Below, piece by piece: positions 1 through 44,905 of a stretch of DNA of 44,905 nt (within the stretch, counting starts at the first letter, position 1; every line of letters begins with the position of its first letter). The notes beneath the pieces are model-generated. The model worked only from the letters and a program-made list of their open reading frames with translations, did no database searches and was not told the origin of the DNA. Source of the DNA: Phycisphaerae bacterium (GTDB lineage: Bacteria; Planctomycetota; Phycisphaerae; JAJVII01); contig JAJVII010000053.1 of the NCBI GenBank assembly GCA_022072085.1, positions 1-44,905 of the forward strand. Reading direction: 5' to 3'. A program made the translations under genes and the position numbers.

Positions 1-2
1 CC

Positions 3-401
3 AAGCATTTCCCAGCCGAGTTCTATGGCCAGCGGTGGCAGATCGAGTGTGTCTTCTCGATGCTCAAGCGGCTGCTGGACAGCCGCGTCCACGCCCGCAC
101 CCGCCACGCCATCGACCGCGAAATCCAGCTCAAGGTCATCACCCTCAACCTGATGATCCTCGCCTTGCTCCTACACGCTCTTTTGAACAGAGCAAGCCTG
201 TCCCGTTTTTTCCCCTGTCCCGGCAGAAATGAGCGAACGCCCCTGAGGGGCGTTCGCGGTGGGATTCAGCCGGGGGCGATCGTCTACATGCCGCCGGGCG
301 GCGGGCCGGTCCGCGGCATCGCCGGCGGGGGCTGCACGCCGGTCGGGGCCGTCTTGCCGGCGGGGGTCTTCGTTTCCGGCGGCGGGAAGACGACCTGGTA
401 G
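3..401 (+). CDS. IS4-like DDE transposase, C-terminal fragment
   Basis: This is the C-terminal end of a transposase cut off at its 5' side by the window edge. The reading frame is open from base 3. It begins KHFPAEFYGQRWQIECVFSM followed by LKR, and fits the IS4-family signature Y-(2)-R-(3)-E-(6)-K exactly, with Tyr, Arg, Glu and Lys at the expected spacing. The Glu is the third acidic residue of the DDE active site. A hydrophobic helix (ITLNLMILALLLHALL) follows, as in related transposases. The frame has no stop until 399-401, so it runs about 118 bases antisense into the next gene. The family-like part ends near base 210, and the last 60 or so codons may be readthrough past the element. The right inverted repeat could not be identified, and the other end lies outside the window. 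Confidence 0.75.
   Translation, partial: KHFPAEFYGQRWQIECVFSMLKRLLDSRVHARTRHAIDREIQLKVITLNLMILALLLHALLNRASLSRFFPCPGRNERTPLRGVRGGIQPGAIVYMPPGGGPVRGIAGGGCTPVGAVLPAGVFVSGGGKTTW
233..257 (-). terminator. Perfect 11-bp hairpin, probable terminator
   Basis: Arms 233-243 and 247-257 are perfect complements (gcgaacgcccc / ggggcgttcgc) around a three-base loop. It lies 27 bases downstream of the stop of the minus-strand gene ending at 284 and at the end of the transposase similarity, so it could stop transcription from either side. On the minus strand it is followed by only a short mixed T-rich stretch (tcatttctg), so the U-tract is weak. Confidence 0.6.
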
Positions 402-1618
402 GCGATGTGCGGCTTCTTCAGGTCGTTCTGAATCCACTGCATGATGCGCTGGTAGTTCCGGTCGTTGCGGTTGCGGAAGCCCGGCTTGAACGGCTGGTCC
501 TTGGCCAGCGGCGGCGGCACGACGGCGAACTCCGGCGAGACGGCGTCGGTCGGCAGCGGCCAGTTCAGGATCAGGCTGGCCTCCGGCTTGCCGGTGTCGA
601 TCATGTACAGGCCCTTGGTCTGGTAGGTCATCAGCCGATAGAAGTTGGTGTAGACCGCGGCCTCGTCCTTGGCCGGGATGATCGGAACGGCGTTGTAGAA
701 CAGCTTGGCGTCGGCGCTGCCGGCTGGGGCGTCGGTCAGGTTGCTCAGCAGCCAGGGGTGGATGTCGAAGCGGAACCGCCGCAGGGTCCGCGGGTCGCTC
801 AGGATCGACACCAGCGGCGGGGCCTTGTGGCCGTCGGCCATCCGGTCGTCGGCCAGCTTGTAGAGCGTTACATCCGTGATGCCGGTGATCTGCGAGTTGT
901 TCATCAGGGCTTCGATCTGCTCCTGCGGGCTGGACGCAAAGAACGCCCGCTTTTCCGCGTCGGTGCGATAGCGATCGTGCCCCTCCAACTGCTGCCAGAA
1001 CAGGTCGGTCGCGCCCTTAGCCAGCACGATCCGCACGTCCCGCTCGCCCGGGCGAAGCTCCATGATGCGGATCACATTGATGTCGCGCTCGGTCAGCCGT
1101 TGCAGCTTGTCGATCTGCTTGGCCGGGTCGACGACGGGGGGATGGATGACCGTGGGCTTGTCGGTCCCATCGGGCCGCGTCGTGGGACCGGTCTTGTCCC
1201 GTTCGCTGATCCTCAGCCAGAGCTTGGCGTTGGCGTTCTCGGGCTGCTTGGCCAGGATGAGTTCGGCCTGCTCCTTGAGACCCGCGTAGTGTTCGTGGTC
1301 GATGCACCACTGGGCGAGATCCGAGTGGCCGGCCACATCGTCTGGTTTGAGTCTGGCGCTCTTCTGCTTGTAGGCGTCCTGGATCGAGGCGTAGTAGCTG
1401 ACGTCAGCCACCTCGGCCTGCGTGAAACTCTGCGAGATGCCGCTGTCGTTGACGCTGTAGCTGCCATCGTCGTTGCGGGTGATGTCGCCCCAGTGGGTCA
1501 GGCCGTTCTTGAGCGTCAGCTCGCCTGTGCGGGCCCAGGCGCCGGCGGCTGCCAGCCAACCCAGCCCGACCGTGCAAACCGTCAACGCGACCAGCCGGAT
1601 CCTGCGGTTGCTTTTCAT
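284..1618 (-). CDS. Exported protein of unknown function
   Basis: 444 residues. I chose the ATG at 1618 because it starts with a clean signal peptide (MKSNRRIRLVALTVCTVGLG, ending near AWA) and has a GGGAGAAGG-like ribosome site upstream. The longer frame to 1723 would bury this signal. The mature protein opens with a strand-rich segment (GELTLKNGLTHWGDITRNDD). A helical, TPR-like stretch follows (DLAQWCIDHEHYAGLKEQAE then LILAKQPENANAKLWL). A TTRPD linker (around 1166-1189) precedes a large C-terminal region and a proline-rich tail ending PPPGGM. I recognise no enzymatic motif. The arrangement is common among periplasmic proteins of Planctomycetota, but function cannot be assigned. It is convergent with the transposase fragment and shares 118 bases with that open frame. 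Confidence 0.75.
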   Translation of the reverse strand: MKSNRRIRLVALTVCTVGLGWLAAAGAWARTGELTLKNGLTHWGDITRNDDGSYSVNDSGISQSFTQAEVADVSYYASIQDAYKQKSARLKPDDVAGHSDLAQWCIDHEHYAGLKEQAELILAKQPENANAKLWLRISERDKTGPTTRPDGTDKPTVIHPPVVDPAKQIDKLQRLTERDINVIRIMELRPGERDVRIVLAKGATDLFWQQLEGHDRYRTDAEKRAFFASSPQEQIEALMNNSQITGITDVTLYKLADDRMADGHKAPPLVSILSDPRTLRRFRFDIHPWLLSNLTDAPAGSADAKLFYNAVPIIPAKDEAAVYTNFYRLMTYQTKGLYMIDTGKPEASLILNWPLPTDAVSPEFAVVPPPLAKDQPFKPGFRNRNDRNYQRIMQWIQNDLKKPHIAYQVVFPPPETKTPAGKTAPTGVQPPPAMPRTGPPPGGM

Positions 1619-1768
1619 CTGCCTTCTCCCATCCGAGTCATTGGCCTGCGATATTCTCGATCTGCGATCAAGGATGAATGGAACATGCCCTACAGTCTCA
1701 TTATGGGGGAATTCGTCGGCCATGTAAACAGCCCACCGCCGAGGTCCCCGCTACTCTGACAGACACCC

Positions 1769-1783
1769 CCTGCCGGAGGCAGG
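1769..1783 (-). terminator. Short hairpin after the hydrolase-like gene
   Basis: CCTGCC (1769-1774) and GGCAGG (1778-1783) form a 6-bp stem with loop GGA, 12 bases past the stop of the minus-strand gene ending at 1795. It is a short, word-like palindrome without a U-tract, so it may be a dispersed repeat rather than a working terminator. Confidence 0.35.
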
Positions 1784-1794
1784 TTAGGCCGACG

Positions 1795-2877
1795 CTATTT
1801 CCTCGCCGCCAGGTACTGCTTGAGAAAGCGCAGCACGTCGCCCGGCAGAAGCGCAGGCTGCGACGGCGTTTCCGGCTTGAACGGGTTGACCTGCATCAGC
1901 CGCTTGCCGTGCAGCGCCTGGAAGACCTTCGCCGGGTCGTTGGCCGGCACGTAGGGGTCTGACTTCCAGGCCGAGACCAGGACCGCCTGGCGCGGCGCGA
2001 TCTTGTCGGCCCAGTGGATGGCCGAGGCGTCGCTGAGATCGGAGACCTCTGCCAGGCTGAGGCTCCAGCCGTAGAGCCGACCCATCGTGCCGGCCGGCAA
2101 CCCCATGGCCTTGAATCGGCCCCGCACAAACGACGCCAGGTCGACGTTGGGCCGGTCAATGACGACGGCCGCGACGGAGTTGTCCTCCGCGGCGGCCCGC
2201 AGGACGGCGGCGCAGGACGTGCCCGTTCCCACCAGCCCGATGCGGCGGGAGTCGACCGGGCCCAGCGTCTGGAGCCAGTGAATGGCGGCCTGGACGTCTT
2301 GCCATTCGTCCAGGCCCAGGCGGGTGTTGCCGTTGCTGTCGCCGCTGCCGCGCAGATCCAGCAGCAGCAGCTCGTAACCGGCCTCGTGCAGGGCGGGGAC
2401 CAGGTAGAGCAGTTGCCCGCGGTCGGACCATTGGCCGTGACAGAGAACCAGCGCCGGGTGGCGGCGGCGCAGTTCGCTGTCGTCCTGGCGCAGCAGTTTG
2501 CTGGCCGACCAGACCGGGATATGCCAGCCGTGCAACTGCACGTTGTCGGCGGTGGTCAGTTGAATGTCGCGATAGTAGAGCCCCTGCGTGGCCGGCGAGA
2601 GCGGGGCAGCCGACGCGTTGCGCGGACCGCTGGTCCAGAGCATCCGCGTCCACTGGTGGGTCGTGCCGTAGACCAACATCGCCATCATGACGACCAGCAG
2701 GATGGGCATCATCAGCAGGCGGCGCAGGATTCCCCCGGCCAGCCGCTTCCACAGCGGCGGGCGCACCGGACCGGTGTCGACCAGTCCGGGCAGCGGCGCG
2801 GACCAGTTCGAGCCCAGCCCGAACAGCGGGCGCGAGAGCACCCGCCAAACCCTGGATAGCAGGCCAGTTCTTGCCAT
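1795..2877 (-). CDS. Membrane-anchored alpha/beta hydrolase-like protein, possibly inactive
   Basis: 360 residues. A single hydrophobic helix (about residues 54-71) anchors a C-terminal alpha/beta hydrolase domain. Recognisable parts are strand and oxyanion region ALVLCHG (142-148), LLLLDLRGSGDSNG (170-183, the usual D-x-R-G-x-G segment), the elbow region GLVGTGTSCAA (214-224) and the acid-turn-like VSAWKSDPYVP (301-311). The elbow is atypical: a canonical G-x-S-x-G would read VGxSxG, whereas here the first possible centre is Gly219. Ser221 could still serve in a G-x-S-x-A version. No histidine follows residue 323, so the usual C-terminal catalytic His is not apparent. The substrate is unknown. 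It is separated by 176 bases from the next minus-strand gene and is probably transcribed alone. Confidence 0.7.
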   Translation of the reverse strand: MARTGLLSRVWRVLSRPLFGLGSNWSAPLPGLVDTGPVRPPLWKRLAGGILRRLLMMPILLVVMMAMLVYGTTHQWTRMLWTSGPRNASAAPLSPATQGLYYRDIQLTTADNVQLHGWHIPVWSASKLLRQDDSELRRRHPALVLCHGQWSDRGQLLYLVPALHEAGYELLLLDLRGSGDSNGNTRLGLDEWQDVQAAIHWLQTLGPVDSRRIGLVGTGTSCAAVLRAAAEDNSVAAVVIDRPNVDLASFVRGRFKAMGLPAGTMGRLYGWSLSLAEVSDLSDASAIHWADKIAPRQAVLVSAWKSDPYVPANDPAKVFQALHGKRLMQVNPFKPETPSQPALLPGDVLRFLKQYLAARK

Positions 2878-3413
2878 GCCACTTCCGCCACCGAGGGGCG
2901 CAGTCCAATTGCCGACAGCGCCCGAAGGGCCTCGGGCGTCTGTCCCCCGGCCTAGACCGGGGGACAGACGCCTTCAGCCGGGACGCTGTCCCCTCCAAAC
3001 CCTCTGCCTGTCTGCCACCGAAAGAGTAGAATCCACTCGCATCGGTGTCAAAATGGGAAACCCGGACCCGCAGACCGTCTCAGCCGGTCCGCGGCACGCC
3101 GTGTCCGAGTCCGATAAAACCGTCCATCTGTCGACACAGACATCGATTCAACCGGCGCACGTCTCAAGATCGCGCCCGGCCGACAGGGAGCGAGCGCATG
3201 CTCCTTACGGGACTTATCGACGTGGTCTGCGGACCGATTAAGCACTATCCCCCCGCCGGCTCAATCGGTCAGGGAGACGCTTCAGGCGCTCTTGACACGC
3301 GTCGGCTGTGCTTTCGGAAGTGGAACGTCTGGGGAGGCGGGGCGTAAGGAACATCGTTCATGCTGGCCACGAGGGCCGGGCGTCGCCGCGGCGAATCTGG
3401 CGGTCGGCCGATC
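2878..3413. other. 536-base intergenic region with structured repeat
   Basis: No credible gene was found: short frames here lack family features or a ribosome site. The region holds one strong hairpin (2935-2972) and an alternative pairing 2960-2967 with 2986-2993. It lies upstream of the hydrolase-like gene and downstream of the membrane gene that ends at 3414, both on the minus strand. I see nothing else that can be supported. Confidence 0.5.
2935..2972. repeat. Perfect 16-bp inverted repeat with alternative pairing
   Basis: Arms 2935-2950 (ggcgtctgtcccccgg) and 2957-2972 are perfectly complementary around a six-base loop. The inner part of the right arm (ggggacag, 2960-2967) can instead pair with ctgtcccc at 2986-2993, which would be mutually exclusive with the large stem. 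There is no U-tract on either side. It could be a terminator for the upstream minus-strand gene, a leader structure for the hydrolase-like gene whose start is 58 bases away, or a dispersed palindrome. Confidence 0.6.
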
Positions 3414-4223
3414 TCACTTGCTGCGGCGCGGCACGGGCTTGTCGGCCAGCACGAAGCCCAGGGCGATCGCACCGCGGACCAGCAGGGCGATTCCCAGCAG
3501 CACGGTCAGCAGGGCGATCACGTAGGCCACCAGCGGCCAGGCGGCGTGGATGCCGTCGTTCACTTTCTCGATCAGCCCCAGCAGCCAGCAGAACGCCCCG
3601 ACCAGCAGGATCGCCGCCATGCCGCTGCGCAGCTTGTGCCGCAGCGGGACCATGCGGATTGCCAGGCAGGCGGTCAGGTAGATGAACAGCCAGCCCATCC
3701 AGTGGTCAGCCAAGTCCTCGAAGGGCAGGGCGCCCAGCAGCGACTGGCAGCCCGACAGCACGCCGTGGGCCAGGCCGAACCAGTCGCCCAGCCGCCAACC
3801 CAGCTCCTGGGCCAGCCCGCTGTCGCCGTGCAGCACGCGAAGGAACCCGACGTTGGAACTGAAGCTGCTCACCACCCCGTCGTCCACGCCGCCGCGGTAG
3901 AGCAGGTAGATGATCGTCATGGCCGCGACGATCGGCAGCAGGGCGATCAGCAGCGGCGAGAGCACCGGCACGCCGCTCTTGGCCGGCGGGGCCTTGCCCG
4001 CATCGGCGATGGACTCGTCGCTGACCAGCTTGGCGTCCTGGACCGGGGCCCCGGTCAGCAGCGCCGCGATGAAGTGGCCGGTCTCGGCGACCACCGTTCC
4101 GGGCAGCAGCACGAGGTGAATCCAGCGCGGCCGCACGATTCCCTCGAACAGCTTGAAGATGCCGTAGGCCTCCAGCAGTGCGACCATCATCCAGAACGTC
4201 AGCGCCAGGTAGAATTGAACCAT
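3414..4223 (-). CDS. Polytopic membrane protein, degenerate M50-metalloprotease-like
   Basis: 269 residues with about six hydrophobic segments (near 5-25, 33-57, 86-109, 160-175, 182-200 and 215-262). The second helix reads LVLLPGTVVAETGHFIAALL followed by TGAPV. This resembles the HExxH helix of M50-like intramembrane proteases and their relatives, where the context is PGxxxHExxHxxxALLTG. Here the first metal-binding His is Ala46 (A-E-T-G-H), so a zinc-dependent protease activity is unlikely unless another ligand substitutes. The assignment is by motif context only. The start at 4223 is the first in-frame ATG after the divergent promoter region. The C-terminus is basic (PRRSK). Confidence 0.65.
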   Translation of the reverse strand: MVQFYLALTFWMMVALLEAYGIFKLFEGIVRPRWIHLVLLPGTVVAETGHFIAALLTGAPVQDAKLVSDESIADAGKAPPAKSGVPVLSPLLIALLPIVAAMTIIYLLYRGGVDDGVVSSFSSNVGFLRVLHGDSGLAQELGWRLGDWFGLAHGVLSGCQSLLGALPFEDLADHWMGWLFIYLTACLAIRMVPLRHKLRSGMAAILLVGAFCWLLGLIEKVNDGIHAAWPLVAYVIALLTVLLGIALLVRGAIALGFVLADKPVPRRSK

Positions 4224-4263
4224 GCCCGCATCCTCAGCCAGTGCCGGGTGTCCGATCAGCCCT

Positions 4264-4269
4264 ATTATC
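4264..4269 (-). promoter_or_regulatory. Candidate -10 (GATAAT) for the membrane gene
   Basis: On the minus strand the hexamer reads GATAAT (5 of 6 to the consensus), 41-46 bases before the ATG at 4223. No convincing -35 hexamer is seen at 16-18 bases spacing. Confidence 0.3.
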
Positions 4270-4345
4270 GGACACGCCCGGCCGTTCTGTTGAGGTATTC
4301 ACCGATGCCGCCGGGGTTGCCCGTTCGCCTCTGGCGCGGTTGAGT

Positions 4346-4351
4346 TATACT
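4346..4351 (+). promoter_or_regulatory. Candidate -10 (TATACT) for the amidohydrolase
   Basis: TATACT (5 of 6 to consensus) in the divergent intergenic region, 120 bases before the ATG at 4471. The -35 region at the right spacing is weak. Confidence 0.3.
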
Positions 4352-4470
4352 GCGATGGCAGCCGCTCGGGGCCCGCCGGGCCGTCAGCATCCGCGTCCCC
4401 TGCCTCGAAGAGAGGGGATCCGTTGTCGAAGGGCCGCGTCGCCGGTGACGCTTTGGCCCTGGGAGTTCTG

Positions 4471-5757
4471 ATGCCGCAAGCCTCTTCCAACGCGCCCGCT
4501 CGCCCGCGCGTGGTCAGCGCCGACTGGCTGATCGCGATGGACCCCGATGTGCCGGGGGCCATCCGCAACGGCGGGGTCCGCATCGGCGACGACGGACTCA
4601 TCGCGGCTGTCGGGCCCGTTGACGACATTCGCGCCCCCGGCGACGAGTTGATCCACCACGCCGACGCGGTGCTCACGCCCGGGCTGATCAGCTGCCACGC
4701 CCACCTGGACATGAGCTACTGGGCCGGGCGGCGGGATGGGCTGGCCGGCAGGCCGCTGCACGAGTGGGTCGTGCCGATCATGGGCGAGCGGCTGATCCGC
4801 CCGCCCGCCGACATCGCCGCTGCCGCCGCCCGTGGGGCCGCCGACTCGCTGGCCGCCGGCGTCACGACTGTCGTGGATATCACGCCGGCGTCGATCGCCT
4901 GGGCCGACGTGCTGGAGGCGGTTGCCACCGTTCCGGTCCGCCGCATCGCGCTGGCGGAGGTCATCGGTTACGGCGCCCGCGCCGACGCCGTCTGGTCCGA
5001 CGCGGTGGCGGCACTCAAGCTGGCCGACGCGTCACTCCCGCCTCTGTCCGTCGGCCTGTCTCCCCACGCTCCTTACTCGACCGAGCCTGCGCTCTACGAA
5101 CGGGCCCTGGCTGAGGCAAAGCGGCACGGTCGCGTCCTGGCCACGCACCTCGCGGAGACGCTCGAAGAGGTGCAGTTCACCGAAGCCGGCACCGGCCCGT
5201 GGCGCAAGCTGATCGAGCGGGTCAGCGGCGACTTCCCCCGCGACTTCGACGCCGCCGAGTGCTCGCCGGTCGCGCTGGCCGATCGGCTGGGCCTGCTCGC
5301 TTACGACCGCACGCTGCTGGTCCACGTGAACCACCTGCGCGACGGCGACCTGGAGCGGCTGGCTGCCGGCCGTGCGTCCGTGGTTTACTGCCCGCGGACC
5401 GCCGACTTCTTCGGCCATCGCGGCCATCGCTGGCGGGAGATGCTGGCGGCCGGCGTGAACGTCGCGGTCGGGACCGACTCGCTCGCGTCCAGCCCCGACC
5501 TGTCGGTCCTGGGCGAGTTGGCGTTCCTGCACGCAGCTCACCCGGAAGTGCCGGCGACGACGCTGTTCGCGTTGGCGACGACCAACGCCGCCCGGGCCAT
5601 CGGCCGCGCGGGGGAACTGGGCGTCCTCAAGGTCGGCGCCCGCGCCGACATCGCGGCCTGGCCGCTTCAGCGGTCCAGTTCTTCTGACAGCGCCGACGCG
5701 ATCCTGACTGCATTGCTGGGATTCCCCCTTATTCCCCGCGTAACGGTGGTGGGATAA
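4471..5757 (+). CDS. Metal-dependent amidohydrolase (deaminase/chlorohydrolase type)
   Basis: 428 residues, cytosolic TIM-barrel amidohydrolase of the SsnA/TrzN/nucleoside-deaminase group (COG0402). Metal-site motifs appear in order: CHAHLDM after strand 1, SPHAPYS, the barrel His of ATHLAETLEE, HVNHL, and the catalytic Asp in VGTDSLASSPD. The segment VYCPRTADFFGH is typical of the planctomycete members. The N-terminal beta-sandwich segment (VVSADWLIAMDP) and the closing LKVGARADIAAW are also usual for the family. I chose ATG 4471 because GGGAG lies five bases upstream of it; a TTG at 4423 would add 16 residues. Substrate is not set by sequence alone: candidates include aminodeoxyfutalosine, guanine or S-adenosylhomocysteine-type purines, or an N-heterocycle. 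It stands alone between divergent and convergent neighbours. Confidence 0.85.
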   Translation: MPQASSNAPARPRVVSADWLIAMDPDVPGAIRNGGVRIGDDGLIAAVGPVDDIRAPGDELIHHADAVLTPGLISCHAHLDMSYWAGRRDGLAGRPLHEWVVPIMGERLIRPPADIAAAAARGAADSLAAGVTTVVDITPASIAWADVLEAVATVPVRRIALAEVIGYGARADAVWSDAVAALKLADASLPPLSVGLSPHAPYSTEPALYERALAEAKRHGRVLATHLAETLEEVQFTEAGTGPWRKLIERVSGDFPRDFDAAECSPVALADRLGLLAYDRTLLVHVNHLRDGDLERLAAGRASVVYCPRTADFFGHRGHRWREMLAAGVNVAVGTDSLASSPDLSVLGELAFLHAAHPEVPATTLFALATTNAARAIGRAGELGVLKVGARADIAAWPLQRSSSSDSADAILTALLGFPLIPRVTVVG

Positions 5758-5779
5758 TGGAGGACTGAACCTGCCGACT

Positions 5780-6712
5780 TCAATTGTCTTTCAACCATTC
5801 ACGTGCGACTGCCCTTGTGTCTGGATAGTCAAGGACGGCCTTCAGTGTCAGGATTGCTTCTTCCGAACTGCAACCTTCGCCCAGAAGCTTCTGGTATAAC
5901 CGTTGTAGTTCAGATTCCGAGAATCCCTTGTAGCCGTCCCCACTGGGCGACAGCGCCGACTTAGTCCCTTGGGTTTGCCGCCCTGCTCTTGTCCCATCGG
6001 TCAGGAGTGTGCGGTGCTGTTCATTCGCCAATTCTTGTGCCGCAAGGTCTCGTTGGGCCTTCTCAAGCCGTTCATTCACTGGGACGAAAGCTGCGCGGAC
6101 CTCACCCACTTGCCTCGCCAATGGTTCACGTTCAATTTCATGCTGGCCGATGAATCGGTTCAATTCCGCATAGGCAAACGCGGCCTTTTGGTCATCGGAT
6201 TCTTGGATGGCGAGCAGGACCGCCTCGCACCGGGCACTAATCTGGGCGCGGTTGTCAGCCTCCCACGTGTCACGGGATGCCCATAAGCCTATGGCGATAG
6301 AGACGGCGATAAGGACACAGGCTGCCGTAATCCAGCGTTGTGCCGGAGCGCAAATGGAGGTTACCATTATGCGTGTCTTGTCGATCTTGCGGAGTGCATC
6401 CTTCCTACTGGTTCCTTCGATGAAGATGGGCTCTACGGCCTTTCCCGATACCCGATCAATCGCTCGAATCCTATATCGCCATTCGATGCCATGTTTGCCT
6501 GGCTGAATACGCCCGTCTGCATGGGACGGATGTTCGGTTTGCAGCGAGACGCGTGAACTCTTGTCGTCTTGGTCGGCTACTTGTCCTGAAGAGGCCGGTT
6601 TCGCTTCAATTCTGAGTATTGCACCACATGCCGTGCATCTTCCTCTCTTCCCGAGTAGCTGACTGCTGACGGAAATCTCCTGTCCACAGTTGTTACAAGT
6701 GAAGTGAATCAC
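5780..6712 (-). CDS. Zinc-ribbon membrane protein of unknown function
   Basis: 310 residues from a GTG start at 6712, preceded by a GAAGGGGCG purine run. The N-terminus is a two-Cys-pair zinc ribbon (CNNCGQEIS then CTACG at about residue 29), of the type that opens many planctomycete membrane proteins. A soluble region containing WRYRIRAIDRVSGKAVEPIF comes next. One transmembrane helix follows (WITAACVLIAVSIAIGLWAS, about 130-150). The C-terminal half is helical and charged, with a short tail (LYQKLLGEGCSSEEAILTLK). No catalytic motif is seen. Base composition differs from the surroundings: a hand count of one 60-base line (5821-5880) gives 53% GC against 72% for 5641-5700. It may have been acquired separately. 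It is convergent with the amidohydrolase, 22 bases apart. Confidence 0.7.
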   Translation of the reverse strand: MIHFTCNNCGQEISVSSQLLGKRGRCTACGAILRIEAKPASSGQVADQDDKSSRVSLQTEHPSHADGRIQPGKHGIEWRYRIRAIDRVSGKAVEPIFIEGTSRKDALRKIDKTRIMVTSICAPAQRWITAACVLIAVSIAIGLWASRDTWEADNRAQISARCEAVLLAIQESDDQKAAFAYAELNRFIGQHEIEREPLARQVGEVRAAFVPVNERLEKAQRDLAAQELANEQHRTLLTDGTRAGRQTQGTKSALSPSGDGYKGFSESELQRLYQKLLGEGCSSEEAILTLKAVLDYPDTRAVAREWLKDN

Positions 6713-6880
6713 GTTCGCCCCTTCAGCATATCAAGCATGCTCCATGACGCAGAATACCCGGCGGGGCATGGCGCGACAAGGTGAATCCAAAGATGAGTGC
6801 CGAGTCCGGGAGTGCCAGGGCGGGATTCGAGGATTTTACGGGCCTGTCGCCTTCTTGACGGTCATTCGGCCATTCGCGGA

Positions 6881-6907
6881 TTGACCGGTGCGAACCAGCC
6901 GGATAAG
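6881..6907 (+). promoter_or_regulatory. Candidate promoter of the toxin-antitoxin pair
   Basis: TTGACC (6881-6886) and GATAAG (6902-6907) are separated by 15 bases, ahead of a ribosome site GGAGG (6922-6926) and the ATG at 6934. The spacing is short and the -10 matches 4 of 6, so this is a suggestion only. The upstream bases 6713-6880 hold no recognisable gene. Confidence 0.35.
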
Positions 6908-6933
6908 CTGAAATGTGAAGCCGGAGGTGGCCG

Positions 6934-7122
6934 ATGGCGACGACAATGAGCAAGCGCGACGCGCATGATCTGGTGAACAAGATGCCGGAGAATGCGACGT
7001 GGGATGACCTGATCCGCGAGATCTACGTTCGCCAGGTGATCGAGAAGGGGCTGGCCGACAGCCGGGCCGGCAGGACCGCCGACGTCCGCGACGTCCGCGC
7101 CCACTATGGCCTGCCGAAATGA
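6934..7122 (+). CDS. Antitoxin of a ParE/RelE-type module
   Basis: 62 residues, MATTMSKRDAHDLVNKMPEN followed by ATWDDLIREIYVRQVIEKGL. A small, charged, mostly helical protein directly upstream of a ParE/RelE-type toxin and overlapping it by four bases (ATGA), the classic order of type II modules. The sequence resembles a widespread group of short addiction-module antitoxins with WDDLIxEIYVRxxIExGL and a C-terminal tail (VRAHYGLPK) likely to wrap the toxin. I chose the ATG at 6934 because GGAGG lies seven bases upstream. Such antitoxins usually bind the toxin and repress their own promoter. I did not find an unambiguous operator palindrome. Confidence 0.8.
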   Translation: MATTMSKRDAHDLVNKMPENATWDDLIREIYVRQVIEKGLADSRAGRTADVRDVRAHYGLPK

Positions 7123-7451
7123 AGATTCACTGGACGCAAACCGCCCAAGCGCACCTGGCCGCCATCCACCAATACATCGCCCAGGATTCCCCGCATTACG
7201 CCGGCCAGATGGTCGATCGGCTGACGCGGCGGTCGCAGCAGATCGGGGCCTTTCCTCAATCGGGCCGCAAGGTGCCGGAGTATGAATCCGACGAACTGCG
7301 AGAGGTCGTTGAAGGCCCCTACAGGATAATCTACCGGATCACGCCCGGGCAGTTGGATGTGATCGCCGTGATCCATGGTGCCCGCGACTTGCCCGCCGCC
7401 GCCCGGGAGGACGGCTGGGCGGAGGCTTCTGACACGCCCGAGAAACCGTAA
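7119..7451 (+). CDS. ParE/RelE-superfamily toxin
   Basis: 110 residues. The fold signature of the family is clear: MKIHWTQTAQAHLAAIHQYI at the N-terminus, a helix with AGQMVDRLTRRSQQIGAFPQ followed by SGRKVPEY, then ELREVVEGPYRIIYRI and DVIAVIHGARDLP, where the R-x-I-Y-R-I strand and the H-x-A/x-R ending are typical of ParE and RelE toxins. ParE members inhibit gyrase and RelE members cut mRNA on the ribosome; the sequence alone does not settle which applies. The last 15 residues (REDGWAEASDTPEKP) extend beyond the usual domain. It is translationally coupled to the antitoxin through the four-base overlap. Confidence 0.85.
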   Translation: MKIHWTQTAQAHLAAIHQYIAQDSPHYAGQMVDRLTRRSQQIGAFPQSGRKVPEYESDELREVVEGPYRIIYRITPGQLDVIAVIHGARDLPAAAREDGWAEASDTPEKP

Positions 7452-7500
7452 CGCCTCGGCCGCCTGTTCCCATTCATGTCACGTCTGCGGGGAACCCGAG

Positions 7501-7506
7501 TATACT
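7501..7506 (+). promoter_or_regulatory. Candidate -10 (TATACT) for the PL26-like gene
   Basis: TATACT lies 88 bases before the ATG at 7595, in the gap after the toxin gene. No good -35 hexamer is visible at normal spacing. Confidence 0.3.
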
Positions 7507-7594
7507 AGTGGGGTTCTAATTTCCTGTAAGGGCATGGACGAGCTATCGCGCCGCGGGCTGATCGGCTGACGCGGCAGTGGGAGAGACACCCGGG

Positions 7595-9985
7595 ATGAAT
7601 CGGCTGCGACTTTTCCTTCCGCTCCTGCTGGCGGGGCTGCTCACGTCGGCGGCCCGCGCTGAGCAGGTCATCGTGACACTTCAGCCGACCAACGGGTCGG
7701 GGCTGGCCCGGGCGGCCTGCCCGGTAAGTTGCGGCCTGCCGCTGCCGCCCGGCGTGGTGCAGGACGTCGATCGACTGGCGCTGCGGGCGGACGGCCGCAT
7801 CGTCCCCGCGCAGTTCGAGCCGATGATCCGCGACCCGAAGGACCGCTCCGTCCGCTGGATTCGCGTGGACACGGTGCTGGATGTCCCAGCCGACGGGACG
7901 CCCGCGACGCAGCCCGACGCATTAGCCGGGGCGGTCGAGCTGGTGCTCCTTGACGCGGCCGCGCCGCCGAGCGGGCCGGCATTGGCCAGCCTGGACGAGC
8001 AGTGGATCAACGTCAAGACCGGCGCGATGACGGTGATGATTTCACGCAAGCACTTCACCGGGATCGACCGGGCCTGGCTGCTGGCTCGGCCGGACCGGGC
8101 GATCGACCCGGACTACCAGGTCTTCGACGGCGTCGCCGGCGGGCCGAACCTCGGCGCCGAGCGCGTCGCCTACAGCAGCGGCCGCAGCCCGCGCGAGGAG
8201 ATCGCGCTGGAGCGCAACGGCCCGGTCGCCTGCACCGTCCGCGTCAGCGGCGCCCTGAGCGAGGCCGACAAGGAGGCCGCCGACTACCAGGTGCGCATGA
8301 CGTTCTACCGCGGCCTGCCGGTCGTCCGCATCAACTACACATGGCTGAAGCGCGAGGGCGAGCGGACGGAGTGGACGACCTTCACGCGGGCCGGCTTCGA
8401 GCTGCCGACCTGCCTGAAGCCGAAGGAGGGCGGCGGGTTCCACGTGATGTTCGGCGGCAGCGACCACGTCCACGAGGGCGAGGTCGAGGCGGCGCGGTCC
8501 GCGGCGTGGATATACCACGCCGAGCCGGATCGCTACGCGATGGGCGGCACGCTGGTGGGCAACGGCGACGGGCGGGCCCGCGACGTGATGACCACCGGCT
8601 GGGGCGCGGTGGACAACGGCACGGTCGGCCTGGCGGCTGGGCGGCGGTGGTTCTGGCAGATGACGCCTGCGGACGTGACCATCGGCACCGGGGCCGCGGG
8701 CGACCCGGCGCTGCCCGGCCCGCTGGTCAGCCTGGGCCTGTTCTCCGATCGTGGGGGCGGCAGCTTCCGCGTCTGCCCGGGCATGGCCCGCAGCCACGAG
8801 GTGTTCCTGACGCTGTTCGACGCGAAGAAACGCGATGGCGTCGCCCTGCGGATGCGCGACTGCACACAGCCAGTGATGCTGGTCGCCCCGCCGGCGTACT
8901 ACTGCCGACGGGCCAGGCCTGCCGACTCGCTGCTGCCGGCGTCCGAAGCCGAGCAGGAGTTCCAGGAGCCCGGGCTCAAGGCCGAGCGGACCGCCGATGA
9001 GCAGATCGAGCGGATGGTCGACTGGTACGACTTCCAGCGCAACAGCGTCACCTCGTCGCTGAGCTACTGCTACCGCACGTTCGGCGACTTCCCGGCCGGC
9101 CGGGTCGGGTCGGCCGACAGCGACGTGCTCTGGGCGGGCAACCCCTACGACTTCCCGCACGTCAACTATCAGCAGTGGCTGCGGACCGGCGACGCGAAAT
9201 ACTTCCGCGCGTTCTACGAGTCGGCGACGCAACTGCTGGACAGCCACACCGTGCTGGCTGACCCCGAGGCGGCCAACGTCGGGCGGCCGCGGCCATGTCC
9301 GGCGCAGGACCAGGTCATGCAGAACGGCCGGCCGTGGGTCTGCCCGTCGTTCCGCTACCTGCACGTGCGGGGCATGGTGGACCGGGCGCTGGTGTCAGCC
9401 GACCCATGGGCGCTGGAGGTCGCGTGGCGGGCGATGGAGCGGGCCGATGCCGACCACACGACCGACAGCCTGTACAACGAGCCGGCCAGCGTCGGCAACC
9501 AGATGTTGGCACTGGTCGAGGCGTGGCGGCTGAGCGGGCGGGGGGAATATCTCGACCACTGCAAGAAGATCGTCGGGTTCGCCGGGCGGTTCCAGGATCG
9601 CTTCGACGGGCTCTACTTCCCCCAGCCCGAGCAACTCGCCGACACGGCCGTTACCTGCGAGGGGATGCTGGCCTACTACCGCGTCACGCGCGACGCGGCC
9701 GCGCTGGACTCGGTGCGGCGGCACATCGAGGCGATGGTCAAAGGCAAGCTGTTTGATGACAAGGCGGTCCGCGCCGGGTCGGCGGCGTTCGCCTATCCGC
9801 TGGCCTATCTCGCCGGCGCCGACGGCAAGCCAGCGTGGCGTGACCTAGCGATCGGACTGTTGGGCCAGACCGAGCCGCTCAGTTCGCTATCGGACCGGGC
9901 GGCGGCGGTCCGCACCTGTCCGCAGGCGCTGTGGTTCATCACCCGCGACGGCGCCGACGAAGCCAACCCGGCCAAGGGCGGGTGA
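7595..9985 (+). CDS. Exported PcRGLX/YetA-like (PL26-related) protein
   Basis: 796 residues from the ATG at 7595, which gives a signal peptide MNRLRLFLPLLLAGLLTSAA ending near ARA. A GTG 18 bases earlier is the alternative. Residues ~25-130 match the N-terminal RIFT-barrel pattern of PcRGLX/YetA-like proteins (AACPVSCGLPLPPGVVQD and RSVRWIRVDTVLDV, where R-W-hydrophobic-x-V-D is characteristic). The middle is beta-rich. The C-terminal third looks like an alpha/alpha toroid (NPYDFPHVNYQQWLRTGDAK and DPWALEVAWRAMERADADHT). The founding enzyme is an exo-rhamnogalacturonan lyase of family PL26, acting on the pectin backbone. Substrate here is inferred from the fold only, and many planctomycete homologues are uncharacterised. 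The product would be handled in the periplasm. A KDG-kinase-like gene at 22987 could act further down the same route. Confidence 0.7.
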   Translation: MNRLRLFLPLLLAGLLTSAARAEQVIVTLQPTNGSGLARAACPVSCGLPLPPGVVQDVDRLALRADGRIVPAQFEPMIRDPKDRSVRWIRVDTVLDVPADGTPATQPDALAGAVELVLLDAAAPPSGPALASLDEQWINVKTGAMTVMISRKHFTGIDRAWLLARPDRAIDPDYQVFDGVAGGPNLGAERVAYSSGRSPREEIALERNGPVACTVRVSGALSEADKEAADYQVRMTFYRGLPVVRINYTWLKREGERTEWTTFTRAGFELPTCLKPKEGGGFHVMFGGSDHVHEGEVEAARSAAWIYHAEPDRYAMGGTLVGNGDGRARDVMTTGWGAVDNGTVGLAAGRRWFWQMTPADVTIGTGAAGDPALPGPLVSLGLFSDRGGGSFRVCPGMARSHEVFLTLFDAKKRDGVALRMRDCTQPVMLVAPPAYYCRRARPADSLLPASEAEQEFQEPGLKAERTADEQIERMVDWYDFQRNSVTSSLSYCYRTFGDFPAGRVGSADSDVLWAGNPYDFPHVNYQQWLRTGDAKYFRAFYESATQLLDSHTVLADPEAANVGRPRPCPAQDQVMQNGRPWVCPSFRYLHVRGMVDRALVSADPWALEVAWRAMERADADHTTDSLYNEPASVGNQMLALVEAWRLSGRGEYLDHCKKIVGFAGRFQDRFDGLYFPQPEQLADTAVTCEGMLAYYRVTRDAAALDSVRRHIEAMVKGKLFDDKAVRAGSAAFAYPLAYLAGADGKPAWRDLAIGLLGQTEPLSSLSDRAAAVRTCPQALWFITRDGADEANPAKGG

Positions 9986-10116
9986 GGGCAATGGCGAGCG
10001 CCGCGTGCCGAATGTCGAAGAGCGGGCTTCCCCCCGTGTCCCGCTGAAGCTTTCCACGCAGGTTGGACGATGAATTCCCTGGCGGGCGCGGGCTGATGCT
10101 CCGCGCCGAAGGCGAC

Positions 10117-10122
10117 TATAAT
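10117..10122 (+). promoter_or_regulatory. Consensus -10 (TATAAT), very short leader
   Basis: A perfect TATAAT sits 14-19 bases before the ATG at 10136, so a transcript starting at the usual distance would have only about 6-8 bases ahead of the start codon. The -35 region at 17-18 spacing matches poorly (at most 3 of 6). Confidence 0.5.
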
Positions 10123-10135
10123 AGGACGTGCAGAC

Positions 10136-11848
10136 ATGAGTCCTACCACAAAGCTGGGGCGCCTGCTGGTGCTGGGCGGAGCCAGCCGATTCGAGCAGTC
10201 GGACCTCATCCGCGAACTGGGTGAGCGGTTCGACCTGGTCATCGCCTCCAGCCTCCAGGAGGCCCTGGATCACCTGCGAGGCGAGTCCTTCGACGCCGTG
10301 CTCAGCGGCACGGGCGACTTCCTGCCGCTGGAGCGGGCGGCTGTCACCCAGCAGTCCACCGCGGTGCTCAACACGATCGGCCAGGGGGTGGGCATCGTTG
10401 ATGGCCAGGGCCGCGTGCTCTGGCAGAACCGCGTGCTCGCGGGCCTGGGCGCCCAGACGCAGCAGCTCGTCTGCGAGAACGCGGTCAAGGCATTGAACAA
10501 CTTCAAGCTTCGTAAGGGCGACCTGCCGCCGGTCGGCTCGCCAGGCCGCACGCGCCGCTTCTCGCTCGACAGCGACGGCCGCAGCTACGAGCTGATCGTC
10601 TCGCCGCTGGCCGAGGGACCGGCCGGCGGGCAGGACGCCGCCCCGATCAATCAGGTCGCTGCGGTCGTGCTGGACGTGACGGCCAGCCGCCGGTTGCAGC
10701 AGAAGCTCAACGCGATCGACCAGGCCGGTCGCGAGCTGGTTCGGCTGGAGGCCGAGTCGGTCGCCAAACTGAACATGCAGGAGCGACTCCAGTTGCTGGA
10801 GGAGCACATCCTGCGCTACACGCGCGAGCTGCTGAACTTCGACAACTTCGGCATCTGGGTGCTGGACAAGGCGAGCAACCGGTTGGAGATGGTGCTCAGC
10901 GACGGGTTCCCAACGTGGGTCGGCGACCTGGAGCTTTACGCCCTCGAGGAGGGCAACGGAATCACCGGCCACGTCGCCGCGACCGGCCGAAGCTACATCT
11001 GCGCCGACACGAGCAAGGACCCGCGCTACATCAGCGGCATTCGCGGCGGCCGCAGCAGCCTGACCGTGCCGCTGCGGCTTCAGGACCGCACCATCGGCGT
11101 GCTGAACGTCGAGAGCGCCGAGGCCGGATACTTCAGCGAGGACGACCGGCAGTTCGCCGAGATCTTCAGCCGATACATCGCCATCGCCCTGAACACGCTG
11201 AACCTGCTGGTGGTCGAGCGCTACACGACGACCGACCGGTTCGTCAGCAACGTCGCCGGCGAGATCGCCGCCCCGCTGGCCGACATCGTCGAGCGGGCCA
11301 GCACGCTGATCGAGGAGAATGTCGGGCACGACGCCCTGCGCAGCCGGCTGAACGAGATCATCGACCGGGTGACGGCCATCCGCCGAACGGTCGGCCAGGT
11401 GGCCGAGTCGCCGACCTCGATGCTCGGGCGTCGGCAGATCGAACACGCGGAGCACGACCCGAGGATGGCCGGCCGACGCGTGCTGGTCGCCGACGACAGC
11501 GAGTCGATCGTGCGCGACATCTGCGAGCTGCTGGGCAAGAAGGGCTGCATCACCGATGTCGCCCGCGACGGCGCCGAGGCGACGGCCATGGTCCGCAGCC
11601 GCGACTACGACCTGGTGCTCAGCGACATCCGCATGCCGCACGCCAGCGGCTACGACATATTCGTGGCCACGCGCAGCCGGTCGGCCGACACACCGGTGAT
11701 CCTGATGACCGGCTTCGGTTACGACCCCAAGCACTGCATCTTCAAGGCCCGCCAGGAGGGCGTCTTCGGCGTGATGTTCAAGCCCTTTCAGGCCGACGAG
11801 CTGGTCGCCAGGGTGCGCGAGGCGTTCGAGAAGAAATCCGGCAAATAG
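10136..11848 (+). CDS. Pseudo-receiver/PAS/GAF/receiver signalling protein without kinase domain
   Basis: 570 residues, cytosolic. In order: a receiver-like fold at ~5-70 lacking the phospho-acceptor Asp (FDAVLSGTGDF in place of FDxVLxD); a PAS-like segment at ~75-190 (VLNTIGQGVGIVDGQGRVLW); a GAF domain at ~205-360, ending YFSEDDRQFAEIFSRYIAIA; a helical pair at ~365-430 resembling a histidine-kinase DHp; and a C-terminal receiver at ~447-565 with VADDSES, phospho-acceptor Asp497 (LVLSDIRMPH) and Lys549 (MFKPFQ). The DHp-like helix reads DRFVSNVAGEIAAPLADI, where kinases have S-H-E-x-x-x-P-L, so the phosphorylated His is Gly375. No ATPase domain follows. It probably receives phosphate from another kinase. 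It is followed by a convergent LuxE-LuxC gene. Confidence 0.8.
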   Translation: MSPTTKLGRLLVLGGASRFEQSDLIRELGERFDLVIASSLQEALDHLRGESFDAVLSGTGDFLPLERAAVTQQSTAVLNTIGQGVGIVDGQGRVLWQNRVLAGLGAQTQQLVCENAVKALNNFKLRKGDLPPVGSPGRTRRFSLDSDGRSYELIVSPLAEGPAGGQDAAPINQVAAVVLDVTASRRLQQKLNAIDQAGRELVRLEAESVAKLNMQERLQLLEEHILRYTRELLNFDNFGIWVLDKASNRLEMVLSDGFPTWVGDLELYALEEGNGITGHVAATGRSYICADTSKDPRYISGIRGGRSSLTVPLRLQDRTIGVLNVESAEAGYFSEDDRQFAEIFSRYIAIALNTLNLLVVERYTTTDRFVSNVAGEIAAPLADIVERASTLIEENVGHDALRSRLNEIIDRVTAIRRTVGQVAESPTSMLGRRQIEHAEHDPRMAGRRVLVADDSESIVRDICELLGKKGCITDVARDGAEATAMVRSRDYDLVLSDIRMPHASGYDIFVATRSRSADTPVILMTGFGYDPKHCIFKARQEGVFGVMFKPFQADELVARVREAFEKKSGK

Positions 11849-11851
11849 GAG

Positions 11852-11963
11852 AACGCAGCGGAGCAGAGTGACAGAGAGAGAAGACAGAGGGAAATGCGAT
11901 AATCAAGAATTGAAGAGCCCTTGGGCTTTCTGCCCGACCTCTGCCTCTCTGCCCATCTGCGTT
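11852..11963. repeat. Word-type inverted repeat between convergent genes
   Basis: The left arm starts aacgcagcggagcagagtg (from 11852) with repeated CAGAG words. The right arm (11938-11963, cctctgcctctctgcccatc then tgcgtt) is its imperfect reverse complement. A small internal hairpin (11914-11920 with 11923-11929, AGCCC/GGGCT core, TT loop) lies at the centre. It fills the gap between the stop codons of two convergent genes and may act as a bidirectional terminator. Confidence 0.65.
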
Positions 11964-11978
11964 GAATCCTCGACGGGT

Positions 11979-14414
11979 TCAGCCCATCAACGATCCCAAT
12001 GCGGCGATGTTGTCGTTGAGCCAGCCGAAGGGGGGGCGCTGGAGGTCGCCGGGGGCGCAGATGTATGGGATGTGCAGTTCGTCGGCCAGGCGTCGGCGGA
12101 TCGACGCGTCGGCGACGCTCAGCGCGACGCCCTGGATGTGCGGCGCCAGCGGTGCGATCGCCCGCAGCGCCGCGTCGGCCGACGCGACGCGGGTCAGGAA
12201 CAGCGTCCGCCCGCCCGGGCCGATCTGCGGCGACGCGCCGACCGTCCCGACCAGCGTCCAGTCGAAGCGGTCGCGTCCGCCGGCCAGCAGCCAGGGGCGG
12301 GCGGCCTCGTCCGACGCGAGTCGGCGGATGCGCTGGGCCTCGCGCAGTTGGCGGATGGTCAGGAGTTGGCCCGGGTCGCGGCGACGCGACAGCGGCCAGC
12401 GGCTCGCCAATTCCGTCAGCGCCGCCGCCAGGTCGGTCGCGAAGTGCACGCAGGCGTCAGCCGACCCGGCCACGTAGACCTGCTGCGGCGAGAGGCATCC
12501 CTGCTGGTCATACATGGCCGCGTCGCGGGCGACGGCTGACGCGAGAAGTGGACTAGGTCCATTCTTCTCGAGCTCGATGATTTCCACGCTGGTCCGCGGG
12601 CCGTGGACGATCAGCGGCCGGCCCGCCTGCTCGCAGAGCGACCGCCAGTTCGTGATCGACTCGCCGCGGCCGAAGGCGACCACCGCGTCAACGGCCGACG
12701 CCAGTGCGGTGTTGTGCCGCTGCGACGCGCCCGGCCAGCGGACCACTGCGATCCGCCCGCCCAGTTCCGGCGACGCCGCGGCGATCGAGCGGGCCAACAG
12801 TTCGGGGAAGAGCGGGTCCTCGCTCGCCGGCTTGACGATCTGCGACGCCCCAGCCAGGCAGGCGGCGAAGATCGCCTGCACCGCCGGCGCCGGCACGTTG
12901 CCGGCCAGCACCTGCCCGATCAGCGGGAACGGCGTCGGACGCTCCCCGGCCTCATCGCGGACCAAAGCCCGCAGGGCTTCGGCGGTCACCGGGGCGAACA
13001 TCAGCTCCAGGGCGTCGGCCCACATCGCCCGGCTGAACGGCGAGCGGTCTGGCAGGTGGTCGAGGGCCTCGCGGCGGATCGGGTCGGCGTCGTCCAGCCA
13101 GCGGCGGGTGACCTCGGCCAGCGGTCCGACGCGGGCGAGCATCGCGTCGGCGGAATCAGCCGGCGCCGCCCGCGATCGAAGGTCGCCTGCGATGCGGGCG
13201 ATTATCTCGGGATCGGCGACATCCCCCTCTGCGGGCGGCGTCACGGCCTCGGCGGGAAGAAGTGGACCAGGTCCACTTTTCAGGAGGTCGTCGGCGGAGA
13301 GCGAGCAGCCCTTGGGCGGGGCGGCAGGGGCCCGGCCGATCAGCGCGAAGGCGCGATCCCCGCGAACGACGCCCAGGTCCTCGGTCTGCACGGCGATGGC
13401 TGAGCCGCGGTTGGCCAGGTCGATGAACTTCAGCAGGCCCGGCTCACCCGCGGGCACGGGCCGCCGTGTCTCGGGATCGATCGCGGCGACGCGCGTCCAG
13501 GGCGGGCCGGAGAAGACGGGCGTTCGAAGTTCGAAGTTCGAAGTTCGAAGCCCGAGGGGAAGGTCCGGCGTCGCGCTCTTCTCCGACTTCGAACTTCGAA
13601 CCTCGAACCTCGAACGGGCATAGAACTGCGACGACAGCTCGCACATGCCATACTCGCTGACGACGGCTTCGGGGGTGACGGCGAAGGCGTCGGCCAGGCG
13701 GAGGTAGAGTTCGTCGCGGTCCCAGGCGGCATGGCGGCCCTTGTGCCCGCCGGTTTCCATGATGCGGCTGCCCGGCGGCAGGGGGAGCGTGCGCGGGCCG
13801 ATGGCCTCCAGCAGCCGCACCCAGCCCAGGGCGGTCGAAGCCAGGACGGCTGGTCCGTCCAGGTCGCTGACGGCGGCGGCGAAGTCGTCGGCCAGCAGTT
13901 CCCCGTCGTGAACGAAGAAGCCCGACGCGCCAGCCTGGCCGAATCGCTCGACGACTTCGCCCATCATGAAGCTGAGCGAACCGTCGGGGGCCTGCTCGGG
14001 CGAGGGCATGAGCACGAGGATCGGGGCGCGGGTGGCGCCGGCCGGCATCAGGGCCTCGGCGAAGGGCCCGGCCAGGGCGGCCCGATAGAGGTCGAGCGTG
14101 TCAAAGGCGTGCCGACTTCGCCCGCCGCCTGTTGTGCCGCTGGAGTGGAACGTGCGGACGATCCGGGCGGCCGGGAAACAACGAAGGTCGGCCAGCCGCC
14201 ATGCGACCGGCCAGACGGCCGGGATGTCGGATGGGTCGCAGACGCGACCCGGCGGCGCGCCCAGGTCGTCGCAGAGGGCCCGGTAGACGTCGTTGCGCTC
14301 GTACTGGAAGGCGAACAGGTCCAGCGCCAGGCCGTCGAAGCCAGTGGCGTCGCCGGCGGCGATCAGCGCGAGGATGCGGGCGTCGAGTTCGTGCGTGCGG
14401 GCGTCCTGCTCCAT
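11979..14414 (-). CDS. LuxE-LuxC fusion: acyl-protein synthetase plus acyl-CoA reductase
   Basis: 811 residues from the ATG at 14414 (MEQDARTHELDARILALIAA), which I prefer to the 14504 frame start because the extra 30 residues are arginine/proline-rich and overlap the divergent promoter region. Residues ~1-365 are an acyl-protein synthetase (LuxE) domain: FHSSGTTGGGRSRHAFDTLD, METGGHKGRH and VVSEYGMCELSSQFY. Residues ~440-811 are an acyl-CoA reductase (LuxC) domain with PFPLIGQVLAGNVPAPAVQA and the nucleophile Cys640 in DQQGCLSPQQVY. Together they would activate a fatty acid and reduce it to an aldehyde. No luciferase genes are nearby. A 32-residue repeat-derived insertion (~267-298) interrupts the LuxE part in frame. 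The gene is divergent from the ABC exporter. Confidence 0.85.
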   Translation of the reverse strand: MEQDARTHELDARILALIAAGDATGFDGLALDLFAFQYERNDVYRALCDDLGAPPGRVCDPSDIPAVWPVAWRLADLRCFPAARIVRTFHSSGTTGGGRSRHAFDTLDLYRAALAGPFAEALMPAGATRAPILVLMPSPEQAPDGSLSFMMGEVVERFGQAGASGFFVHDGELLADDFAAAVSDLDGPAVLASTALGWVRLLEAIGPRTLPLPPGSRIMETGGHKGRHAAWDRDELYLRLADAFAVTPEAVVSEYGMCELSSQFYARSRFEVRSSKSEKSATPDLPLGLRTSNFELRTPVFSGPPWTRVAAIDPETRRPVPAGEPGLLKFIDLANRGSAIAVQTEDLGVVRGDRAFALIGRAPAAPPKGCSLSADDLLKSGPGPLLPAEAVTPPAEGDVADPEIIARIAGDLRSRAAPADSADAMLARVGPLAEVTRRWLDDADPIRREALDHLPDRSPFSRAMWADALELMFAPVTAEALRALVRDEAGERPTPFPLIGQVLAGNVPAPAVQAIFAACLAGASQIVKPASEDPLFPELLARSIAAASPELGGRIAVVRWPGASQRHNTALASAVDAVVAFGRGESITNWRSLCEQAGRPLIVHGPRTSVEIIELEKNGPSPLLASAVARDAAMYDQQGCLSPQQVYVAGSADACVHFATDLAAALTELASRWPLSRRRDPGQLLTIRQLREAQRIRRLASDEAARPWLLAGGRDRFDWTLVGTVGASPQIGPGGRTLFLTRVASADAALRAIAPLAPHIQGVALSVADASIRRRLADELHIPYICAPGDLQRPPFGWLNDNIAALGSLMG
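13521..13616. repeat. 96-base inverted repeat inserted in frame in the LuxE domain
   Basis: The left arm 13521-13550 is cgttcgaag followed by repeated ttcgaag words. The right arm 13587-13616 is its reverse complement with two mismatches. The loop is 13551-13586 (36 bases). The whole unit is 96 bases, a multiple of three, and reads without a stop as RFEVRSSKSEK...LRTSNFELRT in the LuxE-LuxC protein. LuxE relatives pass from SSQFY straight to the P-x-W segment (here PPWTRVAAID), so this stretch looks inserted. Confidence 0.85.
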
Positions 14415-14509
14415 GCGGGCAAGGTTAATCGCAGGCCGGGCCTTGTGTCGAGGGACCAGTCGCGGGGGACCGGGCCGAGTTTTTCCGTCGAGAAAGTTTG
14501 ACAAGACGC

Positions 14510-14537
14510 TTGATAACCACGGACGACGGGGTATTAA
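14510..14537 (+). promoter_or_regulatory. Candidate promoter of the ABC/DUF1854 genes
   Basis: TTGATA (14510-14515, 5 of 6) and TATTAA (14532-14537, 4 of 6) are 16 bases apart, about 55-80 bases before the ATG at 14591. The presence of a promoter here argues for the 14591 start rather than the TTG at 14498. Confidence 0.45.
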
Positions 14538-14590
14538 GGATCGGTGGTGAATTCACGCGGGCGGTCCGTTTCCGCCCCCGAGCCCGTGAC

Positions 14591-16846
14591 ATGAGCGTCC
14601 CTGCCGGCATCATCCTGAATCAGGTTCCCTCCGAGCTGGTCGGTTACCTCCAGCGACTCTCAGTCGATCCGTCGGCTGTCGAGTTCGTTGTGCAGGCCGA
14701 CCTGGACCTGGAAGGGCACACCCACACGAGCTGGCTGATCGGGACGGCTGACGTGCTGGCGGCGGTCACCCCCGAGCTGCCGAGCGAGCACCAGGTGATC
14801 GGCCCGATCCGGCTGGCGGAGGTGGAGAAGGTGCGGACCTTCCCGGCGGTGGGGTCGGCGTTCTTCCAGGTGAAGGTGCACGGGCTGTTCCTGGACCTGG
14901 CGCGATTCTCCAACGCCTGCCGCGAGCCGTTCAACCGCATTGCCCGCCAACTCGAGAACCGGCGAAAGGGCGACACGTTCCGTCGCGAGGCGCTCGCGGA
15001 GCCCGACAGCCGCCTCTGCCCGGCGTGCTCGCTGCCGCTGCCGGCGCGCGGGGCGGCCTGCCCGCGGTGCGCCCAGCAGGGGGGCATGCTCAAGCGGGCG
15101 TACGCGCTGCTGTCGCCGTACAAGCGGCTGATCCTGGGGCTGGTCGGGATGATGCTGGTGGTGGTGATCCTCGAACTGCTGCCGCCGTTCCTGATCGGCA
15201 AGGTGCTGGTCGACAAGGTGCTCAAGCCGATCGACGGGAGCTATCGCCACTCCGACTGGCTGATCTGGGTCGTGCTGTCGATCGCCGGGGCGTCGATGAT
15301 CGGGGCGCTGCTGAACGTGCTGATCGGCCGGACCAGCAGTTGGATCGGCACGCGGGTGACCTACGACCTGCGGGCTCGGCTCCAGGACAAACTGATGGAC
15401 ATCTCGGTCGACTACTACGACCGCAACAGCGTCGGCAGCCTGATGAGCCGCGTGCTCTACGACGTGGAATACTTCCACCAGGCGGTCAACCAGATCGCCC
15501 AGGGCTTCCTGGTCAACGTACTCAAGATCAGCGGCATCGGGATCATGCTGTTCCTACTGAGCTGGAAACTGGCGCTGCTGGTGATGATTCCGATCCCGCT
15601 GGTGGTGATCGGGACGATGTTCTTCTGGCGGTTCATCTACCCGCGCTACTTCAAGCTCTGGGACGGGCAGAGCAAGCTGGCGGCGCTGATGAACGGCCTG
15701 CTCTCGGGCATCCGGCTGGTCAAGGCCTTTGCCCAGGAGCGGCGCGAGCGCGGGCGGTTCCGGCGGATGGCCGAGTACCTCCGCGACAGCCGACGCGGGC
15801 TGGACATGTCCACCGCGACGTTCAACCCCATCATGGCGTTCGTGTTCGGCCTGGGCGGTCTGATCGTGTGGTATGCCGGCGGGCAGGAGGTCATCGGCGG
15901 GCTCATCGGGCTGGGCACGCTGGTCAGCTTCCTGACCTACGTCGGCCTGTTCTACGGTCCGATCCAGCAGCTCACGATGTTCAGCAACTGGGTCACCGGG
16001 TTCCTGTCGAGCTGCCAGCGGGTGTTCGAGATCATGGACGTCGAGCCGGGCATTCCCGACCCGCCGGGGGCGGCGCCGATGGAGGAGTTCCGCGGCCGCA
16101 TCGAGTTCCGCAACGTCAGCTTTGGCTACGACCCGTACGACCCGGTTATCAAGGACGTGAGCTTCACGATCGAGCCGGGCCAGATGATCGGCATCGTCGG
16201 CAAGAGCGGCTCGGGCAAGACCACGCTGGTCAACCTGCTCTGCCGCTTCTACGACGTGCAACAGGGCCAGGTGCTCATCGACGGACGCGACGTAAGGGAG
16301 ATTCCCCGCGCCGACCTGCGCAAGCAAATCGGCCTGGTGCTCCAGGAACCGTTCCTGTTCCGCAGCTCGATCGCGAACAACATCGCCTACGGCCGGCCGG
16401 AGGCGCCGCCGGCGGCGATCATCGACGCATCCAAGGCCGCCTACTCGCACAACTTCATCATCAAGCTGCCCGGGGCCTACGACACGCGGCTGGGCGAGCG
16501 CGGGGCGGGGCTGTCCGGCGGCGAGCGTCAGCGCGTCAGCATCGCCCGGGCCCTGCTGTGTGATCCGCGCGTGCTGATCCTCGACGAGGCCACCAGCAGC
16601 GTGGACACCGAGGCTGAGATGCAGATTCAGAACGCCCTGAACGTGCTGTGCAAGGGGCGCACGACCATCGCCATTGCCCACCGGCTGAGCACGCTCCGCG
16701 GCGCCGACCGCATCATCGTCATGGACAGCGGCCAGATCACCGAGCAGGGCACCCACGACGAGCTGATGAAGATCGAGGGCGGGACCTACGCCAACCTCGT
16801 GAAGATCCAGACCCAGTTGGCCGGCATCGAGCAGGACGAAACATGA
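14591..16846 (+). CDS. ABC exporter, fused permease-ATPase, cyanophycin-associated type
   Basis: 751 residues. An N-terminal soluble domain (~1-140, unlike ordinary exporters) and a small zinc ribbon (CPAC at 143 and CPRC) precede a type-I exporter core with six membrane helices (~175-460). The ATPase domain has Walker A GKSGSGKTT (~537), Q-loop LVLQEPFLF, signature LSGGERQRVSIARAL (~640), Walker B VLILDEATSS (~660) and the AHR H-loop. Partnered with an overlapping DUF1854 gene, it matches the pair annotated in many genomes as cyanophycin-metabolism-associated. The transported substrate is unknown to me; an arginine/aspartate polymer precursor or product is the usual guess. The frame stays open upstream to a TTG at 14498, whose extra residues (LITTDDGVLRIGGEFTRAVR) look partly coding, so the start is uncertain. 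No cyanophycin synthetase lies in the window. Confidence 0.85.
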   Translation: MSVPAGIILNQVPSELVGYLQRLSVDPSAVEFVVQADLDLEGHTHTSWLIGTADVLAAVTPELPSEHQVIGPIRLAEVEKVRTFPAVGSAFFQVKVHGLFLDLARFSNACREPFNRIARQLENRRKGDTFRREALAEPDSRLCPACSLPLPARGAACPRCAQQGGMLKRAYALLSPYKRLILGLVGMMLVVVILELLPPFLIGKVLVDKVLKPIDGSYRHSDWLIWVVLSIAGASMIGALLNVLIGRTSSWIGTRVTYDLRARLQDKLMDISVDYYDRNSVGSLMSRVLYDVEYFHQAVNQIAQGFLVNVLKISGIGIMLFLLSWKLALLVMIPIPLVVIGTMFFWRFIYPRYFKLWDGQSKLAALMNGLLSGIRLVKAFAQERRERGRFRRMAEYLRDSRRGLDMSTATFNPIMAFVFGLGGLIVWYAGGQEVIGGLIGLGTLVSFLTYVGLFYGPIQQLTMFSNWVTGFLSSCQRVFEIMDVEPGIPDPPGAAPMEEFRGRIEFRNVSFGYDPYDPVIKDVSFTIEPGQMIGIVGKSGSGKTTLVNLLCRFYDVQQGQVLIDGRDVREIPRADLRKQIGLVLQEPFLFRSSIANNIAYGRPEAPPAAIIDASKAAYSHNFIIKLPGAYDTRLGERGAGLSGGERQRVSIARALLCDPRVLILDEATSSVDTEAEMQIQNALNVLCKGRTTIAIAHRLSTLRGADRIIVMDSGQITEQGTHDELMKIEGGTYANLVKIQTQLAGIEQDET

Positions 16847-17424
16847 CCCTCAAGCTGCTGGACCCTTCGGACGACCCCCACGCCGTGTCAGCCGAGACGC
16901 AGGAGCGGCTGGCCAGCACCGGCGTGCGCCGCCTGACGCCGGCCAACTGCCAGATATTCAAGGGCAATTACAGCCTTCTGCACTGCACCGTGCTCGACGA
17001 CCAGATCTACCGCGGCGTCTTTGCGTCGCTGGCGTTTCCGGTCAGCCATCCCGACCGCCTGATCAGCCTGCGCTACCACGACAGCGCCGGCAAGACGCAG
17101 GAGATCGGGCTGATCGAGGACCTGAACATCTTCGACGCCGACGCCCAGGGGCTGATCCGCGAGAGCCTGGGCAAGCACTACCACGAGCAGACCGTCGAGC
17201 GGATCGCCCGCGTGCAGTTCCGCTTCGGGCTGCTCTTCTTCGACGTGACCACCGACCGCGGACGCGAGCAGTTCATGATGCGCTGGCAGGCCGACCGTGC
17301 CCAGGACTACGGCGAGCACGGCAAGGTGCTGCTGGACGTCTTCGAGAACCGCTACGTCATTCCCGACGTCCGCAAACTGCCCGTCCGCGACCGCGTGCGG
17401 TTCCAGCGGTTCATCTACTGGTGA
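16843..17424 (+). CDS. DUF1854 family protein
   Basis: 193 residues, start ATG at 16843 overlapping the ABC exporter stop by four bases (ATGA), so translation is probably coupled. The sequence is soluble and has the features of DUF1854: YRGVFASLAFPVSHPDRLIS, the IGLIEDLNIFDADAQGLIRE segment, and the closing VIPDVRKLPVRDRVRFQRFI. DUF1854 proteins are found next to this type of ABC exporter in cyanophycin loci. The biochemical role is not known to me. It may be a regulatory or adaptor subunit of the exporter. Confidence 0.85.
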   Translation: MTLKLLDPSDDPHAVSAETQERLASTGVRRLTPANCQIFKGNYSLLHCTVLDDQIYRGVFASLAFPVSHPDRLISLRYHDSAGKTQEIGLIEDLNIFDADAQGLIRESLGKHYHEQTVERIARVQFRFGLLFFDVTTDRGREQFMMRWQADRAQDYGEHGKVLLDVFENRYVIPDVRKLPVRDRVRFQRFIYW

Positions 17425-17539
17425 AACGGCGGGCGTCCGGCAACGGGCGCGAAGAGAGCCCGGCCACAGCCGCGGAGGGTTTCATCGGCCAAACCCCGCC
17501 GCCAGCGACGGGAGCCATCCCCGCCTTCGCGGATTCCCC

Positions 17540-17568
17540 TTGTGCGCCCGGCGGGCGACGACTATAGT
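17540..17568 (+). promoter_or_regulatory. Candidate promoter of the aldehyde dehydrogenase
   Basis: TTGTGC (17540-17545) and TATAGT (17563-17568) are separated by 17 bases, 75 bases before the ATG at 17643. The 218-base gap after the DUF1854 gene contains no other gene, so the dehydrogenase likely has its own transcription start. Confidence 0.5.
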
Positions 17569-17642
17569 TGGGGGGCTGTGGATGGCACCGTATAGGCACC
17601 GCGATTATCACCGCGAACTTTCACACCGTTTCGGAGGTTGGC

Positions 17643-19157
17643 ATGAGCATTCAGGAACTGGAAAGGACCGCCACCAAGGTCCGCACGCTGAAGAACTACG
17701 TCAACGGCAAGTGGGTGGACTGCACCACCGGCCAATATATCGACGTCGAGAACCCGAGCACCGGCGAAGTCATCGCCCGTTCGCCCATGTCCAGCGCCGA
17801 GGACACCAACAAGGCGATCGAGGCGGCGGCTGTGGCGTTCAAGGGCTGGTCAATGACCCCGGTCGAACGGCGAGTCGAGCCGCTGTTCAAGCTGGTCGCC
17901 TTGCTGCGCGACAACGAGGAGAAGATCAGCCGCCTGCTCACGCGTGAAATGGGCAAGAGCCTGGCCGACGCCGGCGCGGAAATGAAGCGCACCTATGAGA
18001 ACGTCCAGGTCGCCTGCTCCATGCCGATTCTCCAGCAGGGCGACAAACTGGTCGGGGCAAGCTGGGGCATCGACGGCGAAGTTATCAAGCAGCCCGTGGG
18101 CGTCTTCGGCATGATCGCCCCGTTCAACTTCCCCGCGATGGTGCCGTTCTGGTTCATCCCCTACGCCATCGCTACCGGCAACACCTACGTCGTCAAGGCC
18201 TCCAAGCAGGTTCCCTGCACGCTGAACCTGATCACCGAGTACATCGATCAGATCGGCCTGCCGCCGGGCGTGTTCAACCTGGTCAACGGCGACCGCGTCG
18301 TGGCCGACGCCCTCATGGACTCGCCCATCGTCAAGGGCGTTTCGCTGGTCGGCTCCACGCCCACCTGCCGCGTCGTCGCCGAGCGCTGCGCCCAGACCAA
18401 CAAGCGGTTCCAGGCCATGGGCGGCGCCAAGAACCACCTGGTCGTCATGCCCGACGCCAAGCTGGACGAGGTCGTCCGCAACATGGTCACCTCCTGCTAC
18501 GGCTGCGCCGGGCAGCGCTGCATGGCCAGCTCGGCCATCGTCGCCGTCGGCGACAAGACCTATGACGAGGTCTGCCGCCGCTTCGTCGAGGATTCGCAGA
18601 AGGTTCTCGTCGGCGACCCCTTGGATCCGAAGTTCGAAGGCGAGCAGATGGTCATGGGCCCGGTCATCTCGGCCAAGGCCAGGGAATTCATCCTCAAGAT
18701 GATCGACCAGGGCGTGAAGGAAGGCGCGACGCTGGCGCTCGACGGGCGCGGGCTGGTGGTCAAGGGCTGCGAGAAGGGCCACTTCGTCGGCCCGACCGTT
18801 TTCACCGACGTCAAGCCCGGCATGGAGGTCCACAAGACCGAGATCTTCGGACCGGTCGTGGTCATCCTCAAGGCCAAGGATCTGGACGAAGCCCTGGAGA
18901 TCGTCAACGGCCACGAGTACGGCAACGGCCACTCGATCTACACCCAGAACGGCTACTGGGCCCGCGAGTTCAAGCTCCGCGCCACCGCCGGCATGATCGG
19001 CATCAACGTCGGCATCCCGGCGCCGGTGGCCTACCTGCCCTTCGGCGGCCTGAAGAACTCGCAGTTCGCCGACATCAAGGCCCAGGGCAAGGCCATCGTG
19101 GACTTCTTCACCGACAAGCGCATCGTCACCGAACGCTACTGGCCTGAGAAGGGCTGA
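17643..19157 (+). CDS. mmsA: CoA-acylating methylmalonate-semialdehyde dehydrogenase
   Basis: 504 residues, near the usual family length. It oxidises methylmalonate- or malonate-semialdehyde to propionyl- or acetyl-CoA in valine, beta-alanine or inositol catabolism, in the cytosol with NAD. The N-terminal YVNGKWVDCTTGQYIDVENP is typical. MmsA-specific features are FGMIAPFNFPAMVPFWFIPY and GAKNHLVVMPDA, and the catalytic Cys is 293 in CAGQRCMASSA. The C-terminal GINVGIPAPVAYLPFGGLKN completes the pattern. GGAGG at 17633-17637 fixes the ATG at 17643. The same fold serves IolA (myo-inositol route), and no other inositol or valine genes are present here to choose between them. It is followed by a strong convergent terminator. 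Confidence 0.9.
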   Translation: MSIQELERTATKVRTLKNYVNGKWVDCTTGQYIDVENPSTGEVIARSPMSSAEDTNKAIEAAAVAFKGWSMTPVERRVEPLFKLVALLRDNEEKISRLLTREMGKSLADAGAEMKRTYENVQVACSMPILQQGDKLVGASWGIDGEVIKQPVGVFGMIAPFNFPAMVPFWFIPYAIATGNTYVVKASKQVPCTLNLITEYIDQIGLPPGVFNLVNGDRVVADALMDSPIVKGVSLVGSTPTCRVVAERCAQTNKRFQAMGGAKNHLVVMPDAKLDEVVRNMVTSCYGCAGQRCMASSAIVAVGDKTYDEVCRRFVEDSQKVLVGDPLDPKFEGEQMVMGPVISAKAREFILKMIDQGVKEGATLALDGRGLVVKGCEKGHFVGPTVFTDVKPGMEVHKTEIFGPVVVILKAKDLDEALEIVNGHEYGNGHSIYTQNGYWAREFKLRATAGMIGINVGIPAPVAYLPFGGLKNSQFADIKAQGKAIVDFFTDKRIVTERYWPEKG

Positions 19158-19160
19158 TTC

Positions 19161-19231
19161 TGCCGCTGAGCCGCAGAGGCGCAGAGAAGAAGGGAGAGCC
19201 ATCCGCAGATTACGCGGATTTCGCAGATTGA
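19161..19231. repeat. Word-type repeats after the dehydrogenase
   Basis: Two kinds of short words follow the stop: a GCCGCAGAGGCGCAGAGAAG-type stretch (about 19163-19190) and an ATCCGCAGATTACGCGGATT-type stretch (19201-19230) with repeated CGCAGATT. They belong to the same style of degenerate repeats found elsewhere in this window. Confidence 0.5.
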
Positions 19232-19243
19232 GGCGAGACCCAC

Positions 19244-19273
19244 GAGCGCCCAGCCGGCCCCGGCTGGGCGCTC
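19244..19273. terminator. Perfect 12-bp bidirectional hairpin
   Basis: Arms 19244-19255 (gagcgcccagcc) and 19262-19273 are perfect complements around a six-base loop. It lies between convergent stop codons, with the right arm ending directly at the stop of the minus-strand gene (19274). No long T-tract is present on either side. Confidence 0.7.
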
Positions 19274-19678
19274 TCATGCGCTCGACTCGCGCCGGCCGAT
19301 CAGCCCCAGGCCCATGGCCGACAGGATCGTGGGCAGGAAGAACAGGGCAGGGGCTGTCCATTCAACCCAGTGCGAAAGGTTGCCCGCAAAGGCCGATAGG
19401 GCTACGATCAGGCAGGCAACCGGCAGGGCGACGACAGCCAGGAGTATCAGCGCCTGGCGGCGAGCGGCCCGCGGCCGGCGCAGGCGCGACGTCAGGATCC
19501 AGGCTGGCAGACATGCGGCGCAGACGACGGGGACTTCGATGACCAGCGCAAAGTAAGCGAGCAATTCGGCATCGCCTCGATCGGTCTGCGACGCGTAGGC
19601 GTGAGCGATTTCGATCCAGGCCCCGGCGGCAATGCACAGGCCACAGATCAGCAGAGCGACGGCGATGGCGAGTTTCAC
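19274..19678 (-). CDS. Small four-helix membrane protein
   Basis: 134 residues from a GTG at 19678, chosen because AAGGAG lies exactly six bases upstream; the frame extends further upstream without a stop but with arginine-rich, non-family sequence. Four hydrophobic helices are visible: VKLAIAVALLICGLCIAAGA, ELLAYFALVIEVPVVCAACL, ALILLAVVALPVACLIVALS, and ALFFLPTILSAMGLGLIG. A basic loop (RLRRPRAARR) separates helices two and three. I do not recognise the family. It is downstream of the GNAT gene on the same strand with a 113-base gap that carries repeat words. Confidence 0.6.
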   Translation of the reverse strand: MKLAIAVALLICGLCIAAGAWIEIAHAYASQTDRGDAELLAYFALVIEVPVVCAACLPAWILTSRLRRPRAARRQALILLAVVALPVACLIVALSAFAGNLSHWVEWTAPALFFLPTILSAMGLGLIGRRESSA

Positions 19679-19730
19679 CAAACGCTCCTTCCGCGAAACC
19701 GCGAGCGGCCGACGGGCGCGGGGCGCTTCT

Positions 19731-19765
19731 TCACACTCGACCTTTGACATTCGACCCGGCTTCGC
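19731..19765. repeat. CGACATTC-type words
   Basis: A short stretch with cacactcgacctttgacatt followed by cgaccc, upstream of the small membrane gene. It shares the ctcgac/gacattcgac words of the repeat at 36937-37046. Confidence 0.4.
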
Positions 19766-19791
19766 TGCGCTACGCCGCGGCAGGCATTTCC

Positions 19792-20640
19792 CTACCCCAT
19801 CTCCACGCCGGCGATGGCGAACTGGTTGAGCGGCTGGCCGGGGTACAGATTCTCGCCCAGGTACATCCGCACGAAGGGACGCTGGTGGCGGAAGCCGTAT
19901 CGGCTGACCAGCGGCAGGACGGACGGGTTGACGGCCAGGATGTCGAAGAACACCGGCGCCGGCCCGATCGCGTTCAACGCGGCGCGGAAGAGCTGCTCCG
20001 CGGTCGCGGCGTCGTCGGCGGCCCACGGGCCGATCTGCGTGGCGTTCTGGCCGTGGCGGCCGAGGATGTAGCCGGTCAGCCGACCGGCCTTGTCGCGGGC
20101 GGCGAAGGCGACAGCCGGGTGATCCACGTAGAGCGCTTCGAGCACCTGCGGCCGCGACACGCCGAAGATCGGCGCGTCGTAGGCGACGACGGCGGGCAGG
20201 TCGGCTTCGCCCAGCGGCTGCACGCCGTGGCTGTCGTAGACGCCGCCGGTTCCCTCGCGGCGGTCGAGCATGATGTGCTCGGTGAACCCGAGGGTGAGGT
20301 AGAGCTTGTTGCCCAGCGGCGTGGCGTCGAGCCCGACGACCTCCGTGCCGCGGCCGCGGGCGTAGTCGATGCAGGCGTTCATGATCGTCCGCCCGATCCC
20401 GGAGCGGCGGCGGGTCTCATCGACGATGATCATGCCGATCCACGCGAGCTGGCGGCCGTAGGTCGTGACCACGCCGGTGCCGACGGGCGTCGCATCGTCG
20501 AGGGCGACGAAGCAACCGCCGGGATCGAAGGAAAGGAAGCGTCGCCAGTCAGCCGGGAGCTGGTTCCAGCGGGCCTGGTCCTTCATCCGCATTGCGAAGT
20601 CGAGGTCGGCGTCGGTCATGGGGCGCGTGGTGATGGCCAT
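19792..20640 (-). CDS. GNAT-family N-acetyltransferase with C-terminal acetyltransferase-like domain
   Basis: 282 residues. The N-terminal half is a standard GNAT fold: ITTRPMTDADLDFAMRMKDQ at the start, then GMIIVDETRRRSGIGRTIMN, which contains the acetyl-CoA-binding R-R-x-G-I-G loop, then YLTLGFTEHIML. The C-terminal half (LPAVVAYDAPIFGVSRPQVL onward) matches the second domain of YitH-like proteins (PF18014 type). It would transfer an acetyl group from acetyl-CoA to an amine, in the cytosol; the acceptor is unknown. The ATG at 20640 has AGGAG upstream. It is divergent from the first LtaS-like gene. Confidence 0.85.
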   Translation of the reverse strand: MAITTRPMTDADLDFAMRMKDQARWNQLPADWRRFLSFDPGGCFVALDDATPVGTGVVTTYGRQLAWIGMIIVDETRRRSGIGRTIMNACIDYARGRGTEVVGLDATPLGNKLYLTLGFTEHIMLDRREGTGGVYDSHGVQPLGEADLPAVVAYDAPIFGVSRPQVLEALYVDHPAVAFAARDKAGRLTGYILGRHGQNATQIGPWAADDAATAEQLFRAALNAIGPAPVFFDILAVNPSVLPLVSRYGFRHQRPFVRMYLGENLYPGQPLNQFAIAGVEMG

Positions 20641-20780
20641 GGGTTCTCCTGTTGTCAGGCAGACAGCTTAACGGGCAGCGGGAGGTTTGTCAGGGGCGAT
20701 CTGGGTAAGGGGAGCCGGCGCGGAACATCGCCCGCGCCCGCGCGTCCGATTATGTGGGTACGGTTCGGGAAGCGCAAGGT

Positions 20781-20829
20781 TATAATGTGCCAGCAACAGG
20801 TCGGGGCCGGGGGCCCCGTGGCAACGGGG
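20781..20829 (+). promoter_or_regulatory. Consensus -10 (TATAAT) and leader hairpin for the LtaS-like gene
   Basis: TATAAT at 20781-20786 is a perfect -10 hexamer without a clear -35. The inferred leader of about 115 bases contains a hairpin (CCCCGT 20814-20819, loop GGCA, ACGGGG 20824-20829) in a GC-rich block. No known riboswitch is recognised. Confidence 0.4.
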
Positions 20830-20908
20830 ATTCCGTCGCACAGAGGCACGCCAGGGAAGGCCGGGCACGCTCGCAGACGGGCGTCGGATCGCTTTGCACG
20901 GGACACGC

Positions 20909-22837
20909 ATGACCCGCAGTTCAACAGTGATGATGCGGCTGACTCTGCGCCGATTGGCCCGGCTCAAGCTGGTGCATCTCTCGTTCTGTACGCTGCTGGT
21001 GCTGATCGTGCAGGCGGCGTTCATGGCCGTGTTCATCCTCGACCCGCGATTCACCGACATCCGGGCGATGTCCCCCCTGCGGCTGGTCGGTTGGATCCTG
21101 ACCAACTTCGTGGTGGTCATCCTCTACTTCCAGATCGTCGGCTTGCTGCTGATGCGGCTGCCATGGGCCCTTCGCGTGGTCAACTGCATCAGCGTGATCC
21201 TGTTCGCCGGGCTGTTCGCGTATCACTACCACCGGGCGACGCAGCTCGACTACAGCATGCTCCGCAACAACGGCAGCGAGATCTTCTACAGCGAGTCGCT
21301 GCGGATGATCTTCGACCACGTGCAGCCTGTCGGGCTCTGGGCGGTCTACGGCGGGCTGCTGGCCGGGGTGTTCTACCTGGCGCTGGGCACTCGGCTGATG
21401 CGTCACTGGCCTCGCCCGGCCTATTACCTGCCGACGCTCATCGTTTCGACGGCGATCTGGGCCGGCGTGGTGGCGCTGCCGGTCAGCGCCGACAACGACG
21501 TCACCTTTTTCCTCCGCAGCACGATCGACTGCGTCCTGCTCGACGGCGACCTGCCCGACGTGCCCCAGCGATATCCCTACGTCCGCCAGGCCGCCGACGA
21601 CATCCCCCTGGCCGATCAGAACCCCGACCGCCCGCACGTCTTCATCATCCTGATGGAGAGCTTCAACGCCCAGTGGGCCTACGCGACCGACGATCGGCAG
21701 CGCGAATACACGCCCAACTTCAACGCGTTCGCCCGCCGCAGCTTCTCGGTCCGGCATTTCTACGGCAACTCGATGCAGACCTCACGCGGGCAACTGGCGA
21801 CGCTCGCGTCGATCATCCCCAGCATGTATCGCAAATTCTCGGAGCGGTACTACGCCAACCACCTGCACGCCCTGCCGGCCATCCTGGCGTCGCGCGGCTA
21901 CCAGACCAATTTCTTCCAGGGCTACGCCAAGCTCAATTTCGACAACACCCTCCCGTTCATCAAGGCCCTGGGCTTCCAGGAAATCCACGCGATGAACGAG
22001 GAGTTCGGCATCCACCCCGACCGCCCGCGCCCGGACGTCTGGGGCTGGGGCGTCCAGGACGACACCCTCTACCGCAATTTCTTCACCTGGCTCGACGGGC
22101 AGCACGACGCCGCCGTCGCCGCCGGCCGCGACCCGCGGTACTTCTCGGTCATCTCCACGATCACCAACCACATGATGTTCTGCGACATCCCGCCCGACCA
22201 GCAATACCTCTATCCGGGCGCCGAGGACACGCGGCTGCGGATGGCCAACTCGGCCTACCTGTGCGACAAGTATCTCGGCGAGTTCTTCGCCCAGTTCAAG
22301 AGCCGGCCCTGGCTGGCCAACAGCATCATCGTCATCACCGCCGATCACAGCTACCCGGCCGGCAACCACCGCGGCAACTTCCACAACGAGTGGGGCTTCT
22401 ACGAGGAGACGTTCCACACGCCGCTGGCCATCAGTTGGCCTGGCCACCTCGACCCCCGGTGCATCCAGGACGTTGCCTACTCGCAGCTCGACATCGCCCC
22501 GACGATCCTGGACCTGATGAAGATCCGCGAGCCGAATCACTTCCTCGGCCGATCGATGCTCGCCGGCGACGCCGCCCCGCCCAGGCCGGTCCCCCTGGTC
22601 CAGCCCTACGAGCCCATGTATCTCTGCGCCGTCGAATGGCCTTACAAGTACGTCCGCCAGATCAACCGCGGCGGGGCCGAACTCCTCTTCGACCTCGATG
22701 CCGACCCGATGGAGCGGCACAACCTGTTCGAGGCCCACCGGGATTCCGACCTGGTCGCCCGCCTGCGCAGCGCCGTCCGCGGCATCCGCCTCAACCAGCG
22801 CCTGATTCAGGAAAACCGCATCTGGCCGGGCAACTGA
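20909..22837 (+). CDS. LtaS-like phosphoglycerol transferase / sulfatase-fold membrane enzyme (copy 1)
   Basis: 642 residues from the ATG at 20909. About five N-terminal membrane helices (~24-190) are followed by an extracytoplasmic alkaline-phosphatase-like domain. Key residues of lipoteichoic acid synthase are present: metal ligand Glu250 (FIILMESFNAQW), nucleophile Thr291 (SMQTSRGQ) and Asp479-His480 (VITADHSYPAG). The usual reaction is transfer of phosphoglycerol (or a related phospho-alcohol) from phosphatidylglycerol onto a surface or periplasmic glycan. Planctomycetota are not known to make lipoteichoic acid, so the acceptor is probably another glycan. A paralogue lies at 24124 with a sugar kinase between. 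A TTG 15 bases upstream is an alternative start. Confidence 0.8.
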   Translation: MTRSSTVMMRLTLRRLARLKLVHLSFCTLLVLIVQAAFMAVFILDPRFTDIRAMSPLRLVGWILTNFVVVILYFQIVGLLLMRLPWALRVVNCISVILFAGLFAYHYHRATQLDYSMLRNNGSEIFYSESLRMIFDHVQPVGLWAVYGGLLAGVFYLALGTRLMRHWPRPAYYLPTLIVSTAIWAGVVALPVSADNDVTFFLRSTIDCVLLDGDLPDVPQRYPYVRQAADDIPLADQNPDRPHVFIILMESFNAQWAYATDDRQREYTPNFNAFARRSFSVRHFYGNSMQTSRGQLATLASIIPSMYRKFSERYYANHLHALPAILASRGYQTNFFQGYAKLNFDNTLPFIKALGFQEIHAMNEEFGIHPDRPRPDVWGWGVQDDTLYRNFFTWLDGQHDAAVAAGRDPRYFSVISTITNHMMFCDIPPDQQYLYPGAEDTRLRMANSAYLCDKYLGEFFAQFKSRPWLANSIIVITADHSYPAGNHRGNFHNEWGFYEETFHTPLAISWPGHLDPRCIQDVAYSQLDIAPTILDLMKIREPNHFLGRSMLAGDAAPPRPVPLVQPYEPMYLCAVEWPYKYVRQINRGGAELLFDLDADPMERHNLFEAHRDSDLVARLRSAVRGIRLNQRLIQENRIWPGN

Positions 22838-22849
22838 CCCTCGGCATTC

Positions 22850-22900
22850 ATTCGACATTCCCCTTCTCTTCGTGGTTCTTCGTGGCTCTTGGTGGGAGGT
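22850..22900. repeat. TTCGTGG-type words
   Basis: After the LtaS-like gene there are repeated cttcgtggttcttcgtggct words, preceded by cattcattcgacattcc. They are of the same style as the CACGAAG words at 39437 and 42229, in opposite orientation. Confidence 0.5.
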
Positions 22901-22986
22901 CTTCTTGCCCTTTGCGGGCGGGGCGGGGGTTGGGTATCATGCCGCGGCGGACACGGGGACTCTGACTCCTATCGCGAGGTGACGAC

Positions 22987-24084
22987 ATGGCCGGCGGCGG
23001 ACGAGACATCACGGTGGTCGGGTTCGGCGAAGTCATGCTGCGGATATCGCCCGTCGGGCTGGCGGCGTTCGGCGACGAGAACCGCGCCCTGGTCTGCGGC
23101 GGCGGCAGCGAAGCCAACGTGCTGGCCAAGCTGGGCAACCTCGCGCCCGGCATCCGCACCGAGCTGGTCTCGGCGATCAAGGACGACGCGGCCGGCCTGA
23201 TTATCCGGCACGACCTCCAGAAGTTCGGCATCGGCACCGGCCAGGTCCTGTGGACGAACGATCACCGCAACGGCGTCTACTTCCTGGAGCAGGGCCTGGG
23301 CCCGCTGGCCGCCAAAGTAGACTACGACCGGGCCGGTTCCGCGATCGCCAACTTCCCGGCTGACCCCGCGCGGTTCGCCGTGCTCGACGGGGCCGCGGCC
23401 CTGTTCGTCAGCGGCATCACCCCCGCGCTGTCGGACGCCGCCGAGAAGGCCACCGCCTGCTGCCTCCAGGTCGCCAGGAAGAACAACGTGCCCGTCTTCT
23501 TTGACGTGAACTACCGCAACAAGCTCTGGTCGGCTGACAAGGCCCGGGCCACGCTGGAGAAGTACCTCGCCGCCGGACAGATTCACTGCCTGATCACCAC
23601 CGAGACCGACGCCAAGAAGGTCTTCGGCATCGACGCGGGCGTGGACGATGAATCGACGATGGACGTGCTGGTGTCGCGCAGCCGGACGGTGCTGACCAAG
23701 CTGGCTGAGGCGTATCCGAAGTGTGCCCTCTACGTTCTGACGGTCCGCAAGCGCATCACCAACGAGACCGGCGAGTGGACGAGCTGCTGCCTGATCCGCG
23801 AGGGCGGGGCGTTCGTCGTCGGCGACGCGTTCACCTACACGATCCTGGACCGCCCCGGCGCGGGCGACAGTTGTTCCGCGGGCGTGATGGCCGGCGTGCT
23901 GGGCGTGACCGCGAAGAACACGATCGACGCGTCGCGGCCGCTGGCTGAGCGCATCAAGGTCGGCCTGGACCTGGGCAACCGGATCTGCGTGGTGGCGCAG
24001 AAGACGGCCGGCGACCTCGGCCCCGGCTGGCGGGCGGCTGACTACTTCAAGCGCGTCAGCGAGGCCAAGGAAATCCAGCGGTAG
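22987..24084 (+). CDS. kdgK: PfkB-family sugar kinase, 2-keto-3-deoxygluconate kinase type
   Basis: 365 residues, cytosolic ribokinase-fold enzyme. It shows the N-terminal VVGFGEVMLRISP strand, the GGGSEANVLAKLG substrate loop, FFDVNYRNKLWS (typical of KDG kinases, D-x-N-x-R) and the PfkB signature 2 DRPGAGDSCSAGVMAG with catalytic Asp294. The reaction would be ATP-dependent phosphorylation of 2-keto-3-deoxygluconate, the intermediate shared by pectin, alginate and glucuronate breakdown. A different sugar acid or fructose is possible. The ribosome site GAGGTGA precedes the ATG. It lies between two LtaS-like paralogues, with about 150 bases upstream containing repeat words and 39 bases downstream. 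Confidence 0.8.
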   Translation: MAGGGRDITVVGFGEVMLRISPVGLAAFGDENRALVCGGGSEANVLAKLGNLAPGIRTELVSAIKDDAAGLIIRHDLQKFGIGTGQVLWTNDHRNGVYFLEQGLGPLAAKVDYDRAGSAIANFPADPARFAVLDGAAALFVSGITPALSDAAEKATACCLQVARKNNVPVFFDVNYRNKLWSADKARATLEKYLAAGQIHCLITTETDAKKVFGIDAGVDDESTMDVLVSRSRTVLTKLAEAYPKCALYVLTVRKRITNETGEWTSCCLIREGGAFVVGDAFTYTILDRPGAGDSCSAGVMAGVLGVTAKNTIDASRPLAERIKVGLDLGNRICVVAQKTAGDLGPGWRAADYFKRVSEAKEIQR

Positions 24085-24119
24085 GCGGAGGCTGGGGGGC
24101 AGAACACTCGTCAACGGCG

Positions 24120-24125
24120 TACAAT
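24120..24125 (+). promoter_or_regulatory. -10-like TACAAT overlapping the first ATG
   Basis: TACAAT (5 of 6) overlaps the ATG at 24124. If used, transcription would begin near 24132, directly at the second in-frame ATG (24133), giving a leaderless message. Confidence 0.35.
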
Positions 24126-26052
24126 GCCGGACATGGCACGGACCTGGCGGCGGATGCGAATCGCGCGGCGGCGGACGGCCCGTCTGTACGCGATCCATTT
24201 GTCCGCGGCCACCTGGATCGCGCTGGCGTTGCAGGCGATCTTCGTGTCGGCCTACCTCATGGACCCGCTCTACGAGGATGTGCGGCTGCTGCCGGTCAGC
24301 GGCAAGGTCGCGATGGTGTTGGCCAACGCGGCGGCCGTCGTGCTCTGGTTTCAGCTCGTCGGGCTGCTGCTGTGGCGGTGGAACCGGGCGCTGCGCGCGG
24401 GCAACCTGTTCAGCCTGCTCGGGCTGCTGGCGCTGAACGCCTGGCACCTCCAGCGCGGCTGGGCGCTGGACTACACCGTTGCGGTCGAGAACGTCAGCCT
24501 GCTGCGATTCGCCGCGTCGTGGCGGCTGATCGCCGAGCATTTCACGCCGTTGCGGCTGGCGATCTACGCCGGCGGCGCAGCCGCGCTGGCGGGTCTTGCG
24601 GCGCTGTCGCCGTGGATGGGCCGATGGCCCCGTCCGCGGCGGCCGATCGCGACGGCGCTGCTCACGCTGGCGGCACTGGCGGGTCTGATCGTCAGCCCCT
24701 GGTCGGCGCACAACGAGGCGACTTACCTGGCGCGGACGGCGTGGGACTTCTATGTCCCGTCGATCGACTACCCCGACCTGCCGGCTGAGCACTATCCCTA
24801 CGTCGTGCCCGCGGCGACCGACCTGCCCACTGCGAGGCAGAATCCGCACCGGCCCAACGTATTCATCATCACGATGGAGTCGTTCAACGGCCTGTTCGCC
24901 GGCGCCCGCACCCCCGACGGGCGGGAGTACACGCCGTTCTTCAACGAGCTGTGCGCCCGCGGCCTGTACGTCGAGAAGTTCTACGGCGACTCCGTGCAGA
25001 CGCCGCGCGGCCACTTCGCGATCATGGCCTCCGTGCTGCCCAGCTTCCGCCGCAAGGTGTCGCGGCAGTATCCGAACCTGCACGTTCACTCGCTGGCCCA
25101 CATCCTGCGCGACCGCGGCTATCACACGCTGTTTTTCAAGGCCTACGAGAACCTCGAATTCGACAGCACCGAATCGTTCACGCGGATGCTGGGCTTCGAC
25201 GTGCGGCGGGCCACGACGCGCGGCGAACTGACCGACGAGGAGAAGGAGCACGTCTGGGGCTGGGGCGTCCAGGACGACATCTTCTACCGCAAGTTTTTCG
25301 ACTGGCTCGACGCCGACCGGGCGAAGCGGCTGGCCGAGGGGCCGGCCGGCGGCGACACGCGATACTTCGCGATGCTGCTGACCGTCTCGCACCACATGAA
25401 CTTCAACAAGCTGCCGCGCGACCAGCAATATCTCTATCCCGGCACGACCGACCGCCGCGAGCAGTTCGCCAACTCGATCTACCTGGCCGATCGGTATCTC
25501 CGCGAGTTCTTCGGCCAGTTGGAGCGGCGCGACTGGCTGGCGGGCAGCATCGTCATCGTCACCGGCGACCACTCGTTCCCCGCGGGCGAGCACGGGTATT
25601 TCGTCAACGAGCACGGCTTCTACGAAGAGAACTTCCGCACGCCGTTCGTGATGATCTGGGACGGCCACGTCGCTCCGCGCACCGTCAGCCGAGTCGCCTA
25701 CTGCCAGCTCGACATCGCCCCGACGGTGCTGGATGCGATGGACATCCGGGCGGCCAACCACTTCCGCGGCCGCTCGATGCTGCCCGGCGACGCCGCTCCG
25801 CAGACGCCCATCTTCCTGATCCAGCCCTACGGCGGCACGTTCCTGTGCGTGCTCGATTGGCCGATGAAGTACGTCCGCTCGCTGCGGACGCGCGTGGAAC
25901 TGATGTTCGACCTGTCAGCCGACCCGATGGAGCGCAAGAACGTGATCGGGGATTGCGACGGGACGCCCGAACTGTCGCGTTTGCGCGGCGGGATCGACAC
26001 GATCCTGATCAACCAACGCCTGATCGAAACCGACCGCCTCTGGCCGCCGTAG
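24124..26052 (+). CDS. LtaS-like phosphoglycerol transferase / sulfatase-fold membrane enzyme (copy 2)
   Basis: 642 residues from ATG 24124, or 639 from ATG 24133; neither has a ribosome site. Same architecture as copy 1: about five membrane helices, then the phosphatase-like domain with Glu252 (FIITMESFNGLF), Thr293 (SVQTPRGH) and Asp482-His483 (VTGDHSFPAG). Shared blocks with copy 1 include VWGWGVQDD, QQYLYPG, YCQLDIAPT and RSMLPGDAAP, so the two arose by duplication. Differences lie mainly in the membrane part and in the acceptor-side loops, suggesting different substrates. Twelve bases separate its stop from that of the convergent next gene. Confidence 0.8.
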   Translation: MPDMARTWRRMRIARRRTARLYAIHLSAATWIALALQAIFVSAYLMDPLYEDVRLLPVSGKVAMVLANAAAVVLWFQLVGLLLWRWNRALRAGNLFSLLGLLALNAWHLQRGWALDYTVAVENVSLLRFAASWRLIAEHFTPLRLAIYAGGAAALAGLAALSPWMGRWPRPRRPIATALLTLAALAGLIVSPWSAHNEATYLARTAWDFYVPSIDYPDLPAEHYPYVVPAATDLPTARQNPHRPNVFIITMESFNGLFAGARTPDGREYTPFFNELCARGLYVEKFYGDSVQTPRGHFAIMASVLPSFRRKVSRQYPNLHVHSLAHILRDRGYHTLFFKAYENLEFDSTESFTRMLGFDVRRATTRGELTDEEKEHVWGWGVQDDIFYRKFFDWLDADRAKRLAEGPAGGDTRYFAMLLTVSHHMNFNKLPRDQQYLYPGTTDRREQFANSIYLADRYLREFFGQLERRDWLAGSIVIVTGDHSFPAGEHGYFVNEHGFYEENFRTPFVMIWDGHVAPRTVSRVAYCQLDIAPTVLDAMDIRAANHFRGRSMLPGDAAPQTPIFLIQPYGGTFLCVLDWPMKYVRSLRTRVELMFDLSADPMERKNVIGDCDGTPELSRLRGGIDTILINQRLIETDRLWPP

Positions 26053-26064
26053 CCGGGGTTCGCG

Positions 26065-27207
26065 CTACTTTGCCTTGAACAGCTCCTGCAAGTCCGCCTC
26101 GAACTTCCTGGCTACCGCGGTCACGTCGCCCGGTTCCTCCCAGTCGATCGTGGCGATGGCCTTGCGGGCCGCCTCGGCCAACCGGTCGGCCTCCGCCCGG
26201 CGGTCGTCCGGCAGCTTGCTCACTTCGTAGCGTCGCAGGATGTACTCCACGACGCGCTTGCCGGTCTCCTCCTGGCGCTTCCGAGTGGCCGCTGCGACCT
26301 CCTGCCGCTGGTCGTCGGGCAGCACGCTGTCGACGACCTCGCGGGCCTTCAGCCGCGCTGCCCGCCACAGCTCGGTGTGCCTGCGGCGGTATTCATCGGC
26401 CGCCTTCTTGTCCGCCGGTTCGACGTGATCGCCTGCCTGCCGAATCCGCTTGAACAGAGGCTGGACGGATTCGTTCAATTCTTCCTCATCTCGACGGAAC
26501 TTCAGGAAATGCTCGAAGAGCAGGCCGCGAACTTTCGCCTCCTGCTCCTGGCTCAGTTTCACTGGCCCGACGATCAGGTTGAGCCAGTGCCCGGCGAACT
26601 TGCGGGCGACACCTTCGGGCGCGCCGGTCAGGTCCTCCAGGGATTCCTTGAGCGTCCTGGCCTGCTCCGGCGTCAGCAGCGGGTTGATCCGTTGGAGCGT
26701 CAGCGCGCGGTTGGCCGCCATATCCGCGGCATACCGGCGTCCGCGCTCGTCGCACTTCTCCGTGATGGCCCGGACTTCCGGCTCGGCATAGGGATTCCGC
26801 GAGCCATCGGCCCGTGCCTTGGCGATCTGTGCGTTCAACTGCTCGCGCAGACTGGCCTGGTCGGCCAGGTTGGCCGAGGTCAATTTGGCGTTGGCATCGG
26901 CCGTCTGGGCCAACTGTGCGTCGAGAGCCTTGATTTGCTCGGCCGTCAGCGACAGCCCCGGCAGACCGAGGGCCTTGTCCAGCAGGTAATCGCCGGTCTT
27001 GATGAGCGTCGTTTGCGGCCGAGAGGACCATTCCTCCGGAGTAGGCGGCGCGGAGGGTCGGACCGCCGGGGGCGGGGCGTCGGTCGGCGCATCCGGCCGG
27101 GTTGTCGGTTGCGGTGAGTCGATCACGTGCACGCGGACGTCCTCGGCCAGCAGGGCGGCCGGCAGCAGGATGGCGAACGCAATCGCGGCCACCATGGTGC
27201 GAATCAT
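26065..27207 (-). CDS. Exported helical protein with LTxxQ-like repeats (Spy/CpxP-like)
   Basis: 380 residues from the ATG at 27207, chosen for its GAGGAG site and signal peptide (MIRTMVAAIAFAILLPAALL, cleavage near LAED). A proline-rich linker with TTRPDAPTDAPPP follows. The rest is helical and charged, with recurrent short motifs LSLTAEQ, LTPEQ and LSQEQ that resemble the LTxxQ motif of the Spy/CpxP periplasmic chaperone family. Such motifs often occur in planctomycete exported proteins, and no function is proven. It is the last gene of a minus-strand series, 59 bases after the URO-D-like gene. Confidence 0.65.
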   Translation of the reverse strand: MIRTMVAAIAFAILLPAALLAEDVRVHVIDSPQPTTRPDAPTDAPPPAVRPSAPPTPEEWSSRPQTTLIKTGDYLLDKALGLPGLSLTAEQIKALDAQLAQTADANAKLTSANLADQASLREQLNAQIAKARADGSRNPYAEPEVRAITEKCDERGRRYAADMAANRALTLQRINPLLTPEQARTLKESLEDLTGAPEGVARKFAGHWLNLIVGPVKLSQEQEAKVRGLLFEHFLKFRRDEEELNESVQPLFKRIRQAGDHVEPADKKAADEYRRRHTELWRAARLKAREVVDSVLPDDQRQEVAAATRKRQEETGKRVVEYILRRYEVSKLPDDRRAEADRLAEAARKAIATIDWEEPGDVTAVARKFEADLQELFKAK

Positions 27208-27266
27208 CTGTTGCACTCCTCGGTGTTGCCTCCGGTGCCTGGCGCCCCCGCGGCGCATGCGTGCCG

Positions 27267-28331
27267 TCAGTAGACGCCCAGCTCACGGGCGGCCTCGTAG
27301 AGGGCCAGGACGTTCTCGGTCGGGCTGTTGTCCTGGAGCTGGTGCGTCGGGGCCAGGGCGTATCCGCCGCCGGGTTTCATGATCTCCAGCGTCCGCCGCA
27401 CGTCCTCGACCACGTCGATCGGCCGCCCGTAGGTCACCGCGCCGGCGGTGCTTATCATGCCGTGGAACGCCAGCCGCCCGCCGAACCGCCGCTTCAGGTC
27501 CGCCGGGGCCATGTCCCTGGCTTCGGGCTGGAGCGTGTCGGCGGCGCGGATGCCCATGTCGATGAAGTCCTCGAACGCCCAGCTCGAACTGCCGCAACTG
27601 TGGATCATCACCGGCACGTCGAACTCGGCTGCCACATCCACGAACCGCTGAAGCCGCGGGCGGATGTGCTTGCGGAACATGGCCAGGCTCAGCGTCGGCC
27701 CGCGCTGCGTGCCCAGGTCCTCGCCGATCCAGAGCATGTCGATCCGCCCGTCGGCGGCCGCCAGCGTGCGGCGCATGATCTCCCGGTTGATCTCGCAGCG
27801 GCGGTCCATCAGTCGCAGGCCCGCCGGCTCGTCGGTCGCCAGGTCGATCAGCACCTGCTCCATCGTGCGGAGCATGCCGCAGGAGTTGATGCTGTCGCCG
27901 ATGCCCGGATGCCCGGCCAGGATGTAGTAGTCGTCGAACCGGCGGCAGGCGTCGGCCACGCCGGCGTAGTCGTAGTCGTCGGGGTCGGGCATCGGCCAGG
28001 CGTCGACCTGCTCGACCGTCGCGTCGCGGAGCGGCCAGTCACAATAGTCCCAGTAGCCGCCGGCCTCGTGCTCGACCCAGCGTCGGCGGATGCCCCAGTC
28101 GTCGGCGGTCACCCCCGGCGGGTCGGCGTGCAGCTTGGGTCCGGTGTAGCGCGGGTTGACCGAGCGGAAGTCCACGCCCAGCGCCCGCCGCAGGCCTTCG
28201 GCGTCGTCACGGGCCAGACCGAAGTGGGACTTCAGCCGCCTGTCGATGCCCTCGTTGCAGAGGTAGTTGACCGGCACGCGGTCGGCCGGCCGCCCGGCGA
28301 ACGTCGCTTGCACGCGCTGTCGGGGTGTCAT
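27267..28331 (-). CDS. Uroporphyrinogen-decarboxylase-family protein (methyltransferase-like)
   Basis: 354 residues from ATG 28331, with AAGGAG eight bases upstream. A TIM-barrel protein of the URO-D/MtaA superfamily: MTPRQRVQATFAGRPADRVP at the start, RIDMLWIGEDLGTQRGPTLS, MIHSCGSSSWAFEDFIDMGI, ARDMAPADLKRRFGGRLAFH and GGYALAPTHQLQDNSPTENV. It lacks the substrate-site signature of true HemE, so haem synthesis is unlikely. The H-x-C pair (IHSC) resembles the zinc site of corrinoid methyltransferases, but the distal Cys of that site is not visible. Homologues are highly expanded in Planctomycetota, with mostly unknown substrates. It is 47 bases downstream of the PQQ-propeller gene. Confidence 0.8.
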   Translation of the reverse strand: MTPRQRVQATFAGRPADRVPVNYLCNEGIDRRLKSHFGLARDDAEGLRRALGVDFRSVNPRYTGPKLHADPPGVTADDWGIRRRWVEHEAGGYWDYCDWPLRDATVEQVDAWPMPDPDDYDYAGVADACRRFDDYYILAGHPGIGDSINSCGMLRTMEQVLIDLATDEPAGLRLMDRRCEINREIMRRTLAAADGRIDMLWIGEDLGTQRGPTLSLAMFRKHIRPRLQRFVDVAAEFDVPVMIHSCGSSSWAFEDFIDMGIRAADTLQPEARDMAPADLKRRFGGRLAFHGMISTAGAVTYGRPIDVVEDVRRTLEIMKPGGGYALAPTHQLQDNSPTENVLALYEAARELGVY

Positions 28332-28378
28332 GGTCGCGTCTCCTTCATCTGCTCTGCTAATGCTCGAATCGAGCGGGC

Positions 28379-31225
28379 TCACCGGCGGCCCATGCAGTAG
28401 ATCTTCCCGCTTCGCGTCGCTGCGTACAGCCGCCCGCCGGCGACGGCCAGCCCGTCGCGCACGGTCGGCGCGTCCAGTGCCGCGCGGGCCGACTGCCCGC
28501 CGTCGTCAGCCGACAACGCCATGATCGACCCGCCCAGCCCGCCGTCGATCACGGCCCAGGGGTCGGCCGCCTCCGGGTTCCAGGGCGCGTCGTTGCCGCC
28601 GGCCAGGTAGACCGTCTTGGGCGCGAGTGCCACCGCGTTGACGCGGACGGGCAGGGCCGCATGCGTCCAGACCGCCTGCAACTTGCTGTCGGGCCCGCGC
28701 CGGCTGAGCGTGACTTCGTAGCCTTCGCCGGGCACGTTCTCGGCCCGCCTGCCTTTGACGAGTTTGCCCGGGAACACGTCCACGACCCGGACGGCGTCAA
28801 AGCTCGGCAGTACGCGGAGCGTCTCGTCGTTGAGGTAGCCGGCGGGCGACGCGTCGAAGGCCGCGGCGTCGCGGACCGGCTGGCCGCTCTTGGCGTCCCA
28901 CGCGATCTTGTAGTAGGCCAGGTAGACGTTGCCCGCGGGCGTCAGCGTCAGCACGTTGTTGACGCACTCGACGGTCGGGGCGGCCCGCCACAGCACCTTG
29001 CCCGTCGCCGGCGACAGCGCAAACACACCGATGCCGCCGGCGGCGTTGGCGTGATGGCCCGCCGACGCGTAGACGCGCTGCCCGTCGCTCAGCACAGCGC
29101 CGAACGCCGGCCAGGGCGATTCGAGCTGCTCGAACGCCGGGATGCGCCCCTCCGCAGGCGCCGCCCGCAACCGCCAGACCAGCCGCCCGTCGTTGGCGCG
29201 CAGCGCGTAGACCCAGCCGTCGCGGCAGCCGAAGATGCACAACCCGCGCGTGATCGTGGGTGGCGAGTCGATCCGTCCGCCGGCGATGAAGCGCCAGCGA
29301 GTCGCCCCGGTCGCGGCGTCCAGGGCGTGCAGCGTGTGCCGATCCGCCGCGGCGACGTAGACCCGCCCGCCGCTGACCACCGGCGCGGTCGGGCGTCCGC
29401 CGATATCCGCGGCCCACATCGTCTCCAGCGCCGCCGGGCCCGCGGACGCGGTCGCACAGCCGCGCTGCGGGTTGCCGCGATAGGTCGGCCAATCGTCGTC
29501 GGCCGGGTCGGCGGCGTCGGTCGGCGTCTGGGCCGGGCCGGCGATCAGCGGGTGGGCGTCGGCGCCGTCGGGCGGCGGGTCGGCGGCGGGGCCGTAGGCG
29601 ACCATCCCGCGCAGGCAGGGGTAGCAGACGCAGTCCTTGGGGAAACTGTAGAGCAGGCCGTTGGCCGGGATTGCCAGCAGAAACTTGCACGGCCCGCGCG
29701 TGATCATCGTGTTGTCGAATCGGCCGCTGCGGACGTCCAGCAGGCTCATCCGCGTGGTGGTGACGATGTAGTTGGGCGTGGCGACCTCGAAGTTGCACTG
29801 GCCGTCGAGGATGCGTTTACCCTCGATGCCCTCGGGCAGCTTCTGCGGGACGCCGACCTCGCGGTCGGCCTGGCCGGTCGCGGGGTCCACAGCGGTCCAG
29901 CCGTAGAGCACGCCGCCCAGCGAGGTCTTGCCCCGCAGCCAGATGCGGCCGTCCATGCCGAATGCGGCGCCGTCGGTCTTGCCGGGGCGGTGCCAGAGCA
30001 GGCGGCCGTCGTCGTCCGACACGCAGCAGACGCCCTTGTTGCCGGCCAGCAGCACGACCTTCTCGTACGCGAGGATGACCTGGTAGTCCGCCCAGCCGCC
30101 GGCGGGCAGCTTCGCGGCGGCGGCGGACCAGAGTGGCCGCCCGGTCTTCGTCTCGACGGAGATCAACTCGGCCGCCTTGCCGCGGTCCTGGCGGCGGAAG
30201 ATCGTCCGCCCATCCGCCGCCACCACCGGGCTGGAACTCCACGCGCCCAGGGGACGTGTGAGCACGGCCGTCTGGTTCCAGATCGGCCGACCGGTCTCGG
30301 CGTTGGCGGCGTGGAGTTCCGTGCCGTGGGAGAGAATCAGCACGCCATCGCTGAGCACGATCGACTCGGGCGAGGGCATGTTGTCGTAGGTCTTGAGCAA
30401 GCGGCCGGTGCGGCTGTCCAGCGCTTCCAGCGGCCGCCCGGCAGCCGCGACGGTGTAGATGCGGTCGCCCGACGCGACCAGCGCCGCCGGCGGGAACTGC
30501 GGCGTGTAGAAGGGCCAGCGGTCGCTGGACCGGCCGGGCACGGGCCGGCTCCACAGCAGCAGGCCGTTGGAGGCGTCGCGGGCCATCAGCCGGTATCGCG
30601 GCATCATGCGTTCGCCCAGCGGCTGTTCGCGCAGGACGTAGACGATGCGCCCGTCGGCGCAGACGCCGCCGGCCGGGCCACAGTGATGGCCCCAGAGCGG
30701 CCCGGCCAGCCAGCGGATCTGGCGGCTGGGGGCGACCAGCGTATCGCGGCTGACGGGGTTGCCGTCGGGCCCGCAGCGCGGGTGGGTCCAGTCGCCCATG
30801 GCGTCGGGGCGCGGCTTGCGGATCGTCTGGCCGTCGAGCGACGCCTCGCCGCCGGGCGCGAGCACGCGGAGAATCTCGTCGCGCGGGACGACCGCACCCT
30901 CGGCGGCGAGCAGGTTGACGGTGTTGTCGGTCAGCGGCAGGCGCGGCGGGGTGAACCTATCGACGGCGACGCGGACGCCGTAGAGGCCCTGTTTGCTCAG
31001 GGCCTCGCGTGCGACGGCGACGCGGGCGGCGTCGGCATCCAGCGCCTGGACGTAGTAGCCGCGGGCGGCCAGGTCGGCCGACTTCGCCGCGTCCGCCCCC
31101 AGCACAACGGCCAGCCCCGCCCGCGGCGCGTCGGCCGGCGCGCTGTCTGCGCAGAGCGGACCGGCCGCCAGCACGATCGCCAGAATGGCGGGCAGCAAGA
31201 GCCGGAATGGCCGATTGCTGTTCAT
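28379..31225 (-). CDS. Exported PQQ-like beta-propeller protein with methyltransferase-like N-terminal domain
   Basis: 948 residues. Signal peptide MNSNRPFRLLLPAILAIVLA, cleaved near LCADS. Residues ~35-130 look like a Rossmann methyltransferase: GLAVVLGADAAKSADLAARG (motif I without a full GxGxG), YYVQALDADAARV (acidic end of strand two), LPLTDNTVNLLAAE and EILRVLAPGGEASLDG. The rest is two groups of propeller blades with repeats such as LHALDAATGATRW, VYALRANDGRLVWRL and FALSPATGKVLW, typical of PQQ/BamB-type blades. A heme-like or PQQ ligand set cannot be demonstrated. The exported methyltransferase-like part is unlikely to meet SAM in the periplasm and may be structural. It is 31 bases downstream of hisN on the same strand. 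Confidence 0.75.
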   Translation of the reverse strand: MNSNRPFRLLLPAILAIVLAAGPLCADSAPADAPRAGLAVVLGADAAKSADLAARGYYVQALDADAARVAVAREALSKQGLYGVRVAVDRFTPPRLPLTDNTVNLLAAEGAVVPRDEILRVLAPGGEASLDGQTIRKPRPDAMGDWTHPRCGPDGNPVSRDTLVAPSRQIRWLAGPLWGHHCGPAGGVCADGRIVYVLREQPLGERMMPRYRLMARDASNGLLLWSRPVPGRSSDRWPFYTPQFPPAALVASGDRIYTVAAAGRPLEALDSRTGRLLKTYDNMPSPESIVLSDGVLILSHGTELHAANAETGRPIWNQTAVLTRPLGAWSSSPVVAADGRTIFRRQDRGKAAELISVETKTGRPLWSAAAAKLPAGGWADYQVILAYEKVVLLAGNKGVCCVSDDDGRLLWHRPGKTDGAAFGMDGRIWLRGKTSLGGVLYGWTAVDPATGQADREVGVPQKLPEGIEGKRILDGQCNFEVATPNYIVTTTRMSLLDVRSGRFDNTMITRGPCKFLLAIPANGLLYSFPKDCVCYPCLRGMVAYGPAADPPPDGADAHPLIAGPAQTPTDAADPADDDWPTYRGNPQRGCATASAGPAALETMWAADIGGRPTAPVVSGGRVYVAAADRHTLHALDAATGATRWRFIAGGRIDSPPTITRGLCIFGCRDGWVYALRANDGRLVWRLRAAPAEGRIPAFEQLESPWPAFGAVLSDGQRVYASAGHHANAAGGIGVFALSPATGKVLWRAAPTVECVNNVLTLTPAGNVYLAYYKIAWDAKSGQPVRDAAAFDASPAGYLNDETLRVLPSFDAVRVVDVFPGKLVKGRRAENVPGEGYEVTLSRRGPDSKLQAVWTHAALPVRVNAVALAPKTVYLAGGNDAPWNPEAADPWAVIDGGLGGSIMALSADDGGQSARAALDAPTVRDGLAVAGGRLYAATRSGKIYCMGRR

Positions 31226-31256
31226 GTGCAGACTCCCACGGGTCTGCGGGCCGGGG

Positions 31257-32042
31257 TCAGCCCCGGCTGAAGAAGGCCAGAACCCGGTCGTGCAGCGGGC
31301 CGTTGGTCGCGACGCCGCTGCCGCCGCGGATGGTGGCCTGGCCGGTCAGGTCGGTGAATCGTCCGCCGGCTTCGGTGATGATCGGCAGCAGCGGGGCGGC
31401 GTCGTAGACGGCGAAGGTCGGGTCGATCATGACGTCGGCCCGCCCGGTCGCGACCAGCGTGTAGCCGTAGCAGTCGCCCCAGGTGCGGTGCATGCCGACC
31501 GCGGCCCTCAGCCGCCGCCAGGCGTCACTGCGGCCGAGCGTGTCGAAGTTCTGCCCGCTGCTCAGCAGCGTCGCGCGGGCGAGGTCAGCCGTCCCGCTGA
31601 CGCGGCAGCGGGCGCCGTTGAAGTGGCAACCTAGGCCGGTCGCGGCGGCTACCGTCTCGCCCATCGCCGGATGGCGGATGACGCCCAGCGTCGGTGCTCC
31701 GTCAATCTCCAGAGCGATCATCACCCCGTAGAGCGGCACGCCGTGAATGTAGCTGCGTGTGCCGTCGATGGGATCGACGAACCAGCGGTGGACGGGCCCG
31801 GGCCCGGAGGCGGGCTTCTCGGGGAATTCCTCGCCGCTGATGGCGTGGGAGGGAAAGGCGGCGGCGATCCGCTCGCGCAGGAACGTCTCGACGCGGCGGT
31901 CGACCTCGGTGACCGGCGAGCCGTCGCTCTTGTCCTCGGCGTCCAGGCGCGGGCCGAACCGCTCGAGGGTGATCGCCCCGGCCTCGGCTGCGAGGTCGGT
32001 CGCGAACTGAAGCAGATTATCCAGCGAAGCGGTCTGGCCCAT
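31257..32042 (-). CDS. hisN: Histidinol-phosphatase of the inositol-monophosphatase family
   Basis: 261 residues, Mg-dependent phosphatase with the usual length. Metal-site motifs are GEE (70-72), DPIDGT (90-95) and the late Asp in YDAAP (213). The stretch HRTWGDCYGYTLVATGRAD (starting at 185) is diagnostic of the HisN subgroup rather than of inositol or sulfate-nucleotide phosphatases. It would dephosphorylate histidinol phosphate in histidine synthesis, in the cytosol. There are no other his genes nearby, so genetic context gives no support. It sits between a secreted propeller gene (69 bases upstream) and the PQQ-propeller gene (31 bases downstream). Confidence 0.85.
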   Translation of the reverse strand: MGQTASLDNLLQFATDLAAEAGAITLERFGPRLDAEDKSDGSPVTEVDRRVETFLRERIAAAFPSHAISGEEFPEKPASGPGPVHRWFVDPIDGTRSYIHGVPLYGVMIALEIDGAPTLGVIRHPAMGETVAAATGLGCHFNGARCRVSGTADLARATLLSSGQNFDTLGRSDAWRRLRAAVGMHRTWGDCYGYTLVATGRADVMIDPTFAVYDAAPLLPIITEAGGRFTDLTGQATIRGGSGVATNGPLHDRVLAFFSRG

Positions 32043-32111
32043 GGGTCACCGGATGCCGTTGTACCCGTTCGAGCGGGGATTGCAACGCGCAACGGCTGTG
32101 TGGTCGCGGCG

Positions 32112-33392
32112 TCACTGGCCGGCCGGCGGGGCCTTCGCGGCGTCTGCCCGCTTGAAGCGGTAGCACCAGACGCTGTTGTAGCCGACGACGGTGAAGGCGT
32201 TGCGGGCGGTGTCCATGTAGGCCAGCACGCTCTCGCGTTCGCCGAAGGGCGGCGGCGGGCCCTGCGGCGTCAGCTTCGTCCATTTCTTCGGGTCCGGGTC
32301 GTAAGCCCAGAGCTGCTTTGGCCCGCGCTCGTAGAGCAGGGCGACTTTGCCCATCGGGTCGAAGTACATCGAGCAGCGGGCGTCGTGGCCCAGGGGCAGG
32401 TCGGCGCCCTCGGCGGTCTGCTCCCAGCCGGCCGGCTTGCCGTCGACCATCGGGCAATGGTAGGTCTTGCGGGCTGTGGTCTGGGCGATCAGCAGCTTGC
32501 GCCCCGGGTCGTAGCAGACGATCGTCTCGATGGGCAACGAGGCCTTGCCGGAGGGGTATTCCTTCCACGTCCGCTTGTGCGTGTCCAGCAGCCAGGAGGT
32601 CGATTCGAACTGGAGCAGCGGGGCGCCCAGGTCGGGCACGAACTCCAGCGAGGCGGCCAGTTTGCTCTTCGGCCAGGGCTTCTCGGTCGGCATCGGCTCC
32701 CACTTGCCGGTGTAGGGGTAGAAGCACCAGATCGGCGGGCCGGGGTAGAGATCGGACTTATCCTTGCCGATGGCGTCGAGCTTCTCCTTCAGCCGGTAGG
32801 GCGGCCAGACGCAGTACCAGACCGCGGCGCGGATCGTCGGGTCGTAGGTCAGCCCCCACCAGGTATGCGCGGGGTGGGCGGGCCCGCCCTTCTTCGTGCG
32901 CAGCCAGCCGTGGTCGAGCGTGAGCACCTGCTTGTCGTAGTCGGTGATCCCGCCGCGGTCGTTGTAGTCGGGCACGTAGAGCAGAACCCAGGTGTTGGCG
33001 GCCAGGTCGTATTCCCACGCGTCGTTGAAGCGGTGCGGCGAGCCGTGGTTGGCCCCGCAGTAGAAGGCCCGCTTGCGGTCGGGCATCCAGGCCATCTTGA
33101 TGGAGAAGTCGCGGCCGGTCGGCCCGGTCTGCTTCATGTTGTGCCAGCCCTTGGCGAAATCGCCGAGGTCTTCGATGATCTTCGGGTCGCCCAGCACGCA
33201 GGAACTGTTGTCGCCCAGCTTGTCCAGGGCGGCGGCGACAGCCGGGTCGGCCTTGAGCACCGGCTCGACCTTCAGCGCCGCCGGCTGGGTCGTGGCCGGC
33301 GGCGCGGCGTCCGCCCCGTCCGCAGCCAGTCCCGTCGATGTCAGACAGAACACGAGTCCCGCCGTCAACGCGATGAGAGAGATTGACTTCAT
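32112..33392 (-). CDS. Exported beta-propeller-like protein (kelch-like), function unknown
   Basis: 426 residues. Signal peptide MKSISLIALTAGLVFCLTST ending near LAAD, then an alanine/proline linker with PPATTQPAA. The body has repeated blade-like segments: FNDAWEYDLAANTWVLL, IWCFYPYTGKWEPMP, SWLLDTHKRTWKEYPSG, LWAYDPDPKKWTKLTPQG and VVGYNSVWCYRF. The W-x-Y-D-x-x-x-x-x-W pattern resembles kelch blades. AGGAGG lies six bases before the ATG. No enzymatic residues are recognised. It is 76 bases downstream of mutM on the same strand and may be co-transcribed with it. Confidence 0.7.
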   Translation of the reverse strand: MKSISLIALTAGLVFCLTSTGLAADGADAAPPATTQPAALKVEPVLKADPAVAAALDKLGDNSSCVLGDPKIIEDLGDFAKGWHNMKQTGPTGRDFSIKMAWMPDRKRAFYCGANHGSPHRFNDAWEYDLAANTWVLLYVPDYNDRGGITDYDKQVLTLDHGWLRTKKGGPAHPAHTWWGLTYDPTIRAAVWYCVWPPYRLKEKLDAIGKDKSDLYPGPPIWCFYPYTGKWEPMPTEKPWPKSKLAASLEFVPDLGAPLLQFESTSWLLDTHKRTWKEYPSGKASLPIETIVCYDPGRKLLIAQTTARKTYHCPMVDGKPAGWEQTAEGADLPLGHDARCSMYFDPMGKVALLYERGPKQLWAYDPDPKKWTKLTPQGPPPPFGERESVLAYMDTARNAFTVVGYNSVWCYRFKRADAAKAPPAGQ

Positions 33393-33468
33393 GAGGGGCC
33401 TCCTGTGTGCACTTCTAGCACTTCATTCCGATAATGCAATCTGAATCGGGCCAACGCCGGCGGGACGG

Positions 33469-34542
33469 TCAGAACTTCTGGCAGTGCGAGCAGTAGTGGG
33501 TCGATCGGCCGGCGACGGTGGCGTGGCGGATGGGGTGGGCGCAGGCGGGGCAGGGGGCGTCCGGGCGGCCATAGACCTTCAATGCGAGCTGGAACCAGCC
33601 CGGCCGATCTTCGGCGTTGCGGTAGTCGCGCAGCGTCGAGCCGCCGAGGCGGATGGACTCGTTCAGGCGGTCGCGCAACGCGGCCCACAGCCGCTCCCGC
33701 CGCGGCCGGCTGAGCCGGTCGGCGCGGGCCCGCGGGTGGATGCCGGCTGCAAACAGCGACTCGTCGGCGTAGATGTTGCCCACGCCGGCGATGGCGGTCT
33801 GGTCCAGCAGCAGCGCCTTGATCTGCCGCCGGGCTGAGCCCAGCAGGGCGGCGAAGTCGCCGCTCGAGATAACCAGCGGGTCGGGCCCGAGCTTCGCGGT
33901 CGGGTCGGCTGGGCCGCCGGACCCCTCCAGCAGCCAGAGCCCGCCCATGCACCAGCGCGGGTTGACGAAGCGGAGGTCGAGGGGCGCTGCGGAATGCGGA
34001 GTGCGGAGTGTGGAATGGGGGGGAACCCTCACCCCCAACCCCTCTCCCTGGGAGGGAGAGGGGGGACTGAGGGCCACTTGAAAATGCGTGTGGGGCGCAA
34101 CCGGGCGGTCGGAGGGGAGGACGATGAGGCGGCCGGCCATGCCGAGGTGAACGACCAGAAGAAGTGCTGAGTGGGGAGTGCTGAGTGCCGAGGGGGAAGT
34201 GCTGAGTGCTGAGTGGGGAGTGCTGAGTGGTGAGTGACGCGGAGAAGAACCCTTGCCGCCAGCGTCTCTCCCTGGTCGGGAGAGGGGAGATGTATCCGCG
34301 ACCGTCCGGTCGCGGTTCGGGAACAAGAAAGAGGGAAGACGAGGAGACAAACCGATCCGGATGTACTTGCCGACTCGCGAGACGTATTCAACTTCGCAGC
34401 CAGTCACGGCCTGGAACTTCGACCCGCCTTTGGCGGTACGCAGACTACGGGAGTCGAGCAGCCGCACGGTTCCAAGCTCCGCGCCCAGCAGAACCTGGCG
34501 CAGGCCGCGAACGACGGTTTCGACCTCGGGAAGTTCAGGCAT
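33469..34542 (-). CDS. mutM: Formamidopyrimidine-DNA glycosylase with two in-frame insertions
   Basis: 357 residues against 270-290 usual. It removes oxidised purines (8-oxoguanine, Fapy) from DNA and cuts the strand. Conserved features: N-terminal catalytic PELPEVETVVRGL (Pro2, Glu3), VVHLGMAGRL (130-139), the catalytic-region RFVNPRW (191-197), the H2TH motif IAGVGNIYADESLFAAGIHP (251-270), and a C-terminal zinc finger CPAC...CSHC with QKF at the end. Two low-complexity insertions interrupt it: residues ~66-126, between KYIRIGL and LLLVVHLG, and ~160-187, between THFQVAL and LDLRFVN. They encode repeat words (LSTPHSALST, SPSQGEGLGVRV) without breaking the frame. Catalytic parts are intact, so activity is plausible but unproven. 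Confidence 0.85.
   Translation of the reverse strand: MPELPEVETVVRGLRQVLLGAELGTVRLLDSRSLRTAKGGSKFQAVTGCEVEYVSRVGKYIRIGLSPRLPSFLFPNRDRTVADTSPLSRPGRDAGGKGSSPRHSPLSTPHSALSTSPSALSTPHSALLLVVHLGMAGRLIVLPSDRPVAPHTHFQVALSPPSPSQGEGLGVRVPPHSTLRTPHSAAPLDLRFVNPRWCMGGLWLLEGSGGPADPTAKLGPDPLVISSGDFAALLGSARRQIKALLLDQTAIAGVGNIYADESLFAAGIHPRARADRLSRPRRERLWAALRDRLNESIRLGGSTLRDYRNAEDRPGWFQLALKVYGRPDAPCPACAHPIRHATVAGRSTHYCSHCQKF
33982..34065. repeat. Repeat insertion 2 in mutM
   Basis: About 84 bases, multiple of three. It contains a perfect 11-bp stem (cccctctccct 34039-34049, loop ggg, agggagagggg 34053-34063) next to a ccctcacccccaac stretch, plus gcggagtg words. It translates as PPSPSQGEGLGVRVPPHST and onwards. 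It sits between two strands of the DNA-binding core. Confidence 0.8.
34165..34347. repeat. Repeat insertion 1 in mutM
   Basis: About 183 bases (61 codons, edges estimated). It contains tandem words of the type gtgctgagt and gtggggagtgctgag (34161-34240), a stem ctctccc/gggagag (34266-34284), and a perfect 9-bp palindrome (ccgcgaccg 34296-34304, loop tc, cggtcgcgg 34307-34315). It translates to serine/threonine/proline-rich sequence. The same word family is present after moxR at 35927-35968. Confidence 0.8.
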
Positions 34543-34832
34543 CCGGAGACTCCGGGGGATCGGACCTAAGTACTATACCCATCGTGGGTTTGGGTTCCAA
34601 AAGGCGGCAAGCATCCGCGCGATGGCACGTTAAGGAATTATACGGCTCGGCAGCCGACCGGACAGCGGGTCGGGAAATCGGCTGGCGAGTTGACCGGTTG
34701 CGGGGTCGCAGCGGACGAGGAAATGTATGGCGGCGCTGGGGCGGTTAAACGTAAAATGTCCCGCCTATGTCGTGCATTCATCCGAACAACCCCAAGTGGC
34801 AGGCCGCGGAAGATCTCCTATTGAGGTGACAC
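34543..34832. other. Divergent intergenic region mutM / moxR
   Basis: 290 bases with no credible gene. A TAAAAT hexamer (34752-34757, 5 of 6) could be a -10 for moxR, but no -35 is convincing. GAGGTG (34823-34828) precedes the moxR ATG. Confidence 0.4.
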
Positions 34833-35926
<1,094 letters not shown>

Positions 35927-35930
<4 letters not shown>

Positions 35931-35968
35931 GTGCGGGCGCAGTGCCGAGTTCTGAGTGCTGAGTTCAG
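35927..35968. repeat. AGTGCTGAGT-type words after moxR
   Basis: Tandem words ctgagtgc / agtgccgag / tctgagtgctgag, the same family as in mutM insertion 1. The first word contains the moxR stop codon. Confidence 0.65.
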
Positions 35969-36004
35969 GACGCGATCGACTCCTAACGCAGGCGGACGGT
36001 TCCC

Positions 36005-36934
36005 GTGGCTGAAGTCGCCGAAGACTATCGCAAGTATCTCGACCCCAGGACGCTGGCCAAGATCGGCGCCCTGGACCTCCGGGCCCGCATGGTGGTCGAG
36101 GGCTTCATCAGCGGCATGCACCGCAGCCCGTACAAGGGCTTCTCCATCGAGTTCGCCGAGCACCGCGAATACGTGCAGGGCGATGACATCCGGCACATCG
36201 ACTGGAAGGTGTACGGCCGAACCGACAAGTACTACCTCAAGCAGTACGAGGAGGAGACCAACCTCCAGCTCATGCTGGTCTGCGACACCAGCGAGTCGAT
36301 GACCTACAAGTCGGCGTCGGCGGCGATGAGCAAGTACGACTACGGCATCTCGGCCGGAGCGGCGCTGGCCTATCTGACGCTCCAGCAGCAGGACGCCGTG
36401 GGGCTGACGCTGTTTGACACAGGCATCTACCGCTACATGAAGCCCAGCAATCACCCGACGCACTGGAAGACGCTGATCCACGAGATGGCCGGCAAGACGG
36501 GCCCGAAGAAGACCGGCATCCGCGCGGTCCTGGACGACTTGGCCGAGCGGATGGGCCGGCGAGGCCTGGTTGCGGTGTTCAGCGACCTGTTCGATTCGGT
36601 GGATGAAATCCTCGCGGGCCTCAAGCACATGCGCTATCGCCGGCACGAGGTGATCCTGTTCCACCTGCTGGACCCCGATGAGCGGACGTTCCCGTTCAAG
36701 CAGACGACGCTGTTCGAGGGGATGGAGCAGATGCCGCACATCCTGACCGAGCCGCGGGCTCTGCGGCAGCGCTACCTGGAGGAGGTCGACCTCTTCTGCT
36801 CGCGGCTGAAGAAGGGCTGCCGCGACATGGGCGTCGACTACCACCTGATGGACACCAGCGACCGCCTGGACGTGACGCTCAGCCAGTACCTGGCGGCCCG
36901 CTCGGCGGCGATCCAGAAGTACAAGAAGGGCTAG
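36005..36934 (+). CDS. DUF58 protein with VWA-like domain
   Basis: 309 residues from a GTG at 36005. The N-terminal DUF58 core is visible (SGMHRSPYKGFSIEFAEHRE, then YVQGDDIRHIDWKVYGRTDK), followed by a von Willebrand A-like domain whose metal-adhesion motif is intact: D94-x-S96-x-S98 in VCDTSESM, with later LFDT and VFSDLFDS. No membrane helix is predicted, so it is probably cytosolic or peripheral. Partner of MoxR in the gene pair found across bacteria; in this cluster it likely links the ATPase to the membrane VWA proteins downstream. Earlier bases hold only repeat words, so the upstream start choices are limited. Confidence 0.9.
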   Translation: MAEVAEDYRKYLDPRTLAKIGALDLRARMVVEGFISGMHRSPYKGFSIEFAEHREYVQGDDIRHIDWKVYGRTDKYYLKQYEEETNLQLMLVCDTSESMTYKSASAAMSKYDYGISAGAALAYLTLQQQDAVGLTLFDTGIYRYMKPSNHPTHWKTLIHEMAGKTGPKKTGIRAVLDDLAERMGRRGLVAVFSDLFDSVDEILAGLKHMRYRRHEVILFHLLDPDERTFPFKQTTLFEGMEQMPHILTEPRALRQRYLEEVDLFCSRLKKGCRDMGVDYHLMDTSDRLDVTLSQYLAARSAAIQKYKKG

Positions 36935-36936
36935 GC

Positions 36937-37046
36937 AATGTCGAATGACGAATGGCGAACGTCGAATGTCCGGAAGGCGGCGATCCGGCCTTCCGGCGAC
37001 GCACGTTCCTCCCTCAATCGACATTCGACACTCGACATTCGACATT
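36937..37046. repeat. GTCGAATG-type inverted repeat between DUF58 and BatA-like genes
   Basis: The left arm 36937-36970 starts aatgtcgaatg and ends gtcgaatgtc. The right arm 37018-37046 (tcgacattcgacactcgaca onward) is its imperfect reverse complement. A nested hairpin ccggaagg (36970-36977) with ccttccgg (36989-36996) sits inside. It begins three bases after the DUF58 stop and ends 19 bases before the next start. Confidence 0.75.
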
Positions 37047-37065
37047 AAGAGGCGCGACGAATCTC

Positions 37066-39420
37066 ATGACCTTCGCCCTGATCCCCATCCTGGCTGTCCC
37101 GTTCGCCCACCCGGGCATGGCCGCCGCCGGCGCCGGGCTGGTCTCGCTGCCGATCGTTATCCACCTGCTCAACCGCAGGCGGTTCCGCCGGATCATCTGG
37201 GCGGCGATGGACTGGCTGCTGGCGGCCCACCGCAAGAACGCCCGCCGCATCCGCATCGAGCAGCTCCTGCTGCTGCTGATCCGCTGCCTGATCATGCTGC
37301 TGATCGGCTTCGCGATCGCCCGCCCGTTCCTGGGCGCGCTGGGGCTGGGCAAGCTGTTTGGACAGAACCGCACGCTCCGCGTGATCGTCATCGACGACAG
37401 CTACTCGATGAACTACGCCTCCTCCGGCGCGACCACGCCGCTGGACCGGGCCAAGGAAGCCGCCCGCAAGCTGCTCAAGATGTACGGGCCTGACGACACC
37501 GTCTCGATCGTGCTGTCCGGATACCCCGCCCGCGCGGTGATCGACAAGCCCACCTACGACCACAGGGCGGCGCTGTCGGCCATCGACGAGATCCGGCCCT
37601 CGGCCCGGGCCACCGACCTGCCCAAGGCCCTGGAGAAGGTGCAGGCCATCCTCCAGCAGGACGGCGCCCCGATCGGCCAGCAGGTCACCCTCATCGGGGA
37701 CCGCAGCCGGTCGGCCTGGCAGCCCGGCGGCGAGAAGCACGACGCCCTGACCCCCGCGCTCAACACGCTGGCTGAGCGGGCCGACCTCATGTTCGTCGAC
37801 GTCGGGCCCAGGGAGGCCCACAACCTGGCCATCACTGACGTCGCGGCCCGCTACGAACTGGTCGGCGAAGAGCACATCATCCAGTTCTCCGCGACGGTCC
37901 ACAACTTCGGCGCCGAAGACGCCCGCAACATGCAGCTCAAGGTCACCATCGATGCCGACCGGCCCGGCGGCCGGACCGTCGATCAGCCCATTCTGCTGCC
38001 GGTCAACAAGAGCATCGTCGTCCTGCCGGGCAAGGACGAGACCATCCACGAGACGCTGCCGTTCCCCGGGCCGGGTTTCCACACGCTGGACGTGCGGCTG
38101 GTCGACCGCGGCTCGGACTCGCTCGGCGACGACCTGCTGGCTGTCGACAACCAGCGGCGGCTGAGCATGGACCTGCTCTCGAGCATGCGGGCGCTGTTGA
38201 TCGACGGCGACCCCGGCCAGATGGACACCCCCGGCGACGCCGAAACCTTCTACCTGCGCGTCGCTCTGGCGCCGATCACCGGCCTGGGCGGGCTGGACCA
38301 GCTGGCGGAGATGGAGAGCTACACCCTTCGACCGCAGGTCGAGGAGTCGCTGGTGCGCAGCCCCGGCTGGCTGGCGCGGTCGAACATCGTCGCGCTGGCC
38401 AACGTGAACCTGTTGCGCGTGAAGGACTACCCCGACGTCGCCCGGGACCTGTCTGATTTCGTCCGGGCCGGGGGCGGGCTGATGATCTTCGTCGGCGACC
38501 GCACCGAGAACGCCAAGGCCATCGACCTCTACAATGAGCTGTTCTACCAGGACGGCAAGGGCGTGATGCCGGCCAAGCTGGTCGGCGCCGTGGGCGACCC
38601 GGAGAACCGCTCCGCCGGCGACCACATCGAGATTGCCGCCCCCAACCACCCGGTCCTCAACGAGTTCATCACCTCCAAGAAGGAGGCCTTGCAGTCGGCC
38701 CGATTCTTCCGGCACATGAAGGTCGAAGTGCCCGCCAAGAGCGAGGCCGAAGTCCTGCTGCAATACACCGGCGGCGACCCGGCCATCGTGGTCAAGCGGT
38801 TTGGCCTGGGGCACTGCGCCCTGATCACCACTACCGCCGACACCGCCTGGAGCACGCTGCCGCTGAAGCGAGACTTCCTCCCGCTGTTCCACAAGCTGGC
38901 CTACTACCTCTCGCCGGCCGACGACATGACCCGCAACCTGGCCATCGGCGGCGAACTGAGCGAGTCGCTGACGGTGGAGGAGGCCCAGTCCGGTCCGAAG
39001 CTGACGATCCCGACGCCCGACGGGCCCCGGACCGAGTTGCTGAACGCCAGGCCGATGGAGGGCGCCTCGCCGCTGTCGCAGCGGCAGTTCGAGGTGGCCT
39101 ACGGCCCGCTGGTCACGCCGGGCTTCTATCGGCTGGAGGTCTCGCGGCTGACCAACGGCGAGCCGGTCCGCCAGGAGTTCCGCTACGCGGTCAACCCGCT
39201 GGCGTCGGCCGAGGGCGACGTGCGGACGATGTCCGATGACGCGATGGGAGCCGTGCTGAACAAGAAGGTCCGCCAGGTGAAGACCGCCGACCTGGAGGAC
39301 TCCGGGGCGGCCGCCCTGACCGGGGCGCGGGAGATCTCCAAGATCCTGCTCTACTGCGTGCTGGGACTGTGCCTGCTGGAGACGCTGCTGGCGCAGCGCT
39401 TCGGGCACTTCCGGGAGTAG
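37066..39420 (+). CDS. BatA-like membrane protein with VWA domain
   Basis: 784 residues from the ATG at 37066. An in-frame ATG at 36952 would add 38 residues coded by the upstream repeat, so I reject it. Residues 1-83 are two membrane helices with the conserved loop VIHLLNRRRFRRIIWAAMDW of BatA N-terminal domains. A VWA domain follows with the metal motif D110-x-S112-x-S114 (VIVIDDSYSMNYAS), and a later region (ALLIDGDPGQ...SNIVALANVNLLRVKDYPDV) resembles a class I glutamine-amidotransferase-like fold. A C-terminal helix (ISKILLYCVLGLCLLETLLA) re-enters the membrane. It probably forms an envelope complex with the following VWA gene and the MoxR/DUF58 pair. Confidence 0.85.
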   Translation: MTFALIPILAVPFAHPGMAAAGAGLVSLPIVIHLLNRRRFRRIIWAAMDWLLAAHRKNARRIRIEQLLLLLIRCLIMLLIGFAIARPFLGALGLGKLFGQNRTLRVIVIDDSYSMNYASSGATTPLDRAKEAARKLLKMYGPDDTVSIVLSGYPARAVIDKPTYDHRAALSAIDEIRPSARATDLPKALEKVQAILQQDGAPIGQQVTLIGDRSRSAWQPGGEKHDALTPALNTLAERADLMFVDVGPREAHNLAITDVAARYELVGEEHIIQFSATVHNFGAEDARNMQLKVTIDADRPGGRTVDQPILLPVNKSIVVLPGKDETIHETLPFPGPGFHTLDVRLVDRGSDSLGDDLLAVDNQRRLSMDLLSSMRALLIDGDPGQMDTPGDAETFYLRVALAPITGLGGLDQLAEMESYTLRPQVEESLVRSPGWLARSNIVALANVNLLRVKDYPDVARDLSDFVRAGGGLMIFVGDRTENAKAIDLYNELFYQDGKGVMPAKLVGAVGDPENRSAGDHIEIAAPNHPVLNEFITSKKEALQSARFFRHMKVEVPAKSEAEVLLQYTGGDPAIVVKRFGLGHCALITTTADTAWSTLPLKRDFLPLFHKLAYYLSPADDMTRNLAIGGELSESLTVEEAQSGPKLTIPTPDGPRTELLNARPMEGASPLSQRQFEVAYGPLVTPGFYRLEVSRLTNGEPVRQEFRYAVNPLASAEGDVRTMSDDAMGAVLNKKVRQVKTADLEDSGAAALTGAREISKILLYCVLGLCLLETLLAQRFGHFRE

Positions 39421-39436
39421 TCGGGGAGAAAGATAA

Positions 39437-39568
39437 ACACGAAGGGCCACGAAGAACGGAGACAGAGGGAACGAAAGAACGAAGGCTGCGGAGAAGACGC
39501 GGAATCCGAGAATGACTGAAACAGGGCCTCCTTCGCGGCCCTTTTCTTCCCTTCATGAGTCTTCGTGT
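39437..39568. repeat. CACGAAG-type inverted repeat
   Basis: The left side starts acacgaagggccacgaag (from 39437). The right side ends with ggccc (39537-39541), more cttc words and cttcgtgt (39561-39568), which is the reverse complement of the first eight bases. It fills most of the gap between the two VWA membrane genes. Confidence 0.65.
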
Positions 39569-39603
39569 CAAGCCGGCATCGACCGGACAGGAAAGCTGAA
39601 ACT

Positions 39604-42186
39604 ATGCAGCGCATCTGGGACTGGTTGCTGGATCTCAAGCGGGTCAAGCTGCCCGAGGGCGGCGAGGTGACGGTGCGTCTGACCGACGCCTGGGCGCCCT
39701 GGGTGTCGCTGCTGGCCACCGTCGCCCTGATCGCCTACGTCGTCTGGGTCTATCGCCGCGACGGCGGCACGAAGCTCTGCAAGGGTCTCGGCGGCGCCCT
39801 CCGCGTCATCCTGCTGCTCCTGCTGCTGCTGCTGATCTGGCAGCCGGTCATCCGCATCGAGCACACCGATCGCGAGCCCGGCGTGGTGGCCGTCCTGATC
39901 GACGCCTCGGCGTCGATGGACACCCCCGACCACTACCTGCCCGGCGACCAGATGATTAAGGACGCCCTGGCCGCCGACGGCGGTCCCACCACCCAGCCCG
40001 ACGCCGCGAGCCTCAAGGAAGTCGCGGACCGCTACAACGGCCGCAAGCGCATCGACCTGGTCCGTCAGGCGATCGACGAAGACAACCATCGCGTTCTCCG
40101 CCGCCTGCTGGCCAACAACGACCTCACCCTGTTCACCTACGACGCCGAGGCCGTCCGCCGCCTCGAACTGCACCAGTCCGCACGCGACCCCAAGTCCGAC
40201 CAGGACGAGACGCTCGTCCGCGACGCGGACCTGCCGGCTGCCGACGAAGCCGTCGCCAAGATCGACCAGCTCAAGCTCGACGCGGGCGGCCTGGCGACCG
40301 ACCTGGCCCGGTCGGCCTACAACGTGCTCCAGGACCTGCGCGGACGGCGGCTGGCCGGGCTGATCATCATCGGCGACGGGCGCAACACCGGCGAGACCGA
40401 TCTGGGCGCGGTGCTGGAGCTGGCCCGCAAGTTCCGTACGCCGGTGCCGATTTACACCTTCCGCGTGGGTTCCGAGGAGCCCCCGCGCGACCTGGCCGTC
40501 AGCGCCGCGCTGGCGGCCCCGGTCGTCTTCGCCAACGACCAGGTCGCCGTCGAGGCCACCGTCATCCAGCACGGCTACCAGGAGGAGCAGAAAGTCCAGG
40601 TCCACCTGGTCGACGCCGCCACCGGCGCCGACCTGGCCCCGCCCGAAGAGGTGACCGTCGGTCGGCCGATCCAGTCCGGCGACGGCGACGCCTCCGGCCC
40701 GCCGCAGCGAGAGTCGGAGGTCAAGGCCGAGCTGCGCTTCCGCCCCCAGCTTCCGGGCGACTACCAGTTGGCCATCCGCGTCGCCCCCGAAGCCGGCGAC
40801 ATCAACCCCGACAACAACCAGTCGATCGTCCACCTGGAGGTCAAGGACGCCAAGGTCCGCGTGCTCTACATCGACGGCTACCCCCGCTGGGAATACCGCT
40901 ACCTGATGCACTCGCTCAAGAACGAGCGATCGATCATCGTCAGCGCCCTGCTGCTGTCAGCCGACGAGAACTTTGCCCAGGAGGGCAACGAGCCGATCAC
41001 CCGTCTGCCGGTCGATATGGCCGAGTGGAAGGAGCGGGCCTGGGACGTCATCATCTTCGGCGACGTCAACCCCCTGGACCTGACCTACCAGCAGATGGTG
41101 GACATGGAGAAACTGGTCCGCGAGCAGAGCGTCGGCTTCGCGGTCATCGCCGGCGATTGCTGGACGCCCAACGCCTACGCCAACACGCCGCTGGCCCGCC
41201 TGATGCCCGTCGAGATCGACGCCGGGAGTGCCGCCGAAACCACCGCGACGCCCAACCGGCCCTACAAGCTGAGGCTGACCTACGAAGGCAAGCACAGCCC
41301 GATCCTGCGGTTCGAGGAACGCCCCGAGGATAACGAGAAGACGATCGACAACTTCCCGGAACTCTACTGGTATTACCGCATCAAACGGCTCAAGCCCGGC
41401 GCCGAGGTGCTGGCTGAGCATCCGACCGACAAGTACGGCCGCGACAACCAGCCCGTGCCGCTGCTGGTCACCGGGCAGTGGGGCTACGGCAGCACCTACT
41501 TCTCGGCCATCGACGCGACCTGGCGGTGGCGCTGGCACACCGGCGTGGGCTGGTTCGACACCTACTGGGTGCAGGTGGTCCGCCAGCTCTCGCGCAACAA
41601 GCTGCTCCAGCGCGACCGGCGGTTCATCCTGCGGACCGGCCGACCGGAATACGACCTGAACGAGGAAGTGAAGGTCGTGCTGGAGGTGCTGGACAAGACG
41701 CTGGCGCCGCAACTGCCCGACAAGCTGGAGATCGAAGTCACCGACCGCAACAATCACCAGGCCGCCGGCCTGGTGCTCAAGCGCGTCGACAAGAACAGCA
41801 TGCAGTACACCGGCGTCTACCAGCCGCCGGCGGCCGGCAACTGGGCCTTCTCGCTGACCGCCTCGACGATCGCTACGAACTTCGGACGGGCCGGCCGTGA
41901 CGACATGTCCGTCCCGCGCGTGCAGATCAGCGTGCAGATGGCCAGCAAGGAGACGCAGGACCGGCGCATCGACCCCGACTCGCTGGAGCGCCTGTCGGCG
42001 ATGACCAACGGCCGATCGGGCACGCTGGCGGATCTGGACCGCCTTGTCACCCAGATGCCCAACATGGGTCGGCCGATCGAGGACAACCGCAGCGTGCCGC
42101 TGTGGGACACGCGGCTGTCCCTGATCCTGTTCGCCCTGCTCATCACCGCCGAGTGGATCCTGCGCAAGCGGTTCAACTTGCAGTAA
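39604..42186 (+). CDS. Membrane protein with VWA and glutamine-amidotransferase-like regions
   Basis: 860 residues from the ATG at 39604; an upstream GTG-type extension lies in repeat sequence. Two N-terminal helices (WAPWVSLLATVALIAYVVWV at ~29 and RVILLLLLLLLIWQPVI at ~64) precede a VWA domain with D100-x-S102-x-S104 (VLIDASASMDTPD). A TTQPD linker lies at about residues 127-133. Later blocks VRVLYIDGYPRWEYRYLMHS, DVIIFGDVNPLDL and GFAVIAGDCWTPNAYANTPL resemble a class I glutamine-amidotransferase fold without an apparent catalytic Cys-His pair. A C-terminal helix (LSLILFALLITAEWIL) ends in KRFNLQ. It is the second VWA membrane component of the moxR cluster. Confidence 0.85.
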   Translation: MQRIWDWLLDLKRVKLPEGGEVTVRLTDAWAPWVSLLATVALIAYVVWVYRRDGGTKLCKGLGGALRVILLLLLLLLIWQPVIRIEHTDREPGVVAVLIDASASMDTPDHYLPGDQMIKDALAADGGPTTQPDAASLKEVADRYNGRKRIDLVRQAIDEDNHRVLRRLLANNDLTLFTYDAEAVRRLELHQSARDPKSDQDETLVRDADLPAADEAVAKIDQLKLDAGGLATDLARSAYNVLQDLRGRRLAGLIIIGDGRNTGETDLGAVLELARKFRTPVPIYTFRVGSEEPPRDLAVSAALAAPVVFANDQVAVEATVIQHGYQEEQKVQVHLVDAATGADLAPPEEVTVGRPIQSGDGDASGPPQRESEVKAELRFRPQLPGDYQLAIRVAPEAGDINPDNNQSIVHLEVKDAKVRVLYIDGYPRWEYRYLMHSLKNERSIIVSALLLSADENFAQEGNEPITRLPVDMAEWKERAWDVIIFGDVNPLDLTYQQMVDMEKLVREQSVGFAVIAGDCWTPNAYANTPLARLMPVEIDAGSAAETTATPNRPYKLRLTYEGKHSPILRFEERPEDNEKTIDNFPELYWYYRIKRLKPGAEVLAEHPTDKYGRDNQPVPLLVTGQWGYGSTYFSAIDATWRWRWHTGVGWFDTYWVQVVRQLSRNKLLQRDRRFILRTGRPEYDLNEEVKVVLEVLDKTLAPQLPDKLEIEVTDRNNHQAAGLVLKRVDKNSMQYTGVYQPPAAGNWAFSLTASTIATNFGRAGRDDMSVPRVQISVQMASKETQDRRIDPDSLERLSAMTNGRSGTLADLDRLVTQMPNMGRPIEDNRSVPLWDTRLSLILFALLITAEWILRKRFNLQ

Positions 42187-42228
42187 TCGGCCGGTTTCTG
42201 CGTTGTGCGATAGGGCGCCCAAGAAAGA

Positions 42229-42350
42229 ATCAACACGAAGGGCCGCGAATCCGGAATCGAGGGCCACGAAGGCGGCTTTGGTTTGAAGACAAAGAAACCG
42301 GATTCTCCTTCGTGGCCCTTCGTGTGACCTTCGTGGGCCTTTGTGTTGAT
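42229..42350. repeat. 44-base-arm inverted repeat of CACGAAGG words
   Basis: The left arm 42229-42272 and right arm 42307-42350 are both 44 bases. Counting by hand, 32 of 44 positions pair, including the outer 8 (atcaacac) and inner 12 (gggccacgaagg). Inside, gaatccgg (42247-42254) can also pair with ccggattc (42298-42305). No gene is visible in this 260-base gap. Confidence 0.85.
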
Positions 42351-42446
42351 CCTTTTCCATCGGGAACCCGGGAATCGGCCGGGGCGTCGAAATAGAATAT
42401 GGAATGTGTCTGACCCTCACTTTCTGTCCCAAGACAGGGGTAGGCC

Positions 42447-44905
<2,459 letters not shown>

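Follow-up and report, generated by a model that had tools for sequence, protein, structure and literature searches.

The window is the whole of contig JAJVII010000053.1 (44,905 nucleotides) of a Phycisphaerae bacterium, whose genome is called the home genome below. Its reverse strand carries a mutM gene in which two repeat-derived stretches are read in frame. The gene was delimited from its open reading frame, Pfam, NCBIfam and an AlphaFold2 model, and the inserts from alignment with relatives and pLDDT, together with the coding score for insert 1.

33469-34542, minus strand: mutM (Fpg), 357 amino acids, a single open frame with two in-frame repeat-derived inserts
34165-34347, minus strand: insert 1, amino acids 66-126, 61 codons, missing from relatives in other families of the class
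34247-34290, minus strand: REP-like palindromic unit of insert 1, with the decayed tail AAGGGTTCTTC
34163-34236, minus strand: heptad array of insert 1, 10.6 copies (Tandem Repeats Finder)
33979-34068, minus strand: insert 2, amino acids 159-188, ~28-30 codons, missing or represented by a few residues at most in relatives of other families
34023-34066, minus strand: REP-like palindromic unit of insert 2, with the complete tail GGGGTGAGGGTT
33984-34018, minus strand: heptads of insert 2, on the coding strand CATTCCA CACTCCG CACTCCG CATTCCG

The N-terminal PELPE, the H2TH domain and the C4 zinc finger identify the product as a MutM/Fpg protein; it matched all three Pfam families (Fapy_DNA_glyco, H2TH and zf-FPG_IleRS) and scored above the cut-off of the NCBIfam equivalog PRK01103. 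Alignment placed P2/E3, K59, M135 and R196, the latter two being the void-filling Met and Arg, while the Phe is absent; the void-filling loop DPRRFG is replaced by NPRWCMG, which is longer by one residue. The preliminary description, in which all catalytic motifs were listed as present, is thus right for these residues and the zinc finger and wrong for the loop. In both available family members, home and sister, the loop reads NPRWCMGGLW (amino acids 194-203, window 33934-33963), whereas that of the other aligned MutMs is D-x-R-x-FG or near it. A search of the home genome for a second, insert-free mutM found none.

The two in-frame extra stretches described earlier, of ~61 and ~28-30 codons, were borne out by the reading frame, the family models and the alignment, as were the CTCTCCC/GGGAGAG stems and 7-nt repeats in both. 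Each insert is a copy of the same composite repeat, a palindromic unit followed by (CAYTCNN)n heptads, in identical order and orientation. The two palindromic units are 80% identical across 44 nt, that of insert 1 being decayed. The heptads of insert 1, GTGCTGA on the plus strand, read CACTCAG on the coding strand and encode an HSALSTQ cycle. Insert 1 had a coding score of -1.18, compared with +0.05 and +0.04 for its two flanks, and its part at ~34290-34347 was assigned no match to a repeat.

Both components are dispersed through the home genome, in agreement with the proposed derivation of the inserts from repeats. The palindrome with exact stems, CCTCTCCC..GGGAGAGG, occurs in 56 copies genome-wide (none for a reversed-pattern control), and CACTCAG heptads gave 49+125 matches (174, overlapping) against 0+2 in the control. 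A sample of 824 kb, made up of stretches picked for containing repeats, held 88 heptad arrays and 48 palindromes, as opposed to 2 and 1, respectively, in pair-shuffled sequence. Palindromes were counted with exact stems only; a model allowing one mismatch per arm returned noise (81 versus 92 in shuffled sequence). From aligned copies, the unit is ~57 bp long and has the form CTCTTCTCC-CTCTCCC-N-GGGAGAG-GGNCGGGGTGAGGGT with a one-sided tail, GGGGTGAGGGT, and units are frequently paired in inverted orientation ~110 bp apart. Heptads lie on the tail side in 10 of 42 tailed, oriented palindromes and at none of 42 random sites. Rfam returned chance-level matches only, and a literature search with the stem sequence as text query found nothing relevant. 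Across the class the CTCTCCC palindrome is patchy, with 274, 262, 84 and 91 copies in the relatives G002, G025, G059 and G003 and zero copies in 34 of 61 genomes.

Most aligned MutMs of the class are 267-315 amino acids long, compared with 357 for the home protein. Both inserts are missing from ~30 MutMs belonging to other families, in which the site of insert 2 holds a few residues at most. The only relative from the same family in the comparison, a sister genus (L004), is likewise extended at each of the two turns. Over the body of the protein its MutM shares 63% identity with the home one; in the insert 1 region identity is 9/46, which is at chance level. There, turn 1 is occupied by a palindrome pair, CACCCGCCC..CGGGTGTC, unrelated to the home palindrome, with 23+22 matches in the L004 genome as against 3+3 in the home one and 1+1 for the controls. 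Turn 2 holds heptads resembling those of the home gene in unit and orientation, with no CTCTCCC unit. Turn 2 may therefore have been occupied before the genera split, whereas the repeats at turn 1 are genus-specific. The earlier description of the two insertions as independent is only partly right: both are copies of one composite unit, and as both turns are filled in the sister too, their occupancy may predate the split. Within the family, of which L004 was the one relative compared, no mutM with an empty site turned up, and a scan of genome contigs with the two mutMs for a closer relative found none.

An AlphaFold2 model built from 32 sequences had the MutM fold (pLDDT 83.8, pTM 0.82), and its best matches in the PDB were experimental structures of MutM (highest TMt 0.91, lowest E 1.8e-27). 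Both inserts loop out of the model, as low-confidence loops at beta-hairpin turns of the N-terminal domain. Insert 1 lies between strands at amino acids 60-67 and 127-132, with pLDDT below 50 for amino acids 83-121, and insert 2 lies between strands at 152-159 and 188-193, with pLDDT of ~63-66. These low values are consistent with flexible loops and fall short of proving disorder.

In-frame repeats are not confined to mutM. In the 824 kb, genes were called with a home-made caller that is biased to open frames, and the proportion of in-frame cases is therefore no evidence by itself. Of 98 classifiable repeat islands, 14 were read through in frame within genes, two of which (L148 and L159) resemble ordinary coding sequence, and three lay in genes without a clean frame; the mutM islands were automatically classed as gene-edge, the flanks between the inserts being short. 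About 12 other genes carry in-frame repeats, among them those for MnmG, a NuoN-like subunit, E2, RACo, peptidase U32, an FAD-CCG oxidase and LuxEC. The LuxEC case lies in the window:

13517-13618, minus strand: inverted TTCGAAG heptads, in frame, within a LuxE-LuxC-like gene (11979-14414); at this point the turn is short in the sister genus

For three of these genes (NuoN-like, LuxEC and FAD-CCG) the sister genus has a clean gap at the insertion point. In mutM itself, for which a comparison with empty sites in sister genomes had been proposed, both turns are filled in the sister. MnmG is a weaker case than the three clean gaps, its repeat site being a length-variable loop among relatives. Overall, repeat islands are strongly depleted in genes, 17 of 98 lying there in sequence that is 86% coding. 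One PD40 beta-propeller gene carries two similar inverted palindrome pairs in frame, at 9873-10009 and 10344-10480 of the stretch L147, 471 bp apart. In the window, ARAGORN placed a tRNA-Arg, possibly false, at 25851-25925 within a called coding gene on the same strand (24154-26052).

We conclude that the mutM inserts are very probably dispersed non-autonomous repeats that were tolerated because they landed in frame in flexible turns. The ~57-bp REP-like unit and its downstream (CAYTCNN)n array would together form a non-autonomous dispersed repeat of the home genome, copies of which would have landed in, or grown at, two beta-hairpin turns of the N-terminal domain. They would persist where length and phase preserve the frame and the sense strand happens to be free of stops, the Ser/Pro/Gly-rich peptide keeping outside the MutM fold, and selection would have purged harmful insertions from genes. 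That insertion took place in mutM itself is suggested by the sequences of other families and of the other decorated genes, and the inserts are presumably translated, with MutM activity retained. Mobility of the repeat, raised as a possibility in the preliminary description, is plausible from the dispersed copies and the empty sister sites in other genes, but no dedicated transposase tied to the repeat was found: the home genome has three Y1_Tnp matches, and the fetched flanks of two of these transposase-like genes contained no palindrome. No target-site duplication was demonstrated for the mutM inserts.

A turn already bearing a tolerated insert would accept further repeats, which would account for the different turn 1 repeats in the two genera. 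It is conceivable, though on balance somewhat doubtful, that both turns have served as standing landing pads, in which later unrelated repeats nest in or replace earlier ones and genera swap repeat-coded loops while the fold stays. Turn 1 is length-variable in MutM generally, so that an older loop there may have given way to the repeats.

The same variability of turn 1 across bacteria, together with its length in both family members, would suit ancient ordinary family loops that drifted to low complexity or grew by slippage with no insertion of a dispersed element. Slippage can expand heptads, but it is unable to make tailed palindromic units that match dozens of copies elsewhere, and the different endemic palindrome pair at turn 1 of the sister is likewise beyond it; we regard this explanation as unlikely. 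More improbable still is that the inserts were selected for an effect on MutM, such as lower repair and a mutator phenotype, or on its mRNA. Intragenic REPs are known from uvrA and uvrB, each hit twice, from recB, at nearly the same position in two species of Xanthomonas, and from further repair genes, and it has been speculated that they have a mutator role (PMC3733652); the altered NPRWCMG loop is also common to both family members. Against this, the insert sequences are unlike between the genera and their low pLDDT gives no hint of an ordered addition. Moreover, only one of the ~12 decorated genes is a repair gene, a count relevant to the speculation in the literature that such genes are preferentially hit.

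The repeats had also been suggested to be selected for frame neutrality. Because 7 leaves a remainder of 1 on division by 3, a heptad array gives the same seven-residue cycle in every frame, which helps tolerance, and the heptads that lie within genes have the CAYTC sense in five of six cases. The stop content of heptads and palindromic units nevertheless equals that of dinucleotide shuffles; as this is what composition predicts, there is no sign of such selection. In its forward orientation the palindromic unit is even more closed than its shuffles (2.0 versus 2.45 of three frames open). Another REP-rich genome of the class has 0 of 16 elements in genes versus 6 of 38, a difference that is not significant (p = 0.16). 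The repeats are tolerated, with the frame kept and at loops, as was proposed, and random insertion followed by ordinary purifying selection accounts for the data. Selection of the units for frame neutrality, enabling life inside genes, is hardly credible given their stop content and their depletion in genes.

Events of this type are already known. Rickettsia palindromic elements (RPEs) are short dispersed palindromes that have inserted into numerous unrelated genes without breaking the frame (PMC10969869), and by this description the home repeat is alike; it differs from the ~150-bp RPEs in its ~57-bp unit, the lack of a tag, the attached heptads, the GC-rich genome and the class of its host. 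RPE-4 and RPE-6 bear CGTC tags (PMC3733652). With the GTAG/CGTC REPs the home unit shares inverted dimers and in-frame presence within coding regions (PMC3733652), but neither tag occurs in the aligned copies, which carry the tail given above, and no unit was seen in the fetched flanks of the transposase genes examined. As it lacks the tag and no transposase was linked to it, we placed it in neither REP super-family. What is new here is the presence in mutM of a REP that is untagged and joined to heptads, and the loop occupancy common to two genera. Small palindromic repeats that invade proteins in frame are best known from Rickettsia, and the present case adds another lineage and repeat type. 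With the same two turns of one gene occupied in sister genera, and by unrelated repeats at turn 1, it offers a natural test of how loops become repeat sinks.

The heptads are comparable to heptameric STRR-like repeats, namely the cyanobacterial heptanucleotides and the GGGAATC heptamers of Xanthomonas (PMC4692102), in forming dispersed 7-nt tandem arrays above chance, mostly intergenic and sometimes inverted. Unlike these, the home heptads have the unit CAYTCNN, are joined to a palindromic unit and occur in frame within genes. Elsewhere in the window, inverted ATTCGAC-type heptad arrays flank a 46-nt centre in intergenic sequence (36936-37048), and 18-nt tandem repeats with a 9-nt register encode a tail rich in Gly and Gln where the contig ends (44646-44905).
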